Positions 1 to 64,000 of a DNA stretch of 64,000 nucleotides are shown one piece after another; position 1 is the stretch's first letter; the number at the start of each line of letters is the position of its first letter. A program made the translations under genes and the position numbers. The stretch comes from Nakamurella endophytica (GTDB lineage Bacteria > Actinomycetota > Actinomycetes > Mycobacteriales > Nakamurellaceae), in contig NZ_BMNA01000002.1 of assembly GCF_014646215.1 (NCBI RefSeq), forward strand, positions 240,864-304,863, written 5' to 3'. The notes under the pieces were generated by a model. That model made no database searches. It saw only the letters and a list, made by a program, of their open reading frames with translations, and was not told the origin of the DNA.

Positions 1-60
1 GCCGGGAGGATCGGACACGGCCCGGGAGATCGACTCCGGTGCGACGGTCTGCACTGTCAT
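1..60 (-). CDS. 5' end of a gene cut by the window edge, probably an ABC sugar permease
   Basis: Only about 20 codons are visible. They read from an ATG at position 60 toward the left edge, beginning M-T-V-Q-T-V-A-P-E-S. An AAGGA ribosome site lies 7 nt upstream of this ATG. An in-frame ATG at 105 lacks such a site. The gene follows the solute-binding protein on the same strand after about 50 nt, the place where the first permease of a CUT1 sugar importer is normally found. The polar N-terminus before the first membrane helix fits a permease, but this is inferred from position and not from any domain. Confidence 0.45.
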   Translation of the reverse strand, partial: MTVQTVAPESISRAVSDPPG

Positions 61-110
61 CGGCCGGTCCTTGCGGGAAGCGGTGCGCGGGTGGAGGGTC
101 GTCATCGCGG

Positions 111-1604
111 TCAGGTACCGCTGGCCAGCAGCGGGTCGATCTGCTTGGCGGCCGCGGTCAGCGCGTCCTTGACCGAACCCTGGCCCTGGAACACCGGGGT
201 CAGCGCGTTCTGCAGGATGGTGTCGACCTGGCCGGAGTCCGGGATGGCCAGCCGCGGCTTGGCGGTCCTGAGCTGGTCGGCGAAGACCTTCAGATAGGGA
301 TCGGCCGCGACCTCCCGGTCGCCGAGCGCCGACACGACGGTCATCTGACCGGTCTTGGCCATCGCCAGCTGGTAGTCGGCGCTCTGCGTGAAGGCCACGA
401 ACGCCTGGGCAGCGGCCTGGTTCTTCGACGCCTTGGTGATCACGATGTCCTCGCCGCCGACGACGGAGATCGAGCCGCCGGCGCCGGCCGGGATCGGCGC
501 GTAGACCGGCTGGAAGTCCGGGTACTGGCCGGCCCAGATGTCCTTCATCCACGGACCGTCGAAGATGGTGGCGTACTTGCCGGTCGGCAGGCCGTCGGAG
601 GTGCTCGTCGCACCCTGGTTGCCGGTGATGAGGTTGGGGATCTGCTTGGCGTTGTACAGGTCCACCAGCATCTGCACGGTGGCGACGTTGGTGTCGCTGT
701 CCAGGTAGCCGCTGGCCTTGGTCAGCTTCGGGTCGGTGATCTCGCCGCCGCCGGACCAGATCCACGGCAGGATGTTCCAGCCCTGCAGGCCGCTGTCCGC
801 GAAGAGTGCCATGTCCGTGCCCTTGAGCTTGCCCGCCATGGTCTTCAGGTCGTCGAAGGTCTTCGGCGGGGCGGTCATGCCGGCCGCCTGCAGCGCCTTC
901 TGGTCGGTGATCAGCACCCGGGTGTTGGTGTCCAGCGGCAGGCCGTAGTAGTGGCCGTTCCACAGGTTCGTGGCCAGGGTGCCCGGGTAGACGGCCTTGG
1001 ACAGCGTCTCGAAGTTCGGCATGGAGCCGTCGAGCTGGGCGAAGACGCCGAGCTTCGCGAACTGCGCGACCCAACCGATGTCGGAGCGGACCAGGTCGGG
1101 CAGCTCGCCCCCGGCCGCGCCGGTGGTCAACTTCTGCTTGAGCGAGTCGTACGGGATGTCGACGTAGTTCACGGTGACGCCCGGGTTCAGCTTCTCGAAC
1201 TCCGGGATGAGTGTCGTGGTCAGCACGTCGGTCTGGGACTTGTTGCCGCCGTTGCCGTAGGTCCCCCACAGGGTCAGGGTGACCGCCGGTGACACCGGAG
1301 CAGCGGTGGTCAGGGCCGCACCACTGCCGCCCGCGCCGGTCGCGGCAGTGCTGGATCCGGCCGACGCGTCGCTGGAGACCGTCGCCGACGACGCGGCGGT
1401 GCTGCCGGACGCCGCTCCGGTCGACGCTGCCGCGCTCGTCGACGCCGCGGCCGACGCGGTGCTCGCCGCGGAGGTGGCGGACGTGGCCGCGGTGGTGGAG
1501 CCGGCCGAGCTGCCTGCGTCCGTCTTCGACGAGCAGGCCGCGGTGATCAGGGTGAGGCCCACGACCAGGGCCGCGCCGGCCCTGGTGGCGGTCGAACGCT
1601 TCAT
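111..1604 (-). CDS. ABC transporter extracellular solute-binding lipoprotein (sugar type, family 1)
   Basis: Captures a sugar or oligosaccharide outside the membrane and delivers it to ABC permeases. The 497-residue protein starts at the ATG at 1604, with GAAGGGAA upstream. It has a lipoprotein signal (basic start, hydrophobic core, lipobox ending at Cys24). A remarkably long Ala/Ser/Thr linker of roughly 90 residues follows, and then a typical family 1 binding protein fold that opens with a T-L-W-G-T-Y strand. A longer reading frame upstream lacks a signal peptide at its start. The neighbouring permease gene lies to the left and the divergent ROK regulator to the right, so the operon is probably induced by its substrate. 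The substrate is not identifiable. Confidence 0.9.
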   Translation of the reverse strand: MKRSTATRAGAALVVGLTLITAACSSKTDAGSSAGSTTAATSATSAASTASAAASTSAAASTGAASGSTAASSATVSSDASAGSSTAATGAGGSGAALTTAAPVSPAVTLTLWGTYGNGGNKSQTDVLTTTLIPEFEKLNPGVTVNYVDIPYDSLKQKLTTGAAGGELPDLVRSDIGWVAQFAKLGVFAQLDGSMPNFETLSKAVYPGTLATNLWNGHYYGLPLDTNTRVLITDQKALQAAGMTAPPKTFDDLKTMAGKLKGTDMALFADSGLQGWNILPWIWSGGGEITDPKLTKASGYLDSDTNVATVQMLVDLYNAKQIPNLITGNQGATSTSDGLPTGKYATIFDGPWMKDIWAGQYPDFQPVYAPIPAGAGGSISVVGGEDIVITKASKNQAAAQAFVAFTQSADYQLAMAKTGQMTVVSALGDREVAADPYLKVFADQLRTAKPRLAIPDSGQVDTILQNALTPVFQGQGSVKDALTAAAKQIDPLLASGT

Positions 1605-1872
1605 CGCGTTTCCCTTCGGGGTGCTGTGCTGGGGAGTCGGATCGTGCTGTCGGGCGAACGGGCCCGGCCGGTGCGAATGCATCCAGCCCCGCCGGACGGC
1701 TGCGTGCGGTGATCCCGCAGCAGCTCAATACTTTTGTCGCGGAACCGTCGGCTTGTCAAGAGCCGGGAAGACCGGTGTCGGACCACGGGTGCTGCTTCTT
1801 GTGCAAAAGCATCGCGGGTGCCAGCATGAGCCGGCCCCGGGGCGGTCCCGGTGCGGAGCCGGAGGTGCACGG
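1605..1872. promoter_or_regulatory. divergent control region between the sugar-binding protein and the ROK regulator
   Basis: This 268-nt gap should carry promoters for both divergent genes. On the minus strand a perfect TTGACA lies at 1754-1759, followed by an AT-rich stretch at 1725-1736 that could hold a -10 element, although the spacing is longer than ideal. Near 1796-1816 a semi-palindrome GCTTCTTGTGCAAAAGC could be a repressor site. The ROK gene has a GGAGG ribosome site at 1861-1865. The assignment as ROK-controlled is inferred from gene order. Confidence 0.4.
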
Positions 1873-3021
1873 ATGGCGGTGAGCTCGACCCAGTGGGCGC
1901 CGGACAACGGCGCTTCCCGGGCAGTCGCGCTGGAAGTGCTGATCCACGGCCCCATCTCGCGCAGCGAGATAGCCCGCCGGCTCGAGCTGTCCCAGGGCTC
2001 GCTCACCCGGCTGAGCACGCCGCTGATCGAATCCGGGCTGCTGGTGGAGACGGACGGCGCGGGCGCCGATCGCCGGACCCGCCCCCTGGACGTCGTCCCC
2101 GGGTCCAAGCACTTCGTCGGACTGAAGCTGACCGGCACCGAGGTGCTCGGCGCGCTGATCGACCTGCGGTCCACCGTGCGCGCTTTCGACCGGATCCCGC
2201 TGACGTCCATGGATCCGGCGCAGGTGGTCGAGACGATGGCGACGCTGACCGAGCGGCTGGGGCGCGGCGTCCCGGCGGTGACGGCCGTCGGGGTCGGGCT
2301 CGGTGGACTCGTCGAGAACTCGTCGCTGGTGGTCCGCGCGCCGTTCCTCGAGTGGGAGCGGGTGCCGCTCGGCGACCTGCTCGCCGAGCGCCTCGGCGTC
2401 CCGACCGTCATCGAGAACGACGTGCTGGCGTTCACCGAGTCCGAGCACTGGTTCGGCTCCGGACGCGGGCTGAACAGGTTCGCGGTGCTGACGCTGGGCG
2501 CGGGCATCGGCTACGGCGCGGTGGTCAACGGCAAGATCGTGGCCGGGCCGGACTCCGGGATCGGTCTGGTCGGGCACTGGCCGCTGGACGCAGCCGGACC
2601 GGTGTGCAAGGACGGGCACCGGGGCTGCGCGGCCGCGGTGCTGTCCACCGAGGGCGTCGAACGGTCGGTGTCGTCCGCGCTCGGCCGGCGGCTGTCCTAC
2701 GAGCAGTGCCTCGACCTGGCCGCGGCGGACGACCCGGCGGCGCGCCGGATCATCGACGACGCCGGCCGCGGGCTCGGCCGGCTGATCGCGGCGGTGGCCA
2801 ACCTGATCGTCCCGGAGCGGATCATCCTGGGAGGCGAGGGTGTCCGACTGGCCGAGGTGGCCGCCGACGCGATGGCCGAGGGCATCGCCCGCGACCGGGA
2901 TCCGCTCACCTCGCCGCTGGACATCCGGGTCAACGTCGGTGACGAGGCCGAGTGGTGCCGCGGCGGTGGGGTCATCGCGATCCAGACCTACGTCCTCGGG
3001 CTGCACGCCGGCCCGGCCTGA
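1873..3021 (+). CDS. ROK family transcriptional regulator
   Basis: A 382-residue repressor with an N-terminal winged helix (about residues 15-75, S-R-S-E-I-A-R-R-L) followed by a sugar-kinase-like ROK domain. The ATG at 1873 has GGAGG 7 nt upstream. The E-N-D motif of the ROK fold is present (V-I-E-N-D). The ROK zinc site is degenerate: the usual C-x-C-G-x-x-G-C-x-E reads C-K-D-G-H-R-G-C-A-A, missing one Cys and the Glu. It is divergent from the sugar-binding protein, so it most likely controls that transporter in response to the imported sugar or a derivative. Family assignment is firm; the ligand is unknown. Confidence 0.88.
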   Translation: MAVSSTQWAPDNGASRAVALEVLIHGPISRSEIARRLELSQGSLTRLSTPLIESGLLVETDGAGADRRTRPLDVVPGSKHFVGLKLTGTEVLGALIDLRSTVRAFDRIPLTSMDPAQVVETMATLTERLGRGVPAVTAVGVGLGGLVENSSLVVRAPFLEWERVPLGDLLAERLGVPTVIENDVLAFTESEHWFGSGRGLNRFAVLTLGAGIGYGAVVNGKIVAGPDSGIGLVGHWPLDAAGPVCKDGHRGCAAAVLSTEGVERSVSSALGRRLSYEQCLDLAAADDPAARRIIDDAGRGLGRLIAAVANLIVPERIILGGEGVRLAEVAADAMAEGIARDRDPLTSPLDIRVNVGDEAEWCRGGGVIAIQTYVLGLHAGPA

Positions 3022-3127
3022 GCTCGACCCCCCGCGCGGCCAGGGTCCGCGGCGTCGCATCCCGGCGGCCGGCGGGCCATGTCGTCGCCGCCGGGCCGAT
3101 CCGCAGCGGTACCCGCAGGATGGGCGG

Positions 3128-3994
3128 ATGGCTGTGCCTGCCCCGTCCCGCTGGTGGGCGCCCGCCGGGGCCAGGCACGAGGCAGGGGTCACCCGGTACG
3201 ACGGGCTGAGCTTCGCCCTGTTCCGGGGTGTGCGGCCGTTGCTGCTGGACGTGTGGGTGCCGCCCAGGACCCATCCGCCTGGGGTCGTCGTCTGGGTGCA
3301 CGGCGGCGGGTGGCGGGAAGGCGACCGCCGCTACCTGCCACCCACCTTGGCCCACGAGTCGCTCTTCACCGCGGTGGTCGACGCCGGGCTGGCGCTGGTC
3401 ACCGTCGACTACCGGCTGTCCGGCGAGGCGACGTTCCCGGCGCAGTTGCACGACGTCAAGTCCGCCATCCGCTACGTCCGGCGGTACGCCGGCGAGCTCG
3501 GGATCGACGGTGGACGGATCGGGGTCGGCGGTGAGTCGGCCGGTGGGCACCTGGCGGCACTGGCGGCACTCACCGCCGACGACAGCGGTGAGCTGGAGGG
3601 TGCCGTCGGCGTGACGGGTGCCTCGTCGGCGGTGGCCTGTGCCGCGCTGTGGTACCCGTTCCTCGACGCCCGCGGGCTGCACCTCGGCGAGGCCCCCGAC
3701 GATCCGGTCGCCGCCCTGCTGGGCGGCCGGAGCCCCGACCTGGCACGCCGCGCCAGCCCGGCCGCGTACGTCGCGGCCGGTGCGCCGCCGTTCCTGCTGG
3801 TGCACGGCGAGCAGGACACCGTCGTCCCGATCGCCCAGAGCGAGCAGATGCGGCGCGACCTGGACGAAGCCGGCGTCCCCGTGGAGCTGCGGCGGATCCC
3901 CGGCGCCGGGCACTGCTTCGACGGGTGGCCCGATGTCGACGGCGTCCTCGACCACACCGTCGACTTCTGGGTGCGGCACCTCGGGCCCGGCTGA
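3128..3994 (+). CDS. alpha/beta hydrolase (HSL/esterase-like)
   Basis: A 288-residue cytoplasmic esterase. The oxyanion motif H-G-G-G-W is at 58-62, the nucleophile elbow G-E-S-A-G-G holds Ser137, and Asp230 (H-G-E-Q-D) and His262 (G-A-G-H-C-F) complete the triad. This pattern is the BD-FAE/hormone-sensitive-lipase type, acting on small acyl or carbamate esters. No signal peptide. It follows the ROK gene by about 105 nt on the same strand and could be co-transcribed. The ATG at 3128 is preferred because the protein aligns as a complete hydrolase from there; upstream frame extensions overlap the ROK gene. Substrate unknown. Confidence 0.82.
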   Translation: MAVPAPSRWWAPAGARHEAGVTRYDGLSFALFRGVRPLLLDVWVPPRTHPPGVVVWVHGGGWREGDRRYLPPTLAHESLFTAVVDAGLALVTVDYRLSGEATFPAQLHDVKSAIRYVRRYAGELGIDGGRIGVGGESAGGHLAALAALTADDSGELEGAVGVTGASSAVACAALWYPFLDARGLHLGEAPDDPVAALLGGRSPDLARRASPAAYVAAGAPPFLLVHGEQDTVVPIAQSEQMRRDLDEAGVPVELRRIPGAGHCFDGWPDVDGVLDHTVDFWVRHLGPG

Positions 3995-4203
3995 GCGCCG
4001 CACCCCGACGCGTCCACCGGGACCGGGCCGTCGGGTCGGCGCGGCGCCTCCGCGCACCAGGTCGGCCGCATCCGGTCGACGGCACGGAGTACCGGTTCCG
4101 GACCGTCCGAGGAAGTCAGCGACGGCGACACCGGGTGCTGGACGGTGGGCCCGACCACCGGCTGCCCGGTCCGCGTCGTCACCACCGCCGGCAGCCGCGT
4201 CCG

Positions 4204-4695
4204 TCAGGGCTGCCCGGCGGAGTCGGTGGCGGAGTCGGCGTCGGTGGCGGTGTGGAACCTGTCGTAGGCCGCCTGGTCGTCGACGAAGCTGCGGAAGGCG
4301 GCGAACAGACCGCCGCGGCGCTGCCAGCGATGCAGGATGCGGAACCGTCCCGCGGTGCCGTCGGTGCGGGTCGTCTCGACCCGGACGACGGCGACGACCC
4401 ACCGCTCGCCCACCAGCATCTCGTCCAGCACCGGCCACCAGGTGTCGTCGGTCCAGTCGGCCTGACGGCGGATGAAGCGGGCGAAGCCGGCAGGTCCGGT
4501 GTAGTCCTCCTGCAGGCTGGACCGGTCGGTGCCCGCCGGGACGAAGGCGAAGTCGTCGGTGAGGAAGGGCAGGATGTGGTCCGCGCCGGCCTGGCCGCGG
4601 GCGCCGTACATCCGACGCAGCGCGGCAATGCACGCATCCTCGGGTAGCGGGCGCTCGTCGCCTGGCGAGGCGTCCGCCCCGGCGGTCGCGCTCAT
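4204..4695 (-). CDS. NTF2/SnoaL-like protein coupled to a PrnB-like enzyme
   Basis: A 163-residue protein with the length and aromatic pattern of the NTF2/SnoaL fold (Y-G-A-R early, then a run of beta strands with W-T-D-D-T-W-W and R-I-L-H-R-W). Its ATG overlaps the stop of the upstream PrnB-like gene as ATGA, so translation is probably coupled and the two proteins likely act together. NTF2-like proteins bind small hydrophobic molecules and some are isomerases, cyclases or hydratases. Whether this one is catalytic cannot be judged. No signal peptide or membrane segment. The C-terminal 12 residues are low complexity. Confidence 0.65.
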   Translation of the reverse strand: MSATAGADASPGDERPLPEDACIAALRRMYGARGQAGADHILPFLTDDFAFVPAGTDRSSLQEDYTGPAGFARFIRRQADWTDDTWWPVLDEMLVGERWVVAVVRVETTRTDGTAGRFRILHRWQRRGGLFAAFRSFVDDQAAYDRFHTATDADSATDSAGQP

Positions 4696-5894
4696 GGCCG
4701 CTGCTGACGGTGGTGGCCCGCGCAGCGCCGCTCGTCGTCCAGATGCGTTGCGGCGTCGCGGTTCTCCGTGGTGATCGACAGCAGGGTGGCGGGCGCCCAT
4801 CCCCCGCTGCCCGTCGAGTAGCCGGTGACGTCCGTGCGGTAGGCGCCCCTGGCGAGCGTGGCGTGCTGGCCGCGGAACCGCACCAGGGCCCGGGTCGCCA
4901 GGCTGAACAACCGGGCCGCCTCGGCGAGTTCGGCCGTCTCGCCCTCCCGGTGCAGCCGCTCGGCCACCACCTCGTCGAGCGGCGGGTGGTCGGCGAGCTC
5001 GCCGCGGCGGTCGCGCCACAGCGTGCGGCCGTACTCGACGGCCTCCCGGTGCAGCGCCGTGTGGTCGGCGCCGGTCCCCCACAGCAGCTCGTCCACCAGG
5101 TACAGCGGGACGAAGGCCGCCGCCGGCCCGCAGTACGCGACGCCGTCGACCGTGATCGGGTCGAAGTAGGGCCGCAGCTGCTGTGCGAACCACACCGGCG
5201 AGACGCCGGTGCGGACCGTCTCGAACATGGCGCCGTAGGACTGCAGCGCCTGGACCGCTGCGCCGAGCGCGAGCAACGCCACGGGAGTGGTCAGCCCGGC
5301 ATGCCAGGCGCGGTCGAGCCCGATGCTGGCCGCGGGCAGCGTCCGGCAGCTCTGCCGCACGCTGTCGATGAGCAAGGACTCCTGTGCCGTCGCGGTGGTG
5401 TAGTGCCGCTCCCGGGGACCGGTCGGATTCCACCAGCCGTAGTGCACGACGGTGTCCCGCGGGATGGTGCCCGACGCCGCCGCCCACCGGGTGAGCAGCG
5501 CCGCGAGTCCGGGCACCGCCGCCACCGGGTCCACCCCGTGCCGGCGCAACGAGGCCATCACCATGCCGGTGTCCCGCAGAGCGGCCGCCGCGGGCTCCGG
5601 GCCGGTGACGGATCCTCCGCGCTCCACCGCCGCCGCGAGAACCGCCGTCAACGAACCGGTGTCGCCGGCGTCGTTGAGCAGCGGAAGGCGGCGCAGGACC
5701 GCGTCCAGCCCCAGCGGGTCGGCGTCGCGGACGGCGGCGTGGTCGAGGACGAGCGGGTCGGCGGGCGCGCCAGAGCCGGTGCAGCCACGGAGCAGCAGCG
5801 TGTCCAGCAGTCCGTCCGCGGATGCGTCGCCGTGCGCGGCGGCGGTGACCGCGGCGAGCGTCTCGTCGGTCAGCGCGGCGGTGTCGGTGGTCAT
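4692..5894 (-). CDS. PrnB/indoleamine-dioxygenase-like putative haem enzyme (DUF1864-like)
   Basis: A 400-residue protein resembling monodechloroaminopyrrolnitrin synthase PrnB and the IDO/TDO superfamily. Visible marks are Y-G-W-W-N-P-T-G-P-R-E-R near the middle and a C-terminal stretch R-F-R-G-Q-H-A with His344, followed by S-T-G-S-G-G. This pattern recalls the proximal haem histidine and the GTGG loop of tryptophan dioxygenases. PrnB rearranges 7-chlorotryptophan in pyrrolnitrin synthesis; no halogenase or other prn gene is present here, so the substrate is probably different. It overlaps the NTF2-like gene by 4 nt. The family call rests on motif memory, so it could be another IDO-fold protein. 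Confidence 0.6.
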   Translation of the reverse strand: MTTDTAALTDETLAAVTAAAHGDASADGLLDTLLLRGCTGSGAPADPLVLDHAAVRDADPLGLDAVLRRLPLLNDAGDTGSLTAVLAAAVERGGSVTGPEPAAAALRDTGMVMASLRRHGVDPVAAVPGLAALLTRWAAASGTIPRDTVVHYGWWNPTGPRERHYTTATAQESLLIDSVRQSCRTLPAASIGLDRAWHAGLTTPVALLALGAAVQALQSYGAMFETVRTGVSPVWFAQQLRPYFDPITVDGVAYCGPAAAFVPLYLVDELLWGTGADHTALHREAVEYGRTLWRDRRGELADHPPLDEVVAERLHREGETAELAEAARLFSLATRALVRFRGQHATLARGAYRTDVTGYSTGSGGWAPATLLSITTENRDAATHLDDERRCAGHHRQQRP

Positions 5895-5939
5895 CCCGGG
5901 TTCCTCTCACATGGCTGAGGCAGGGCTGGGGCGGGTCGA

Positions 5940-6480
5940 ACGTCAGCGTCGTCACCGCGGCCGTCGGAGTCGCCCACCGGCGGGAGGACGGACGGGAGGA
6001 TCCCGATGTCCACCGATCGGCGGAGCCGACGGTAGCGGTCACGCTCGCGCCCTCGCCGGCGGTTGCCGTCGAACCCCCCGACAGTGACACGAGCGGGACG
6101 GCGGCGGCTCGAGGCGTCGGCGAGCGGCGCCGTCGACCGCTGGCGGTCCGGAGTCCGTCCCGCGAGTACCAGGGACCGACCCACTGCGGCGCCGGACAGG
6201 TCCCCTCGTCCGGACGGTGCCCGCCGGACGACCACGACACCGTCGCGTCGTACGCCCGGAGTTCGGCGATCTCTACCGACGGACGCCGGTCTGTCCCGCA
6301 ACCGGAGGGCGCTCTGTCGGCCAAGGACAGAAGCAGGGATGTCCAGATCGACGGCGGCCTGCTTCGCGGCCCTGGGCAGATCCTTGGTGGTAAGTGGTTG
6401 ATCGACCACCGTCTCGTCGTGGCGAGGGGCGACGGAGACCTGCGACGTACTGCTGCCCGGACCGGGGAGCGCGGTTGCAA
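5940..6480 (-). pseudogene. decayed remnant of a small secreted or lipoprotein-like gene
   Basis: No single frame gives a convincing protein, but protein-like segments appear in succession in two minus-strand frames. One segment contains V-D-Q-P-L-T-T-K-D-L-P-R-A-A-K-Q, the next E-I-A-E-L-R-A-Y-D-A-T-V-S-W, and a third S-L-S-G-G-S-T-A-T-A-G-E-G. This is what an old gene with several indels looks like. The rest of the 5895-6639 gap holds nothing else I can support. It could also be unusual non-coding DNA. The identity of the ancestor is not recognisable. Confidence 0.3.
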
Positions 6481-6639
6481 CGACGACCGGCGGTGCAGGG
6501 CGACGTCGACGCTCGCCCTGCGGTCGGTGTCCTCGGTGGCGCAGCCCTCGGTCGGGCGGTCGCGGCCAGGCTGGTCGACCCGCGTCGGTGCCCGACCGTC
6601 GGTTCCCGGTCGCCGTGCGGGAGGGACGCCGGCCCGCAG

Positions 6640-6972
6640 TCAGCGACGTCCGCGATGCCGGCCGGGTACGGCTGCCCGTGGGGCCGGTGCGGGCAGATGG
6701 GCGACGATGCTGCCGACCCCAGCGAGCGTGCAGCAGACCATTGCGAGACCGAACCCCGCGGACTGGTCCATGATGTAGCCGAGAACGCCGGCGATGACGG
6801 CACCGAGCACCAGCGCCGCAGACGACAGCAGCAACCACCGCCGAGTGGCCGGCCGACCAGGTGACGCCCCCCTCGGTCCGGCCGCAAGACGCAGAGCCAG
6901 CTCGGGATCTTCTCTGGCCAGCTGCTGACCCAGCTCGGACAGCTGTCGACGTTCCTGCTCGCTCAACGCCAT
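6640..6972 (-). CDS. DUF3040 domain membrane protein
   Basis: A 110-residue protein that starts M-A-L-S-E-Q-E-R-R-Q-L, the hallmark opening of DUF3040 proteins of actinobacteria. The amphipathic N-terminal helix (about 1-30) is followed by a basic linker and two hydrophobic helices (about 43-90). It is expected in the cytoplasmic membrane, with unknown function; members are often near cell-division or stress genes. The ATG at 6972 matches the family start, although in-frame ATG and GTG codons 6 and 12 nt upstream are possible. It lies among decayed genes but is itself intact. Confidence 0.72.
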   Translation of the reverse strand: MALSEQERRQLSELGQQLAREDPELALRLAAGPRGASPGRPATRRWLLLSSAALVLGAVIAGVLGYIMDQSAGFGLAMVCCTLAGVGSIVAHLPAPAPRAAVPGRHRGRR

Positions 6973-7021
6973 CGGCATATCCACCGTCGCCGAGCCGGCT
7001 CTCGCCGCTGGTCCTCGCCGC

Positions 7022-7396
7022 TCACCATGGCTGATGCCGAACCGCTACGAGCGCGCCACCGGTCCCTCGTCGCACCTGCCACCATCGCGTTTCGGTGGGG
7101 GACCCGGTGTCCTGCTCGAAGCGGACCTCGCAGCCGGAATGAACGCCGAACCCGGACATCTGCAACGTCGTTCCTTCCCTGTCGGACAGTGTGAGACTGT
7201 GTCCTCCCAGGCAGTCCGTCGGAGCGCCGGCAGTCCTCCCATCGACGGCCACGACGCCGTAGCGGAGTCCGTCCGCTCCGGAGTCCGGCCTGCCGGTCGC
7301 CTCCTCCGCCCACTCACCGGAACTATTCGAAGGCGTGCACGCCGGCCCTCCAGCACATCGATCCGTCGTCGCAGGGCAGGCGTACCGACCGACCGA
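7022..7396 (-). pseudogene. possible remnant of a small hypothetical gene
   Basis: In one minus-strand frame the stretch reads like real protein (R-Y-G-V-V-A-V-D-G-R, then L-T-L-S-D-R-E-G, M-S-G-F-G-V-H-S-G-C-E-V-R-F) and stops at 7022. No ATG, GTG or TTG start is found at a sensible place before the stop of the upstream gene at 7431. An ATG at 7585 would make it overlap that gene by 155 nt. I therefore regard it as a 5'-damaged gene, or a gene with an unseen start. No family recognised. Confidence 0.3.
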
Positions 7397-7430
7397 GACC
7401 GGTGGCTCGACCGGCAGCGTCGGGCGGCTC

Positions 7431-7796
7431 TCACGGCGCGGGTCGCAGGCCGAGGGCCATGCGGACGGGCGAGGCGGACGGTTCCAGCGGTTCGACCACG
7501 ACACACGGCCGCCCGAACTGGTCCACGCGCCACGGTGCCGTGCACCGCCACCCCGCTCGTCGGAGCTCAAGGTCGATGTCCGCATCGACCCCGACCTCGG
7601 TGGCGAGCACCTGCCGTCCCTCGCCGTCGACCACGAAGATCGCCGTCGGACATGTCGTCCGGACGGCGCACGGCGACCCGTCGGCGGTGCGCCGGAGGTC
7701 GGGAAGGTTCCCGGCAGACCAGTCTGTCGGGAACCCGCCGACCATCTCCTGCACCGCCTGGAATCGCGATGGTGACCTGAATTCGGACTCCGTCAT
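7431..7796 (-). CDS. hypothetical protein, 121 aa
   Basis: Begins at the ATG at 7796 with GGAGCAGGAC directly upstream, a credible ribosome site. The protein is soluble, without signal peptide or membrane helix. It starts M-T-E-S-E-F-R-S-P-S-R-F-Q-A-V-Q-E-M, has two cysteines near the middle (P-C-A-V and T-C-P-T), and ends with a beta-rich segment (F-G-R-P-C-V-V-V-E-P). I do not recognise a family. It lies in a zone of decayed genes, and its upstream flank holds the 27-bp repeat array some 310 nt away. Confidence 0.5.
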   Translation of the reverse strand: MTESEFRSPSRFQAVQEMVGGFPTDWSAGNLPDLRRTADGSPCAVRTTCPTAIFVVDGEGRQVLATEVGVDADIDLELRRAGWRCTAPWRVDQFGRPCVVVEPLEPSASPVRMALGLRPAP

Positions 7797-8104
7797 GTCC
7801 TGCTCCGTTCCGCGACGCGGCGCCGCACCGTCCGGTCGCGGACTAGAGGTGACGGCCGCCCCACGTCGACGGTCCGACCCGATCGCGGTGTGGCCCGATC
7901 CGGTCCTTCCACCAGGCTCCCTGGCGAAGCCCAGCCGTCTTTGTGGTCGCGTCGTCCCACGTCGTCGACGGCGATCCGAGTGGCTGCACGGAGATGACGT
8001 CGAAGAGAAACAGCGACGTACTCCGCACCGCAACCGTGCGGACCGACGCCGACCTATGTGTCGATGCGCCGGTAGGGCTGTTCCTCGAACCCGTTCCCAA
8101 GCTA
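7797..8104. other. intergenic, no gene seen
   Basis: About 310 nt between the 121-aa gene and the 27-bp repeat array. Frames are open on both strands, but codon use and amino-acid composition do not look coding. The promoter of the minus-strand gene at 7796 should be here; I do not see a clear -35/-10 pair. Confidence 0.4.
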
Positions 8105-8266
8105 GCACTGTCGGCGGAGCGCGGCTTGCTGGCACTGTCGGCGGAGCGCGGCTTGCTGGCACTGTCGGCGGAGCGCGGCTTGCTGGCACTGTCGGCGGAG
8201 CGCGGCTTGCTGGCACTGTCGGCGGAGCGCGGCTTGCTGGCACTGTCGGCGGACCGCGGCCCGGCG
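8105..8266. repeat. six tandem copies of a 27-bp unit
   Basis: Unit starts GCACTGTCGGCGGAGCGC and ends GGCTTGCTG. Copies begin at 8105, 8132, 8159, 8186, 8213 and 8240. The first five are identical; the last differs near its 3' end (GGACCGCGG...). Because 27 is a multiple of three, every frame on both strands stays open, giving repeats such as L-A-L-S-A-E-R-G-L. There are no spacers, so it is not CRISPR. The near-perfect identity points to recent expansion by slippage or unequal crossing-over. Confidence 0.95.
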
Positions 8267-8548
8267 CAGAAATGGTGACGGTGCAGTGCCGATCGTTCGG
8301 TGAGTGACCATTCTGCGGCCCACAGTGGCGTCGCCGGCACACCTGGAGTAGTCCGCACAGTCAGTGGTCCGATCGGTGGACAGGGACGGTCCCCCGCCCG
8401 GCGACCCGAAGGGGTCCGCGTCCTCCTCCCGACGGCGGACGGCTCTCGGCCGGATCCGCTCGGAAGCTGCTCTCACAGCGGCCGATCCGGTCGCCACACC
8501 GACAGCCGGGACCGGCGACGAGTCCCCGCGGAAGAAGGAGGACCGACC

Positions 8549-9001
8549 ATGACGTCGATGTCCGTGTGGGCCAGGACGGCGGTCGTCGCGGCGGCCGGCA
8601 GTACGGCATTGATCCTCGGCGCCGGAGTCTCGTCGGCTGCGACGCCGGGTGCGCAGGATGTGCGTCCGTCCGCCGCCACGGCGGTCGCCGCACCCGTCGC
8701 GGTCCCCGCTGCGGCATCGACGACACCGTCGGCCAGGGGGACCGCGGCGCAGAGCCCGACCATGCCGATCGCGCCGTTCCGCAACGCGCTGTTCGTCGCG
8801 ACGTGCCCGAACGGTCTGGTGCCGGTGCACGACAGCATCACCGCCGTCGGCGAGGACATCCACATCGACGAGGTCGACTACCCGGGTGACTCGATCAGCA
8901 TCGTCGGATCCACGGCGTACGTGCACTTGACCGACATCGGCATCCACACCCATCACGCGTCGTTCTTCACCGGGTGCACCGCCGCGCCGTCCACGGACTG
9001 A
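8549..9001 (+). CDS. small secreted protein of unknown function
   Basis: A 150-residue exported protein. The ATG at 8549 has the strong site GAAGAAGGAGG upstream. The signal peptide spans about residues 1-30 (hydrophobic core V-V-A-A-A-G-S-T-A-L-I-L-G-A-G, cleavage near S-S-A-A). An Ala/Thr/Pro-rich linker follows, and then a compact C-terminal domain of about 75 residues with two cysteines (V-A-T-C-P and F-T-G-C-T) that could form a disulphide. A histidine-rich end (H-T-H-H-A-S) might bind metal. No family recognised. A reading frame upstream to 8300 is open but lacks a signal at its start. Confidence 0.65.
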   Translation: MTSMSVWARTAVVAAAGSTALILGAGVSSAATPGAQDVRPSAATAVAAPVAVPAAASTTPSARGTAAQSPTMPIAPFRNALFVATCPNGLVPVHDSITAVGEDIHIDEVDYPGDSISIVGSTAYVHLTDIGIHTHHASFFTGCTAAPSTD

Positions 9002-9020
9002 CCCCGGGGCCGGCTGCTCG

Positions 9021-10055
9021 CGGCTCAACGCCTGCCCCACCAGCGGGGTGGTCAGCGGGACGAGGTCGGTCGGCGTGACGGTGTTCGCGAGCACGACGAC
9101 GCCCACCGTGGCAGATGGGACCAGGAACGCCTGTGACTGGAAGCCGGCGGTGGCACCGTTCTCGGTCGCGAACGGCTGCGGGACCGAGCCCGCCGCCGGG
9201 TCCAACCGACAGGCCGGGCCCACTGTCTGCGGCGTGCTCGAGCAGTCCTTCGGATCCGTCTGCTGGCACCGCACCCGGGCGATGCCCACAGCTGGACGGT
9301 GCGGACCAGTGGAGGGTCGACAGCGCCGTCCGCGGCCACCGGAGAGCCGAGATGTGCGGCCGTCCAGACGGCCATGACGGCCATGTCGGCCGCATCGGAG
9401 ACCAGGCCGCCGGCGGCCGCCAGGGCGTTGGTCTTCGACCACTGCGGCGTGGCCCGTGGCGATCCGCCGTCGACCAGGTGGCCGGTGGCCATCTCCTGTC
9501 CCGGCACCTCCACCGCGGTCGCCGGCATCGGCAGGCCGGACAGCACGCGACTGCAGCGCCGCCCTGTAGGGCGGAGCCGCCGTGCCCGGGTCGACCAGGT
9601 CGGCCAGCACCGTGCCCAGGACGCCGAAACCGGAGTACAGCCAGTCGGTACCGGCTGGGCGGTGCAAACTTCTGTACCGGATCCGACAGGGCCACCGTGC
9701 CCAGCGCGACCAACGACGCCAGCAGGTCGGCAGTCAAGGTCCTGGTGAGGGAACCGATCTCGAACCGGGTCTGCGCCGTCACCGGCTGGTGGATGGTCGA
9801 GTCGGCAACACCCGGAGACGGAGAAGTCGCAGTGCGGAGCTCCGTCCGCGCCGGGGGTCACGACGGCGACGGCGGCGCCGACGACGCCGAGCTGGGCGAC
9901 CACCGAGTTCAGGAGGGACTGTGCGGATCCGGTGGCAGCGGACGGTGGGTGGAGCCGCTGCCGGATGCGGCGCCGCACGCGGCAGCCAGCACGGCCAGCA
10001 CCGCGAACGCGCCGATCGGGATCTCGCCGCCCGTCGGGCCGGTCTTCCGGGCGAC
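9021..10055 (-). pseudogene. beta-lactamase-like serine hydrolase lipoprotein, multiply frameshifted
   Basis: Pieces of one protein occur in order in the three minus-strand frames. They are: a lipoprotein signal ending L-A-A-A-C (near 9975); A-Q-L-G-V-V-G-A-A-V-A-V; F-E-I-G-S-L-T-R-T-L-T-A-D-L-L-A; D-W-L-Y-S-G-F-G-V-L-G; A-A-A-G-G-L-V-S-D-A-A-D-M; and a C-terminal V-P-S-A-T-V-G-V-V-V-L-A-N. This is the class C beta-lactamase/serine hydrolase fold order. At least four frameshifts are needed, no start codon is seen, and the S-x-x-K catalytic motif reads S-L-T-R. It is dead. A complete protein of the same superfamily is encoded at 19624-21414. Confidence 0.75.
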
Positions 10056-10080
10056 CGTGGCGGGCGACCCGCGACGGTCC

Positions 10081-10601
10081 TCACGCGTACAGCTCCGGAT
10101 CCGATTGGTTGATCTTGACCAGCAGACCGACCGGGCTGAACACCTGCAGTTGCCGGCCGAAGCCCTCGTCGGTGGTCGATGCCGCGATGGTGACGCCGGC
10201 GCGGCGGAGCCGTTCCTCGAGATCGTGCAGAGATTGGCCGGTCTCGAAGTTGAGCTCGACGACGCCCTCGTTCTGCTCGGGTTCGGTGGGTGGGCCAGCA
10301 GGCCCAGCTGCCCGCTCCCGACGGACATCAAGACGAAATCGCCGTCCCGGCTACCGTGGACCACCTGACCGCCGAGCGCCTCGTAGAACGCGACTGCCGG
10401 GGCCATGTCGTCGACATGCACCATCGGCTGCAGGGACAAGCGCGGTTGGTCGGACACGGGGGTCCGCCTCCAGTTCTCGAGATGGCTGGCCAGGATCCGC
10501 CCGACCAGATCGGATAGGGACGACTGCATGTCGATGGCGTGGTGCTCGGTCGAGCGCACCAGCTCGGGGTCCAGATTGACGTTGAACTGCTGCCGCGGCA
10601 C
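10081..10601 (-). pseudogene. ribbon-helix-helix plus VOC (glyoxalase-like) protein, one frameshift
   Basis: The 5' part, from a GTG at 10601, encodes a CopG/RHH-like segment (V-N-L-D-P-E-L-V-R, then S-L-S-D-L-V-G-R-I-L) and the first half of a VOC domain (M-V-H-V-D-D-M-A-P-A-V-A-F-Y). Near 10280 the frame must shift by one base. The second half then continues as E-L-N-F-E-T-G-Q-S-L-H-D-L-E and stops at 10081 after D-P-E-L-Y-A. Adding one C in the run near 10285 would restore one 173-residue protein. It is either a recent loss or a base-calling error. No clear ribosome site. Confidence 0.65.
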
Positions 10602-10869
10602 CGCTGAAGCAGACCAGTCCGCGGCCTAGATGTCTGGGTCTCGAGGAGTAGCCCTCGCGTCGTTCTTCGAGCACCCGTCGCTCCCGACACTGCAGAGACC
10701 TCAGCGTCGGCGCCGACCGCGACACCGGTATCCCGCGCTCCCGACCGCGACCAGGACGGCGGTCCGCGAGCCGGAGCGGCGGGTAGAGCTGGCAATTCCG
10801 AACAGTCGCCACGCGCCGGGTGGCTGCCACCGTGGACAGGACACTTCCCGACCGGAGGACCACGGACCG

Positions 10870-11817
10870 ATGAACGACGCGCTGCACCGTTTCCGCCGCG
10901 ACCCCTCGGCGCATCCGTCGGTTCGACGGGCCAGGATCTGGTTCGCCGTGGTCGCCGTCGTCGTCGTCGCCGCCTTCGTCATCCAGATCTGGCTCGTCCT
11001 GGCCGGAGGGCCGGATCCCAACACGGGTGACACCGTCGCGACGGTCGGTGTCGCGGTCCGGTTGGTGCAGACCGTGAGCTTCTTCACCATCCAGAGCAAC
11101 CTGCTCGTGCTGGTCCTGGCCGTGACCTTGGTCGCGAACCCGTGCCGTGACGGCCGGTGGTGGCGCGTGCTCCAGCTCGACGCGCTGGTCGGGATCACCG
11201 TCACCGGCATCGTCTTCGACCTGGTGCTGATCCACTACGTCCACCCGTCGGGTTGGCAGTTGGTCGCGACGATCGGGTTCCACTACATCGCACCGTGGGC
11301 AACCGTGCTCGGCTGGTTCCTCTTCGGTCCGGGCGGCCGGATCGACCGGCGCACCGTCGCCCGGGCCTGCCTCTGGCCGGCCGCGTGGGTGGTGTACACC
11401 TTCGTGCACGGCGCCCTCACCGGCTGGTACCCCTACCCGTTTCTCGACGCCCACCGGCTCGGCCTCTGGCCGGCGCTGCGCAACACCGGCGTGGTGCTGG
11501 TGCTGGAAGCGCTGGTACTGGCCGTGTTCTGGTGGAGGGACCACCGGAGGGCTCCGGCGGCGGTCCGTCCGTACGGGCAGGAGCTCTCGGGCGTCGCCGG
11601 CAGCGGGGGTCGCGACTGGTCAGGTGGACCGTCCTGGGTCGAGTTGGCGGCCGTCCCGGGCGGAGTCGACCGTCGGTCGTCAGCGGTCGGACCGGAACCC
11701 GTCCAGGAACAGGTCCGGCAATGGTTCGACGAGGGCGTCGCGCTGCCGTCGGAGGGTCACCGTGACGGCGCCGACGAAGGCGGCGGCCCCCTCGTCGGCG
11801 GTGACGTCCGGCCGTAG
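10870..11817 (+). CDS. Pr6Pr family integral membrane protein
   Basis: A 315-residue protein with six hydrophobic helices between about residues 20 and 235 and the aromatic signature F-F-T-I-Q-S-N-L-L of the Pr6Pr (FAR-17a/AIG1-like) family, followed by F-H-Y-I-A-P-W and Y-T-F-V-H-G-A-L-T-G-W-Y-P-Y-P-F. The function of bacterial members is unknown. The ATG at 10870 follows GGAGGACCACGGACCG. The last 75-80 residues are hydrophilic and not family-like, and they run antisense into the decayed TetR gene. The gene may have lost its original stop. Confidence 0.8.
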   Translation: MNDALHRFRRDPSAHPSVRRARIWFAVVAVVVVAAFVIQIWLVLAGGPDPNTGDTVATVGVAVRLVQTVSFFTIQSNLLVLVLAVTLVANPCRDGRWWRVLQLDALVGITVTGIVFDLVLIHYVHPSGWQLVATIGFHYIAPWATVLGWFLFGPGGRIDRRTVARACLWPAAWVVYTFVHGALTGWYPYPFLDAHRLGLWPALRNTGVVLVLEALVLAVFWWRDHRRAPAAVRPYGQELSGVAGSGGRDWSGGPSWVELAAVPGGVDRRSSAVGPEPVQEQVRQWFDEGVALPSEGHRDGADEGGGPLVGGDVRP

Positions 11818-12240
11818 CGCACGTCGCTTGCGGCCGGTTTCCAGGATCGTCGCGACGGCGGCCGGCAGTTTCGACCGGCAGGTGTGCCGTGGGCGACTCG
11901 CCCGCAGCCCTCAGCCCCGGCAGGGGGCCCGGCCCGGCGGTCCCGGTCGCCCCGGTCCCCAGACAGGTCCATCCACCGCGGCAGCGTCGTGCCGGGCTCG
12001 AACCGGTCGAGCAGGTCGCGGGCGCCGGCGGTCGACCGGCCGACCTGGTCCCGGTGGACCGCGTCGACGAGCGCTTCCCCGGACGGGCGGCGGTACCGCG
12101 TCGCGATGCCCCTCCGGCCTTGCTCGCGATCGACCGCAGGGCCGGTTCGGTGCTCGCCGACGCGGGATGCCACGGCCAGCACGTCGTCGCGGCTGCAGAC
12201 GGCGTCGAGGCGAGCCCGGCGGCTCTGCTCTCCCCACGCC
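11680..12240 (-). pseudogene. decayed TetR/AcrR-type regulator
   Basis: The minus strand carries the order of a TetR protein of the SACE_7040-like type. A damaged HTH reads R-G-I-A-T-R-Y-R-R-P-S-G-E-A-L-V-D-A-V, where a normal one would have G-I-A-T-L-Y-R-R-F. Then come D-L-L-D-R-F-E-P-G-T-T-L-P-R-W-M-D and, in a different frame, a C-terminus ending L-P-D-L-F-L-D-G-F-R-S-D-R with its stop at 11680. Substitutions in conserved HTH positions plus at least one frameshift show that it is not functional. It overlaps the extended 3' end of the Pr6Pr gene. Confidence 0.6.
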
Positions 12241-12260
12241 CGCGCCTCCGCAGGCGCGGG
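12239..12260. terminator. perfect 9-bp hairpin
   Basis: CCCGCGCCT, loop CCGC, AGGCGCGGG. A compact, very stable stem with no T tract, located at the 5' edge of the decayed TetR gene. It may act as a terminator or be an interspersed palindrome; only the structure is certain. Confidence 0.45.
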
Positions 12261-12443
12261 AAGGGCTACCCCGGCTCGTCGCCGACGGCCGGGTCCGTGT
12301 AGCGAGCGGTGCGCACCCGGTCGATCAGCTCCGCACCGCGGTGAACCTGCTGCCGGCCGGCACGTCGAGGGCGGGATCGCCTTCGAGTTCTGGGTGCTGG
12401 CGCACCAGGTCGGTGCGGGCGGCGCGGACGCATACTGCTCCCC

Positions 12444-12773
12444 ATGCCGTACGACCGTGCACTCGCCGACCGCATTCGCGCGCTCCTGGACGACCAGCCG
12501 GACCTGACGGAGAAGGCCATGTTCGGCGGCCTGGCCTTTCTGGTCGGGGGCGCCATGGCCGTGGCCGCGGGCAGCCAGGGTGATGTGATGGTGCGGGTGG
12601 ATCCGGCGGAGTCGGACGGCCTCGTGGCCGACGGCGGTGCGCACCGGATGGTCATGCGGGGACGGGAGATGGACGGCTGGCTCCGCGTCCCGGCGGCGCA
12701 CCTGGACGACGCCGCTCTCGAACGCTGGGTGCGCAGGGGTGTGGCTCGGGCCTCGAGCCTCCGGTCGACCTGA
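12444..12773 (+). CDS. TfoX/Sxy N-terminal domain protein
   Basis: A 109-residue protein with the TfoX N-domain pattern: E-K-A-M-F-G-G-L-A-F-L-V near residue 25, D-V-M-V-R-V and a C-terminal helix. In gammaproteobacteria the domain is part of the competence regulator Sxy; stand-alone actinobacterial members have no known role. The ATG at 12444 is 7 nt after CATACT, a plausible -10 box, and there is no ribosome site, so a leaderless mRNA is likely. The C-terminus is intact, with the stop just before the MarR gene, which is convergent. Confidence 0.75.
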   Translation: MPYDRALADRIRALLDDQPDLTEKAMFGGLAFLVGGAMAVAAGSQGDVMVRVDPAESDGLVADGGAHRMVMRGREMDGWLRVPAAHLDDAALERWVRRGVARASSLRST

Positions 12774-12829
12774 GCCCAGCGCACCGAACGGCCGTGGGCG
12801 GCTCGATCGATCCCGTCCCGGCTACCGGG

Positions 12830-13321
12830 TCAACCGGCGGGCGATCTCCGTGCCGGCGACGTCACCGGGATCGACGTTGATCCCCGCAACGCGTCGATCA
12901 TGCTGCGCAGGGCCCGGGACGCCTGGGCCTGCTCGGCGTCGTCGAGCCCGGACAGCATGCGGAGCTCCACCGAACGGACCGCTGCGGTGGCCTTGTCCAG
13001 GCTGCGCCGGCCGCGCGCCGTCAGTCGGGCCGGGAGCACCTTCCCGACGGCCGCCTCCGCCGGTCTGGTCACGACGCCGTCCCGCTCCAGCGCCTGCAGC
13101 AGGACGTTCATCGACTGCCGTGTCACGAACGCGCCCCGTGCCAGGTCCGAGTTCGACAGCCCCGGACGCTGAGCCAGCAGCTCCAGGCACGAGTAGTGCG
13201 TGACGGTCATCCCGAGCGGCCGCAACACCTCCTCCATGGCAGCCCGGAGGACGCTCGACGCCTCCTTGAGCAGGTAGCCCAGCGAAGTCTCCAGGTCGAT
13301 GCCGGCGCCGTCTTGACTCAT
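12830..13321 (-). CDS. MarR family transcriptional regulator
   Basis: A 163-residue winged-helix protein. H-Y-S-C-L-E-L-L-A-Q-R-P-G-L-S-N-S-D-L-A forms the HTH entry, with R-Q-S-M-N-V-L-L as recognition helix and a basic wing. It is divergent from a VOC gene over a 63-nt gap holding two palindromes, one overlapping its own start. It therefore likely represses both itself and the VOC gene, probably in response to a small aromatic or electrophile. The ATG at 13321 is 6 nt after CAGACT, consistent with a leaderless mRNA. Confidence 0.85.
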   Translation of the reverse strand: MSQDGAGIDLETSLGYLLKEASSVLRAAMEEVLRPLGMTVTHYSCLELLAQRPGLSNSDLARGAFVTRQSMNVLLQALERDGVVTRPAEAAVGKVLPARLTARGRRSLDKATAAVRSVELRMLSGLDDAEQAQASRALRSMIDALRGSTSIPVTSPARRSPAG

Positions 13322-13336
13322 GTCAGAAGTCTGACA
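13321..13336. promoter_or_regulatory. operator palindrome 1 of the MarR/VOC pair
   Basis: TGTCAGA-AG-TCTGACA, a perfect inverted repeat with 7-bp arms. It includes the first base of the MarR start codon and overlaps the candidate marR -10 (CAGACT on the minus strand, 13328-13333). Binding here would block MarR synthesis. Confidence 0.8.
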
Positions 13337-13346
13337 TACGGTCGGA

Positions 13347-13364
13347 GTGTCAGATAGCTGACAC
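13347..13364. promoter_or_regulatory. operator palindrome 2 of the MarR/VOC pair
   Basis: GTGTCAG-ATAG-CTGACAC, 7-bp arms. It shares the TGTCAG/CTGACA half-site with the first palindrome and overlaps the probable -10 region of the VOC promoter, whose -35 could be CTGACA at 13331-13336. Two matching sites in a 63-nt divergent gap indicate one regulator. Confidence 0.8.
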
Positions 13365-13384
13365 AACACAGAGGAGCTCGTCCC

Positions 13385-13753
13385 ATGCCCGTCACCGGTC
13401 CCGACTTCATCTCGCTCCAGGCGCGCGACCTCGAGGCGTCGCGCGCGTTCTACGAGCGGTATCTCGGCCTGGTCCGCTCGCCTACCGGTCCTCCACACGC
13501 CGTCGTCTTCCAGACCGCCCCGATCGCCTTCGCGCTCCGCGACGTAGTGCCCGGCACCGACCTCGCGTCCGCCGCCCGGCCGGGTATCGGCGCGGCGATC
13601 TGGTTGCACGCCACCGACGTCCGAGAGATCCACGACGCACTCGTGGCCGACGGCCACACCGTCGTCGCGGCACCCGTCGACGGCCCTTTCGGCCGGACCT
13701 TCACCTTCGCCGATCCTGACGGCTACCACGTCACGCTGCACGACCGCGGGTGA
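13385..13753 (+). CDS. VOC family (glyoxalase/bleomycin-resistance-like) protein
   Basis: A 122-residue single-domain VOC protein with the two beta-alpha-beta-beta-beta halves (D-F-I-S-L-Q-A-R-D-L-E-A-S-R-A-F-Y and F-T-F-A-D-P-D-G-Y-H-V-T-L-H). Such proteins bind metals and act as dioxygenases, glyoxalases or drug-binding proteins. GAGGAGCTCGTCCC precedes the ATG. It is divergently paired with MarR and likely derepressed by a toxic small molecule that it detoxifies or sequesters. The substrate is not predictable. Confidence 0.85.
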   Translation: MPVTGPDFISLQARDLEASRAFYERYLGLVRSPTGPPHAVVFQTAPIAFALRDVVPGTDLASAARPGIGAAIWLHATDVREIHDALVADGHTVVAAPVDGPFGRTFTFADPDGYHVTLHDRG

Positions 13754-14022
13754 GCGCGCGGCCGGACCGCGGAACGGTTCCGCCGGCGGGATGCGCGCGA
13801 TCCGAGCGCGTCGCGCACGCCGGCACGCGCGCGCCGGGCGCACGGCTGCCCGGGCGGACCCGGACCCCCACCCCCGTCCCGCCCCGCCCCGCCCGGCCCC
13901 GCCCGGTCTCGGCCGGTCTCGGCCGGTGGGCGCGGTCCCGGCGGTTTGGCGCCGGAGCCACCGGGATATCGACCACGTCGACCGGCTGGTCGTCGGTGCC
14001 GGTCGCCGCGGAGGGAGCACCC

Positions 14023-15570
14023 GTGCGTGGACGTCCGTCGCCCGGCCTTGTCGCGCTGGCCGTCACGGTCCTGCTCCTCTCCGGCTGCACCTCGACCGGT
14101 GCCGCCGGGCCCGCGGGCACGACGAGCGCCGGAACGGCGACCAGCGCAGGCGGCTCGGCCAGCGCGGCGACCGCGACACCGGCCGGCACCGCCGCCGGCG
14201 GCACCGCAGCGGGAACGTCCGGCGACACAGCCTCGACCGGCAGCAGCGGGACACCATCGACCGGCAGCGCAACCGCGACCCGCAGCCCGGCACCCGCCAC
14301 GACGGCGGCCTCGACCGGGGATCTGCAGAACACCGCCGTGACCGCCGGTCCCGCCGAGGCCAACCGGGTCGTGGAAACGGCTATCAAGGACGTCGAGCGC
14401 TACTGGACGGCGGAGTACCCCCGCCTGTCCGGCGGCAAGGCCTTCCAACCCGTCCGCGGTGGCTACCACCCGTACACCAGGACGTCGCCGCCGCCGGCGT
14501 GCGGCCGGGAGCCGGCGCAGTACCAACCGAATGCCTTCTACTGCCCGGACGGCGACTTCATCGCCTGGGACTCACAGGTGCTCGTCCCGGAGCTGCTGTC
14601 GGACTTCGGGCCGCTCCTGGTCGGTGTCGTCATCGCGCACGAGTACGGCCACGCCGTCCAGAACCGCCTCGGCCTGTCCCGGCAGCCGACGATCGTCCTG
14701 GAACAGCAGGCGGACTGCTTCGCCGGCGCATGGGTCGGCAACGTCGAGAGCGGGGCCTCGACCGCCTTCGGCACGGTGACGCCGCAACAGCTGGACACGA
14801 CACTGGCCGGCCTACTCCAGCTGCGCGACCAGCCGGGAACCGCCGCCCAGGAGCCGCAGGCGCACGGCAACGCATTCGACCGCATCCGCGCCTTCCAGGA
14901 CGGCGTCGACCGTGGACCGCGGACCTGCGCCGCGTACCGGACCAACAACCTCCCGGTGACCGAGGTCCCGTTCGGTACCCAGCAGGAGGCGGCCACCGGT
15001 GGGGACCTGCCCTCGTTCCAGGACACCGTCACCGTCCTCGACGAGTCCCTGGAGTCCTACTGGAGCCGGACCTACCCGGAAGTCGACCCCGGGCAGTCCT
15101 GGAAGGCGTTGCCGGTCCGGCCGTTCGACCCGGCGAGTCCGCCGGCGTGCCAGGGACGGGTTCAGCCCGACCCGGGCGCCGCCGAGACCGCCTTCTACTG
15201 CGTGTCGGGCGACTACGCGGCCTTCGACGCCGTCCGCCTGGGGCCGGCGCTGTACCAACGCATCGGCGACAACGCCGTGGGGACGCTGCTCGGCGGCCTG
15301 TTCGCGCAGGCCGTGCAGGTCCGGCGCGGACAGCCGACGACGGGACGAGCCGGACAACTGGAGATCGACTGCCTGACGGGCAGCTGGACCAACAGCCTGC
15401 TCGCAGGCAGCGCGGCGGACGACATCCGGCTCTCGCCCGGTGATCTCGACGAGGCGGTCGCGGCGCTGCTGGCCTTTAACCGCACCGAGGACACCGGCGG
15501 CGTCAGCGGCTTCGACCGCATCGCCGCCTACCGCACGGGGGTGCTGCAGGGCCTGCCCGGGTGCAGCTGA
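14023..15570 (+). CDS. neutral zinc metallopeptidase lipoprotein with a duplicated, inactive second domain
   Basis: A 515-residue exported lipoprotein. The GTG at 14023 has GAGGGAG upstream; the lipobox L-S-G-C ends at Cys22, and a Thr/Ser/Ala/Gly linker runs to about residue 100. Domain 1 (about 105-310) has H-E-Y-G-H at 206-210 and E-Q-Q-A-D-C-F-A-G, the YpfJ-type neutral zinc metallopeptidase marks. Domain 2 (about 325-510) repeats the layout (E-S-Y-W-S-R-T-Y-P, Y-C-V-S-G-D-Y-A-A-F-D, E-I-D-C-L-T-G-S-W), but the HEYGH position reads L-F-A-Q-A. Only the first domain can be catalytic. The 270 nt before the gene are an extreme GC tract with short repeats and no gene. Confidence 0.85.
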   Translation: MRGRPSPGLVALAVTVLLLSGCTSTGAAGPAGTTSAGTATSAGGSASAATATPAGTAAGGTAAGTSGDTASTGSSGTPSTGSATATRSPAPATTAASTGDLQNTAVTAGPAEANRVVETAIKDVERYWTAEYPRLSGGKAFQPVRGGYHPYTRTSPPPACGREPAQYQPNAFYCPDGDFIAWDSQVLVPELLSDFGPLLVGVVIAHEYGHAVQNRLGLSRQPTIVLEQQADCFAGAWVGNVESGASTAFGTVTPQQLDTTLAGLLQLRDQPGTAAQEPQAHGNAFDRIRAFQDGVDRGPRTCAAYRTNNLPVTEVPFGTQQEAATGGDLPSFQDTVTVLDESLESYWSRTYPEVDPGQSWKALPVRPFDPASPPACQGRVQPDPGAAETAFYCVSGDYAAFDAVRLGPALYQRIGDNAVGTLLGGLFAQAVQVRRGQPTTGRAGQLEIDCLTGSWTNSLLAGSAADDIRLSPGDLDEAVAALLAFNRTEDTGGVSGFDRIAAYRTGVLQGLPGCS

Positions 15571-15673
15571 GCCGGGATCCGTCCGGCCGCGGCGGGCTAT
15601 CGGCGCAGCGGTCGGGGCCGGATCGGGGTCAGCCCCGATGGTGGTCGCGGCCTGCCCGCGGGAGAGTCGCGCG

Positions 15674-16486
15674 ATGACCAGCACTGCACCCGGCGGCCTG
15701 CGCCGGGCCACCGTCCTCGCCCCGGAGACGGGCGCCGGCTGGCTGGAGCGCGTCCGCGCCGTCGAGACCCTCGGCTTCCACACCGTGCTGGTGCCCGACA
15801 CGCTGTGGACCGCCTCGCCGTTCCCGGCTCTCGCCGCGGCCGCCGCGGCATCGCCCACGGTGCGGGTGCGCACCTGGGTGATCGCCGCTCCGCTCCGCTC
15901 TCCGACCGCCACCGTCCGCGAGGTGCGGGCGCTCCAGCAACTGTCGGACGGTCGGTTCGAGCTCGGCATCGGCACGGGCCGGCCGGACGCCCGCCGGGAA
16001 GCCGAACGGCTCGGCGTTTCCTGGGGCACGGCGGACGAGCGGATCGCCCAGCTCGAGCGGGTGGTCGCCGAGGTCCGCGCCCAGGTCCACCCGCCGCCTC
16101 CGGTCGTGGTCGCCGCGGGCGGCCCGCGCATGCTGGCGCGGGCCGCCGACATCGCCGACCGCATCTGCCTGGCACTCCCGCCGACCGCGACCGACGCCGA
16201 CCTGCGGGCCGCGGTCACCCGGGTGCGGGACCATCCGCGGTCCCGGCCGTTAACGGTCCACCTGTCCTTCCAGGTGGCGGCGGTGGCCGGGGTGCTGCCG
16301 GCCTGGACGGCCCGCAGCCTGGATGCGGCGGCGGTCCGGGGTGCGGCGGGGGCGCTGGACGGCTCGCCGGCCGACATGGCCGGACAGCTCGTGCGGTGGC
16401 GGGACGAGTACGGCATCGACGAGATCGTGGTCCCCGGCGATCTCGCCGACCGGATGGGCCCGGTCATTGCGGAGCTGCGGGGCTGA
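15674..16486 (+). CDS. LLM class (F420-type) oxidoreductase
   Basis: A 270-residue luciferase-like TIM-barrel enzyme. Marks include V-E-T-L-G-F-H-T-V-L-V-P-D-T, L-S-D-G-R-F-E-L-G-I-G-T-G-R and the central V-V-V-A-A-G-G-P-R-M-L-A-R-A-A-D-I-A-D. The short length and sequence style fit F420-dependent actinobacterial members rather than FMN monooxygenases. GGGAGAG lies upstream of the ATG at 15674. It ends before a strong terminator shared with the convergent SDR gene. Substrate unknown. Confidence 0.83.
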   Translation: MTSTAPGGLRRATVLAPETGAGWLERVRAVETLGFHTVLVPDTLWTASPFPALAAAAAASPTVRVRTWVIAAPLRSPTATVREVRALQQLSDGRFELGIGTGRPDARREAERLGVSWGTADERIAQLERVVAEVRAQVHPPPPVVVAAGGPRMLARAADIADRICLALPPTATDADLRAAVTRVRDHPRSRPLTVHLSFQVAAVAGVLPAWTARSLDAAAVRGAAGALDGSPADMAGQLVRWRDEYGIDEIVVPGDLADRMGPVIAELRG

Positions 16487-16503
16487 GCCGTCCAGGTCCG
16501 ACC

Positions 16504-16555
16504 GGCCGGCGCTGCACCGTCGACGCGGGTCCGCCGCGAACGGTGCGCGCCGGCC
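16504..16555. terminator. bidirectional terminator between convergent genes
   Basis: A 16-bp stem with one bulged T: GGCCGGCGC-T-GCACCGT (16504-16520) pairs with ACGGTGCGCGCCGGCC (16540-16555), leaving a 19-nt loop. It lies exactly between the ends of the LLM gene (16486) and the convergent SDR gene (16578). There is no T run, as is usual for actinobacterial terminators. Confidence 0.75.
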
Positions 16556-16577
16556 CGTCCGCGGTGTGCACGGTCGG

Positions 16578-17276
16578 TCAGGACCAGCCGATCTCCCCGG
16601 TGCGGTCGACGAACCGGCCCGATCCGTGCCCGGGCCCCTCGGTGGCCAGGCGCACGACGGCGTCCGTCCCCTCCGTCACGGTCTGCGGTCCGCTGTGCCC
16701 GTTCAGGTCGGTCGCGGTGTAGCCCGGATCCGCGACGTTGATCCGGACGTCGGGCAAGGCCTTGGCGTACTGCGTCGTCAGCATGATCAACGCCGCCTTG
16801 GACGAGGTGTACGCCGGCGCGATGACGTGCGATTCGACGCGGGACGGGTCGTGGGTCAGCGCCAGCGAGCCCAGCCCGCTGCTGACGTTCACGATGACCG
16901 GGTCCGCCGACCGGCGGAGCAGCGGGAGGAATGCCGTGGTGGTGCGGACCACGCCGAGCAGGTTGACGTCCAGCACCTGCAGCACGTCGTCGGCGGTCAG
17001 GGTCCCGACGTCCGGCTGCGAGCCGGCGATGCCGGCATTGTTGACCAGGACGTCGACGGCACCCTCGTGCTGCGCCACGTCCGCGGCCGCAGCGGCCACC
17101 GACGCGTCGTCGGTGACGTCGATGCGGACGAACCGCGCGCCGAGCCGGTCCGCGGCGGCGGCGCCGGCCTCCGGGTCGCGGGCTCCGACGATCACCGCGT
17201 GGCCCTCGGCGAGCAGTCGGCGGGCGGTCTCGTACCCCAGGCCCTTGTTGGCCCCGGTGATGAAGGTTGTTGTCAT
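16578..17276 (-). CDS. short-chain dehydrogenase/reductase (SDR)
   Basis: A 232-residue classical SDR: cofactor motif T-G-A-N-K-G-L-G near residue 8, N-N-A-G near 88, catalytic Ser in V-N-V-S-S-G, and Y-T-S-S-K (Tyr and Lys four apart). It oxidises or reduces an alcohol/carbonyl with NAD(P)H. It is divergent from an XRE/MmyB regulator 101 nt away. The same SDR/XRE arrangement recurs at 48509-50227. The ATG at 17276 lies 6 nt after GACGAT on its strand, with no ribosome site, so it may be leaderless. Confidence 0.87.
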   Translation of the reverse strand: MTTTFITGANKGLGYETARRLLAEGHAVIVGARDPEAGAAAADRLGARFVRIDVTDDASVAAAAADVAQHEGAVDVLVNNAGIAGSQPDVGTLTADDVLQVLDVNLLGVVRTTTAFLPLLRRSADPVIVNVSSGLGSLALTHDPSRVESHVIAPAYTSSKAALIMLTTQYAKALPDVRINVADPGYTATDLNGHSGPQTVTEGTDAVVRLATEGPGHGSGRFVDRTGEIGWS

Positions 17277-17377
17277 GCAGCCATCGTCGGACCGTCCGCG
17301 GGTCCGGACCAGAGACGCCGCTGCAGTAGGACCAGCAGTACCACCCTGCCGCCGCGGAGCGCGCGGAGAATGGCGTC

Positions 17378-18244
17378 GTGACCACCGTCGACCAGGATCT
17401 CGGCGCCACGCTGCGGGCCTGGCGGGATCGGCTCTCCCCCGCGGCCGCCGGCCTGCCGACGGGCCGCGCCCGCCGGGCGCATGGGCTCCGTCGCGAGGAA
17501 CTCGCGGAACTGACCGGCATCTCCGTCGACTACGTCGTACGGCTCGAGCAGGGGCGGGCCACCACGCCGTCGGCGCAGGTGGTCGCCGCGCTGTCCCGCG
17601 CCCTGCAGCTGAACACGGCCGAGCGGGACCACCTGTACCGGCTGGCCGGTCTGGCGCCACCCGCCGACGGCGAGGTGTCGGACCACATCCCGCGCGGTGT
17701 CCAGCGTGTCGTGAACCGGCTGGGCACCGACGTGGCGGTGGGGGTCTTCGCCGCCGACTGGCAGCTGCTCTGGTGGAACCGCGGCTGGGCGGCGCTCTTC
17801 GGCGATCCGTCCGGCGCGCCGCCGCAGGCGCGGAACTTCGCCCGCAGCACCTTCCGGCTCGACGGCGACGAGCCGATGCTCGCCCACTGGGCCGTCACGT
17901 CGTCGTCCGGCACGGACGTGCAGGCGGCCGTGGTGTCGGACCTGCGCGCGGCCACCGGGAGGTACCCGCGCAGCGCCCGGCTGCGGCGGCTCGTCACCGA
18001 TCTCACCGCGGCCAGCCCACGGTTCGCGGCGCTGTGGGCGGAGGGCGCCGTCGGCACCCACCGCGAGGACACCAAGGTGGTCAGCCACCCGACCGTCGGA
18101 CCGATCACCGTCGACTGCGACGTCCTGTCCGACGGCGACGGCGCGCTGAAGATCGTCGTCCTGACCGCGGCCGCCGACACCGAGGACGAGACGAAACTGC
18201 GGCTGGCGCTGCTGTCCGGGGTGGCCGCGGCGCCGACCGGCTGA
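17378..18244 (+). CDS. XRE-family regulator with MmyB-like ligand-binding domain
   Basis: A 288-residue regulator. The N-terminal HTH (about 30-90) carries R-R-E-E-L-A-E-L-T-G-I-S-V-D-Y-V-V-R-L-E-Q-G. A C-terminal PAS-like MmyB domain follows (about 110-280; W-Q-L-L-W-W-N-R-G-W-A-A-L-F-G-D), which in known structures binds fatty-acid-like ligands. Divergent from the SDR gene and likely its regulator. The GTG start at 17378 is 6 nt after GAGAAT. The 3' end is convergent with a lipoprotein gene 28 nt away. Confidence 0.87.
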   Translation: MTTVDQDLGATLRAWRDRLSPAAAGLPTGRARRAHGLRREELAELTGISVDYVVRLEQGRATTPSAQVVAALSRALQLNTAERDHLYRLAGLAPPADGEVSDHIPRGVQRVVNRLGTDVAVGVFAADWQLLWWNRGWAALFGDPSGAPPQARNFARSTFRLDGDEPMLAHWAVTSSSGTDVQAAVVSDLRAATGRYPRSARLRRLVTDLTAASPRFAALWAEGAVGTHREDTKVVSHPTVGPITVDCDVLSDGDGALKIVVLTAAADTEDETKLRLALLSGVAAAPTG

Positions 18245-18271
18245 ACCGGCCGGACCGATCCGGGCGTGGCG

Positions 18272-18811
18272 TCAGCCGGCCGTCACGGTGATCCGGAGGA
18301 CCTTGCGGGACAGGCGGAGCGTCGCTGTTCCGGGCTTCTCGGCACGCACCTCGATCCACCTGGTCGTCGAGACGACCGTGCCGCAGGCGACCACGGTGGC
18401 CACGGACCGGTCGGTCAGTGTCACCACCCCCGAACGTCCCTGCACCTGTACGTCGGCCGCCCGCCCGCTGCCGTCGAGCCATCCCGTGTCGCCGACCGCG
18501 AGCTCGTCACCGTCCCGGAGCGACGACTCGAAGGCCGTGCTCGGATCCGCGTGCGTCACGTCGGAGCACGACCGGCCGCTGGTGGTTCCTGGTCCGGTCG
18601 ACGGTCCGCCGGACGACCCGACGCCGGTCGTGATCCGTCCTGTCGAGTCCGACGGGACCGTCGGTGTCGTGTCGACGACGGTGCCGGTGCTCGTCACGGG
18701 CGGATCGGCTCTGCCGCCGGAACCGGCGACATCCGCGGTGCAGCCGCTCAGCAGGGCGGCGAGGAGGACGGCGGCGATCGTCGTCCCTACGACCGGTGGG
18801 CGCTGTGCCAT
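18272..18811 (-). CDS. lipoprotein of unknown function
   Basis: A 179-residue exported lipoprotein: signal with L-L-S-G-C ending at Cys24, then a Thr/Ser/Gly/Pro linker to about residue 80 and a C-terminal beta-rich domain of about 95 residues with two cysteines (R-S-C-S-D and V-A-C-G-T). The domain recalls a small beta-sandwich but I cannot name it. It stands alone between the XRE gene and the DHFR-like gene. Not essential-looking; possibly envelope-associated. Confidence 0.72.
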   Translation of the reverse strand: MAQRPPVVGTTIAAVLLAALLSGCTADVAGSGGRADPPVTSTGTVVDTTPTVPSDSTGRITTGVGSSGGPSTGPGTTSGRSCSDVTHADPSTAFESSLRDGDELAVGDTGWLDGSGRAADVQVQGRSGVVTLTDRSVATVVACGTVVSTTRWIEVRAEKPGTATLRLSRKVLRITVTAG

Positions 18812-19046
18812 CGTTCCGTCCCTTCTCCCGGACGGCTCGACCCCGGTGAACGGCGGCCAGCCGTCGCGTCCGAACTCGGTCGCCGCCGGACATCTCGTCC
18901 AGTCGGTCCGGCGGGTGAGCGGATCGTAGGACCGTCCGTCGTTCCTGTCCCGGGTTCCGGGGCCGTCCGCCGCCGCCCGTGGACAGCCCGACGGACTCGG
19001 GCATCCGCGGCCGACGTCCGGGCCGGACAGGGATGCGTGGTCAGGG

Positions 19047-19583
19047 TCAGCGGAACACGCCGTAGTCCGCCACGAGGTGACCGGTGGGCGTCATCGCGCC
19101 GCGCAGGGTCCGGAGCCGGGTCGCCGGTACACCGTCCAGGAGCCGTCGTCCCGCGCCGACGACGACCGGCGCGACGACCAGCCGCAGCTCGTCCACGAGG
19201 TCCGCCGCCAGCAGCGCCCGGGCGACCGAGATGCTGGCGTGGACGCCGATGTCCCGGCCGGGACGCTTCCTCAGGTCCCGCACGAACCCCTCGAGATCCG
19301 CGTGGACCGGGGTGCAGCCGGTCCAGGTCCGGTGCAGGGGTCTGGAGGTCACGACGTACTTGGCGACGCTGTTGATGAAGCCGGCGAAAGGTTCGACGTC
19401 ACTGCCCGGCCAGTACGCGGCCCACTCGTCGTAACTGCGCCTGCCGAGGATCACCGCGTCCTGCGACGCGATGACCTCGGCGAGGTGGCCGTCGAGGGCT
19501 TCGTCCCAGTCGGTGACCCACTCGTCCGGGTCCTGGGCGACACCGTCCAGGGACACCAGTTCGTAGACGACGACCTTGCGCAC
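19047..19583 (-). CDS. dihydrofolate reductase-like (RibD C-terminal domain) protein
   Basis: A 178-residue stand-alone RibD_C/DHFR-fold reductase: V-V-Y-E-L-V-S-L-D-G-V at the start, A-V-I-L-G-R-R-S-Y-D-E-W near residue 44, K-Y-V-V-T-S-R, and D-E-L-R-L-V-V-A-P-V-V-V-G-A-G-R-R-L. Such proteins are common in actinobacteria and probably use NADPH on an unknown pterin- or flavin-related substrate; a true DHFR role is unlikely. The GTG start at 19583 has GGATGGAGGCGTT upstream. Confidence 0.85.
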   Translation of the reverse strand: MRKVVVYELVSLDGVAQDPDEWVTDWDEALDGHLAEVIASQDAVILGRRSYDEWAAYWPGSDVEPFAGFINSVAKYVVTSRPLHRTWTGCTPVHADLEGFVRDLRKRPGRDIGVHASISVARALLAADLVDELRLVVAPVVVGAGRRLLDGVPATRLRTLRGAMTPTGHLVADYGVFR

Positions 19584-19623
19584 AACGCCTCCATCCCGCT
19601 CGCCCGTCCGTCATCCCGACCGG

Positions 19624-21414
19624 TCAGGACGTCCGGCGCAGCTCGGGGATCTGCAACGACTCGATGGTCATCGTGGTGGCTCGGCCGCCGGCGAAGCCGC
19701 CGAAGGTGACCGCGGACCTGGGATCGGCGAAGCCGCCGGGCGGCAGCCAGCTGAAGTTGTCCCCGTCCCAGGGGGTCAGCGGTGCCGACAGCCGCTTGGG
19801 TCCGAGCGTCACCGTCAGCGTCCGCCCCCGCGCGCTCACGACCACGTCGCCGACGTAGCTGTTGGTGTAGGTGCCGACGTATGCGGACGCGGCCCGCGGT
19901 CGGCGGGCGTCCGCCGGCGGATCGCCGGCCACCGGGGACCGGTTGACGAAGGTGTTCACGAAGATGGCCTTGTAGTGGTCGAACCAGTCGCGCTCGGCCA
20001 CACCCGTGCGCACCAGGTCGGTGAACGTGACCGCGATGGCCTCCGGGACGCCGATCGGGGAACCGTTGGTGAGCACGACGATGCCCACGTCGGCGGCCGG
20101 CAGCATGCCGAAGGCCGTGGCGGCGCCGACGTAGAAGGCGCCGGAGTGGCCCCAGCGCACGTGTCCGGTGGACGTGGCCTCGACGTTGAAGCCGTAGCCG
20201 TAGAACTCGCTGCGCTCGGCCGGAGTCGTGCCCGGGATGTTGGGGATGTGCGGGTTCCGTGCCGCCTGCAACGCCGCCGGGTCGATGTGCTGCCGGCCGT
20301 CCCACCGGCCGTCGGCCAGGTGGAGCAGCATCCAGCGCGCCATGTCGTTGGCGGACGACGAGACGCCGCCCGCCGGGGACTGCTGGTCCGGGTCCCGCAG
20401 GTAGGTCGGGCGGAACCGGTAGCCGTCGTAGTAGAAGTGCAGCGCCGCCCGGTTGCTGCGGGCCAGGAAGTCCGAGTGGCGCGAGCTGGTCCGGCTCATG
20501 CCGAGCGGCCGGTACAGCGCCGCGTCCTGCAGGTCCTCCCACGACATGCCGGCCGCGGCGGCCACCGCTTCGCCGCCGATCGTCATGCCGAAGTTGGTGT
20601 ACTCGTAGGTGATCCGGAACGGTTTGAGCGGTAGCTGGCGCAGCCGCTGCAGGATCTGCGCCCGGTCGAACCCGAGCGCCTCCAGGTCCTCGCCCGCCCC
20701 GCCGGACAGCCCGGTGCGGTGCGCGTAGCAGTCGGAGATCTGCAGCATCGAGGTGACCGCGGGGTCCGAGAGCCGGAAGTCGGGCAGGTGCGCGGTGACC
20801 TTGTCCGCCCAGGTCGCCTTCTTCCGGGTGATCGCCCAGCAGACCGCCGTGCTGCCCACCGACTTGGACAGCGACGCGAGCTGGAACACGGTGTCCGCAT
20901 CGACCTTCCCCGGTCTGCCGAGTTCGCGGACGCCGAAACCCTTCGCATAGACGACCTTTCCACCGTGCACGACGGCAGCCGAGAGGCCGGGGACGCCCGA
21001 GCGCTGCATCACGTCGGCGATGAGGGCGTCGAGAGCACCGACGGCTGCGGTGATCCGGGCCTCGGGGATGTCGACCGCCGAGTAGGCGAACTGCGCGGTC
21101 CTGCCGACAGGCGCGAGCCCGGGCATCACCACCGGGGTGGCCGCAGCTGTGCCGGTCGCGGCCGTGCTGCCGCTGGCAGTGGTGCTGGCGGCAGCCGCGG
21201 AGGGCGGCGTCGAGCCCGCCGGCGTCGACAGGGTGGCAGCGGGCGGACCGGTCGGGGTCGCTGCCGACGATGCAGCGGTTCCCGTCGAACCGACCGCCTC
21301 CGCCGTTGCGCTGGTGCATCCGGCCAGCAGGGCCGCCGAGCCGCCGATCAGCAGCGCCCGGCGGGAGGTGGTCCCGACGCCAGCGGCGGACGTCGGCCGG
21401 TCTGCATGTGCCAT
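19624..21414 (-). CDS. serine hydrolase of the beta-lactamase/PBP superfamily, exported lipoprotein
   Basis: A 596-residue exported hydrolase. The N-terminus combines a twin-arginine pair (R18-R19) with a lipobox L-L-A-G-C ending at Cys33, suggesting a Tat lipoprotein. A low-complexity linker runs to about residue 115. The catalytic S-L-S-K lies near 177, the Y-x-N equivalent Y-T-N near 270 and H-S-G near 423. A C-terminal beta domain follows. It may hydrolyse peptides or esters at the cell surface. The ATG at 21414 follows AGGAG. It sits 41 nt after the DHFR-like gene start on the same strand. Confidence 0.87.
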   Translation of the reverse strand: MAHADRPTSAAGVGTTSRRALLIGGSAALLAGCTSATAEAVGSTGTAASSAATPTGPPAATLSTPAGSTPPSAAAASTTASGSTAATGTAAATPVVMPGLAPVGRTAQFAYSAVDIPEARITAAVGALDALIADVMQRSGVPGLSAAVVHGGKVVYAKGFGVRELGRPGKVDADTVFQLASLSKSVGSTAVCWAITRKKATWADKVTAHLPDFRLSDPAVTSMLQISDCYAHRTGLSGGAGEDLEALGFDRAQILQRLRQLPLKPFRITYEYTNFGMTIGGEAVAAAAGMSWEDLQDAALYRPLGMSRTSSRHSDFLARSNRAALHFYYDGYRFRPTYLRDPDQQSPAGGVSSSANDMARWMLLHLADGRWDGRQHIDPAALQAARNPHIPNIPGTTPAERSEFYGYGFNVEATSTGHVRWGHSGAFYVGAATAFGMLPAADVGIVVLTNGSPIGVPEAIAVTFTDLVRTGVAERDWFDHYKAIFVNTFVNRSPVAGDPPADARRPRAASAYVGTYTNSYVGDVVVSARGRTLTVTLGPKRLSAPLTPWDGDNFSWLPPGGFADPRSAVTFGGFAGGRATTMTIESLQIPELRRTS

Positions 21415-21516
21415 GGCGGGCTCCTGATCCGCGGCGACGGGAGATGCCGTGGATGGTGGCACACGGACCCGCACCATGGGGAGATCGTCGGATTCCGATC
21501 TCCCGCGGCGCCGGGC

Positions 21517-21570
21517 ACCGGACCGTCGAGAACCACCGGACCGTCGAGAACCACCGGACCGTCGAGAGCC
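21517..21570. repeat. three tandem copies of an 18-bp unit
   Basis: Unit ACCGGACCGTCGAGAACC at 21517, 21535 and 21553, the last with one change (GAGAGCC). It lies in the 235-nt gap between the serine hydrolase start and the end of the DinB gene. No coding role seen. Confidence 0.9.
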
Positions 21571-21649
21571 GCCGGCGACGGCCGGCCCGCCGTCCGTGGT
21601 GGCCCTGCCGGGCAGGGTCGCCGCGGACGGCCGGGCACGGCCGCTCTGG

Positions 21650-22258
21650 CTACCTCCCGACCGGGGAGGACCCGCTGACGGCGTGCCAGTCCTCGGGCGG
21701 ATCCTCGCCGACCCGGCCGTCGATCGACTCCCGGATGAGGTCCGCGTGGCCGGTGTGGCGGCCGTACTCCTCGAGCAGGTCGAACAGCAGGCGGCGCAGG
21801 CTGACCTCCAGTCCCTCGTCGGCGCCCATGGCGATGCGCTGTCCTGGCCCGTCCGCGGCGAGGGCCGTTCGCAGGCGTTCCTCGGACCGGCGGACGGCCT
21901 CGTCCCACAGCCGGTACAGGTCCTCGGCCGCCCATCCGTCGATGTCGAAGGTGTAGGCGCCGGGCGGACCCGGGTAGTCCGGCATCCCCGCCCACGGCGG
22001 GCCGTAGCCCGCGCCCGACAGCGAGATGCCGAACTTCTCGTCCTCGACGCACGCGAGGTGCTTGAGCAGCCCGCCGAGGGTCAGCGTCGACGAGCCCACC
22101 GAGCGGGACAGGTCTGCCGTGTCGAGCCCGTCGGCCTTCCAGCGGAACGTGGTCCGCAGTCGGGTGAGCGACGCGGCAAGGTGCTGGGTCTCGCTGCCGG
22201 CGAGCGGAGGCTCCCACGGCGGCTGGCTGTTCCCGGTCTGGGCAGAGGAGTCGTCCAT
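21650..22258 (-). CDS. DinB family protein (DUF664-like)
   Basis: A 202-residue four-helix-bundle protein of the DinB/YfiT-like superfamily. L-G-G-L-L-K-H-L-A-C-V-E places the first metal-binding histidine, and L-L-E-E-Y-G-R-H-T-G-H-A-D supplies the second pair near residue 170, the standard triad arrangement. Actinobacterial members include mycothiol-dependent S-transferases, so a thiol-transfer or detoxification role is plausible. The ATG at 22258 is 6 nt after TAGCGT, so a leaderless mRNA is expected. Confidence 0.85.
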   Translation of the reverse strand: MDDSSAQTGNSQPPWEPPLAGSETQHLAASLTRLRTTFRWKADGLDTADLSRSVGSSTLTLGGLLKHLACVEDEKFGISLSGAGYGPPWAGMPDYPGPPGAYTFDIDGWAAEDLYRLWDEAVRRSEERLRTALAADGPGQRIAMGADEGLEVSLRRLLFDLLEEYGRHTGHADLIRESIDGRVGEDPPEDWHAVSGSSPVGR

Positions 22259-22649
22259 GCCTCGACGCTAGAGCGGCATGCGGACGGTCCGCGTCCTGTT
22301 CTGTCATCGGCGCCGTCCGCCCGACTGCCGCGGACGGTTCGGTCCGATCCGGAACCCGTCCGGGTGCGCGGAGGCGACCCCGTGCCGGCCCCGCGATCGG
22401 GTCTCCGCGGTCTGTCCCCGGGTCGGCCGTGAGAGACGAACCAGTCCCGCGGAGGCCGGGCGTGGCGGGTTCAAGAGCCAAGGACCGGGAAGTCGTTTCG
22501 GAAGGTGTTCCACAGGGGTAGCCGCACGGGCGGCGCCCCGGGCACTGCCCGCAGCGCCGACAGGGGCGTCCCGGGCAGGGCACTGGCGTCATGAGACCTG
22601 ACCGCAACCGGTGGCCGGGACGAGCGCGCGAGCACCGGAGAGGAGCGCC
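22259..22649. other. divergent intergenic region, no gene seen
   Basis: About 390 nt between the DinB gene and the metallophosphoesterase. No frame looks coding. It should carry both promoters; only the DinB -10 is convincing. A stretch around 22462-22515 is less GC-rich (AAGAGCCAAGGACCGGGAAG) and could be part of the phosphoesterase promoter. Confidence 0.4.
22265..22270 (-). promoter_or_regulatory. candidate -10 box of the DinB gene
   Basis: TAGCGT on the minus strand, 6 nt before the ATG at 22258. The distance predicts transcription starting at the start codon. Confidence 0.4.
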
Positions 22650-24104
22650 GTGTCAGAGCGCACCGCGCCGCCGACCAGTTCCCGGGTCGAGGACGTCGCT
22701 GCCGACCGGGCATGCTCGCCGGGTCGTTTCGTGGATCTGCTGCCACGTCCCCTGCCCCGCCGCCAACTGTCCTGGGCCAATCCCGTCGTGCTGTGGAAGT
22801 CCCGGCGGCAGCTCGTGCCCTGGTGGCTCGATGGCGTCGACCGGCGACGGTCCCGCATCCTGGCGGGATCGTCACCCGCGGACTTCGACGTGGATCTGCA
22901 GCTCGGGGACCACTCCTTCGTCGTCCTCGGCGATCCCGGCGAGGGCGACCGGTCCCAGTACGCGGTCATGTCTGCGCTCGCGACCTTCGCCGCGGACACC
23001 ACCTTCGGCGTGCTCTGCGGCGACCTGCAGTACCCGGCCGGAGACGTCAACGACTTCGTCGACCTGTTCTACCGGCCCTTCGACAGTTACCCCGGCGCGT
23101 TGTACGCCGTCCCGGGCAATCACGACTGGTACGACGGTCTGACGGGTTTCCTGCACCACCTCTGCGGCCGCCCCGCACCGCAGTTCGACCGTGCCCGCTT
23201 CGTCGCGGAAGGTGGTCCGGCGCTGCGCGACCAACCGTCCCAGCAGCAGCCGGTCGCCCAGCGGACGCCGTACTTCCGGGTGCGGACCCGTCCTCTGACG
23301 CTGGTCTGCATCGAGTCCGGCATCCACAACAGGGTCGACGAGGAACAGGGTCGATGGCTGCTCCGGGTGTCGCGCGAACCCGGACCGAAGGTGCTCATCA
23401 CGGGTGGCGCGCCGCTGATCGCCAACGGTCGACGCGAGCAGTGCCGGATCAGCGGGGCACCCGAAGGGTACGGCGACGTGCACCAGGTCGTCGTCGAACC
23501 GCGACACGAGTACGTGGCGGCGATCGGCGGCAACACCCACAACTACCAGCGCTACCCCGTTCGGACAGCGGGCCGGACGATCCAGTTCGTGGTGGCAGGT
23601 GGTGGCGGCGCCTTCCTGCACGCGACACACACCGTAGGCCGGGTGGAACCCGCGCAGGCGGACGGAGTGAACGAGGAACGCTTCCGCTGCTTCCCGCTCC
23701 GCCGCGACTCGCTCGCCGCCTTCTCCAGGGTGCTGGCACATCGCCTGCGCATTCTCAGCCGGGGCCGGCTACGGCCCTTGTCCACCGATCAGGCTGCCCA
23801 TGCACTGGCACGGCGTCACGGCGTCGCACCGCTCGCCTCGCGCCCCGTCGGACCGGACCGCAGAGGGCCGCTGACCGGCCTCGCCGCGTACATCGTCGGA
23901 CATCTCGGCGGCCGGGCCACCCAGCGCCTCCTGGCGCCGGTCATCGCCTGGCGCGACCCGCCGTTCTTCAAGAACTTCCTGCGCATCGACGTGAACGGCG
24001 AACGGTTGCGCTGTCGTTGTTACGGCGTGACCGGCTGCCGGGAGTACGACGACGTGCCGATGGTGGAGGACGAGTGGGTGATGTCGTTGGCCCCCCGCGA
24101 CTGA
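22650..24104 (+). CDS. metallophosphoesterase
   Basis: A 484-residue calcineurin-like phosphoesterase. Metal-binding motifs appear in order: V-V-L-G-D-P-G-E-G-D, L-C-G-D-L-Q-Y-P-A-G-D, P-G-N-H-D-W-Y-D-G-L, and a distal G-G-N-T-H-N-Y-Q-R-Y. There is no signal peptide; amphipathic segments occur near the C-terminal third. The N-terminus is unusual (R-F-V-D-L-L-P-R-P-L-P-R-R). The GTG at 22650 follows GGAGAGGAGCGCC. The substrate may be a cyclic nucleotide, a phospholipid head group or a nucleotide, and cannot be told from the sequence. Confidence 0.85.
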   Translation: MSERTAPPTSSRVEDVAADRACSPGRFVDLLPRPLPRRQLSWANPVVLWKSRRQLVPWWLDGVDRRRSRILAGSSPADFDVDLQLGDHSFVVLGDPGEGDRSQYAVMSALATFAADTTFGVLCGDLQYPAGDVNDFVDLFYRPFDSYPGALYAVPGNHDWYDGLTGFLHHLCGRPAPQFDRARFVAEGGPALRDQPSQQQPVAQRTPYFRVRTRPLTLVCIESGIHNRVDEEQGRWLLRVSREPGPKVLITGGAPLIANGRREQCRISGAPEGYGDVHQVVVEPRHEYVAAIGGNTHNYQRYPVRTAGRTIQFVVAGGGGAFLHATHTVGRVEPAQADGVNEERFRCFPLRRDSLAAFSRVLAHRLRILSRGRLRPLSTDQAAHALARRHGVAPLASRPVGPDRRGPLTGLAAYIVGHLGGRATQRLLAPVIAWRDPPFFKNFLRIDVNGERLRCRCYGVTGCREYDDVPMVEDEWVMSLAPRD

Positions 24105-24375
24105 CGGTGCAGGAAGCGGCTGTGTGCCGGCCATCCGTCGCGGACGGTACACCGGCATCCTGCGGCCACCCGCCGGTGCGGGGCCGAGCGCCCGCGCGGT
24201 CGTCCGTGGCGCTTCCCGCCCGGACCACCACGCACGGTCACGTCCCGACGGTGCCGCCGGTGCGGGCGACCCGTCCGCCGACCGGTCCGACGCACCGTGT
24301 GTGACATGCTGCGACGCCCGTTGGCCCGACGGTCTGGACTCGGCCCGCCGTCAACACTCGGTGAAGTGGTTCGAT

Positions 24376-24381
24376 TACACT
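24376..24381 (+). promoter_or_regulatory. -10 box of the three-gene ThiF/c-di-GMP operon
   Basis: TACACT, 7 nt before the GTG at 24389, with no ribosome site between. A weak -35 candidate TCAACA lies at 24351-24356. This predicts a leaderless transcript covering the following three overlapping genes. Confidence 0.6.
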
Positions 24382-24388
24382 TGGTTGC

Positions 24389-25147
24389 GTGTTGCTCACA
24401 GTGTCCGCCGCACCGCCCGGGTCCGCGCCCGAGGCCGACGGCCCCACCGCGCCCGGCATCGTCGGGGAGTACTGCGAGGCAGGCAGCGGCCGCCGGGTCC
24501 TGGTCGCCCGACCGGGCGAACAGCCGGCGTTGTGGGCCGCGTACCTCGACGGCGCGCTGCGCAGCTACCGGAGCCACGGTGTCGAGTCCGTCATCGAGTA
24601 CCCGGCGGTTCGGGACGGCCGGTCGACGTCGCTGTTCGTCACCGCGGTCGAGCCCGACGGCCGCGTCGTGGCCGGCCTGCGCGCCCACGGACCGCTCGTC
24701 GCGCCGGACCAGGCCCACGCCGTGCGTGAGTGGGACGGGCGACCGGGGACCGCCGAGATCCGCGCCCAGATCGGTGACCGGCTCGCGGCCGGTGTCGTCG
24801 AGATCAAGGCCGTCTGGGTCGACGCGGACGCCGCCGGCCGGCTCGCGCTGACGGCGGCGATGGCGCGCGCCTTCGTGCACGTCATGGACGTCCTGCAGGT
24901 GCGGTATGCGCTCTGCACCGCCGCCCGCCACGCCGTCGGTCGCTGGCAGAGCAGCGGCGGCATCGTCAGCAGCACCGTGCCCGCCGTTCCCTACCCGGAC
25001 GAGCGGTACCGGACCGTCCTCATGTGGTGGGACCGGACCGCCGTCGCCGAGGTCGTCGCTGCGGCCGACCACGAGGCGTTGCTGCAGGAGTCGGACGATC
25101 TGTTCGGCCGGGTCCCGGCCGCGGGCTCCTTCCCCTCGGTGGCGTGA
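24389..25147 (+). CDS. GNAT-fold-like protein (autoinducer/N-acyl amino acid synthase-like)
   Basis: A 252-residue soluble protein, first gene of a three-gene operon. Its middle looks like a GNAT/LuxI-type acyltransferase: a strand G-L-R-A-H-G-P-L, a long insertion, then G-V-V-E-I-K-A-V-W-V, a helix L-A-L-T-A-A-M-A-R-A-F-V-H-V-M-D, and Y-A-L-C-T-A-A-R-H-A-V-G-R-W. This order recalls acyl-homoserine-lactone and N-acyl amino acid synthases but is not proof. From memory, the gene in this place in Mycobacterium is Rv1356c. The stop overlaps the next start by one base (TGATG). The GTG start is leaderless-type. Confidence 0.6.
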   Translation: MLLTVSAAPPGSAPEADGPTAPGIVGEYCEAGSGRRVLVARPGEQPALWAAYLDGALRSYRSHGVESVIEYPAVRDGRSTSLFVTAVEPDGRVVAGLRAHGPLVAPDQAHAVREWDGRPGTAEIRAQIGDRLAAGVVEIKAVWVDADAAGRLALTAAMARAFVHVMDVLQVRYALCTAARHAVGRWQSSGGIVSSTVPAVPYPDERYRTVLMWWDRTAVAEVVAAADHEALLQESDDLFGRVPAAGSFPSVA

Positions 25148-27396
25148 TGACGCTGCACCTGCTGTCCCTCGGTCGGCCGGACCTCGGTGACGACTTCCGA
25201 GCCGTGGTCCTGGACGAGTCCGACCCGGCCCAGGCCCGCCACCTCCGCCGGTTGCGCCGGCGCCGGGACGTCGTCGTCCTCGACCACCGGGAGGGCCTGC
25301 GCGCCGAGCTGGCGGACCTCCGGCCGGCACTGGACGCGGCCGCTCTGGCCGCACCCTTCCGCTGGGCCTGGTACCCGTGGCGCCGCACGCTGGTGTCCGT
25401 GCCGCAGCCCGACACATTCCGGCAGCTCCGGACCGACCGCAACCGCAACAAGATCACCCGCGCCGAGCAGGAGCGGTTCGCGCGGCTGCGGATCGGTGTC
25501 GTCGGGTTGAGCGTCGGCCACGCCATCGCCCACACGCTGGCCCTCGAGGGACTGTGCGGCAGCCTGCGACTGGCCGACCCGGACAGCATCGAGCTGTCCA
25601 ACCTCAATCGCATCCCCGCGTCGGTGGGCGACCTGGGCGTGAACAAGGCCGTCGTCGTCGCGCGGCGGATCGCCGACGTCGATCCCTACCTGCACACCGA
25701 GGTCTTCCTCGAGGGCCTGACCGAGTCCACCATGACCGGGTTCTTCGACGGGCTGGACCTGGTGATCGAGGAGTGCGACTCGCTGGACATGAAGCTCCGG
25801 GTGCGGGAGGAGGCCCGCCGACGCGGCCTCCCGGTGCTGATGGAGACCAGCGACCGCGGCCTGTTCGATGTCGAGCGCTTCGACCTGGAGCCCGACCGGC
25901 CGCTGTTCCACGGCCTGCTGGGCGACGTCTCGCCGGAGACGCTGCGCGGGTTGTCGACCCACGACAAGGCCCCGCACGTCATGCGGATCCTGGAGGCCGG
26001 CCAGCTGTCGGACCGGATGGCCGCGTCCATGGTCGAGATCGACCACACCGTGTCCACCTGGCCCCAGCTGGCCGGGGACGTGCAGCTGGGCGGGGCGACC
26101 GTGGCCGCGGCGGTGCGCCGCCTCGGGCGCGGCGAGTCGCTCCCGTCGGGGCGCATCCGCGTCGACCTCGAGCGCTCCCTGGACGGGCTGGGCGCGGCGG
26201 TCGCCGCGGGGCCGCCGGAGGGTGTCGCCGGCGCTGCGGGCGCTGCCGAGATCGCGGTCGCTGCGGCGGTCGACCTGACCGCCGAGGAGCCCGGCGAGGT
26301 CCAGGAGGCCGTGCTGCACGCAGTGCGGCTGGCGCCGTCCGGCGGCAACGTCCAACCCTGGTCGCTGGTGCCGACGGCCGACGGCGGTGTCGAGATCCAC
26401 CTGGCGGCGGACCGGACGTCCGGCCTGGACGTCGCCTTCCGGGGCAGTTACGTGGCCATCGGCGCCGCGGCGTTCAACGCGACCGTCGCCGCCGCCCGCC
26501 ACGGGCGCAAGGCCGTCGTCACCCCGTTCCCGGCGGGCCCGGAGTCCGGTTCGGTGGTCACCGTGTCGCTCGAAGCGGGCGCCGATCCCGAGCTCGCGGA
26601 GCTCTACCCTGCGATGGTGCGGCGCATCACCAACCGGCAGTACGGGCGCGTCCGCCCGCTCGCCCCCGAACTGGTGAGCGAGCTGCGGCGCCAGATGGCC
26701 GCGATGGGTGCCGGGGTGCACCTGGTGACCGACCGGGACCGGGTGGCGGCCGTGGCCGACGTGCTGGCGGCGTCGGACCGGGTCCGCTTCCTGGACCGGG
26801 TGCTGCACGGCGAGATGATGCACGAGATGCGGTGGCCCGGACCGGAACGCGCGTCCTGGGGCATCGACGTGGCAGCCTTGGGCATGGACGACGCGGACCT
26901 GGCCAAGCTCCGGGTCGCCGCGCGCACCGACGTCATGGCGCGCCTAGGTGACTGGGGAGAGGGCATCGGCGTGGCGCTGGGCGACAACACCCGCGACCGG
27001 GTCAACGCCAGCTCCGCGGTCGCGGTGGTCACCGTGGACGGCGACCGGCCTGCCGACTACGTGCGGGGCGGCATGGCGCTCGAGCAGCTGTGGATCACCG
27101 CCGAGCGGCACGGCCTGGCGGTGCACCCGGTCTCGCCCGTCTTCCTCTACGCCCGCAGCGACGCGGACCGGTCCGGGCTGTCGGCCACCTACGCCGACGA
27201 GCTGGCCCTGCTGAGCCGGCGTTTCGGCGACGCGGTGGGGCTGGCCCCGACCGACGTGCCGGTGCTGGTCGTGCGATTGAGCTCCGACGTGCCGCCGGCG
27301 CCCGTGCGCAGCCAGCGTTTCGACCGGGAGACCGTGTACGTCGGGCCACCGGCTCTCGCCGGAACCGGTGCGGCAGTGGACAGGCGGGACGCATGA
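25147..27396 (+). CDS. ThiF/E1-like adenylyltransferase fused to a nitroreductase (Rv1355c family)
   Basis: A 749-residue fusion. The N-terminal extension (1-110) is followed by a ThiF/MoeB/E1 domain (about 112-345) with the nucleotide loop G-V-V-G-L-S-V-G-H and D-P-D-S-I-E-L-S-N-L-N-R. A nitroreductase domain (about 375-740) begins A-V-R-L-A-P-S-G-G-N-V-Q-P-W. I see no obvious E1 catalytic cysteine. The protein matches the mycobacterial Rv1355c (moeY) family in order and length. It should activate a carboxylate with ATP and carry out a flavin reaction. It sits between the GNAT-like gene and the cyclic-di-GMP gene, overlapping both. Confidence 0.85.
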   Translation: MTLHLLSLGRPDLGDDFRAVVLDESDPAQARHLRRLRRRRDVVVLDHREGLRAELADLRPALDAAALAAPFRWAWYPWRRTLVSVPQPDTFRQLRTDRNRNKITRAEQERFARLRIGVVGLSVGHAIAHTLALEGLCGSLRLADPDSIELSNLNRIPASVGDLGVNKAVVVARRIADVDPYLHTEVFLEGLTESTMTGFFDGLDLVIEECDSLDMKLRVREEARRRGLPVLMETSDRGLFDVERFDLEPDRPLFHGLLGDVSPETLRGLSTHDKAPHVMRILEAGQLSDRMAASMVEIDHTVSTWPQLAGDVQLGGATVAAAVRRLGRGESLPSGRIRVDLERSLDGLGAAVAAGPPEGVAGAAGAAEIAVAAAVDLTAEEPGEVQEAVLHAVRLAPSGGNVQPWSLVPTADGGVEIHLAADRTSGLDVAFRGSYVAIGAAAFNATVAAARHGRKAVVTPFPAGPESGSVVTVSLEAGADPELAELYPAMVRRITNRQYGRVRPLAPELVSELRRQMAAMGAGVHLVTDRDRVAAVADVLAASDRVRFLDRVLHGEMMHEMRWPGPERASWGIDVAALGMDDADLAKLRVAARTDVMARLGDWGEGIGVALGDNTRDRVNASSAVAVVTVDGDRPADYVRGGMALEQLWITAERHGLAVHPVSPVFLYARSDADRSGLSATYADELALLSRRFGDAVGLAPTDVPVLVVRLSSDVPPAPVRSQRFDRETVYVGPPALAGTGAAVDRRDA

Positions 27397-29234
27397 CCGT
27401 GAAGCTGACCTTGGACGACCTGGTGACCTCCGTGGCGACGGACCTGATGGGGGTCACCGCGGCCACCCTGCACTCCGCGTCCGAGCGGTTGCTGCACCAG
27501 CTGGTCGACTACTTCGAGGTCGACCTGAGCTTCCTGCGCCGCAACGACCACGAGCGCGGGGCCACCATCCTGGTCGCCGAGTGGCCGCCCCGCGAGGACG
27601 TCCCCGCCGACGACCCGCTCGGCGTCATCTACTTCGCCGACGCCGATCCGACGTTCGCTGCGCTGGAGACGCTGTCGTCCGTGCTGCTGGTGCGCCCGGC
27701 GGAGGACAACGACCAGTACCAGGACCGTGTTCGGCAGGCATCGGGCATCCAGGCGGTGTCGCTGGCCACCGTGCCGCTGATGGACAAGGAGATCACCTCC
27801 GGTTCTCTGGGTTTCATCAAGTACGGCGACCGCGCCTGGGAGCCGGAGGAGATCAACGCGCTGCGCGCCGTCGCCGCGTTGCTCGCGCAGCTCCAGGCAC
27901 GCGTGGCCGCCGAGGAGCGCCTGCGCTACCTGGCCTACCACGACGAGCTGACCGGCCTGGCGACCCGCCGGGCCCTCACCGACCACCTGGCCGAGCGGTT
28001 GTCGTCGGGGGCGGGTCCGGTGCCGGTGATCTTCATCGACGTCGACCGGCTGAAGGCGTTGAACAGCTTCCTCGGGCACGCCGCCGGCGACCAGTTCCTG
28101 GCCACGCTGGCGCACCGGCTGAAGACCGCGTCCCCGGCCAACCACATGCTGGCCCGGCTGGGCGGCGACGAGTTCGTCGCCGTCATGGAACGTGCCGCGG
28201 ACGAGGCCGAAGCCAGCCGCTACGCCGACACGCTGCGCCGGGTGGCGAACGAGCCGGTGCAGGTGGGCGGCGAGGAGATCAGCCGAGCGATCAGCATCGG
28301 CCTGGCGCTCGGCGAGCCGGGCCAGGTCAACGTGTCCGAGCTGATGAACCAGGCCGACCAGGCGATGCTGCAGGCCAAGTCACGGGGCGGCAACGAGATC
28401 GCCGTCTTCACCGACGAGATGCGCCGGCAGAACGAGATCCGCACGGACATCGAGCTGCACCTTGTCACTGCGATCCGCAACGGGTCGCTGCTGCTGCACT
28501 ACCAGCCGGAAGTCGACATGTTCACCGGCGAGGTGACCGGTATCGAGGCTCTGGTGCGGTGGCCGCACCCCAATCTCGGGCTGCTGCCGCCCGCAGCCTT
28601 CATCGAGGTGATCGAGACCACCAACCTGGCCGGCGAACTCGGCCGCTGGGTGCTCGAGACCGGCTGCCGCCAGCTGCGGGAGTGGCATCGCCGGTACCCG
28701 AGGACCACTCCCCTGGGCCTGAGCGTCAACGTCACGCCGGCCGAGCTGATCACCCGGGACTTCGTCTCGACGGTCGCGCAGATCCTGCGGGACTCCGGCC
28801 TGGAGGGCCAGTACCTCACCCTGGAGATCACCGAGAAGGCCATCGTCCGGGACACCGAGCAGGCGCTGGACACGCTGCGCGGACTCAAGAACATCGGCGT
28901 CCGGGTCGCGATCGACGACTTCGGCACCGGCTACAGCTCTCTCGCGCAGCTCAAGTCGCTGCCGGTGGACGTGCTGAAGATCGACCGCGGCTTCGTCCGG
29001 GACCTCGGTGTGAGCGCCGACGACCTCGCGATCGTCCGCTCCATCGTCGGCCTGGCCGGCTCCTTCGGCCTGCGGATCGTCGCCGAAGGCGTCGAGACCA
29101 AGCTGGCCGCTGCCAGCCTGCTCGCCCTGGGCTGCACCCGGGCCCAGGGGTTCCTCTACGCCAAGCCGTGCGGCGCCGAGGAGCTGGGCGAGATCCTGGC
29201 CATGGGCGGGTTCGGCGGCAAGCGGATGTCCTGA
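27393..29234 (+). CDS. GAF-GGDEF-EAL cyclic-di-GMP enzyme (Rv1354c/DcpA-like)
   Basis: A 613-residue bifunctional protein. The GAF sensor domain spans about 20-165; the GGDEF domain about 180-345 has an intact R-L-G-G-D-E-F near 256; the EAL domain about 360-610 has E-A-L-V-R-W near 384 and D-D-F-G-T-G-Y-S-S. Both active sites look complete, so it may make and degrade cyclic-di-GMP depending on the GAF ligand, as reported for mycobacterial DcpA (Rv1354c in M. tuberculosis). No membrane segment. The start ATG overlaps the stop of the ThiF-nitroreductase gene (ATGA), linking its synthesis to the upstream enzymes. Confidence 0.92.
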   Translation: MTVKLTLDDLVTSVATDLMGVTAATLHSASERLLHQLVDYFEVDLSFLRRNDHERGATILVAEWPPREDVPADDPLGVIYFADADPTFAALETLSSVLLVRPAEDNDQYQDRVRQASGIQAVSLATVPLMDKEITSGSLGFIKYGDRAWEPEEINALRAVAALLAQLQARVAAEERLRYLAYHDELTGLATRRALTDHLAERLSSGAGPVPVIFIDVDRLKALNSFLGHAAGDQFLATLAHRLKTASPANHMLARLGGDEFVAVMERAADEAEASRYADTLRRVANEPVQVGGEEISRAISIGLALGEPGQVNVSELMNQADQAMLQAKSRGGNEIAVFTDEMRRQNEIRTDIELHLVTAIRNGSLLLHYQPEVDMFTGEVTGIEALVRWPHPNLGLLPPAAFIEVIETTNLAGELGRWVLETGCRQLREWHRRYPRTTPLGLSVNVTPAELITRDFVSTVAQILRDSGLEGQYLTLEITEKAIVRDTEQALDTLRGLKNIGVRVAIDDFGTGYSSLAQLKSLPVDVLKIDRGFVRDLGVSADDLAIVRSIVGLAGSFGLRIVAEGVETKLAAASLLALGCTRAQGFLYAKPCGAEELGEILAMGGFGGKRMS

Positions 29235-29309
29235 CACCGCACCGCTGCGTGCTGCAGCGGCGAGGACGGCAGCGTCCGGGACGCGGCCGAGGTCGGTGTC
29301 CCGAGGGTC

Positions 29310-29338
29310 TTGACGTTGCACTTGCTTTTTGCAAGTGT
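29310..29338 (+). promoter_or_regulatory. promoter with embedded operator for the VOC/HxlR operon
   Basis: TTGACG (29310-29315), 17-nt spacer, AAGTGT (29333-29338). Within it lies the perfect inverted repeat CACTTGC-TTTTT-GCAAGTG (29319-29337). The palindrome fills the spacer and -10, ideal for repression by the HxlR protein encoded two genes on. The AT-rich centre stands out in this GC-rich DNA. Confidence 0.75.
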
Positions 29339-29377
29339 CGTGGGGTCCGACCGACCCCGTCCTGAAGGGACTCCGCG

Positions 29378-29812
29378 ATGCCCGCCATGTTCGTCAACCT
29401 GCCGGTGACCGACCTCGACCGGGCCAAGGGCTTCTACACGGCCCTGGGCTTCACCATCAACCCGAAGTTCACCGACCACAACGCGGCCTGCGTGGTGGTC
29501 GAGGACGGCCACAGCTACTTCATGATCCTGGTGCGGGAGTTCTTCCAGACCTTCACCGAGCTGCCGCTGGGTGACCCGAAGGTCAACCCCTCGGTGGCCA
29601 CCGCGATCTTCCTGGACAGCCGCGACGAGGTGGACACCGCCGTCGCAGCGGGCCTGGCCGCCGGCGGCTCGGAGGCCCAGGCGCCGTCCGACTACGGGTT
29701 CATGTATCAGCGGCAGCTGACCGACCCCGACGGCAACATCCTCGAGTTCGGCTACATGGACCCGGTGGCCGCCGAGCAGGGGCCCGAGGCCTTCGCGAGC
29801 CAGCAGGCCTGA
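29378..29812 (+). CDS. VOC family (glyoxalase-like) protein
   Basis: A 144-residue VOC protein (M-F-V-N-L-P-V-T-D-L-D-R-A-K-G-F-Y-T-A-L-G-F, then Q-L-T-D-P-D-G-N-I-L-E-F-G-Y-M-D). This type is annotated as extradiol dioxygenase-like or lactoylglutathione lyase-like and is very common in actinobacteria. GAAGGGA lies upstream of the ATG. It is the first gene of a two-gene operon with the HxlR regulator, 14 nt apart. It probably binds or modifies a small molecule that is also sensed by the regulator. Confidence 0.88.
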   Translation: MPAMFVNLPVTDLDRAKGFYTALGFTINPKFTDHNAACVVVEDGHSYFMILVREFFQTFTELPLGDPKVNPSVATAIFLDSRDEVDTAVAAGLAAGGSEAQAPSDYGFMYQRQLTDPDGNILEFGYMDPVAAEQGPEAFASQQA

Positions 29813-29826
29813 GGCGGTCGACGCCG

Positions 29827-30468
29827 GTGGCCGCACGTGACTACGGCCAGTACAGCGGGATCACCCGCGGCCTGGAACTCGTGGGCGAGCGCTGGGCCCT
29901 GCTGATCGTCCGCGACCTTCTCGTCGGCCCGCGCCGCTACGGCGAGCTTGCTGCCGGACTCCCCCGCATCCCCAGCAACATCCTGGCGTCGCGGCTCAAG
30001 GAGCTGCAGGCGGCGGGCGTCATCCGCCGCCTGCCCCGGTCGCGGGTCATCGTGTACGAGCTGACGCCGTACGGCCGGGAGCTCGAGCCGGTCGTGCTCG
30101 CGCTCGGCGCCTGGGGGTTCAAGGCCCTGGGGGATGCCCGCGACGAGCAGGTCATCAGCCTGGAGTCGATGACCGTGGACCTGCGGACGGCGTTCCAGGC
30201 GGGGGTGGCCGCGACGCTGCCGCGCACCGCCTACGCGGCCCGCCTCGGTCCCGCGGAGCTGCTCATCCGGGTCGACGGCCCGACCCTCGACGTCACGCCG
30301 GGAGGAGGTCCGGCCGACCTGGTGTTCGCCGCGGGACCGGCGATCCACCGGGTGATCACCGGCGAGCTGCCGGCCGACCGGGCGATCGCGACGGGCGCCG
30401 TCGAGGTGCTCCACGGGCAGGGGGAGCTGCTCGGCCGGTTCGCCAGCACGTTCCACGTGGCGGCCTGA
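29827..30468 (+). CDS. HxlR-type winged-helix regulator with C-terminal SCP2-like domain
   Basis: A 213-residue protein. The N-terminal HxlR domain (about 5-100) shows L-E-L-V-G-E-R-W-A-L-L-I-V-R-D-L-L-V-G-P-R-R-Y, but lacks the early Cys of the redox-sensing members. The C-terminal part (about 110-210) resembles a sterol-carrier/SCP2 ligand pocket. The GTG start is 14 nt after the VOC stop, so the two are co-transcribed. The palindrome in the promoter suggests autoregulation with the SCP2-like domain as the sensor. A strong hairpin follows its stop. Confidence 0.87.
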   Translation: MAARDYGQYSGITRGLELVGERWALLIVRDLLVGPRRYGELAAGLPRIPSNILASRLKELQAAGVIRRLPRSRVIVYELTPYGRELEPVVLALGAWGFKALGDARDEQVISLESMTVDLRTAFQAGVAATLPRTAYAARLGPAELLIRVDGPTLDVTPGGGPADLVFAAGPAIHRVITGELPADRAIATGAVEVLHGQGELLGRFASTFHVAA

Positions 30469-30470
30469 GT

Positions 30471-30502
30471 CCGTCCGGGCGCCTTCCTGCGCGCCCGGAC
30501 GG
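30471..30502 (+). terminator. 12-bp stem terminator after the VOC/HxlR operon
   Basis: CCGTCCGGGCGC (30471-30482), 8-nt loop, GCGCCCGGACGG (30491-30502). Perfect pairing, directly after the HxlR stop at 30468. No T run, normal for actinobacteria. Confidence 0.8.
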
Positions 30503-30557
30503 GCGCCGACGGTGCTGCCGCCGCCGTCGTCACCGGGCTGACGAGCGATGTCTGCGC

Positions 30558-30910
30558 ATGGAGTCAGATAGGCAGCAATGCAGGCGACCGCTGGTCATCG
30601 CCGTGGCGATCCTCGGCGTCCTGCGCAGCGCCACCCGGGACGTGTTCCGCCGCCTGCTCGACGGCGTCGATCCCGACCTGGTGGACGGTGCCAGCGGGCA
30701 CTCCGGGACACCGCGGGCGTCCGGGAGGTGGCGCGGCTCCGGCTGCGCTGGATCGGGCACACCCTGTACGCGGAGGCCGACATCCGGGTCGACCCCGGGC
30801 TGTCCGTCGGGCAGGCGCACGACGTCGCCCACCGTGCCGAGGCGCACCTGGTGAGCCACCTGCCCAGGGTCGCTGGCGTCACCATCCACACCGGTCCGGC
30901 CACCGGGTGA
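30558..30910 (+). pseudogene. 3' fragment of a cation diffusion facilitator (CDF) transporter
   Basis: Frame one gives the end of the last membrane helix and the linker (V-I-A-V-A-I-L-G-V-L-R-S-A-T-R-D-V-F-R-R-L-L-D-G-V-D). Near 30690 the frame shifts. Frame two then gives the cytoplasmic dimer domain (T-A-G-V-R-E-V-A-R-L-R-L-R-W-I-G-H-T-L-Y-A) to the stop at 30910. The first five membrane helices are absent. It is the tail of a metal-efflux gene removed by deletion, with a later indel. Confidence 0.8.
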
Positions 30911-30958
30911 GCCGGAGCCGGTCGAGACACGGCTGCGACGCCGTCCGCCGGTCGCGCG

Positions 30959-31309
30959 CTACGCGGCCGGCGGCTGGTCGTCGGGCTTCTGCCACGGCCA
31001 GCGCCCGGAGACCTCGAGCTCGAGCGAGAAGCTCAGGAACGTCCGGATGAGGACGATCACCGCGAGCACGGCCACGCTCCCCAGGGTCGGCGTCACCGCG
31101 ACCGTCCGGATGATGTCCGCGGCCACCAGCAGCTCCAGCCCGAGCAGGATGGATCGACCGAGCTGCCGCCGGAACCGGCGGTAGCGGTCCGTCGCCGTCC
31201 GGGATGCCGCCACCGTCACCGCCGCGGCCACCGCGCCGACCACCATGACCGCTACGCCGGCCGCATCGATGCCCTGCCCGACGTGTTCGACGATCTCGGT
31301 GAACGTCAT
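30959..31309 (-). CDS. DUF1622 membrane protein
   Basis: A 116-residue protein with three hydrophobic helices (about 12-35, 53-72, 76-95) and the DUF1622 patterns R-F-R-R-Q-L-G-R-S-I-L-L-G-L-E-L-L-V-A-A-D and I-R-T-F-L-S-F-S-L-E-L-E. Inner-membrane location is expected; function unknown. It stands alone, convergent with the CDF fragment. The ATG at 31309 has AAGGA 12 nt upstream, somewhat far. Confidence 0.8.
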   Translation of the reverse strand: MTFTEIVEHVGQGIDAAGVAVMVVGAVAAAVTVAASRTATDRYRRFRRQLGRSILLGLELLVAADIIRTVAVTPTLGSVAVLAVIVLIRTFLSFSLELEVSGRWPWQKPDDQPPAA

Positions 31310-31733
31310 GGGTGTCGTCGTCCTTCCGTGCTGCGATCAGCGCTCGTGCGCGGGCTCCGCCGATCCCGGCCAGGTGGCCGATCACCAGTCGCGCCCGGTG
31401 GCGCTCGGCGGACCGTCCGCGCGGCCGCCTCGGCGACCGGCCGACCGACACCGCCGCGCGCGAGCGGGCCGCATGCTGCTGGTCGGCATCGGTCGTCCAC
31501 GGTGACACCTCCTGCCCGGGTGGCGCTGTGCCGACAGTACACACCATGACGCAATGGTTGCGACTGCGCAAGATAAGGCGCAGAGTGGACGGCGTGACGA
31601 CTCCAGGACGCCGCGGGCCCGGCGGCTGCCGGACCACGGATCCGCGACCGCCGGACCGCGGTCGATCCCGGCGGGCGCCCAGGTGCCGGCCACCGGAGCC
31701 GGCGTCCTCGCGCGATGCGGGAGTGGTGCGGGC
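31310..31733. other. divergent intergenic region before the MarR-SDR-GH15 operon
   Basis: About 420 nt without a convincing gene. Frames are open on both strands, but none has a ribosome site or recognisable motifs. It contains the small palindrome TTGCG-ACTG-CGCAA (31558-31571) next to AAGATAAGG, an AT-richer patch that may belong to the promoter and operator of the MarR operon. Confidence 0.4.
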
Positions 31734-32270
31734 ATGAGGACGGCGAGCCGGCGGTCGGGTCCGGATCCCTTCGCCGGCCAGGTCGAGGCGATCCTGGCGG
31801 CGTCACGGGTGCTGGTCGGGGTGAGCGCGCAGTCGCTGGCCGCCGTGGAGGACCGGGTGTCGGTGGCGCAGTTCCGGTTGCTGGTCATCCTCGCGAGCCG
31901 AGGCACTCTGGGGCTCAACGCACTCGCCGAGGCCATGGGGGTGCATCCGTCGAACGCGACGCGGGCGTGCGACCGGCTGGTCGGCCTCGGACTGCTCGAC
32001 CGGCGCGAGAACCCCGCGGACCGGCGGCAGCTCGCGCTCGCGCTGACACCGGCAGGCGTCGCCGTGGTGCAGGAGGTGATGACCGCGCGGCGGGCGGCCA
32101 TCGCCGAGATCCTCGAGCGGGTGCCCGCCGGTCGGCGCGAAGGGGTGGGCGAGGCCATGCAGATCCTCGCCGTCGCGGGAGGCGAGCCGGATCCCGCGCA
32201 GTTGTGGGCGCTGGGCTGGACCGCAGCACCCGAGTACCCATCGGACACAGGACAAGGAGCAGGCACATGA
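31734..32270 (+). CDS. MarR family transcriptional regulator
   Basis: A 178-residue winged-helix protein (S-V-A-Q-F-R-L-L-V-I-L-A-S-R-G, L-A-E-A-M-G-V-H-P-S-N-A-T-R-A-C-D-R-L and the wing R-R-E-N-P-A-D-R-R-Q). First gene of a four-gene operon, its stop overlapping the SDR start as ATGA. An autoregulator of the operon is the natural reading. Upstream in-frame sequence back to 31554 is open but has no family similarity; I chose the ATG at 31734 because MarR similarity begins soon after it. Confidence 0.85.
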   Translation: MRTASRRSGPDPFAGQVEAILAASRVLVGVSAQSLAAVEDRVSVAQFRLLVILASRGTLGLNALAEAMGVHPSNATRACDRLVGLGLLDRRENPADRRQLALALTPAGVAVVQEVMTARRAAIAEILERVPAGRREGVGEAMQILAVAGGEPDPAQLWALGWTAAPEYPSDTGQGAGT

Positions 32271-33271
32271 GCGGTCGGATCGTGGTGGTGACGGGCGCCA
32301 GCGGCGGCATCGGGCGCGCCGTGGCACAGGGCTTCGGTGCCCGCGGGGACACCGTGGTGTTGCTGGCCCGCGGCGAGAGGGGACTGGCCGGCGCCGTCCG
32401 CGACGTCCAGGACGCCGGTGGGACCGCCGTCGCCCTACCGACCGACGTCGCCGACCATGACGCCGTCTTCGCGGCCGCGGCGCGCGTCGAGCAGGAGATC
32501 GGCCCCATCGACACCTGGGTCAACGTGGCCTTCACCTCCGTGTTCGCGCCGTTCCGGCAGATCGAGCCGGACGAGTACAAGCGGGTCACCGAGGTCTCGT
32601 ACCTGGGGTTCGTGTACGGGACGATGGCGGCGTTGCGGCACATGACTCCTCGCGACCGCGGGACCATCGTGCAGGTCGGGTCGGCGCTCGCCTACCGCGG
32701 CATCCCGCTGCAGACGGCCTACTGCGGGGCGAAGCACGCCATCCAGGGATTCAACGAGGCATTGCGCTGCGAGCTGCTGCACGAGCGCAGCAACGTGCAC
32801 GTCACGATGGTGCAGATGCCGGCGGTGAACACGCCGCAGTTCTCCTGGGTGCTTTCCCGCCTGCCCCGGCAGGCGCAGCCGGTTCCGCCCATCTACCAAC
32901 CGGAGTGGGTGGCGCGGGCCGTGCTCCACGCCGCCGACCACCCGAAGCGACGCGAGTACTGGGTGGGCAGCAGCACCGCCGGCACCCTCGCGGCCAATGC
33001 CCTGGCGCCCGGCCTGCTCGATCGCTACCTGGGCCGGACCGGATACCGCTCGCAGCAGACGGGCACCGCGACCGACGGCGAGCGACCCGCCAACCTGTGG
33101 GATCCGGCCGACGGGCCGGACGGTAAGGACTACGGCTCGCACGGGATCTTCGACAAGCGTGCTGTCGCCACCGATCCGCAATTGTGGGCATCCCAGCACC
33201 ACGGCGTGCTGGTCGGTCTCGCCGGCGCCGTGCTGGCGGGCGCGGTCGGGCTGCGTCTGGCCCGGCGGTGA
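32267..33271 (+). CDS. SDR family oxidoreductase with C-terminal membrane-like tail
   Basis: A 334-residue SDR: T-G-A-S-G-G-I-G near residue 9, catalytic Ser in V-Q-V-G-S-A, Y-C-G-A-K as the Tyr/Lys pair, and a long C-terminal extension. The last 25 residues (V-L-V-G-L-A-G-A-V-L-A-G-A-V-G) are hydrophobic and could dock it to the membrane. This long SDR type is common in actinobacteria beside GH15 or glycosyl-related genes. It overlaps the MarR and the small membrane protein genes by 4 nt each. Substrate unknown. Confidence 0.87.
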   Translation: MSGRIVVVTGASGGIGRAVAQGFGARGDTVVLLARGERGLAGAVRDVQDAGGTAVALPTDVADHDAVFAAAARVEQEIGPIDTWVNVAFTSVFAPFRQIEPDEYKRVTEVSYLGFVYGTMAALRHMTPRDRGTIVQVGSALAYRGIPLQTAYCGAKHAIQGFNEALRCELLHERSNVHVTMVQMPAVNTPQFSWVLSRLPRQAQPVPPIYQPEWVARAVLHAADHPKRREYWVGSSTAGTLAANALAPGLLDRYLGRTGYRSQQTGTATDGERPANLWDPADGPDGKDYGSHGIFDKRAVATDPQLWASQHHGVLVGLAGAVLAGAVGLRLARR

Positions 33272-33639
33272 CGGCGCACCCGAGGTCGCCGTCCGTCCCC
33301 GCCGCACTGCCGCGCATCTGGGCTGCCGCGACGGCCGGCTACGGCCTCGTCCTGCTGGCCGGCGGAGAACGGGCGTCACGGTGGGACGGGCTCGGCTCCG
33401 GCGTGCCGCCGGCGATGGTGCGCCTGCTCGGCGGTCGGCTGCTCGTGCAGAGCGGCCTGGTGCTGCGGTGGCCCATCCGGCCCGTCTGCCTGGCCTGCGC
33501 CGCCGTCGAGGCGTTGCACGCCGCCAGCATGGCGGTGGTGGCCGTGGCCTCGCACCGCTTCCGCCGGGCCGCCGCGGTCAGCGGCAGTGTCGCCACCTGC
33601 TCCGCCCTCGCCGGTCTCCGGTCGGGGTTGCGGCGGTGA
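33268..33639 (+). CDS. small membrane protein of unknown function
   Basis: A 123-residue protein with about three to four hydrophobic helices (from I-W-A-A-A-T-A-G-Y-G-L-V-L-L-A, V-R-L-L-G-G-R-L-L-V-Q-S-G-L-V-L, A-A-V-E-A-L-H-A-A-S-M-A-V-V-A-V-A). The GTG start overlaps the SDR stop (GTGA) and its own stop overlaps the GH15 start (GTGA), so it is firmly part of the operon. Not a recognised family. It may scaffold or anchor the SDR. Confidence 0.75.
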   Translation: MTAHPRSPSVPAALPRIWAAATAGYGLVLLAGGERASRWDGLGSGVPPAMVRLLGGRLLVQSGLVLRWPIRPVCLACAAVEALHAASMAVVAVASHRFRRAAAVSGSVATCSALAGLRSGLRR

Positions 33640-35420
33640 GCGCCGCGAGCAGGACGGACGGCAGCGGCCTCCGACTCCCCTACCCGCCCCAGACCCTGCG
33701 GGAGTACGCGCTGCTGGCCGACGGCGAGCGGGGCGCGCTGATCGGCCCGCACGGGGAGGTCGTCTGGATGTGCGTGCCGCGGTGGGACTCCCCCGCCGTC
33801 TTCGCCAGCCTGCTCGGTGGCCGCGGCTCCTTCGCGATCGCGCCGGTCGAGCGGCACGTCTGGGGCGGCCACTACGAGGACCGCTCGATGATCTGGCGCA
33901 GCCGCTGGGTCACCACCTCGGGCATCGTCGAGTGTCGCGAGGCGCTGTGCTTCCCCGCCGATCCGCATCGCAGCGTGCTGCTCCGGCGGGTCGTCGCGGT
34001 GGCCGGTGACGCCCACGTGCGGCTCGAGCTGGACGCCAGGGCCGAGTTCGGGCACCGACCGACGCGGACCGTGCACCGGACCGACACCGACTGGCAGGGC
34101 CGGTCCGGGGACCTGCACCTGCGGTTGTCCGGGCTGGCGGGCACCCGTGCGGTGCGGCAGACCGGCGCCGTCGTCCTCGACCTGGTCGTGCCGGCCGGCC
34201 GGCAGCACGACTTCGTGTTCGAGGTCAGCGACGTGCCGCTGCCGAAGGACGTCCCGGACCCCGACGGCGGGTGGCGCGCCACCGAGGACGCCTGGCACCG
34301 CGCGGTCCCGGACCTGGACCACTGCCTGCACCCGAGCGGGGCGCGCAGGTCAGCGGCCGTGCTGCGCGGTCTGACGTCGAGCGGTGGAGGCATGGTCGCG
34401 GCGGCGACGACCAGCCTGCCCGAACGGGCGGAGGCCGGCCGCAACTACGACTACCGCTACGTCTGGATCCGCGACCAGTGCTACGCCGGGCAGGCGGCCG
34501 CCGCGGCCGGCATCGACGACCTGCTGGACGACGCCACCCGTTTCGTCTCGGCACGCCTGCTCGACCACGGCGACCGGATGCGGCCGGCGTACACCCCGAC
34601 CGGCGGACGGGTCCCCGATCAGCAGCGCATCGGCCTGCCCGGCTACCCCGGCGGCTACGACCGGGTCGGCAACTGGGTCAACGAGCAGTTCCAGCTCGAC
34701 GCCTTCGGCGAGTCGCTGCTCCTGCTGGCCGCGGCCGGCCGTCGGGACCGGCTCGACACCGACGGTCTCGAGGCGTTGCGGGTGGCCGCGGGCGCGATCG
34801 CCCGACGGTGGCAGGAGCCGGACGCGGGCATCTGGGAGATCGACCCACAGCCCTGGACGCACAGTCGGCTGATCTGCGCCGCCGGCCTGCGCGCCGTCGC
34901 CGCCACCGCGCAGGCCGGGTCGGCGGCTGCCGACTGGCTGGCGCTGGCGGACACCATCGTGGCCGACACGGCTCGTCATGCGGTGCACCCTTCCGGTCGC
35001 TGGCAACGCTCGCGCAGCGATCCGGGTCTCGACGGTGCGTTGCTGCTGCCGCCGATCCGCGGCGCCCTGCCCGCCGACGACCCCCGCACGGTCGCGACCC
35101 TGGACGCCTACCTTGCGGAGCTGACGCAGGACGGCTACGCGTACCGGTTCCGTCACGGCGACTCCCCGCTCGCGGACGCCGAGGGAGCATTCCTGCTGTG
35201 CGGATTCGTGACCGCCCTTGCGCTGCACCAGCAGCAGCGGCCGGTGGCCGCGCTCGCCTGGTACGAGCGCATGCAGGCGGCCTGCGGACCCCCGCAGCTC
35301 TACGCCGAGGAGTTCGACGTCGCGGAACACCAACTGCGCGGCAACCTCCCGCAGGCGTTCGTGCACGCCCTGCACCTGGAGTCCGCGGCGCGACTGGCGA
35401 CATCCGAGTCGGGCGGCTAA
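33636..35420 (+). CDS. glycoside hydrolase family 15 (trehalase/glucoamylase-like)
   Basis: A 594-residue cytoplasmic enzyme. The N-terminal beta domain (1-230) begins Y-A-L-L-A-D-G-E-R-G-A-L-I, and the (alpha/alpha)6 barrel carries Y-D-Y-R-Y-V-W-I-R-D-Q-C near 270 and N-W-V-N-E-Q-F-Q-L-D-A-F-G-E near 350, GH15 hallmarks. Related mycobacterial enzymes are trehalases, so trehalose or a glucosyl compound is the likely substrate. Last gene of the MarR-SDR-membrane-GH15 operon, starting by GTGA overlap. The stop TAA is rare in this DNA. It is followed by 239 nt with no gene seen. Confidence 0.88.
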   Translation: MSAASRTDGSGLRLPYPPQTLREYALLADGERGALIGPHGEVVWMCVPRWDSPAVFASLLGGRGSFAIAPVERHVWGGHYEDRSMIWRSRWVTTSGIVECREALCFPADPHRSVLLRRVVAVAGDAHVRLELDARAEFGHRPTRTVHRTDTDWQGRSGDLHLRLSGLAGTRAVRQTGAVVLDLVVPAGRQHDFVFEVSDVPLPKDVPDPDGGWRATEDAWHRAVPDLDHCLHPSGARRSAAVLRGLTSSGGGMVAAATTSLPERAEAGRNYDYRYVWIRDQCYAGQAAAAAGIDDLLDDATRFVSARLLDHGDRMRPAYTPTGGRVPDQQRIGLPGYPGGYDRVGNWVNEQFQLDAFGESLLLLAAAGRRDRLDTDGLEALRVAAGAIARRWQEPDAGIWEIDPQPWTHSRLICAAGLRAVAATAQAGSAAADWLALADTIVADTARHAVHPSGRWQRSRSDPGLDGALLLPPIRGALPADDPRTVATLDAYLAELTQDGYAYRFRHGDSPLADAEGAFLLCGFVTALALHQQQRPVAALAWYERMQAACGPPQLYAEEFDVAEHQLRGNLPQAFVHALHLESAARLATSESGG

Positions 35421-35659
35421 TCCTCGGCCGTCACAGTGGTGCAGCGTCGCCCCGCGGTGCCCGCGGAACTCGACCGGATCGCATCCATCCTGACCCGTGC
35501 GACCCACTGCAGGACTCCGGCGCATCGCGTCGGTGCGCAGCACACTCACTGCAGCACAGCGCAACCCGCACCGCCGGCGCGGTACCACGGTCGTCGACGG
35601 GCGGTCGGGGCGCAGGACCGTCCCGTCGCCGCCGGGCGCCATCGTGCCACACTGCCCAC

Positions 35660-36535
35660 GTGCTGGCCGGTCTCCTTCTCGCCGCCGTCGCGGCCGTCTG
35701 CTACGGCAGTTCGTCCGTGCTGCAGGCGGTCGGGGTGCGGCGCGCGGGCGGATCCGGACCGGCGTCGGGTGGCGGGGCGGCTCTCGCCGTGGCGCTCGGT
35801 CGACAGCCGCTGTACGTCCTCGGTCTGGTGGTCGACGGGGTCGGCTTCGTCGCGTCCGTGGTGGCGTTGCAGTTCCTCCCGCTGTTCGTCGTGCAGGCCG
35901 TGGTGGCGGCGAACGTGGCCGTCACCGCGCTCCTCGCGGCCGCCACCGGGACCGCTCTCGGCCGCAGCGCGTGGACGGCCCTGGCGGCCACCGCCGTCGG
36001 GCTGGTGCTGCTGTCCGTCTCGGGCTCGCCCGGGCAGGCCGAGGCGTCCGGTACCGGTTGGCAGTGGGCGCTTCTCGCCCTGGTGCTGCCCCTCGCGGCG
36101 GTGCCGTCGATCGCCCGCCACCGTCGCCGGCGGTCCGAGGTCCTGGCCTGCGGGGCCGGTCTCGGTTTCACCGTGGTCGCCGTGGCGGCCCGCTCGGTGC
36201 AGCTTCCGGCGGCCTGGTGGCACGTGCTCGGGCAGCCGTCGCTGTGGGCGGTGGTGTCGTCGGGCGTCGCCGCGCTGGTGCTGTTCACGCTCGCGCTGGA
36301 CGGCGGCTCGGTCACCGCGGTGTCCGCGGTCGTGGTGACGGTCGAGACGGTGCTGCCCGCGGTGGTCGGGGTGACCGTGCTCGGTGACCGGGTGCGAACG
36401 GGTTCCTGGCCGATCGCCGTCGTGGGATTCGTGCTCGCCGTCGGCGGCGCGGTCGCTCTCGCCCGCTTCGGAGACGGGGTCCCCGACGACTCGGCTGGCG
36501 GGACGGCCGCTGCTGCCGGCGGTCTACCGGGCTGA
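35660..36535 (+). CDS. EamA/DMT-type membrane transporter
   Basis: A 291-residue protein with nine to ten hydrophobic helices and the DMT repeats: Y-G-S-S-S-V-L-Q-A-V-G near the start, Q-F-L-P-L-F-V-V-Q-A-V-V-A-A-N in the first half, and a second-half motif V-V-V-T-V-E-T-V-L-P-A-V-V-G-V. It probably exports a small metabolite. The GTG at 35660 is 6 nt after CACACT, so may be leaderless. Its last 12 nt overlap the convergent esterase gene. Confidence 0.82.
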   Translation: MLAGLLLAAVAAVCYGSSSVLQAVGVRRAGGSGPASGGGAALAVALGRQPLYVLGLVVDGVGFVASVVALQFLPLFVVQAVVAANVAVTALLAAATGTALGRSAWTALAATAVGLVLLSVSGSPGQAEASGTGWQWALLALVLPLAAVPSIARHRRRRSEVLACGAGLGFTVVAVAARSVQLPAAWWHVLGQPSLWAVVSSGVAALVLFTLALDGGSVTAVSAVVVTVETVLPAVVGVTVLGDRVRTGSWPIAVVGFVLAVGGAVALARFGDGVPDDSAGGTAAAAGGLPG

Positions 36536-37933
36536 CCGCGACGGACCGGGCGTGACAGCCCCGGCCGAGGACGTGGTGCGGCGGGTGGCCGGCCGACGAC
36601 CCGACCGACCGGTCGGCCGGGTCCCGGCCCCGGGCGCCGCCGACGTCCGCGGGGCCGTCGGGACGGCGGTCGCCCCACCGGTGGTCACCGTCGGGGCGGC
36701 GCCGGTCGACCGGCCCGCCCCGACCGGTGCCGCGGATCCCGCCGCGGAGCCGGTGACCGGCATCGTCCCGGCGCCGCCCGGACGGAAGCCGGGCGCCACC
36801 TGCCCCAGCCACTGCAGCGCGCCGGGGATCAGCGGGTTCCACACGCCCAGCCGGTGACCGGCGTCGGGCAGGATCTCGGCCGTCACGGACAGCGGCGGAC
36901 GGGCGTCGTGCAGCAGCTGCGTCGTGCTGCCGTAGGACAGCGGGTCGGCCGGCGAGGTCTGCACCCACAGCGCGGTCGGCGGCGGCGCGTCCTGCGCGAG
37001 CCGGACCAGGTCGTAGTGGCGGCCTTCCGGGCTTCCGGCGGTGAAAGGCTGGTAGCCGCCCTCGAACTCGGCCTGGTAGTAGCCGCCGAGGCTGATCGCC
37101 GCGGAGTACAGCGCGGGATGCAGCATGGCCAGCATCGTCGCGCAGTACCCGCCCGCGCTGAACCCCATGGTGGCCCAGGCCGACCGCGACGTGTCGACGC
37201 GCAGGTGCTGATCCACCCACCCGGTCACGGTGTCGGTCAGCCAGGTCTCCATCGGGATGCCGCCCGCCCCGCCGTCGACGCACTCGGTGTCCACGCCGCC
37301 CGGCGAGATCCATGGCATGACCACCACCGTGTCGGCGAGTTCGGCCCGGCCGATCACCGCGGCCATCGTGTTGCCCAGCCGCATGGTCCTGGTGTACTGC
37401 GTCGGTGTGCCGGGCACGCCGTGGAACGCCTCCAGGACCGCGTACCGCCGGTCCTGGAAGGCCTTCTCGGTGTAGTCCGTCGGGAACCACACGGTCAACC
37501 GCCCCGACGACCCCGGCGTCGGCCCGGGGATGACGAAGTCCCGGTACTGCCCGTCGACGCCGGGATGCTGCCGCAGGTGCAGCGCCGGTTCCTCCAGGGC
37601 CAGCTGGGCCAGTCCGGCGCCCGGGCGGGTTCCGCCCGGTACCACGGCGGCGGCCGCCGACGCCGCCGCACCGGCCGTGACCACACCGGCCGCCGTGACG
37701 CCTCCGCCGCCGAGCAGGTCGGACCAGTCGGCGTACCAGAGATAGTCGTCGTTCAGGGTCACCGCGAGGGCCAGCACGACGAGCGTCACGATGCCCAGCT
37801 GGTGCAGGATGCGCACCACCACCGGCCACCAACCCGGACGCGCCCAGCGCGCCCAGCCGACGACGCACCAGACGAAGAGCGCCAGGGCGGCGACCCAGAG
37901 CAGCCACTCCAGCAGCGGTCCGGTCAGCGACAT
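36524..37933 (-). CDS. membrane-anchored alpha/beta hydrolase (putative esterase family)
   Basis: A 469-residue protein. Two N-terminal hydrophobic helices (about 6-28 and 40-58) are followed by an extracytoplasmic linker, then an esterase-D/antigen-85-like hydrolase (about 120-380): Y-A-V-L-E-A-F-H-G-V-P-G-T, nucleophile elbow M-G-F-S-A-G-G-Y-C, and H-R-L-G-V-W near 360. A low-complexity C-terminal tail of about 75 residues completes it. GAGGGA precedes the ATG at 37933. It may act on cell-envelope esters. Its 3' end overlaps the convergent EamA gene by 12 bp. Confidence 0.85.
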   Translation of the reverse strand: MSLTGPLLEWLLWVAALALFVWCVVGWARWARPGWWPVVVRILHQLGIVTLVVLALAVTLNDDYLWYADWSDLLGGGGVTAAGVVTAGAAASAAAAVVPGGTRPGAGLAQLALEEPALHLRQHPGVDGQYRDFVIPGPTPGSSGRLTVWFPTDYTEKAFQDRRYAVLEAFHGVPGTPTQYTRTMRLGNTMAAVIGRAELADTVVVMPWISPGGVDTECVDGGAGGIPMETWLTDTVTGWVDQHLRVDTSRSAWATMGFSAGGYCATMLAMLHPALYSAAISLGGYYQAEFEGGYQPFTAGSPEGRHYDLVRLAQDAPPPTALWVQTSPADPLSYGSTTQLLHDARPPLSVTAEILPDAGHRLGVWNPLIPGALQWLGQVAPGFRPGGAGTMPVTGSAAGSAAPVGAGRSTGAAPTVTTGGATAVPTAPRTSAAPGAGTRPTGRSGRRPATRRTTSSAGAVTPGPSRSAR

Positions 37934-38061
37934 GGCGGTCCCTCATCCCCTGTCCCGCGCCGGATGCGACCGGGCGCAGCGACACTGCGCCGGCCGTCCG
38001 GCACCGCGCGACCGTAGGCCGGCCTGCCGCGAGCGCGGGCGGAGGCCCATGGGCAACAGGT

Positions 38062-39057
38062 GTGAACACGCCGGCTTCACAGGTCTCCGGCGGACACTGT
38101 CGGGATGCCCTCTCCGCCACACCGTGTCGTCGGTGTCGTCGGTGTCGTCGGTGTCGTCGGTGTCGTCGTCGCCGTCGTCGCCGTGGAAGTCGACCGAGGC
38201 GGCGGCCCTGCAGGGACGGGGGTGGCCCGACGCCGGGGCTAGGCGCGGCACACCGGAGGGCGCTGCGCACGCTGGCCGCCGCGGTCGTCGCCACGACGGC
38301 ACTCGGCGTCGCCGGCCCGCGCGCGGACGTCGCGTCCGCGACGCCGCACGCCGTGACCGTGGCCGCGGATCCGGTTGTCGGGCCGCTCTTCCCGCGCGGC
38401 CTGGGATCCGGCGACCACGAGTGCACCGGCGCCGTGCTGGCCGGCGCTGCCGACCTGGTGCTGACCGCGGCGCACTGCGTGTCCGGCACCGGTGTCGGCA
38501 CGACGTTCGTCCCCGGCTACGACGGCACGGCACGGGATCCGGCGCCGTTCGGCGAGTGGCGGGTCGTGACGGCCTGGGTCCCCGCCGGGTGGCGGACGCA
38601 TGCGGACGAGGCGGACGACTACGCCATCCTGCGCGTGGCAGGACCGGCGGGGACGGCGGGCCGGCTCGCCCATCTCACCGGCGGTGGCGTCGAGCTCGGC
38701 GACGCGGCGCCCGCGGGCGCCCCGGTGTGGGTGCCCGCGTACGCGGCCGGTTCCGGCGACGCGCCGGTCGCGTGCACGGCGACCGTGTACCTCGACGACG
38801 GACATCCGGCGTTCGACTGCGAGGGCTACCCGGGCGGGACCAGCGGTGCGCCCTGGCTGGCCGGTGCCACCGGCACGGCCGGACCCGGCCGCGAGCCGGT
38901 GGTCGTCGGGTTGATCGGCGGCCACCGGCAAGGCGGGTGCGAGACGGACACCTCGTACTCGCCGCCGTGGGACGCGGGGATGCTGCTGCTGCTGGTGCGG
39001 GCACTGCTCCGGCTCCCGGGCGACGACGTGCCGGCTGCCCCCGACGACGGCTGCTGA
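38062..39057 (+). CDS. secreted trypsin-like serine protease, 5' end uncertain
   Basis: The 3' part encodes a chymotrypsin-fold protease with L-T-A-A-H-C-V (His), D-D-Y-A-I-L-R-V (Asp) and P-G-G-T-S-G-A-P-W (Ser), preceded by a signal-like helix A-L-R-T-L-A-A-A-V-V-A-T-T-A-L-G-V. The only in-frame start is a GTG at 38062. It puts a Cys/Arg-rich stretch, made by the 9-bp repeat, before the signal helix, which is abnormal for export. Either a non-canonical start near 38230 is used or the 5' end is damaged. 331 codons as drawn. Confidence 0.65.
   Translation: MNTPASQVSGGHCRDALSATPCRRCRRCRRCRRCRRRRRRRGSRPRRRPCRDGGGPTPGLGAAHRRALRTLAAAVVATTALGVAGPRADVASATPHAVTVAADPVVGPLFPRGLGSGDHECTGAVLAGAADLVLTAAHCVSGTGVGTTFVPGYDGTARDPAPFGEWRVVTAWVPAGWRTHADEADDYAILRVAGPAGTAGRLAHLTGGGVELGDAAPAGAPVWVPAYAAGSGDAPVACTATVYLDDGHPAFDCEGYPGGTSGAPWLAGATGTAGPGREPVVVGLIGGHRQGGCETDTSYSPPWDAGMLLLLVRALLRLPGDDVPAAPDDGC
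38124..38168. repeat. five tandem copies of GTGTCGTCG
   Basis: 9-bp units at 38124, 38133, 38142, 38151 and 38160, continuing into a related TCGCCGTCG stretch to about 38183. It lies in the open 5' part of the protease frame, where it encodes alternating Cys and Arg; in another frame it encodes V-S-S. Units are identical, so expansion is recent. Confidence 0.9.
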
Positions 39058-39122
39058 CGACCGGCTCCGCGTCCGGCGGCCGTCGGTGTACCCGGCTCAC
39101 GCGGAATTTCGCGGCGGGTAAG

Positions 39123-39128
39123 TACATT
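39123..39128 (+). promoter_or_regulatory. candidate -10 box of lysX
   Basis: TACATT, 7 nt before the GTG at 39136, in an AT-richer patch (GGAATTTCGCGGCGGGTAAG just upstream). No -35 is clear. Supports a leaderless GTG start rather than the TTG at 39127. Confidence 0.45.
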
Positions 39129-39135
39129 GCGCGAC

Positions 39136-42100
39136 GTGGCGACCCAGGTCCGCAGGCATCCCGTCGGGTCCGCCGAGCGGGTGGCCCGGTGGACCGTCGT
39201 CGTCTACGTCGTCGCGTCGTTGTTCACGGTGCTGGACCTGCCGCACCGCATCGGTGCACGGGAGTTCGACCCCCTCGACGCGGTGGCCGACACGCTGAAC
39301 CTTCCCGTGCTGCACAACGTCCTCGGCGTCCTGATCATGTTCCTGCTCACCGGAGCGTTGGTGCGGCGCAAGCGCTTCGCGTTGTGGATCGTGCTCGCCA
39401 CCCAGCTGCTCGGTGTGGTGTGGGCACTGGTCGTGCTGGCCAGGGCGGCGACCGGCCACTGGTTCTGGTTCCCCCGTCCCGCGCCCTCGCCGTCGGTCGG
39501 CGACGCGGTGCTGACCTACCTCGGAGGCGTGGTCGGTGCCGTGCTGGCCGTGGTGCTGTGGTCGGCGCGCTCGGCCTTCCCCGCTCGACGGTCGCCCGGA
39601 TCGCGGCGGGCCGCGCTGCTGGTCCTGCTGGCCGGCGGGGCGCTCTCGGTCGGCGTGGCGATCGCCGTCACCCAGTGGCAGCTCCCGGACGTCCGGCACC
39701 CGTGGGTCCGGGTGGTCGAGGCGGTGCGGGCCGCACTGGGCCTGGACTCGCTGCTGCCCCGCCCGGCGGGTGCCCCGCGGCTGCCGCCGTGGGCGGTGAG
39801 CCTGACCAGCACGCTGTCCGCGCTGGTGCTGATCGCGGCGGTGGCGGTGTTCCTGCGGTCCGGTCGGGCGCCGGCCGCCGGCGACGCGGGCACCGAGCTC
39901 GCCGTCCGCCGGCTGCTGGCCACCAGCCGCCACCAGGACTCGCTCGGGTACTTCGCGACCCGCCGCGACAAGTCCGTGCTGTTCGCACCGGACGGTCGGG
40001 CGGCCGTGAGCTACCGGGTGCTCGCGTCGGTGTGCCTGGCCTCCGCGGATCCGCTCGGCGATCCGCGGGACTGGCCGGCGGCGATCCGCGAGTGGCTGCA
40101 GCAGGCCCGACGCTACGGGTGGGTCCCGGCGGCCATCTCCGTGGGCCGGGAGGCGGCGCAGGCGTACGTCGCGGCCGGCTTCCGGGCGATCCCGCTGGGC
40201 GACGAGGCGATCCTCGATCTGCCGTCCTTCAGCCTCGCCGGGCCGCGGATGAAGCCGGTCCGGCAGGCCGTGCACCGGATCGAGCGCGCAGGCTTCACCG
40301 TGTCGATCCGGCGGCACCGCGACGTCGACCCCGCCGAGCTCGCGCAGCTGGCGGAGCTGGCCGACCGCTGGCGCGGTGACGCACCTGAAAGAGGCTTCTC
40401 CATGGCGCTCTCGCGCCTGGGCGATCCCGTCGACGGCGACTGCCTGATGGTGGTCGGGCACCGTGCCGACGGGCGGCCCGCGGGTGTGCTCTCGTTCGTG
40501 CCGTGGGGGCCGTCCGCGGTCTCGCTCGACCTGATGCGGCGGGCTCCGGACGCCCCAAACGGCCTGCTGGAGGCCATGGTCGTGGCGCTGGTGCAGCGGC
40601 ACGTCGACGTGGGTGTCCGGCGGGTGTCGCTGAACTTCGCCATGTTCCGGGGCGTGTTCGCCGCGGCCGAGGAACTCGGCGCCGGACCGGTCGTCCGCCT
40701 GAACAACGCGGTGCTGGGCGTCTTCTCGCGGTTCTTCCAGCTCGAGAGCCTGTACCGGTCGAACGCCAAGTACCGCCCCAGCTGGGTGCCGCGCTACCTG
40801 TGCATCGATTCGCCGCTGTCCCTGCCGCGGGTGGCCGTCGCGGCCGGAATGGCCGAGGGCTTCCTGCCGGCGGGCGGCGCGGCCGCCGCGCCCGTCAGCG
40901 AGGGTGCGCTGATCGCCGCGGTCGCGGAACTGGCCGCGCGGACGGCGGTCTCGGCGGCACCGGTCCGGCGTCTGCGCGACCAGGAGCGGATCCGCCGGCA
41001 GCATCTCGCGCGGCTGCGCGAGGCCGGCATGGATCCCTACCCCGTCGCGGTGCCCCGGACCGCGGACCTGGCCGAGCTGCGGCACCGTCCGCACGGCTCG
41101 CCGGTGAGCGCCGTCGGACGGGTCGAGGCGGTGCGGGACCTCGGCGGTGTGCTGTTCGCGGACCTGCGGGACGGTGACGCGCGGCTGCAGCTGGTCCTGG
41201 ACCGGGCGCTGACCGGACCGGACTCGATGGGCCTGTGGCGGCGCGGTGTCGACCGCGGTGACATCGTCAGCGCGACAGGCGTCGTCGGTGCCAGCCGCAC
41301 CGGCGAGCCGTCGCTGCTGGTCGACCGGTGGGGCACCGCGGCGAAGTCCCTGCGCCCGTTGCCGCCGGCGCGACAGGGGCTGCGCGACCCGGAGACCCGG
41401 CTCCGGGACCGGTCGGCCGACCTGCTGGTGAACCGCGACGCGGCCCGGATGATCCGGCGGCGCAGCACCGCCGTCGCGGCGCTGCGGGACGCCTTCCGCA
41501 GCCGCGGGTTCGACGAGGTCGAGACGCCCATCCTGAACGCCGTGCACGGCGGGGCGTCGGCCGCGCCGTTCCGCACCCACATCAACGCCTACCACCGTGA
41601 CCTGTCGCTGCGGATCGCCCCGGAGCTGTATCTCAAACGGCTGGTCGTCGGCGGCAGCGGGCCGGTGTTCGAAATCGGCCGGAACTTCCGCAACGAGGGG
41701 GCGGACGGCACCCACAACCCGGAGTTCACCTCCGTGGAGGCCTACCTGCCCTTCGCCGACTACCTCCGCATGCGCGACATCACCGCCGACGTGGTCCGCG
41801 AGGTCGCCGAGGCGGTCAACGGCGCGCCGGTCGCGATCCGGACCGGCCCGGCCGGTGAGCGGACGACGGTCGACCTGTCGGGCCCGTGGCGCACGCAGAC
41901 CGTCCACCGAGCGGTGGGCCTGGCGTGCGGGTGCGACGTCACGGTCGAGACGCCGGTGGCCGCCCTGCAGGACCTCGCCCGCCGCCGGGGCGTCGCGGTC
42001 TCCGAACGGGCATCGGCCGGCGAACTGGTGACGGCGCTGTACGAACACCTCGTCGAACCGGCCACCTGGGAGCCCACCTTCTTCACCGACTTCCCCGTCG

Positions 42101-42432
42101 AGACGTCGCCGTTGACCCGGACGCACCGGCGCGACGCCCGACTCGCGGAGCGGTGGGACCTCGTCGCGTTCGGGATGGAGATCGGCACGGCGTACAGCGA
42201 ACTGACCGATCCCGTCGAGCAGCGGGCCCGGCTGACCGCCCAGTCCCTGCGGGCCGCCGCCGGGGACGAGGAGGCGATGGAGCTCGACGAGGACTTCCTG
42301 GCCGCCCTGGAACTCGGGATGCCGCCCACCGGCGGTCTCGGGCTCGGTGTCGACCGCATCGTCATGATGCTGACCGGCTCGACCATCCGCGAGGTGCTGG
42401 CCTTCCCGTTCGTCCGACCCGTGCCGTCCTGA
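39136..42432 (+). CDS. lysX: bifunctional lysylphosphatidylglycerol synthase / lysyl-tRNA synthetase
   Basis: About 1,098 residues. An N-terminal membrane region (about 10-245, five to seven helices) is followed by the aminoacyl-phosphatidylglycerol synthase domain (about 250-560; R-D-K-S-V-L-F-A-P-D-G-R-A, S-L-N-F-A-M-F-R), an OB-fold near 640-720, and a class II lysyl-tRNA synthetase domain (about 760-1098) with F-R-N-E-G and G-L-G-L-G-V-D-R-I. This is the LysX architecture of mycobacteria. It charges tRNA-Lys and transfers lysine to phosphatidylglycerol, making the membrane less negative and resistant to cationic peptides. The start could also be the TTG at 39127. A housekeeping LysS is expected elsewhere. 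Confidence 0.95.
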   Translation: MATQVRRHPVGSAERVARWTVVVYVVASLFTVLDLPHRIGAREFDPLDAVADTLNLPVLHNVLGVLIMFLLTGALVRRKRFALWIVLATQLLGVVWALVVLARAATGHWFWFPRPAPSPSVGDAVLTYLGGVVGAVLAVVLWSARSAFPARRSPGSRRAALLVLLAGGALSVGVAIAVTQWQLPDVRHPWVRVVEAVRAALGLDSLLPRPAGAPRLPPWAVSLTSTLSALVLIAAVAVFLRSGRAPAAGDAGTELAVRRLLATSRHQDSLGYFATRRDKSVLFAPDGRAAVSYRVLASVCLASADPLGDPRDWPAAIREWLQQARRYGWVPAAISVGREAAQAYVAAGFRAIPLGDEAILDLPSFSLAGPRMKPVRQAVHRIERAGFTVSIRRHRDVDPAELAQLAELADRWRGDAPERGFSMALSRLGDPVDGDCLMVVGHRADGRPAGVLSFVPWGPSAVSLDLMRRAPDAPNGLLEAMVVALVQRHVDVGVRRVSLNFAMFRGVFAAAEELGAGPVVRLNNAVLGVFSRFFQLESLYRSNAKYRPSWVPRYLCIDSPLSLPRVAVAAGMAEGFLPAGGAAAAPVSEGALIAAVAELAARTAVSAAPVRRLRDQERIRRQHLARLREAGMDPYPVAVPRTADLAELRHRPHGSPVSAVGRVEAVRDLGGVLFADLRDGDARLQLVLDRALTGPDSMGLWRRGVDRGDIVSATGVVGASRTGEPSLLVDRWGTAAKSLRPLPPARQGLRDPETRLRDRSADLLVNRDAARMIRRRSTAVAALRDAFRSRGFDEVETPILNAVHGGASAAPFRTHINAYHRDLSLRIAPELYLKRLVVGGSGPVFEIGRNFRNEGADGTHNPEFTSVEAYLPFADYLRMRDITADVVREVAEAVNGAPVAIRTGPAGERTTVDLSGPWRTQTVHRAVGLACGCDVTVETPVAALQDLARRRGVAVSERASAGELVTALYEHLVEPATWEPTFFTDFPVETSPLTRTHRRDARLAERWDLVAFGMEIGTAYSELTDPVEQRARLTAQSLRAAAGDEEAMELDEDFLAALELGMPPTGGLGLGVDRIVMMLTGSTIREVLAFPFVRPVPS

Positions 42433-42556
42433 CGTCCGCCGGACGGTGGGGAGGTTCCCGGGCGCGGTCCACCGCCGCTCCGGTCCACGGCTCCCGGCAC
42501 GGCTTCCCGCGTGGCGGACGCGGTCGGCCGGCGCCGCATCCGCCAGAGTCGTCCCC

Positions 42557-43903
42557 ATGAGCGCACGGCAGCTGCACTTCAACGCCTTCGTCTGGCCCAA
42601 CGGGTACCACGAGTCCGCGTGGCGGGTGGTCGGCGACGACGGGCAGGACGTGCTGCGCCTGCCCTACTACGCCGACCTCGCGCGGCTCGCCGAGCGCGGC
42701 CTGATGGACTCCGTCTTCCTCGCCGACAACATCGCGATCGCCGAGTACCGGGTCACCCACCTGCCGCAGACCCAGTTCGACCCGATCTCCGTGCTCTCCG
42801 CACTGGCCGCTGTGACCACCCGCATCGGACTCATCGGCACGGGCTCGACCACGTACAACAAGCCGTGGGACCTCGCCCGCCGGTTCGCCACGCTCGACCA
42901 CCTCAGCGGCGGCCGCGCCGGGTGGAACATCGTCACCACCATGACGCCGCTCGCCGCGGCGAACTACGGCGAACCGCCGCTGCCGCAGCACGCCGACCGG
43001 TACGCCCGCGCGCACGAGTTCGTCGATGTCGCCATCCGGGCCTGGGACAGCTGGGACGACGACGCCGTGATCGCCGATCGCGCCCGCGGCGTCTGGGGTG
43101 ACCGGAGCAAGCTGCACGCCCCGCACTTCCACGGCCGCCACTACGACGTCGAGGGCATCCTGCCGTTCCCGCGCTCACCCCAGGGCCGCCCGGTCCTGGT
43201 GCAGGCCGGGCAGTCGGCCGACGGCATCGCGCTGGCGGCGCGCTACGCGGAGCTGGTGTTCTCGGGTCCGCCGTCCATCGAGGCCGCCGCCGCATTCCGG
43301 CGCCGGCTCGACGAGCAGGTGGTCGCCGCCGGCCGCGATCCGGCCCACGTCACCCTGCTGCCGGCGCTGATGATCACGCTGGGCGGCACGGAGGCCGAGG
43401 CCCGGGCCCGGGCGGGACGGCTGGAGGAGCTGGCCAGTGCGGACTTCCGGTGGCAGAACGCCCTGTACACGGCCGGTCTCGACCCGGACGCCTTCGACCC
43501 GGACGCGCCGTTGCCGGCGAGCCTGTGGGCGGACCCCTCGACGGTCTCGGAGCGGGCGCGGCAGTTGTTCGCCGCGGCGCAGGCTCGGCCGCAGGTGCCG
43601 CTGCGGGAGGTCGCGCAGCAGGTCACCGGCGGCGCCGGACAGATGCACTTCGTCGGCACCCCGGAGCAGCTCGCCGACCATGTCCTGGCGTGGCAGGACG
43701 CCGGCGCCAGTGACGGTTTCACCCTCATGGGCTCGACGCTGCCGTACGAGCTGACCGCCTTCGTGGACCATGTCGTCCCCTTGCTGCAGCGCCGCGGCCG
43801 GTACCGCACCGAGTACACCGGCGCCACCCTGCGCGAGCACCTGGGCCTGCCGCGGCCGAGAGCAGGTGCGATGGACCCCGACGATCCATCGACGGCCGAC
43901 TGA
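42557..43903 (+). CDS. LLM class flavin-dependent monooxygenase, NtaA/SnaA/DszA type
   Basis: A 448-residue monooxygenase: L-H-F-N-A-F-V-W-P-N-G-Y-H at the N-terminus, D-S-V-F-L-A-D-N, T-Y-N-K-P-W-D-L-A-R-R-F-A-T-L-D-H-L-S-G-G-R-A-G-W-N-I-V-T and P-V-L-V-Q-A-G-Q-S, all typical of the FMNH2-dependent NtaA/DszA family. It oxidises a sulphur-, nitrogen- or carbon-containing small molecule. The flavin reductase partner is not in the window. The ATG at 42557 lies 7 nt after CAGAGT. It follows lysX by 124 nt on the same strand. Confidence 0.9.
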   Translation: MSARQLHFNAFVWPNGYHESAWRVVGDDGQDVLRLPYYADLARLAERGLMDSVFLADNIAIAEYRVTHLPQTQFDPISVLSALAAVTTRIGLIGTGSTTYNKPWDLARRFATLDHLSGGRAGWNIVTTMTPLAAANYGEPPLPQHADRYARAHEFVDVAIRAWDSWDDDAVIADRARGVWGDRSKLHAPHFHGRHYDVEGILPFPRSPQGRPVLVQAGQSADGIALAARYAELVFSGPPSIEAAAAFRRRLDEQVVAAGRDPAHVTLLPALMITLGGTEAEARARAGRLEELASADFRWQNALYTAGLDPDAFDPDAPLPASLWADPSTVSERARQLFAAAQARPQVPLREVAQQVTGGAGQMHFVGTPEQLADHVLAWQDAGASDGFTLMGSTLPYELTAFVDHVVPLLQRRGRYRTEYTGATLREHLGLPRPRAGAMDPDDPSTAD

Positions 43904-44003
43904 CCGCCCGACCACGGTTCCGCGAGTCCGGGTCGGGCGCCTGCGCGCGACGCCCGGGCAACGTCTTCACAGACGCCCGTCCACCGGCGCGGTCGCCGGC
44001 CGG

Positions 44004-44948
44004 TCAGCCGGCGTCGGGAACCACGACCACCTTGCCGGACACCGTGCCGGCGGCGGCCCGGGCGTGCAGCTCCGGCAACTGCGCCAGCGGCAGGCGTTCG
44101 GCCACGTCGACCCGCAGCTGGCCGGTGTCCACCATGGCGACGAGCTCGGCAAGCTGCGCGGCGTCGCTGCGCACGAACAGGTCGACACCTCGCACGCCGC
44201 GACGCTCGTCGGACGCGGCCGGCATCCACACCGTCGTGTTGACGAGGACGCCGCCGTCCCGCACCAGGCCGACCAGGGCCGAGAGCACCGCCGGGTCGAC
44301 GGGCGCCAGGTTCAGGACGACGTCGAACGGCCCGGCGACGGCCGAGACCGTGTCGGCCGTGAGGTGGCCCACCACCTCGTCGGCGCCGGCGGACTCCAGC
44401 CGGTCGCGGCTGCGCGAACCGGCGACGGCGACCACGTGGGCGCCCGCGGCCTTGGCCAGCTGCACGGCGTACCCACCGACCGCTCCCCCGGCGCCGTTGA
44501 CGAGCACCCGCTGGCCGGCGACCAGCCCGCCGTGGTCGAACAGTGCCTGGTCAGCGGTCAGGCCGACGAGCGGCAGCGCCGCGGCGTCGGCCAGCGGGAT
44601 GGTGGTCGGAGCCGCCGTCAGGACGTCGGCCGGCGCGACGACGTACTCCGCGGACGCGCCGTCCGTGACCATGGGCAGGAATCCGACGACCGCGTCACCG
44701 ACGGCCAGGCCGGTCACCTCCGGCCCGAGCGCGTCGACAGTGCCGGCGACGTCGATGCCCGGCGTGTGCGGCAGCGCCACCGGGATCGGGCCCTGCATGC
44801 CGCCGGCGCGGATGCTCGCGTCGACCGGGTTGAACGATGTGCCCGCGACCCGGATCCGGACCTGACCTGCGGCGGGGACGGGTTGCTCGACGTCCTCGTG
44901 CCGCAGCACCTGGGGATCGCCGTACTGGTGGAAACGCACTGCCTTCAT
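44004..44948 (-). CDS. zinc-free medium-chain oxidoreductase (quinone oxidoreductase-like)
   Basis: A 314-residue MDR enzyme: M-K-A-V-R-F-H-Q-Y-G at the start, N-P-V-D-A-S-I-R near 40, G-I-D-V-A-G-T-V, and the NADP loop V-N-G-A-G-G-A-V-G-G. Zinc ligands are absent, as in quinone reductases and enoyl reductases. Likely reduces quinones or enones with NADPH. It is divergent from a MarR regulator across a 94-nt gap holding two identical-armed palindromes, so it should be induced by the MarR ligand. Confidence 0.9.
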   Translation of the reverse strand: MKAVRFHQYGDPQVLRHEDVEQPVPAAGQVRIRVAGTSFNPVDASIRAGGMQGPIPVALPHTPGIDVAGTVDALGPEVTGLAVGDAVVGFLPMVTDGASAEYVVAPADVLTAAPTTIPLADAAALPLVGLTADQALFDHGGLVAGQRVLVNGAGGAVGGYAVQLAKAAGAHVVAVAGSRSRDRLESAGADEVVGHLTADTVSAVAGPFDVVLNLAPVDPAVLSALVGLVRDGGVLVNTTVWMPAASDERRGVRGVDLFVRSDAAQLAELVAMVDTGQLRVDVAERLPLAQLPELHARAAAGTVSGKVVVVPDAG

Positions 44949-44972
44949 GATCCTGCTCGCTCTCGTGTCGTT

Positions 44973-44992
44973 GTGCTTCGAACTTGAAGCAC
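44973..44992. promoter_or_regulatory. operator 1 of the MarR/quinone-reductase pair
   Basis: GTGCTTC-GAACTT-GAAGCAC, a perfect 7-bp inverted repeat. It lies 25 nt upstream of the reductase ATG at 44948 and shares the TGCTTC-N6-GAAGCA core with operator 2. Confidence 0.85.
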
Positions 44993-45010
44993 TAGGGACG
45001 ACAGTAGCAG

Positions 45011-45036
45011 TGCTTCAAATCCGAAGCAAGTAGACT
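45011..45036. promoter_or_regulatory. operator 2 and -10 box of the MarR gene
   Basis: TGCTTC-AAATCC-GAAGCA (45011-45028), then TAGACT (45031-45036) as -10, 6 nt before the ATG at 45043. The operator overlaps the promoter of marR, so binding blocks it. The mRNA should be leaderless. Confidence 0.8.
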
Positions 45037-45042
45037 CGGTGC

Positions 45043-45549
45043 ATGTCGGATCCCGCACCCAGGCTCGACCCGGTCCAGCTCGGCGCCTACTTCGCACTGA
45101 TCGAGGTGGCCGGCCTGCTCCGGCACGCGGTCGAGCAGCAGTTGCGCGAGGCGGGCAATCTCAGTTACGTGCAGTTCCAGTTGCTGGCACGCCTGGGCCT
45201 CGACGCACCGGACGGCAGTGCCCGGATGACCGACCTGGCCGACGGCGTCGTCTACAGCCGGAGCGGGCTGACCTATCAGGCCGGGCTACTGGAGGAGGCC
45301 GGCCTGGTGGTGCGCGCGCCCGCGGCGGACGACGAACGCGGCGTCACGGTCACCATCACCGACGCCGGTCGCGCGCTGCTCGAGCAGGTGCTGCCGGGCC
45401 ACATCGAGGTGGTGAACAGCCTCTTGCTGCAACCGCTCTCGCCCAACGACGTCGAGACGCTCGCCCGGTTGCTGACGCCCGTGCGCGACCACATGCGCTC
45501 CGCCCCGCCGCGGTCGGCGGCGCCGCGCCGCCGGCGGGGCCGCTCCTGA
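45043..45549 (+). CDS. MarR family transcriptional regulator
   Basis: A 168-residue winged-helix repressor (Q-F-Q-L-L-A-R-L-G, M-T-D-L-A-D-G-V-V-Y-S-R-S-G-L-T-Y-Q, wing A-A-D-D-E-R-G-V). The last 20 residues are Arg-rich. Divergent from the oxidoreductase gene with two operators between, a classic redox/aromatic-sensing arrangement. A hairpin with arms CACCCCG/CGGGGTG (45573-45620) between this gene and the convergent GAF-ANTAR gene may stop transcription. Confidence 0.88.
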   Translation: MSDPAPRLDPVQLGAYFALIEVAGLLRHAVEQQLREAGNLSYVQFQLLARLGLDAPDGSARMTDLADGVVYSRSGLTYQAGLLEEAGLVVRAPAADDERGVTVTITDAGRALLEQVLPGHIEVVNSLLLQPLSPNDVETLARLLTPVRDHMRSAPPRSAAPRRRRGRS

Positions 45550-45643
45550 GATCCCACCTCGGGATGAGCGGACACCCCGAGAACGCCGCCCGCCCCCGGC
45601 GTCTCGCCGCTCCCGGGGTGGACGGCCCGCGGCCGTGGGTGGA

Positions 45644-46420
45644 TCACCCGGCTCCGGGTGCCAGCTCCTCCGGGCGGATGCGGTGGTGCACCAGGTCGTC
45701 GGCGACCTGGTCGACCGTCCGGTCGGTGACGAAGGCGTGTGCCCGGAGCACGGCCACCGCATCCGACAGGGTCAGCTGGAGCGCGACGGTGAGGATCCCG
45801 GCCGCGACGGGAACCTGCGACCGCCAGATCGCGGCCGGTCCGTGCAGCCACATCGGACCGGCGACTCCGACTTCGTGGCCGGTGCCGACACCCTCGCCGG
45901 CCGGGTCACCGTTGCGCCGCGGATCGGTGAGTTCCCGGGCCAGCGCAGCGCTGATCCGGCTGGCCACGACCGCAGCTCCGTCCTGCAACGTCGAGGTCAG
46001 GTCGCTGTCGGCCGTCAGGTAGCAGTCCACCGCACCGATGGAGACCAGGGGCCACTCCAGCGGCAAGGACAGCACCGCCAGGAACGGCGTGCGCTCGAAC
46101 AGCAACGACGCGAACACCGGCCACTCGCTGTGCAGCCGGGCCGAGGTCGCAGCCACCGCGGAACCCGCCCGGTGGGCCGAGAGACACGGGCCGGCGCCGG
46201 CCGTGAACTGCAGCCGCTCCGCGGCGGCGGAGATGTCGTCGCTGGCACCCACCGGGACCTTCACGTCGGGATCCCCCAGCGCGCTGATCCCGGCCCCCGC
46301 GACGGGCAGCACGCGTGCCGTCGCCCACGCCAGCCGGCTGGCCAGCATGGCCGGGTCACCCAGACCCGGCCGCCCGGCCCCCTCCTGCACCGCATCCTCG
46401 AAACGCTGCACCAGTGACAC
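45644..46420 (-). CDS. GAF and ANTAR domain RNA-binding antiterminator
   Basis: A 258-residue protein. The GAF domain (about 30-170) contains A-G-P-C-L-S-A-H, a typical ANTAR-linked GAF signature, and the C-terminal ANTAR helices (about 195-250) contain L-S-D-A-V-A-V-L-R-A-H-A-F and V-D-Q-V-A-D-D-L-V. ANTAR proteins bind paired hairpins in mRNA leaders to prevent termination. The target is not evident in this window. GTG start at 46420 with GGAGGGA upstream. It stands alone and convergent with marR. Confidence 0.85.
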   Translation of the reverse strand: MSLVQRFEDAVQEGAGRPGLGDPAMLASRLAWATARVLPVAGAGISALGDPDVKVPVGASDDISAAAERLQFTAGAGPCLSAHRAGSAVAATSARLHSEWPVFASLLFERTPFLAVLSLPLEWPLVSIGAVDCYLTADSDLTSTLQDGAAVVASRISAALARELTDPRRNGDPAGEGVGTGHEVGVAGPMWLHGPAAIWRSQVPVAAGILTVALQLTLSDAVAVLRAHAFVTDRTVDQVADDLVHHRIRPEELAPGAG

Positions 46421-46632
46421 CGCACGGTCCCTCCGCGTCCGGCCGCACCGGCCGGGACGACCCGGGGCTCGGCGCGGCGGTGCAGGCTGGCGTTGTCGAA
46501 CCCGCCGCGCCAGTGTCCACCCCGGCCGGCGCGGAGATCACACCCGGGTCGGTCGGCGGCGCGCCGCGCCGCGCGCCGGTGCCCGACGCCGTCCGGACGG
46601 ACGGCACCGCCGACGCCGGTCGAGGCCCGGTA

Positions 46633-48405
46633 TCAGCCGCGGTGCAGCACCGGCAGCAGCAGTCGCGAGGACGAACGGACGACGGTGTGACTCGCACCGC
46701 CGACCGGGGCGTGGGTGAAGCCCAGGATCGTCGGGCCGTCCTCGCCGCGGTCGTCGTGCGTCAGCACCAGGCGCAGGCGGTGGCCGGCGGCGACCCGGTA
46801 GGCGGTCGGGACGATCGGGATGCGGTACGAGACCGGTTCGCCGGCCGGCACCGGAAGTGCCCGGCGGCAGGGCAGCTCCGGTGCGCCGTCGACGCTGCCG
46901 GCCTCGTCGACCTCCCGGAGCTCGGCCGACAGCCAGCCGGCGGTGACGGGCACCATGGCTCCGTCCGGTCCGACGTCCTGCAGGACGGCGATGAACGCCA
47001 GGTCGCCCCCGCTGGTGGTCGCGTCGAGCCGGAGCTCGACGTCGCCGACCACGTCCAGCGGTTCGATCAGCGTCGGGGTCTGCCAGGACAGCCGGTCCGG
47101 CAACGGCGACGGGCCAAGGGTGGCGGGCCGGGCGGACAACTCGTCGGACGGCAGGTGCAGCAGCTCGCGCACCCCGGGGTCGCCCTCGTCCGTCGCCAGC
47201 GTGCCGTCGGCCCGCAGGGCCAGGGGGCGGAGCTCGCTGTCCGCGGGCGGCCAGGTGTCGGCCGTGCGCCACTGGTCCGTGCCGACCACCTGGTAGCGGA
47301 TGGGCGGGCCGTCCAGGATCCCGGTGTCGACGCCCTTGAGCCACTGGTCGTACCAGGCCAGGGCTTCCACGTGCAGGCTCTCCCAGGGCCAGGACAGCCC
47401 GCCGGGCGGCAGCAGCGACATCCGGACGTGCGCGTTGTCCCGCAGGGCCTTCCACACCTTGAAGGTGCTCGGCAGGTGCAGCGGCACGTTCTCCAGGTCG
47501 CAGCCCAGGTACACCGGGATGTCGATGTCCCGCAGCCGCTCGGTGAGATCGCGCTCGTCCCAGAAGCCGTCGCGGACGCGGTGCTCGACGGTGGCTTCCT
47601 GCCAGAGCCGGCCGAACGGCTCGGCCGGTGCCTGCGCGTGGATCAGCCTGCGCAGCACGGCGACCGCTGCTTCGCCGTTCACGTGCGCCATCCGCCGGTG
47701 CACCGGCGCGGTGTTCAGGACGTGCCGCACGAGGTCGACCCGGTGCGTCTGCCAGAACTCCCCCGGCCGGTGCGCGAGGACACCCACGGCCGGCAGCCAC
47801 GCCGAGATGAAGTGGGCGTTGAGCAGGCCGTGGTGCCGGACCGCCTCGTACAGGTCGTGTGTCGTCGCGACCGGGAAGACCGCGGCCAGGTGCGGCGGTC
47901 TCTCGACCGCCGCGGCCAGCTGCGCCATCGCGAAGTAGCTGATGCCGAGCATCCCGACGCGGCCGTCGCACCACGGCTGGGCGGCGATCCACTCCACGGT
48001 GTCGAACAGGTCCTGGCGTTCCTGCTCGTCCAGCAGGCTCCAGGTGCCCTCGGAGCCGCTGGTGCCGCGGGCGTTGGCGATCACCTGCGCGTACCCGCGG
48101 GGCACGAAGAAGTCGGTGGCGCCGGACTCGATGAACCCCAGGGGCGCACCCAGGTCCTGGATCTGGCGCGGGTAGCAGCTGAACGACAACAGCGCCGGGA
48201 ATCGGCCGTCGCCGTCGGGCCGGTACACGTCGGCGCGCAACCGCGTGCCGTCGCGCAGCGGTACCGGGACGTCGTCGGTGCGTTGCACCGACCACTCCGG
48301 CCGGCTGAGCCCCCGGTACTCCCGCCCGGTCGTCTGCAGGCGGTTCAGGTGCCGCTGTCCGGGCTCCGTCCCGGCCACCCGCGTCCGGTGCTGCCTGCTG
48401 TGCAT
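46633..48405 (-). CDS. CocE/NonD-type (X-Pro dipeptidyl-peptidase S15-like) hydrolase
   Basis: A 590-residue soluble serine hydrolase. An N-terminal alpha/beta domain holds R-D-G-T-R-L-R-A-D-V-Y near 51 and the nucleophile elbow G-I-S-Y-F-A with Ser156. A C-terminal jelly-roll (from about 380) carries R-L-D-A-T-T-S and G-H-R-L-R-L-V. Such enzymes cleave acyl esters, cocaine, or Xaa-Pro and glutaryl amides. The usual G-x-S-Y-x-G ends in Ala-Met here. GGGAGCGG precedes the ATG. A second member is at 57779-59515, only distantly similar. Confidence 0.88.
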   Translation of the reverse strand: MHSRQHRTRVAGTEPGQRHLNRLQTTGREYRGLSRPEWSVQRTDDVPVPLRDGTRLRADVYRPDGDGRFPALLSFSCYPRQIQDLGAPLGFIESGATDFFVPRGYAQVIANARGTSGSEGTWSLLDEQERQDLFDTVEWIAAQPWCDGRVGMLGISYFAMAQLAAAVERPPHLAAVFPVATTHDLYEAVRHHGLLNAHFISAWLPAVGVLAHRPGEFWQTHRVDLVRHVLNTAPVHRRMAHVNGEAAVAVLRRLIHAQAPAEPFGRLWQEATVEHRVRDGFWDERDLTERLRDIDIPVYLGCDLENVPLHLPSTFKVWKALRDNAHVRMSLLPPGGLSWPWESLHVEALAWYDQWLKGVDTGILDGPPIRYQVVGTDQWRTADTWPPADSELRPLALRADGTLATDEGDPGVRELLHLPSDELSARPATLGPSPLPDRLSWQTPTLIEPLDVVGDVELRLDATTSGGDLAFIAVLQDVGPDGAMVPVTAGWLSAELREVDEAGSVDGAPELPCRRALPVPAGEPVSYRIPIVPTAYRVAAGHRLRLVLTHDDRGEDGPTILGFTHAPVGGASHTVVRSSSRLLLPVLHRG

Positions 48406-48508
48406 GTCCGCTCCCGTCCTGAACCCGTCCGTCGCGACCAGCGTGGACTACGCGGGCTCGGTCCCGACTGCACGAAACCACCAGGGCCTGGCGGAACCGG
48501 CTCCCGAC

Positions 48509-49354
48509 CTACGCGCCGGCAAAGCGCTCGGTGCCCAGCACGCTGAGCAGGGCCAGCTTGCCGGCGTCCTCGGTGTGCGGCGCGGCGGTCAGCACCAGCA
48601 GGATCTGCGACTCGTCCTCGGTGAACAGAGCCTGGCAATCCACCTCGATGGGACCGAGCTCGGGATGCACCAGGACCTTGTGGTCCTCGAAGCGGCGACC
48701 CACCTCCTGGGCTTCCCACAGCCGCACGAACTCCGGGCTGCGGCGGGAGAGCTCGCGGACCAGCTCCCCGGCCGCCGACCGCGGACCCATCGCCCCGTAG
48801 GCCGCGCGCAGGGACGCCACCTGGGCGCGGCTCTGCCGATCGCGGTCCTGCTCCGGGTAGAGCCCGCGTTCCCCGTCGGGGTCGACGAACCAGCGGTAGA
48901 TGCCGCTGCGCATCAGCCCCGTCCACCGGCCGGCGTCCCCGAACAGCGCGCGGGCCGGGACGTTCTGCACCAGGGCCTCGCCGAGTGCGGAGAGGATCAT
49001 CGCCGGCGTGTCGGTGAGCCGGTCGAGTACCCGCAGCAGCCCGGGCGCGACGTGGCCGGGCCGCCCGGTCCGGTCCGGTGCGCTGTGCCCGGCGACCCGG
49101 AACAGGTAGTCGCGCTCCTCGGCCGTCAGCCGGAGCGCCCGGGCCAGCGACGCGAGCATCTGCGTGCTGGGCTGCGGGCCGCGGCGCTGCTCCAGGCGCG
49201 TGTAGTAGTCCGTGGACATGGCGGCCAGCTGGGCCACCTCCTCCCGGCGCAGCCCGGCGGCGCGCCGGCGCGGCCCGGCGCCGAGCCCGACGTCGCCGGG
49301 TTGCAGTCCGTTCCGGCGGTGCACCAGGAAGTCGGCGAGGGCGTCGCGATCCAC
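48509..49354 (-). CDS. XRE-family regulator with MmyB-like domain (second copy)
   Basis: A 281-residue paralogue of the regulator at 17378. The HTH has R-R-E-E-V-A-Q-L-A-A-M-S-T-D-Y-Y-T-R-L-E-Q-R-R-G. The MmyB domain has N-V-P-A-R-A-L-F-G-D and ends with L-G-P-I-E-V-D-C-Q-A-L-F, then L-V-L-T-A-A-P-H-T-E-D. Divergent from an SDR gene 102 nt away, as in the first pair. GTG start at 49354, 6 nt after GACACT on its strand, with no ribosome site. Confidence 0.88.
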   Translation of the reverse strand: MDRDALADFLVHRRNGLQPGDVGLGAGPRRRAAGLRREEVAQLAAMSTDYYTRLEQRRGPQPSTQMLASLARALRLTAEERDYLFRVAGHSAPDRTGRPGHVAPGLLRVLDRLTDTPAMILSALGEALVQNVPARALFGDAGRWTGLMRSGIYRWFVDPDGERGLYPEQDRDRQSRAQVASLRAAYGAMGPRSAAGELVRELSRRSPEFVRLWEAQEVGRRFEDHKVLVHPELGPIEVDCQALFTEDESQILLVLTAAPHTEDAGKLALLSVLGTERFAGA

Positions 49355-49456
49355 CGCTGCAGTGTCCCCTCGCGGCGCCGGCGCCATCCAGGGATCGCCG
49401 ATCCCCCGACCACGGCGGCCTGGATGGCGTCCGCGCAGGTCGACAGACTCGGCGCC

Positions 49457-50227
49457 ATGCACACCACCGGCAACACCGTCTTCATCCCCGGCGCGACCAG
49501 CGGCATCGGCCTCGCGCTCGCCCTCCGCCTGCAGGCGGAGGGCAACACCGTCATCGTCGGCGGGCGGCGCACCGAGCTGCTCGAGCGGATCACCGCCGAG
49601 CACCCCGGCATCCACGTCGTGCGGATCGACACCACCGACCCGGACAGCATCCGGACGGCCGCGCAGCAGGTGCTCGCCGAGCACCCGGACCTCGATGTGC
49701 TGGTGCCGATGGCGGGCATCATGCGGATCGAGGACTGGACCTCCCCGGACGGCTTCCTGGCGTCGGCCGAGGAGACCGTCAACACCAACCTCCTCGGGCC
49801 GATCCGCCTCATCGCCGCCTTCATCGAGCACCTGCGGACCCGCCCGGACGCCACCATCATGACGGTGTCGTCGGGGCTGGCCTTCGCGCCGCTGCGGGTC
49901 ACGCCGAGCTACAACGCCACCAAGGCCGCCATCCACATGCTCAGCGAGTCCCTGCGCCTGCAGCTGGCCGGTACCGGCGTGCGCGTCGTGGAGCTCGAAC
50001 CACCGTCGGTCCGCACCGATCTGCTGCCCGGCCAGCGCGACAGCCAGTCCGCGATGCCGCTGCAGGCGTTCGTCGACGAGGTCTTCGACATCATCGCGAC
50101 GCGACCGGATGTCACCGAGATCCAGGTGGAGAACGTCAAGTTCCTGCGCTACGGCGAGGCCAGGGGCGACTACGACGACGTCGTCGCCACGCTGAACAGC
50201 CTGGACCCGCACGGCGCCGCGAGCTGA
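49457..50227 (+). CDS. short-chain dehydrogenase/reductase (second XRE-paired copy, DltE-like)
   Basis: A 256-residue SDR: P-G-A-T-S-G-I-G near 10, V-P-M-A-G-I near 90, catalytic Ser in T-V-S-S-G-L, and Y-N-A-T-K (Tyr/Lys). Similar to the oxidoreductases annotated DltE/YvaG; the true substrate is unknown. Divergent from the MmyB-type regulator and presumably controlled by it. The ATG at 49457 lies 7 nt after CAGACT, predicting a leaderless mRNA. Confidence 0.88.
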   Translation: MHTTGNTVFIPGATSGIGLALALRLQAEGNTVIVGGRRTELLERITAEHPGIHVVRIDTTDPDSIRTAAQQVLAEHPDLDVLVPMAGIMRIEDWTSPDGFLASAEETVNTNLLGPIRLIAAFIEHLRTRPDATIMTVSSGLAFAPLRVTPSYNATKAAIHMLSESLRLQLAGTGVRVVELEPPSVRTDLLPGQRDSQSAMPLQAFVDEVFDIIATRPDVTEIQVENVKFLRYGEARGDYDDVVATLNSLDPHGAAS

Positions 50228-50293
50228 CCACTGCCGGCTCGGTGTCGGCTCGGTGCCGGCGTCCGAGCCGGGCAGCGCGGCAGGGCAGCAGGC

Positions 50294-51109
50294 TCAGCCG
50301 ACGCGCGCGGTGAACAGCAGGTACTCCCAGTCCATCGCCCCGTCGGCCCGCTGGTGGCGGCGCGCGAGGTCGACCAGTGCGGTGTCCAGCTCGGCTGTCC
50401 GGGCCGGGTCGTCCGCGACCGCGCGGTACGCGGAGATGGTCGGCCCGTAGGTGCGCGCGAAGAAGTCCCGGAACGCGGGGCCGTCGGCGAACCGGCGCAC
50501 CGGCAGCAGCCGCTTCTCGGCGGACACGTCGGTGACCCGGTCGCCGAACAGGGCCCGCACGTGGACCGGATCGCCCCAGAGCGGGCCCGGGGACGCGCCG
50601 GCCGGCGGCGGCGGCAGGAACTGCTTCATCGTCGAGAACAGCTGCCCGATGAAGCCCGTCGGCGTCCAGTTGACCAGCGCGATGGTCCCGCCGGGGCGGG
50701 TGACGCGCACCAGCTCGTCCGCCACCGGCTGGTGAAACGGGGCGAACATCACCCCGACACAGGACAGCACGGTGTCGAAGGCGTCGTCGGGGTACGGCAG
50801 GCGCTCGGCGTCGGCCTCAGCCCAGTCGACCGGCAGTCCTCGCTCGGTGCTGCGCCGGCGGCCGATGGCGACCAGCTCGGGGCACAGGTCGCTGGCAGTC
50901 ACCGCGGCGCCCGTGGCGGCCGCCGGCAGGCTGGCGTTCCCGGAGCCGGCGGCGACGTCCAGGACGCGCTGGCCGGCGGCGGCCCCGGCCGCGGCGACGA
51001 GAGTGGTCCCCAGCTCCGGGATCACCTCCGTCGCCAAGGCGTCGTAGTCGCCCATCGCCCACATCGCGCGGTGCTTGAGCTTGATCGGATCCAGTGCAGT
51101 GGTGGTCAT
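50294..51109 (-). CDS. class I SAM-dependent methyltransferase
   Basis: A 271-residue methyltransferase of the UbiE/Methyltransf_25 kind: motif I V-L-D-V-A-A-G-S-G-N near 50, D-A-E-R-L-P-Y-P-D-D-A-F-D near 108, L-V-R-V-T-R-P-G-G near 140. Acts on a small molecule. GGAGGACCGAG precedes the ATG at 51109; a longer frame upstream has no similarity. It follows the hydrolase-LuxR gene on the same strand after 115 nt, and may be co-transcribed with it. Confidence 0.88.
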   Translation of the reverse strand: MTTTALDPIKLKHRAMWAMGDYDALATEVIPELGTTLVAAAGAAAGQRVLDVAAGSGNASLPAAATGAAVTASDLCPELVAIGRRRSTERGLPVDWAEADAERLPYPDDAFDTVLSCVGVMFAPFHQPVADELVRVTRPGGTIALVNWTPTGFIGQLFSTMKQFLPPPPAGASPGPLWGDPVHVRALFGDRVTDVSAEKRLLPVRRFADGPAFRDFFARTYGPTISAYRAVADDPARTAELDTALVDLARRHQRADGAMDWEYLLFTARVG

Positions 51110-51224
51110 CTCGGTCCTCCCGGGTCGACGTGCGGTGGTGGTACCGACGCTAGGGAGCACAGGCGGCGGGCCGCGTCCGGTCCACCGCGTAACCGCGGGA
51201 CGGCCGGTGGCGGCCGGCGCGTAG

Positions 51225-52310
51225 TCAGGCGCCGGTGAGCAGCCGGGCCACGGCCGCGGCGCGCGCCGACCGGCCGTGGACGTCGAGCTTGAGGTAGGCG
51301 TTCTGCAGGTGCCGCTCGACGGTGCGCACGCTCAGGGTGAGGGCACGGGCGATGTCGGCGTTGTCCCTGCCTCTTGCGGCGAGGGCGAGGATCTCGCGTT
51401 CGCGTTCGGACAGCGCGTCCGCGCCCGGGACCGTCCCGCCCGCGGCGCCGTCGGCGAGCAGGAACCGCCGGACCTCGTCCACGAACACCGGCCAGGCGGG
51501 CTCGTCCGCCAGCAGGATGTGGTTGTCGCTCTCCAGCGGGACCAGGCGCGCACCGGCGATCGCACCGGCCAGGTGCAGGCCGTCGCCGAACCCGTTCATC
51601 CGGTCGCCGCGGGCGTGCAGCACCAGGGTCGGCACCGACAGCGACGGCAGCAGGTCCGTGGCCGACGTGCGCAGCCGCTGCTCCCGGGCCAGCAGGGCGG
51701 TCGTGGCGGACACCGACCGCCGCATGAGGTCGTCCAGCCACGTCTTCTGCTGCTCGGTGGCACCCGGGATCATCTGGCTGGTGAAGACCCGGCGGAACGT
51801 GGAGTCCTCCCGCCCCCAGCCGGCCCGGATCAGCTGGCTGAACGCCGCCTCCAGCTCCAGGTCCTCCGGGGTGCTCTCGCGGAGCGGATCCGAGTAGCTG
51901 CCGTAGAACAGCAGCCGGGTGACCCGGTCCGGATGGGCGGCGGCGTACGCGATGGCGACGGGACCGCCCTGTGCCATCGCCATCAACGCGAACCGGTCGA
52001 ACCCGGCGGCGTCGGCGACGGCTCGCAGGTCCCCGAGGCGGGCCTCGAGGCTGTGGTCGGTGACGTCCCAGTCGGAGAGCCCGTGGCCGCGCTCGTCGAA
52101 GCGGACGACCGTGGCGAACCGGCCCAGATCCACCAGGAAGTGCCGCCACACCGGGCTCTCCCAGTCGAACTGCAGGTGGCTGAGCCAGCAGGTGGAGATC
52201 AGCAGGGGCGGTCCTGAGCCGTGCACCGCCCAGGCGATCCGCACGCCGTCCGGCGCGCGGCAGAAGCGGATCTGCTGCGGCGGGTGCCCGGCCGCGACCG
52301 GCGATGCCAT
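51225..52310 (-). CDS. alpha/beta hydrolase-LuxR fusion regulator with Ala at the nucleophile
   Basis: A 361-residue fusion. The N-terminal hydrolase fold (about 12-280) has A-V-H-G-S-G-P-P near 28, V-R-F-D-E-R-G-H-G near 69 and D-N-H-I-L-L near 260. The C-terminal LuxR HTH (about 295-360) has L-S-E-R-E-R-E-I-L-A-L-A-A-R-G and N-A-Y-L-K-L-D-V-H. The nucleophile elbow reads A-M-A-Q-G-G, placing Ala113 where G-x-S-x-G needs Ser, so it cannot hydrolyse and probably senses a ligand. The ATG at 52310 lies 6 nt after TAGAGT. Confidence 0.85.
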   Translation of the reverse strand: MASPVAAGHPPQQIRFCRAPDGVRIAWAVHGSGPPLLISTCWLSHLQFDWESPVWRHFLVDLGRFATVVRFDERGHGLSDWDVTDHSLEARLGDLRAVADAAGFDRFALMAMAQGGPVAIAYAAAHPDRVTRLLFYGSYSDPLRESTPEDLELEAAFSQLIRAGWGREDSTFRRVFTSQMIPGATEQQKTWLDDLMRRSVSATTALLAREQRLRTSATDLLPSLSVPTLVLHARGDRMNGFGDGLHLAGAIAGARLVPLESDNHILLADEPAWPVFVDEVRRFLLADGAAGGTVPGADALSEREREILALAARGRDNADIARALTLSVRTVERHLQNAYLKLDVHGRSARAAAVARLLTGA

Positions 52311-52316
52311 CGAGGC

Positions 52317-52322
52317 ACTCTA
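52317..52322 (-). promoter_or_regulatory. -10 box of the hydrolase-LuxR gene
   Basis: TAGAGT on the minus strand, 6 nt before the ATG at 52310. Predicts a leaderless mRNA. Confidence 0.45.
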
Positions 52323-52393
52323 GCGTCGTCGCCGCCCTGTGGTCAGGGCTTCGGACGGCGGACCGGTCCCGCCGGCACGCGGCCCCGGCGCGT

Positions 52394-53575
52394 TCAGTCG
52401 GCCAGTGCGGGGTCGTACCGGACCGAGGCCACGATGGTCGCCAGCTCCGCCGGCGTCACGGCGGTGCGGTCCGGCGTGCGCACGACGACTGCGGACCGGG
52501 GTGCCACCGCCGTCCAGGCCAGGTGGTCCTGCGGGTAGGTCTCGATCTCCAGGCCGGCCCGGTGCTCGACGGTGACCGGCCCGGTGGTGGAGAGCGCGAG
52601 CCGGCCCGGATCGGACCCGTGGAGCAGGGCAGCGGTCAGGCATCGGCGCGCACGCGCAGCGGACGGCATGGTGTCCTCGCCACCTGCGGGGCACAGCCGC
52701 ACGTCCGCCGGGTACAGCGGGGTGGCGGCGGCGGCCAGCGAGTCGGTGACCTGCCGGTCCAACCCCGGCAGGGTCAGCCCGACGGTGACCCGCGCCCGCA
52801 GCGCGGTGTCCCGGTCCTCCACCGTCGCCGCGAAGCGCAGCAGTGCGGCCCGGTCCGTCCCGGGGATCCAGGCGTGCACCCACCGGCCGTCGCCGGCGGC
52901 CCAGGACACCCACTGCGTCGACCGCACGCCGGCGGACGACGGGGGCGACGCCGAGACCGACAGCGTCGCGGCGCGTCCGGCGACGGTCACCGGGACGTCG
53001 TGCACCGTGTCGGCGGCAGTGTCCGGATCTCGGGTGTCCGGATCTCGGGTGTCCGGATCTCGGGTGTCCGGATCTCGGGTGTCCGGATCTCTGTTGTCCG
53101 GATCCTCGGTGTCGACATCTCGGGTCCGGGGATCGGTGGTGTCGGGATCGTCGGCGACGGTGCGGGACGTGGTCACGGTGAAACCCTGGTCGCCCAGTCG
53201 CATCCACCCGCCGGAGGCGGCGGACGGGGACGGCCCCGCCGGCCCGATCCCCCACGACACCTGCACGAGGTCCTCGGAAGCGGACCACTGCACCGTCGGA
53301 TCCGACGGGTCCACTCCCCGCGGCCACACCGGTGACCGGGCGTCCGCGGTGGTGACCCGGACCAGACGCGAGCCCTCGGGCAGGTCGGGGCGCGGGCCCG
53401 ACCGCCAGCCGGCCGCGCCTCCGCCGGTGGCGGACCCCTCGATTCCGCTCGCAGCGCCGCGTGTCGCGGTCGCCGCTGCACCGCCGCGGGCGCCGTACCC
53501 GATGCCGAGCAACGCCGCGGCCAGCACCAGGGCGCCCGCCACCGCGCGGCTCGACCGCCGCCCCGTCCGTGCCAC
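52394..53575 (-). CDS. membrane-anchored extracytoplasmic protein with Asp-Pro-Asp-Thr-Arg repeats
   Basis: A protein of about 393 residues of unknown function. One N-terminal hydrophobic helix follows a basic start (R-R-S-S-R-A-V-A-G-A-L-V-L-A-A-A-L-L-G). A Gly/Ala linker, a beta-rich domain, a run of D-P-D-T-R pentapeptides encoded by the 15-bp array, and a second domain with two cysteines (V-R-L-C-P and R-R-C-L-T) come next. It is anchored and mostly outside the membrane. The GTG at 53575 is chosen because the helix follows at once; no good ribosome site is seen, and the start could be further upstream. Lies downstream of LysR on the same strand. Confidence 0.6.
   Translation of the reverse strand: MARTGRRSSRAVAGALVLAAALLGIGYGARGGAAATATRGAASGIEGSATGGGAAGWRSGPRPDLPEGSRLVRVTTADARSPVWPRGVDPSDPTVQWSASEDLVQVSWGIGPAGPSPSAASGGWMRLGDQGFTVTTSRTVADDPDTTDPRTRDVDTEDPDNRDPDTRDPDTRDPDTRDPDTRDPDTAADTVHDVPVTVAGRAATLSVSASPPSSAGVRSTQWVSWAAGDGRWVHAWIPGTDRAALLRFAATVEDRDTALRARVTVGLTLPGLDRQVTDSLAAAATPLYPADVRLCPAGGEDTMPSAARARRCLTAALLHGSDPGRLALSTTGPVTVEHRAGLEIETYPQDHLAWTAVAPRSAVVVRTPDRTAVTPAELATIVASVRYDPALAD
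53021..53125. repeat. seven 15-bp tandem repeats inside a gene
   Basis: Unit GTCCGGATCTCGGGT. Copies at 53021, 53036, 53051 and 53066 are perfect; those at 53081, 53096 and 53111 are degenerate. Read on the minus strand they encode the acidic pentapeptide R-D-P-D-T. The unit length keeps the frame, so copy number can vary without breaking the protein. Confidence 0.92.
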
Positions 53576-53721
53576 AGACCCAGGACGGGACCGTCGCGTG
53601 CAGGGTTGCGCGGAACCCGCCGTCGACGGTGCGTCCCCGGGCGGGTGCCCACCGTGCGGTCCCGGCACGCAGCCGGCAAGTGCCGGAGTGCACCGCCACC
53701 GGGTGCGACGCCTGCCGATCG

Positions 53722-54612
53722 TCAGAGGTCGCCGGTCCGCGCCTGGGCCGTGAGCAGCTCGACGAGTCGACTCGCCGCCGGGTTGGCGGCCGATCCGGCC
53801 CGGACGGCGAGGGATATCCGACGCACCGGGACCGGGTCCGTCACGGGTATCGCGACCACCGTGACCGGAAGCGCGCCGAGTCCCAGCCGGGGAACCACGG
53901 TGATCCCGAGGCCCTGTGCGACGAATTGGATCGCGCTGGCGTAGTCCTGCGTCTCGACCCGGAAGGCGGGAGTGAAGCCGGCCGCCTGGCAGGCGTCGAG
54001 CATGAGCTGTCGACACGGACCGTGGGCGACGTCGTTGTCGATCCAGGCCTGGTCGGCGAGGTCGCGGAGGGCGACGTGACGGTGGCCGCCGAACGCGCTG
54101 TCGCGTCGGACGACCACGTGGTACGGCTCCTCGACCAACGGCCGGACCCGGTACCCTGGTCGGGATTCCGGCGGTGTCGGGCCCTCGACGAAGATCTCGA
54201 CATCCGCCTCGTGGGTCTCCGCCCGCTCGACGAGTCGCAGGTCCAACCGCAGGCGGGGGAACTCCCGCACGACGGTGGCGATCGCCGGCGGGATCCAGGT
54301 GGCACCGGCGGAGGCGAAGTAGCTGACGGTCAAGGTGCCGGTCCGGCCCGCACGCAGGTCCTCCACGAGCCCGTCGAGCTCGGCGAGGCTCTGGAAGACC
54401 CGGCCGGCCTCGTCGGTGAGGCGCCTGGCCGCCGCCGTCGGCGCGATGCCGCGGCCGTTGCGCTCGATCAGCACCAGGCCGGTGGCCCTCTGCAGCGCGC
54501 TGATCTGCTGGCTGATCGCCGAGGCGGAGTACCCCAGGCTCGCGGCCGCGCCGTGGATGGAGCCATCGGCGACGACTGCACGGAGCACCCGGAGCCGCTG
54601 GAGGTCGAGCAC
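53722..54612 (-). CDS. LysR family transcriptional regulator
   Basis: A 296-residue LysR protein: HTH at the N-terminus (L-R-V-L-R-A-V-V-A-D-G-S-I-H-G-A-A-A-S-L) and S-A-S-A-I-S-Q-Q-I-S-A-L, then the two-lobed ligand-binding domain. GTG start at 54612, 6 nt after TATGGT on its strand, so leaderless. Divergent from a cupin gene across 324 nt. The cupin and perhaps the following acetyltransferase are the likely targets. Confidence 0.9.
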   Translation of the reverse strand: MLDLQRLRVLRAVVADGSIHGAAASLGYSASAISQQISALQRATGLVLIERNGRGIAPTAAARRLTDEAGRVFQSLAELDGLVEDLRAGRTGTLTVSYFASAGATWIPPAIATVVREFPRLRLDLRLVERAETHEADVEIFVEGPTPPESRPGYRVRPLVEEPYHVVVRRDSAFGGHRHVALRDLADQAWIDNDVAHGPCRQLMLDACQAAGFTPAFRVETQDYASAIQFVAQGLGITVVPRLGLGALPVTVVAIPVTDPVPVRRISLAVRAGSAANPAASRLVELLTAQARTGDL

Positions 54613-54936
54613 GCCGAGACCATACAGCGCTGCTTACCGATCCGGGACGAATCTTTGATTGTGCGCAGGTGTCCGTCCAGGCATCGTCTCCCTGTGCGCG
54701 ACGTCCGTCGGCCCCGACAGCGCGTCGGTGTCCGTCCCCCCTCCCCCCGACGCGGTCCTGGGTGCATCCACTCCGGTACGGGGCCCCGGCCGCTCTGCAT
54801 GGCAGCAGGCGCCGCACGCCCACGTCGACCGCGACGAGCGGGCCCCGGCGGCGCGTGCTCCATCGCCGACGCCGGTCGACACCGTCCGCACCGACCCCCC
54901 GCCTCCTGCAGACCACCACCGCGAAAGGACACGCTC
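54613..54936. promoter_or_regulatory. LysR/cupin divergent region
   Basis: TATGGT (54619-54624, minus strand) is the LysR -10. The adjacent AT-richer segment ATCTTTGATTGT (54651-54662) resembles a LysR-type T-N11-A site. The rest is GC-rich and shows no gene. The cupin gene has AAAGGA before its GTG. Confidence 0.5.
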
Positions 54937-55251
54937 GTGCGCTTCCTCGACGCCGCCGCATACACGGCCGACCAGGCCTGGGACGCCCTCGGACTCGCCG
55001 AGATCCAGGACGCGACAGTGCGTCTGCACTGGACCGACGAGCCCTACGTCTGGCATGTCAACGACGGAGCCGAGGTCTTCGTCGTGCTGGACGGCGCCGT
55101 CGACATGCACCACCGCGGGCCGGCGGGCGAGGTCCTCGTCGAGCACCTGCGCCCCGGCCGCATCTGCATCGCCGGACCCGGTGACGAGCATGTCGCCCAT
55201 CCGGCACCTGTCGCCCGCGTCCTCGTCGTCGAGCACAAGGGAAGCGTCTGA
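54937..55251 (+). CDS. cupin domain protein
   Basis: A 104-residue single-domain cupin: H-W-T-D-E-P-Y-V-W-H-V-N-D-G-A-E-V-F-V-V-L-D-G supplies motif 1 with metal-binding His and Glu, and G-D-E-H-V-A-H-P motif 2 with His. It may bind a metal and a small ligand. The GTG start at 54937 follows GCGAAAGGA. It is the first gene on the plus strand opposite LysR, followed by a GNAT gene 93 nt later, possibly one operon. Function unknown. Confidence 0.82.
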   Translation: MRFLDAAAYTADQAWDALGLAEIQDATVRLHWTDEPYVWHVNDGAEVFVVLDGAVDMHHRGPAGEVLVEHLRPGRICIAGPGDEHVAHPAPVARVLVVEHKGSV

Positions 55252-55344
55252 CCCACCGCGCACCCCGTCGCAATCCCCGCGGCTGGAGCCGCTCGGCACG
55301 ACCCGGACACGGCGAGGCTGTCGATGTCCGCAGAGGAGGACAGT

Positions 55345-55773
55345 ATGGACGTGGTGATCGACGACCTCCCACCGGGCGATGTCCGGTGGGAGCAGGCGCT
55401 GCCCGTGCTGCGAGAGCTGCGTCCGCACCTCACGGCGGAGCTGTTCGACCGGATCCTGACCGAGGCGGCGCCGCAAGGGCTGCGCTACATCGCCGCGTTC
55501 CAGGACCACCGCTGCCTCGGAGTGGCTGGATGGCGGGTGGTCGCCCAGACGAGCGCCGTGCGCAAGCTGTACGTCGACGACCTTGGCACCACCGGCAGCG
55601 CCCGGTCCTCGGGTGTCGGCGGCCGGCTGATGACGGCGCTGCGCCAGCGCGCGCGTGCATTGGGTTGCCAGGTCATCGATCTCGACTCGGGTGTCCAGCG
55701 GCACGCTGCGCATCGCTTCTACCTGCGCCACCGCATGGACATCACCTCCTACCACTTCGCCCAGCGGCTCTGA
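55345..55773 (+). CDS. GNAT family N-acetyltransferase
   Basis: A 142-residue acetyltransferase: V-A-G-W-R-V-V-A, then V-R-K-L-Y-V-D-D-L-G-T, S-S-G-V-G-G-R-L-M-T-A-L (acetyl-CoA loop variant) and A-H-R-F-Y-L-R-H-R-M. The ATG at 55345 has GAGGAGGACAGT upstream, better than the ATG at 55324. It follows the cupin gene on the same strand. Substrate unknown; small amines or peptide N-termini are possible. Confidence 0.85.
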   Translation: MDVVIDDLPPGDVRWEQALPVLRELRPHLTAELFDRILTEAAPQGLRYIAAFQDHRCLGVAGWRVVAQTSAVRKLYVDDLGTTGSARSSGVGGRLMTALRQRARALGCQVIDLDSGVQRHAAHRFYLRHRMDITSYHFAQRL

Positions 55774-56005
55774 CCGGCCTGCGGCGGCGCAGCTGCGGAT
55801 GCCCGCCGGTGCCCGCGACGGGTCCGTCGTCGAGTCCCCGTCCGTGACCGACCACCCCGTGCCGCGGGAGGGCAGGCGATCCGCACCCGGCCGACCGTGG
55901 GGTGCGCACCGTCGGAGGTCATGAGGACTAGGCCGCCGACGGTCTCACTGGTTGACGGACTGCTCGAGAGGGCAGCGGCCAACATGCGTGTCGTCGTGAT
56001 CGGAG

Positions 56006-56011
56006 TAGCGT
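56006..56011 (+). promoter_or_regulatory. candidate -10 box of the NTF2-like gene
   Basis: TAGCGT, 7 nt before the ATG at 56019. No -35 is obvious. Consistent with a leaderless transcript. Confidence 0.35.
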
Positions 56012-56018
56012 GCGCGAG

Positions 56019-56378
56019 ATGGATCACGGTTTCGCGCAGCGCTTCTCCGAGGACTGGGCCGCTGCCTGGAACTCGCACGATCTCGAGCGCATCCTCGAGC
56101 ACTACACCGACGACGTCGTCTTCGCCTCGCCGAGGATCGCGCAGTTGATGGGTGAGCCGTCGGGCGAAGTCCGCGGCAAGGACGCCCTCCGGGCGTACTG
56201 GGGCAAGGGCCTCGCCCACCTCCCCGACCTCCATTTCACGGTCGAGGACGTCCGCGTCTCGGTCGACACCGTGGTGATCAACTATCGCAACGAGCGGCGG
56301 CAACAGGTGGCAGAGGTCCTGACCTTCCGTGACGGCCTCGTCTGCCGCGGTTTCGGTGCCTACGGCCCCGAGGTTTGA
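56019..56378 (+). CDS. NTF2/SnoaL-like protein
   Basis: A 119-residue protein of the NTF2-like fold: W-A-A-A-W-N-S-H-D-L-E-R-I-L-E-H-Y at the N-terminus, D-D-V-V-F-A-S-P, G-K-D-A-L-R-A-Y-W and a final beta sheet. It binds a small molecule; catalysis is possible but unproven. It shares only the fold with the NTF2-like protein at 4204. The ATG at 56019 is preferred to a GTG 9 nt earlier because of the -10 distance. Confidence 0.82.
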   Translation: MDHGFAQRFSEDWAAAWNSHDLERILEHYTDDVVFASPRIAQLMGEPSGEVRGKDALRAYWGKGLAHLPDLHFTVEDVRVSVDTVVINYRNERRQQVAEVLTFRDGLVCRGFGAYGPEV

Positions 56379-56504
56379 CATTCGGCCGGGCGCAGGCGGC
56401 TCGCCGTCGCTCGACCGCGAGGTGTCCGCAAAGCCGCCGATCCCGGACGTGTCCCCGGCGCCCGGGCATCTCCTGCCGGCGGACCCGACCGGGAAGGAGG
56501 CGCG

Positions 56505-57134
56505 GTGACGCTGCGCGCGGCCAGTCCGGACGACGACGACGCGACGGCACGGCTGCTGGTCCAGCGCTACGAGGTCGAGGTGCCGGGGATGCTGCACGGC
56601 CCGCCGGCGTCCCGGTTCGAGCTGGCCCGACGCCTGGTCCGTGCGACCCCGCGGACCGGGCGGACGGTGCTCGAGCTCGACGGCGACGTCGTGGGTATGG
56701 GCGCCCTTGCGACGGCCGCGCGGCCGCGGCCGTCGACCCCGGCGCGGGTCCTGCTCCAGGCTCCGGCGGTGCTCGGGCCGTTCGCCGGCCTGCGCACGGT
56801 CGTCGGCGCCGTCCGGGGCGCCGTCACCGTCGCGCCGGCGCCCGCGGTCGACCAGGCCATGGTGCATTCGCTCGTCGTCGACCGGAGCCGGCGCGGCGAG
56901 GGCCTCGGAGCCGTGCTGCTCGACCGGCTCGAAGACCAGGCACGGTCGGCCGGTCTGGCCTTCGTCGTCCTGCAGGTCGTCGCGTCGAACCGGCACGCGT
57001 TGTCGTTCTACCGGTCCCGCGGGTACCGGCACCTGGACGCGCCTCCGCCCTTCGTGTCCCGGCTCCTCGGCTACCGCACCGTGCAGTTGGTCAAGGGCCT
57101 GGCGCGCGCTGCGCCGCCGCACCCGGGCGGCTGA
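56505..57134 (+). CDS. GNAT family N-acetyltransferase
   Basis: A 209-residue acetyltransferase. The GTG at 56505 follows GGAAGGAGGCGC. The acetyl-CoA loop R-S-R-R-G-E-G-L-G-A-V-L-L and the C-terminal N-R-H-A-L-S-F-Y-R-S-R-G-Y identify the family. A middle insertion (about 75-115) is Ala/Val/Pro-rich. It is the last recognisable gene before a 640-nt empty stretch. Substrate unknown. Confidence 0.87.
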   Translation: MTLRAASPDDDDATARLLVQRYEVEVPGMLHGPPASRFELARRLVRATPRTGRTVLELDGDVVGMGALATAARPRPSTPARVLLQAPAVLGPFAGLRTVVGAVRGAVTVAPAPAVDQAMVHSLVVDRSRRGEGLGAVLLDRLEDQARSAGLAFVVLQVVASNRHALSFYRSRGYRHLDAPPPFVSRLLGYRTVQLVKGLARAAPPHPGG

Positions 57135-57778
57135 GCCGTGGACGGTGCCCGGACCTCGCTCGGTGGCCGGACCACGACCGCCGATTCCCGCCGCCAGCAC
57201 GGCCCATGAGGCCCCGACAGTGCCGGGGCCGCGTACAGCTCGCTGGCGAAGCCCACCGGGACGCGAAACCTTCGTCGCGGGACCCGGGGCCGCGATTCGC
57301 CGCAGCCCGCAAGTGCCCAGCACCCGCGGCTGACGAGTGCGGTCCCTCAGCGTCGATACCGCATGACCCTGGTGCGGATGACGAAGGAACCCACTGAAGA
57401 CGGGTCGTGCGTCCATGCCTGCCACCGGCGCCCGGACGTCACCGCACCGGACGCTGCCCTGCGTCGATCGGCTGCACGTCGGGTCGGTGCGCCGGCTTGG
57501 TCCGACGACTCGACGGTGTGACTGCAACAGCGACTGCAGCGGGGACACCGACGGAACGATCATGGATCGTCGACCTGCTCGATGGGCGTCGCTGACGGTG
57601 CATCAGGACAGCGGTGCCGGCGCCCACCGACACCGTCGTGCATGCCGGGAACCACACCGTCGCACGGGGCCGGTCGGCCAGCGGCCGGGCAGCTCCCGGC
57701 CGATTCCGATCAGAGTCAGCGTCGGTACAGCGGCCGCCTCGGGGCCGGCACCAGGGCGCCGGCGGTCTGGCCCCACTG
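57135..57778. other. long convergent intergenic region, no gene seen
   Basis: About 640 nt between two converging genes. Frames are open on both strands, as expected in GC-rich DNA, but none shows a ribosome site, a family motif or sensible amino-acid use. It may hold an old remnant. A local palindrome CTGCAACAGCGACTGCAG occurs near 57523-57540. Confidence 0.4.
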
Positions 57779-59515
57779 TTACACCGAAGGCAGGATGGGG
57801 ATCTCCAAGGTGCAGTCGGTGGTGGTTCCCAGGTACAGGGTGGCGGTGCCCGCCGCCCGAGTGCGATATCCGGCCGGGAACTGCCCGTGCAGGGGATCGC
57901 GGCTGTGGAACCAGCGTCCTCGCACGTCCATGCGCAGCTCCTCGCCGGCCCGGAAGAGGGTCGCTGACGGCAGCAGACCGATCCGCAGGCGCACTCGCTG
58001 GCCCTCGGCCAGCGGCTCCGGGTCCGTGTGCGCGTGGAAGGGCAGGTACGGCAGCGACCGCTCCGGATCCACCGCTCGGTGGGACGCGAGCAGCATGCCG
58101 TGGGTGACCAGGTCACCGGTGAAGCCGAAGGAACCCTCGAACGGAACCTCGCGGCCGTGCCGGAACTTGCGGATCCCCACCAGGACCGGGAAGTCGCGTG
58201 CGCCGGCCACGGACAGGTGCACCGTCGCGACCATCGGTCCGACGACTGCCGTGTCGCGCTCGAACCGGTAGGTGAACGAGGCCGTTCCGCGCCTGGCCGG
58301 GAGGGTCACGCACTCGTCCTGCCGACCGGTGAGATCACCGGCCGGCTCCTGCAGGGTGCCGGTCGCCGGGCGATCCCCGGCCCGGCCGACCAGGGTCAGC
58401 CATCGCGTCCCGGGTGGCGGCCAACTCGCCACGTGACGCACCTCGGCGATCGTGCCGCGGTCCTCGCGGATCTCCAGTCGCACCGGCGGCTCGTGCTGGA
58501 TGCCGGTGTCGTGTCCGGCGAGGAAGTGGTCGAAGAACCTGGCCTGGGCCCGGAGGGCGTCGTGCCCGTAGTACACCGCCCACTTCGGGCCGCGGTGCGT
58601 GTACAGCCACTTCTCGCTCGAGCCGATGCGCCGGAACCCCTCGAACGAGCCGCGGGAGTGCAGGTTGTGGTCGGAGAAGCTGCCGCAGACCAGCGCCGGC
58701 ACGTCGATCGCCTCGAGATCACGGTTGCGGGACTCGTACCACTCGTCCGCGGTGGCGCGGGCGTGCGCCTGGGTGACGAGGTCGACGCTGCCGCCGCTGC
58801 GGCGCTTGGTGACCGTGCCCCAGACGGTGAGGAAGCCGGTTTCCAGAATCCCGCCCGGGCGGGCGAAGTCGCGGTAGAAGTCGGTGAAACCCTCCCACGG
58901 GCAGATGGCCGACAGGTGCGGCGGCCGGGTCGCGGCGCCCGCCCACTGGCTGATCGCCAGGTACGACACACCGGTCATCCCCACCCGACCGGTCGACCAT
59001 GGTTGCCCGGCGGCCCACTCCACCAGATCGTGGACGTCCCGGCCCTCCTGGTCGGAGAGCACGTCGGGTACCCCGTCCGACGTGCCCCAGCCGCGGAGGT
59101 CGGCGTTGACCACGACGTACCCCCGGGCGGTCCAGTACGCGGGGTCGGGGCTCTCCCAGGACGTCCACGCCGAGTGGGTGACAGGAGCACTGCGCATGAG
59201 GTGGTACTGCGGCGACGGTCGGTAGCCGCGGCGCGTCGGGTGGTGCACCGGCAGGTCGTCCTTGCCGTAGGGGTGAGCACAGAGCAGCACGGGGTGGCGA
59301 CCGTCGTCGTCGGGACGGAACACGTTGACACGCAGGACGGTCCCGTCGCGTGCCGACACCGGGACGTTCCAGTCCACGGTGGTACCACCGGGCGGAGGCG
59401 TGATCGTGATCCGCGGCCGCACGAGGCGACCGAGAGCGGACAGGGCACGCGACCAGGAGCTGTCGGTGCGGCGCATCGACGCGGCGACTCGCTGTGCCAT
59501 GCCACTATGACTCAT
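57779..59515 (-). CDS. CocE/NonD-type (X-Pro dipeptidyl-peptidase S15-like) hydrolase
   Basis: A 578-residue serine hydrolase: A-R-D-G-T-V-L-R-V-N-V-F near 55, H-P-Y-G-K near 81, elbow G-V-S-Y-L-A with Ser184, and a C-terminal jelly-roll. It could cleave acyl esters or amides. The ATG at 59515 is 6 nt after TACAGT and is preferred to the ATG at 59500; both give the same domain. Divergent from the TetR gene with only 28 nt between, so it is the clear TetR target. The stop is TAA. Confidence 0.88.
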   Translation of the reverse strand: MSHSGMAQRVAASMRRTDSSWSRALSALGRLVRPRITITPPPGGTTVDWNVPVSARDGTVLRVNVFRPDDDGRHPVLLCAHPYGKDDLPVHHPTRRGYRPSPQYHLMRSAPVTHSAWTSWESPDPAYWTARGYVVVNADLRGWGTSDGVPDVLSDQEGRDVHDLVEWAAGQPWSTGRVGMTGVSYLAISQWAGAATRPPHLSAICPWEGFTDFYRDFARPGGILETGFLTVWGTVTKRRSGGSVDLVTQAHARATADEWYESRNRDLEAIDVPALVCGSFSDHNLHSRGSFEGFRRIGSSEKWLYTHRGPKWAVYYGHDALRAQARFFDHFLAGHDTGIQHEPPVRLEIREDRGTIAEVRHVASWPPPGTRWLTLVGRAGDRPATGTLQEPAGDLTGRQDECVTLPARRGTASFTYRFERDTAVVGPMVATVHLSVAGARDFPVLVGIRKFRHGREVPFEGSFGFTGDLVTHGMLLASHRAVDPERSLPYLPFHAHTDPEPLAEGQRVRLRIGLLPSATLFRAGEELRMDVRGRWFHSRDPLHGQFPAGYRTRAAGTATLYLGTTTDCTLEIPILPSV

Positions 59516-59537
59516 AGTCGGACTGTACAGATACAAT
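59504..59537. promoter_or_regulatory. back-to-back leaderless promoters and operator of the hydrolase/TetR pair
   Basis: TACAGT on the minus strand (59522-59527) is 6 nt before the hydrolase ATG. TACAAT on the plus strand (59532-59537) is 6 nt before the tetR GTG at 59544. The perfect palindrome ACTATGA-C-TCATAGT (59504-59518) covers the hydrolase start codon and the tetR -35 region. A smaller TGTA-CAGA-TACA (59525-59536) joins both -10 boxes. TetR binding would shut both promoters. Confidence 0.75.
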
Positions 59538-59543
59538 CGGGTT

Positions 59544-60233
59544 GTGGACAGAGTTCCGTCGAACGGATCGCCGGTCCCGCCGCAGTCCCGCCAGCAGCGG
59601 GCAGGAGATGCGATCCGGCAACGGTCGCGGCAGCGCCTCGTCCTGGGCGCCGCCGAGGTGTTCGCCGAGTGCGGGTATGCAGGCACCACGGTGAACGCCA
59701 TCGCCGAGCGTGCCGGGGTGTCGCTGCGCACGCTGTACACGGCCTGGGGTAGCAAGCGTCGCCTCTTGCGGGCTTACGTGGAGCACACGATGACCGGTTC
59801 GTCGACAGCCGTCACCGATGGGACGTGGGTGTCGCACCTACAGGACCTCCTGGACGAGGAGGCCAGGACCGATCCGCACGCTCGGATGCGTCAGATCGCG
59901 CGCATATTCAGTGATGTCGCCGAGCGCATGGACCTGGCCTGGCGGTTGTCGCGCGACGGTGCTGCGGTCGACCCGGGCGTCCGACAGGACCACGCCGAGC
60001 TCGAGCAGCTGCGGCGCCGAAGCCTGGCCGGCCTGCTCGAGGGCATGGACGATGCTGCACTACGGCCCGGTCTCACGGGTGACGGCGCAGTCGACACGCT
60101 GCTGGTCATCGCGAGTCCCACCTCCTACGACACACTCGTGCACGCGCGGGGATACTCGCTGGAGCAATTCGAGCGCTGGGTCGGAGACACCCTCGTCGCC
60201 GCGATCCTCGTTCCCGGTCCTCCCGGGGCGTAG
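59544..60233 (+). CDS. TetR/AcrR family transcriptional regulator
   Basis: A 229-residue repressor. The HTH (about 30-80) shows G-A-A-E-V-F-A-E-C-G-Y-A-G-T-T-V-N-A-I-A and A-G-V-S-L-R-T-L-Y-T-A-W-G-S-K, followed by an all-helical ligand domain. The GTG start at 59544 is leaderless-type. Divergent from the CocE-type hydrolase; it likely senses a hydrolase substrate or product. The 3' end is convergent with a broken enoyl-CoA hydratase gene. Confidence 0.9.
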   Translation: MDRVPSNGSPVPPQSRQQRAGDAIRQRSRQRLVLGAAEVFAECGYAGTTVNAIAERAGVSLRTLYTAWGSKRRLLRAYVEHTMTGSSTAVTDGTWVSHLQDLLDEEARTDPHARMRQIARIFSDVAERMDLAWRLSRDGAAVDPGVRQDHAELEQLRRRSLAGLLEGMDDAALRPGLTGDGAVDTLLVIASPTSYDTLVHARGYSLEQFERWVGDTLVAAILVPGPPGA

Positions 60234-60299
60234 CTCCGCGGCGCCCGTGCGCGGGGCCGGATCCTGGCAATTGTTCCCAGCTACCGACAGACGTTGCTG

Positions 60300-60853
60300 C
60301 GCAATACCTTCGACGCATGGCGGCTCCGGCTGGCCGATGAAGCAGTCCTCGTCGTCGACCATCACCCGCAGGTCGCGCGCCCACGCCAGCTCCGCCCCGA
60401 CACCCAGGGCCGAGCCGTTCAACGCCGCGACGAACACGATCCCGCTGTCGTTCATCCGCAACAGCATCTCGTGCAGCTCGTCCAACTCGGTGGCGCCCCA
60501 CAGCGGCGTGCGCCGGATGGCCGGCCGCAGCGCCGACGACCGACCGATCCCCGCCGCGGTCGCCAACGCGGACGCGCCGACACGCCCCGTCACGGGACTG
60601 TCCTCACCGCCCTCCTGCAGCCAGTCGATGGCGGCATGGCTGATGAACCGGTGCGGATGGGTGCCGGTCAGAACGACGCAGCGGATCGAGGGATCGTCGT
60701 GGATGCTGTCCAAGTAGGAGAACAGCTCGTCCTGCAACGGAAGTCGGAACTCCGCCAGCGGCCCGGCGCCAGATGGACGACCAGCGTCGACCCGGATCGG
60801 TCCACCACGAGGTGGTCGCTGCGGTGCACGGTGCCGGTGGTCGGTGCGGTCAT
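60300..60853 (-). pseudogene. enoyl-CoA hydratase/isomerase, frameshifted and truncated
   Basis: From an ATG at 60853 the N-terminus reads D-H-L-V-V-D-R-S-G-S-T-L-V-V-H-L. Near 60770 the frame must change, and it continues A-E-F-R-L-P-L-Q-D-E-L-F-S-Y-L-D, then C-V-V-L-T-G, F-V-A-A-L-N-G-S-A-L-G-V-G-A-E-L-A and F-I-G-Q-P-E, all crotonase marks. After Q-P-E the similarity ends, so the last third is missing. The crotonase fold cannot form. Confidence 0.8.
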
Positions 60854-61285
60854 GACGACTCCTGGGGTCCGGAATGTCGGCGCAGGTCGGCGCAGGTCGG
60901 CGCAGGTCGGCAGGGCAGGCGGTGGTCCGGCGGTCGACGCCGGGTCGACGGGGTGGCTCGCCGGGCCCGGTCCTGCAGGGCGACCGGCTGCTTCAGCGTC
61001 ATCGTGGTCCGATGTGTCCCGACCCGGTACTGGCAACTTCATCCAGGTTGCGGCCGGCACCGGTGCAGCGGGGCGCGCCCTGCTCGACGGCACGGCCGCC
61101 GGTGACCGAGCACCGCTGCAGCAGACCGGAGTCCGGCCGCGGCGACCGTCTCGAACCGCGCGTGCCCGAGCGTCGGCGCCGCCGCGAGCACCGGTCCGGC
61201 GTCGACCGGTTCCAGGACGGCCTCGACGATCCGTCCGTCGAAGGCTGACGAGCCCGAGCCGCCACGCTGTCGACGACCTCCGAGG
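60854..61285. other. intergenic, possible gene remnant
   Basis: About 430 nt between the broken crotonase and the SGNH gene. One minus-strand frame near 61090-61250 reads plausibly (F-D-G-R-I-V-E-A-V-L-E-P-V-D-A-G-P-V-L, then F-E-T-V-A-A-A-G-L) but has no start or recognisable end. It may be a leftover of another acyl-CoA-related gene; I cannot name it. Confidence 0.3.
60876..60910. repeat. three and a half copies of a 10-bp unit
   Basis: CGCAGGTCGG at 60881, 60891 and 60901, preceded by the half unit GTCGG at 60876. Just upstream of the broken crotonase gene. Confidence 0.85.
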
Positions 61286-62167
61286 TCAGGACAGGTGGCC
61301 GCCGCCGGCGCGCGCCGTCCTGCTGGGCTGCGTGGCCAGGCCACGCAGGACGGTGCGGAAGATCACCCGCTGCCCCGCGACGCTGGGATGGATGCCGTCG
61401 CTCTCCAGCAGGTCGCCGAGCTGCTCCCCCGCCATGGCCGCGTGGACGTCCAACGCGTCCGGATCGACGCGGCGGACCGTGTCGGCGACCTCGGCGATGT
61501 CGGCGGCCCGCCACCGTAAGGGCAGCTCCCGGAAGAACCTGTCGATGCGGCCCTGCAGCGCCGCGGGCGGGGTGAGCACCGTCACCTCGGCGCCCAGGTC
61601 CGCCCGGACCATGTCCAGCAGCGCGAGGAGATTCCGCCGGGTCTCGTCCGGCGAGATCATGGTGTGATCCGTGCGCCGCCCGTGGGATCGGGCGTCGTTC
61701 GTGCCGAGCATCAGCAGCACCCGGGTGGGCCGCGCCGCCTCCAGCAGGTCGAACCGCTCGATCGCGTCCGCCGTGGTACTGCCGCTGAGGGCCAGGTTCT
61801 CGGTGGCGACCGGGATGGGTCCGGCCAGCGACAACGCTGCCGACAGCATCTCGAACCAGCCGAGCCGGTCCGCGGTGACCGAGTCGCCGACGGCGACGAC
61901 GCGGTCGCCGTCGCCCAGGGGCAGGTGCTCGACGAGGCGCCGGGTGCCTGCATCGGTCAGTTCTTCGGCGGCGGCCCGCCGCACGGTCTCCCGCTGCTCG
62001 TGGTGGGCGGCGCCGACGTCGGCGGCGGTGCAGCCGAGGCTGTCAGCCAGCAGCCGTGTCTCGGCCGCCGGTAGCACCGGATTGCGCGCCAGGAAGGGCC
62101 ACTGCCCGGGACGGGTGTAGCGGAGGACCGTCTGCTGGTCGTCGCTCAGGCGCGGCAGTGGACGCAC
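61286..62167 (-). CDS. SGNH/GDSL-type hydrolase
   Basis: A 293-residue esterase. The nucleophile block G-D-S-V-T-A holds Ser96; L-G-T-N-D-A is block III; D-G-I-H-P-S holds Asp257 and His260. Both Gly and Asn oxyanion residues are present. No signal peptide, so it is probably cytoplasmic. The GTG at 62167 follows GAACGAGG. It lies 137 nt downstream of the sugar permeases on the same strand, so it may deacylate the imported sugar, for instance an acetylated oligosaccharide. Confidence 0.87.
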   Translation of the reverse strand: MRPLPRLSDDQQTVLRYTRPGQWPFLARNPVLPAAETRLLADSLGCTAADVGAAHHEQRETVRRAAAEELTDAGTRRLVEHLPLGDGDRVVAVGDSVTADRLGWFEMLSAALSLAGPIPVATENLALSGSTTADAIERFDLLEAARPTRVLLMLGTNDARSHGRRTDHTMISPDETRRNLLALLDMVRADLGAEVTVLTPPAALQGRIDRFFRELPLRWRAADIAEVADTVRRVDPDALDVHAAMAGEQLGDLLESDGIHPSVAGQRVIFRTVLRGLATQPSRTARAGGGHLS

Positions 62168-62304
62168 GGGACCTCGTTCCGGGTCGGTGGGAAGGGAGCG
62201 GACGCGCCGGCGGGACCGCCCGCGGGACCCGGAGACCGAGGTCCTGCGGCGGGCGGCCCGGAGCGAGGTGCGTGCCGCGGAGCAGGTGCCGGCGGGGCCG
62301 GTCG

Positions 62305-63129
62305 TCAGCCCTTGACGGAGCCCTGCAGCAGGGCCGCGACGAAGCGCCGCTGGAAGATCAGGAACACGACGAGGGTCGGCGTGAGGATGAGCAGCGAACC
62401 TGCGCACAGCAGGGGGATGTCGGTCCCCCACTGTCCCTGGAACGCGCCGAGTGCCCCGGCCATCGTCCGCTTGGCGGGGTCGTCGACGAGCACGATGGCC
62501 AGCAGGAACTGGTTCCAGGTCCACAGGAACAGCAGGATGGCCAGCGACGAGACGGCCGGCCTGGCCAGCGGGACGTGGATCCGGACGAACAACTGCCAGG
62601 TGTTGGCACCGTCGACCTGCGCGGCCTCCGACAGGTCTCCCGGCATCCCGACGAAGTGCGCCCGCATCCACAGCACCGAGAACGGCATGAACAGTCCGAT
62701 GAGCGGCAGGATGATCGCCCACCGGGTGTTGAGCAGCCCGAAGTCCCGGACCTGGTAGTACAGCGGCGTGATCACGCCCTCGAACGGGAGGGTCAGCCCG
62801 AGGACGACGACCAGGTAGACGATCCGGTGCCCGGGCATCCGCAGGTGTCCGAACGCGAAGCCCGCCATCGTGCCCAGCAGCAGCGAGATCGGCACCACCC
62901 CGGCCACGATCAGCACGCTCGACCAGAGCAGCTGCCCCATGTTCGCGGCGGTGAAGGCCCGGCCGAAGTTGCCCCACTGCGGGCTGCTCGGCCACGACAG
63001 CCCGGACGGGTACGTCCCTGACGGATGCAGGGCGGTGACGAAGAGGGTCACGAACGGCAGCAGCGTCACCACCATCAGCAGGATCAGCAGGACCCGCCCG
63101 AGGAGCGACTCCCGTCGGCTGGTGATCAC
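62305..63129 (-). CDS. carbohydrate ABC transporter permease (MalG-type)
   Basis: A 274-residue inner-membrane permease with six helices and the EAA loop S-E-A-A-Q-V-D-G-A-N near residue 165. The N-terminus is basic, then a helix L-L-I-L-L-M-V-V-T-L-L-P-F-V-T. The GTG at 63129 overlaps the stop of the upstream permease as GTGA; the longer open frame upstream is not used. It pairs with the MalF-type permease to form the channel of a CUT1 importer. The ATPase is usually shared and is not here. Confidence 0.92.
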   Translation of the reverse strand: MITSRRESLLGRVLLILLMVVTLLPFVTLFVTALHPSGTYPSGLSWPSSPQWGNFGRAFTAANMGQLLWSSVLIVAGVVPISLLLGTMAGFAFGHLRMPGHRIVYLVVVLGLTLPFEGVITPLYYQVRDFGLLNTRWAIILPLIGLFMPFSVLWMRAHFVGMPGDLSEAAQVDGANTWQLFVRIHVPLARPAVSSLAILLFLWTWNQFLLAIVLVDDPAKRTMAGALGAFQGQWGTDIPLLCAGSLLILTPTLVVFLIFQRRFVAALLQGSVKG

Positions 63130-64000
63130 GACTGCTCCCTGGTGAGCCACTGGATGGGCAGGATGACGACCAGCACGAGCACCATGAGCGCCACGGCCAG
63201 CGCGGACGCGACGCCGACCTGCCGGTCGGAGAAGGCGAGATAGAAGATCTCCAGGCCGGGCACCATGGTCGAGTTGCCGGGTCCGCCCTGTGTCGAGATG
63301 TAGATGATGTCGAAGCTGGCCAGCGCCGAGATCACGGTGACGGTGACGCAGACGCCGATCTCCTGCCGCAGCGCCGGGACGGTGATCGACCGGAACTCCC
63401 GCACCGGGCCGGCGCCGTCCATGCGGGCCGACTCGTACAGTGCCGGATCGATCTTGCTCATCCCCGCCAGGAGCAGCAGTGTGCACAGCCCGATCTGCAC
63501 CCAGGCGCCGATGACACCGACGGCAGGAAGGGCGGTGTCGAAGTCGCCGAGCCAGGCGCGGGTGACTCCGCGCAGGCCGATCGCCGACAGCAGCTGGTTG
63601 ACCAGGCCGGTCGTGGAGAACAGCCAGGTCCAGGTGATGCCCGCGGCGACCAGCGGGATGACTTGCGGCAGGAACAGCACCGTCCGTGAGACGACCGCCA
63701 TGCGGCTCTGCGAGATCCGCCGGATCGCGGACGCGACCACCAGTCCCAGGACCACCGGTACCAGCGAGAAGTAGATGATCAGCTCGAAGGCGTGCAGGAT
63801 CGTCACGTAGAGATCGGGATCACTGAAGATCTTGCCGTAGTTCGACAGACCCACCCAGGTGGACGGGCCGATGCCGTTCCACTTGTAGAGCGAGAACTGG
63901 ATCGTCAGGAACAGCGGCCGCAGGACGAAGACGGCGTAGAACAGCAGGGCCGGAGCGGCGAACAACCAGCCGTACCAGGCCCGGCGCCCCGGGCGCCGCA
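63126..64000 (-). CDS. carbohydrate ABC transporter permease (MalF-type), 5' end beyond the window
   Basis: About 291 residues are visible, continuing past the right edge: the frame is open to 64000 with the basic stretch R-R-P-G-R-R-A-W-Y-G-W-L-F before helix 1, the usual N-terminus of MalF-like permeases. The EAA loop reads Y-E-S-A-R-M-D-G-A-G. An in-frame TTG at 63965 is inside helix 1 and is not the start. It is coupled by a 4-nt overlap to the MalG-type permease. The binding protein gene should lie just outside the window. Confidence 0.93.
   Translation of the reverse strand, partial: RRPGRRAWYGWLFAAPALLFYAVFVLRPLFLTIQFSLYKWNGIGPSTWVGLSNYGKIFSDPDLYVTILHAFELIIYFSLVPVVLGLVVASAIRRISQSRMAVVSRTVLFLPQVIPLVAAGITWTWLFSTTGLVNQLLSAIGLRGVTRAWLGDFDTALPAVGVIGAWVQIGLCTLLLLAGMSKIDPALYESARMDGAGPVREFRSITVPALRQEIGVCVTVTVISALASFDIIYISTQGGPGNSTMVPGLEIFYLAFSDRQVGVASALAVALMVLVLVVILPIQWLTREQS

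Follow-up and report, generated by a model that had tools for sequence, protein, structure and literature searches.

The closest described counterpart of the locus reported here is the TrzA-TrzS pair. In December 2025, Rv1356c and Rv1355c of Mycobacterium tuberculosis, together with homologues from M. smegmatis and Rhodococcus jostii RHA1, were reported to make N-acyl tryptazolones and were named TrzA and TrzS (PMC12856293). N-acylation of tryptophan from acyl-CoA was shown for M. tuberculosis TrzA, and ATP-dependent cyclisation followed by O2-dependent desaturation of the acyl tryptophan for M. smegmatis TrzS, in which D217 is needed for the cyclase and R540 for the desaturase (PMC12856293). 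The oxazolone ring is reported there to be opened by acids and alcohols. The same paper already mentions neighbouring c-di-GMP genes, the M. tuberculosis pair standing beside rv1354c, and names the physiological role of the oxazolones as a major unresolved question.

A second mycobacterial route, the tyrazolone pathway, is encoded by Rv2336-Rv2338c (TyzA-TyzC-TyzB) (PMC10404671). Like TrzA-TrzS, this system and OxzA-OxzB of Pseudoalteromonas rubra combine an acyltransferase, a ThiF cyclase and a flavin oxidase to give acyl oxazolones; in the Tyz system, however, the ThiF protein and the oxidase are separate and the product is that of tyrosine or phenylalanine (PMC10404671). The amino acid and the chain vary among the known oxazolone systems (PMC12856293, PMC10404671). 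The term c-di-GMP has no occurrence in the accessible part of PMC10404671, which covers the Tyz and Oxz systems.

On the side of c-di-GMP, Rv1354c makes and degrades the nucleotide in vitro and allows a mutant of M. smegmatis to survive starvation again (PMC2994820); for the GAF domain of DcpA from M. smegmatis, binding of GDP is reported (reviewed in PMC8846402). The RpfR-BDSF system offers a works-like precedent, in which a c-di-GMP enzyme perceives an acyl-type signal with its sensor domain; it differs in having a PAS instead of a GAF sensor and another synthase and signal, and no homology is claimed. The synthase gene rpfF adjoins rpfR. In Burkholderia, the fatty acid signal BDSF binds to the PAS domain of RpfR, a phosphodiesterase acting on c-di-GMP (PMC8846402). 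A literature search of limited reach returned no study in which a c-di-GMP enzyme was exposed to an oxazolone, and no survey of the linkage of trz and c-di-GMP genes.

The locus discussed below lies in the window, by which we mean the whole stretch of 64,000 nucleotides of Nakamurella endophytica DNA that was analysed. It shares with TrzA-TrzS the A-B gene order, the ThiF-oxidase fusion, a B protein above the Rv1355c-family cut-off and equivalents of D217 and R540. It differs in that B has a histidine at the position of Gln651 and in that its product is a prediction; Nakamurella is not named in the main text of PMC12856293. A preliminary description of the locus stated that no pathway had been assigned to it, a view superseded by the biochemical assignment of the first two steps in 2025 (PMC12856293).

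Organisation of the unit and its proteins

The preliminary description of a three-gene unit with overlapping frames is correct in coordinates, strand and overlaps alike, A and B sharing 1 nt (TGATG) and B and C sharing 4 nt (ATGA) (Table 1). The hexamer TACACT is placed 8-13 nt upstream of the GTG of A, and a scan of positions 24050-29500 for consensus sigma-70 promoters found none. The shared leaderless-type promoter of the preliminary description stays a putative feature. No Rfam family reaches its gathering score in the 64-kb window, and hence no known c-di-GMP riboswitch is present there. The genes flanking the unit are of metallophosphatase, glyoxalase and HxlR type, none of them an obvious tailoring enzyme. 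The host genome (4.94 Mb) contains one TrzS match and 19 GGDEF matches.

Table 1. Features of the A-B-C unit, in window coordinates.
Feature	Position	Strand	Description
Gene A	24389..25147	+	252 aa, GTG start; TrzA-like N-acyl amino acid synthase (predicted)
Gene B	25147..27396	+	749 aa; TrzS-like ThiF cyclase fused to flavin-dependent oxidase (predicted activity)
Gene C	27393..29234	+	613 aa; GAF-GGDEF-EAL c-di-GMP enzyme (predicted activity)
TACACT	24376..24381	+	Possible -10 of a putative leaderless transcript from the GTG of A; read from the sequence
ThiF domain of B, residues 97-232	25435..25842	+	PF00899, 4.5e-20
Flavin oxidase/nitroreductase-type part of B, residues 390-665	26314..27141	+	PF00881, 8.6e-8
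GAF domain of C, residues 24-166, putative sensor	27462..27890	+	PF13185/PF01590 weak; model and fold matches
GGDEF domain of C, residues 181-334	27933..28394	+	PF00990, 3.2e-36; motif GGDEF at residue 257
EAL domain of C, residues 357-592	28461..29168	+	PF00563, 1.1e-70; motif EAL at residue 385

Protein A matches none of the family models, and no Pfam entry at E up to 1; a sequence search of the PDB returned no useful relative. Its structure model (pLDDT 92.1) resembles FeeM, LasI and BjaI, with general GNAT enzymes ranking close behind FeeM and the AHL synthases among the fold matches. The model thus predicts a GNAT/LuxI-type fold, in agreement with the initial proposal of a GNAT/LuxI-like first protein. 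The likeness is one of fold only, A falling outside the autoinducer-synthase Pfam definition of LuxI AHL synthases.

Judged by its sequence, B is a member of the Rv1355c/TrzS family. It scores 915.7 bits against the NCBIfam model NF005901, "Rv1355c family protein" (cut-off 476, residues 15-730), and 5.2e-40 against NF047509, below the cut-off of that family. PF00899 and PF00881 both lie above their cut-offs within this single chain, and SNLNR occupies residues 151-155, so that the proposed ThiF-nitroreductase fusion with its SNLNR motif and its match to Rv1355c are borne out. Mapping of the TrzS residues by spacing, without the M. smegmatis sequence, places D217 and R540 at D214 and R547 of B, which are conserved in all 81 proteins of the alignment. 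Gln651, the third residue tested in TrzS, corresponds to His660 (63 Q, 10 H and 8 R among the 81). B is at most 72% identical to the other Nakamurella rows in the tree.

The GAF domain of C is weak in Pfam, with 23.0 bits for PF01590 (cut-off 22.4) and PF13185 under its cut-off. A structure model (pLDDT 91.5) matches GAF folds and on this basis confirms the identity of the N-terminal domain. Among PDB sequences, the one most clearly related to the GAF profile is the cAMP-binding GAF of Lcd1 (5w10, E 1.6e-6). Both catalytic motifs are intact in C, as first described; of the 86 relatives of C beside TrzS, 83 have an unchanged GGDEF and 80 retain EAL, the other six reading ESL. We take DcpA and MSDGC-1 of M. 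smegmatis to be one protein. This protein and Rv1354c (MtbDGC) have the GAF-GGDEF-EAL order of C and a similar length (623 aa), and differ in that turnover activity is reported for them and predicted for C, and in the GDP binding reported for DcpA (PMC2994820, PMC8846402). To judge by architecture, the place beside an Rv1355c-family gene and the published accounts, C is the probable counterpart of Rv1354c, as first suggested.

Linkage of C to the A-B pair

Neighbourhoods were scored at 38 full-length TrzS loci, 33 from a draw of the order and five more from the phylum, with partial TrzS matches excluded and the window not counted. A is adjacent or fused to B at 32 of these loci. C is the same-strand neighbour of B at 30 and a neighbour of A or B at 33; it occurs anywhere within the fetched stretch at 34, and the three genes form an unbroken run at 29. 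A second set of 80 named loci, the best 80 of 105, is biased to relatives of the window and partly overlaps the drawn loci. The corresponding counts are 51 (A adjoining or fused), 59 (C adjoining B, same strand), 47 (all contiguous), 64 (C adjoining A or B) and 75 (C anywhere in the fetched stretch), and one of the five loci scored without C (L066) has a fragment of C at the contig edge. The genes are therefore kept together, as had been proposed. A first protein unlike GNAT enzymes, or genes mostly separated, had been named as grounds for abandoning a joint pathway, and neither is the case, given the fold match and the 29 of 38 contiguous loci.

Across genomes the tie is equally visible. In an even draw of 396 genomes from the phylum, TrzS lies over the cut-off in 16 and the GAF family of C in 18 (16 both, 0 TrzS only, 2 C only, 378 neither), with scoring confined to the best two candidates per genome for TrzS and the best eight for the C GAF, so that weak extra copies may be missed. 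In G129, one of the two C-only genomes, 157 nt separate C from the contig edge, and a neighbour may be missing; in the other, G362, the contig with C measures 4.6 kb, and the 1.1-1.5 kb on each side of the gene contain no match to A or B. The draw of 249 genomes from the order has TrzS in 31 and the C GAF in 38 (30 both, 1 TrzS only, namely G426, 8 C only, 210 neither), and A, searched separately, is present in the same 31 genomes as TrzS; here the best four (TrzS), eight (plasmid-type GGDEF) and 11 (A) candidates were scored, and weak extras may again be missed. The class of G118 (66 genomes) has TrzS in three and C in five. Fisher values for the co-occurrence are 3e-30 and 1e-26 and ignore shared ancestry. 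The consistency of the tie between TrzS loci and C is the new element here.

The arrangement of the genes varies. A and B form one frame of 958-1092 codons in 29 loci of Acidimicrobiia type, and 10 of the 13 positions invariant among A homologues are invariant in the fused A-B proteins too. C adjoins the pair also where A and B are fused, and at three fused loci (L161, L163, L164) it lies upstream instead of downstream. C thus kept its place next to A and B through these rearrangements.

Trees were built after removal of near-identical rows, which reduced 119 rows to 91 for C and to 101 for the second tree. In the tree of 91 C proteins, the 11 rows unlinked to trz genes require three changes and sit among linked rows, nine of them forming one Mycobacterium clade. 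This tree, which is unrooted, draws its linked rows from TrzS searches and leaves out broader GGDEF-EAL relatives; within these bounds, it fits linkage being the older state of C. At 15 fetched loci of unlinked C, no relative of A, B, the P450 or the methyltransferase was found. Among the 118 fetched TrzS loci, in which the named and drawn sets overlap, a related P450 occurs in 33 and a methyltransferase in 16. At several P450-bearing Mycobacterium loci, C is kilobases away from B.

GGDEF genes at loci without C

GGDEF genes near the loci were sought with C as the query and not with a GGDEF profile, and distant ones may be missed. Three of the drawn Nakamurella TrzS loci have no C match (L146, L155 and L149, the contig of the last ending 1.5 kb after TrzS). 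At L146, a divergent GGDEF gene whose GAF match stays under the threshold lies ~0.6 kb from A, where a small frame may intervene; at L155, a 67%-identical homologue of this gene lies ~5 kb from A. Among 17 genomes of the genus the gene type occurs in the two that carry these loci; the genome of L149 (88% complete) is without it.

A different GGDEF gene is found on plasmids, where 11 of the 13 records with TrzS-type matches were looked at (H3 and H13 left out). All six Rhodococcus plasmid records with TrzS carry a GGDEF gene, an opposite-strand A overlapping its end, and then TrzS; these plasmids are closely related and count as one or two events. The encoded protein has an N-terminus that looks hydrophobic by eye; among 72,556 plasmid records, a search at E 1e-35 recovers it from those six only. 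Its type occurs at four places in three genomes of the 249-genome draw, three of them beside A or a ThiF gene (L184, L185, L207) and one not (L208). A further locus with A and no TrzS (L211) has a divergent PAS-GGDEF gene ~300 bp away. The GGDEF proteins at loci without C share mainly the GGDEF domain with C of the window. By an estimate from the 19 matches in 4.94 Mb, the chance of a GGDEF gene within 3 kb of a random place is ~3%.

Incomplete TrzS matches served as a control. The phylum and order draws contain 13 partial or weak ones, eight of which were fetched (L184-L191). Two (L184 and L185, of one genus) directly adjoin a GGDEF gene and six do not, L191 having one ~5.6 kb away. With only two of the eight adjoining a GGDEF gene, the c-di-GMP tie belongs mostly to the TrzS family. 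A without an adjacent full-length TrzS occurs at six loci of the order draw (L185, L207, L209-L212; G590, with TrzS split over contigs, is not counted), and a GGDEF gene directly adjoins in three (L185, L207, L211) and not in the other three. With TrzS present, no GGDEF match to C as query was found at L026, L046, L061 and L132 or on the mycobacterial plasmids L192-L194; all of these except L026 carry a P450.

Proposed function and alternatives

The best reading of the locus is the one first put forward, a joint unit for a small molecule and c-di-GMP, for which the fold match of A and the contiguity in 29 of 38 loci argue. A would transfer the acyl group of acyl-CoA to an aromatic amino acid, which is tryptophan in the relatives tested; B would close the oxazolone ring with ATP and then desaturate it with FMN and O2, in the order seen for M. 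smegmatis TrzS. Since this chemistry is known from relatives, it very likely holds here, and we are confident that A and B make an N-acyl oxazolone. A functional tie of the locus to c-di-GMP is probable and well supported by the comparison of genomes and gene neighbourhoods. The GAF domain, when occupied by the oxazolone, would then shift the balance of c-di-GMP synthesis against breakdown by C. That this domain binds the oxazolone, or the acyl amino acid from which it is made, is proposed tentatively, at somewhat less than an even chance, and the complete chain from A and B through the GAF domain to c-di-GMP is put forward with the same reserve. Against the chain speak the TrzS loci with no GGDEF match, the genomes with C and no TrzS (8 of 249 and 2 of 396) and the histidine at the position of Gln651. 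Both the product in N. endophytica and c-di-GMP turnover by C are expected from their relatives.

A GAF domain reading an oxazolone would be the simplest mechanism; a nucleotide sensor is nearly as likely. C may sense GDP or a cyclic nucleotide as a signal of energy or starvation, with c-di-GMP controlling oxazolone production or running parallel to it; C would then be coupled to the pair without being the receptor of the oxazolone, an explanation that we regard as a real though lesser possibility. The GDP binding reported for DcpA (PMC8846402), the cAMP-binding Lcd1 GAF as the clearest PDB relative, the rescue of starvation survival by Rv1354c (PMC2994820) and the 15 fetched loci with C family members away from trz genes are all consistent with it. 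However, GDP binding is reported for one mycobacterial protein, and a nucleotide sensor alone leaves unexplained the proteins beside A at other loci that have just the GGDEF domain in common with C. Sequence constraint on the GAF domain was also considered, the premise being that the domain might be freer in C proteins unlinked to trz genes if an oxazolone is the ligand. The ratio of GAF to catalytic distance is 2.07 in the unlinked Mycobacterium clade; because ten linked or near groups span 0.46 to 3.44, with Nocardia at the top, the ratio does not discriminate.

The product may, with a similarly limited probability, be another acyl oxazolone, with a different amino acid or chain and perhaps further modified, which is compatible with the oxazolone-sensing explanation. 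The variation among known systems (PMC12856293, PMC10404671) and the P450 and methyltransferase genes at 33 and 16 of the 118 fetched TrzS loci point this way, but the genes flanking the unit in the window do not look like tailoring enzymes. That A-B and C are neighbours by history only, as the gene order shared by close relatives, the ancestry-blind Fisher values and the several loci with C missing or kilobases away might suggest, is improbable, since C remains beside the pair through the A-B fusion and the change of order, its presence tracks TrzS across the phylum draw, and other GGDEF genes stand at some loci that are without it.

Returning to the oxazolone-sensing explanation, a broader version would hold that oxazolones are signals whose synthesis genes have repeatedly been paired in Actinomycetota with different c-di-GMP enzymes acting as receptors. 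This we consider unlikely, if conceivable; it would be an acyl-amino-acid autoinducer system on chromosomes as well as plasmids, with GAF-GGDEF-EAL proteins, two further families of GGDEF proteins and, in one case, a PAS-GGDEF protein as its receptors. A signal for the GAF domain in this family of c-di-GMP enzymes is reported for one member only. The consistent tie, together with the other GGDEF genes at loci without C, merges the question of what oxazolones do and that of what the GAF domain binds into one. If the explanation is true, oxazolones would gain a testable role, and acyl-amino-acid signalling would extend to Actinomycetota.

Fused and partial synthesis genes

TrzA and TrzS, which correspond to genes A and B of the unit, are present as a single protein of roughly 960-1090 codons at 29 loci (including L017, L045 and L161-L165), and the individual proteins P0205 and P0209 are similar to these fusions in length. 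The fusion protein is predicted to be a three-domain oxazolone synthase.

Searches of Nakamurella genome G469, which carries a close relative of the GAF-GGDEF-EAL gene C, found neither TrzS nor A; possibly, the synthesis genes have been lost in this genome. A luciferase-like monooxygenase gene follows the C relative. At L184, L185 and L207, loci of one genus, ThiF-only or A-only genes adjoin a GGDEF gene, and no flavin oxidase was identified in the examined parts of these loci, the gene content of which might lead to saturated products. Further c-di-GMP genes are present at Acidimicrobiaceae trz loci, such as L017.

Features at and around trz-related loci
Feature	Location	Coordinates	Remarks
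Close C relative	L166	9260-11239	Genome G469
GGDEF gene	L017	9001-9834	Overlaps C end
EAL-only gene	L017	14192-15019	~5 kb beyond GGDEF gene
Glyoxalase/bleomycin-resistance-type gene, then HxlR-type regulator gene	Window	29378-30468	Just 3' of A-B-C unit
P450-family neighbourhood	L009, L010, L018, L037, L039, L068, others

Plasmid loci

The mycobacterial plasmid loci L192, L193 and L194 carry TrzS alongside divergent genes for a P450, a TetR regulator and a dienelactone hydrolase, with no match to A or C. On a Streptomyces plasmid (L198), a ThiF-family gene is immediately followed by a GNAT-family gene, and the two may be another pair that cyclises acyl amino acids; C has no match at this locus.

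P450 and methyltransferase genes

A single family of cytochrome P450 lies within the trz neighbourhood at 26 of 80 named loci (the best 80 of 105) and 7 of 38 drawn loci, and a methyltransferase at 14 and 2 loci of these partly overlapping sets, respectively. Neither “P450” nor “methyltransferase” occurs as a word in the main text of the tryptazolone paper (PMC12856293). Mycobacterium trz loci with these genes may direct the formation of decorated oxazolones.
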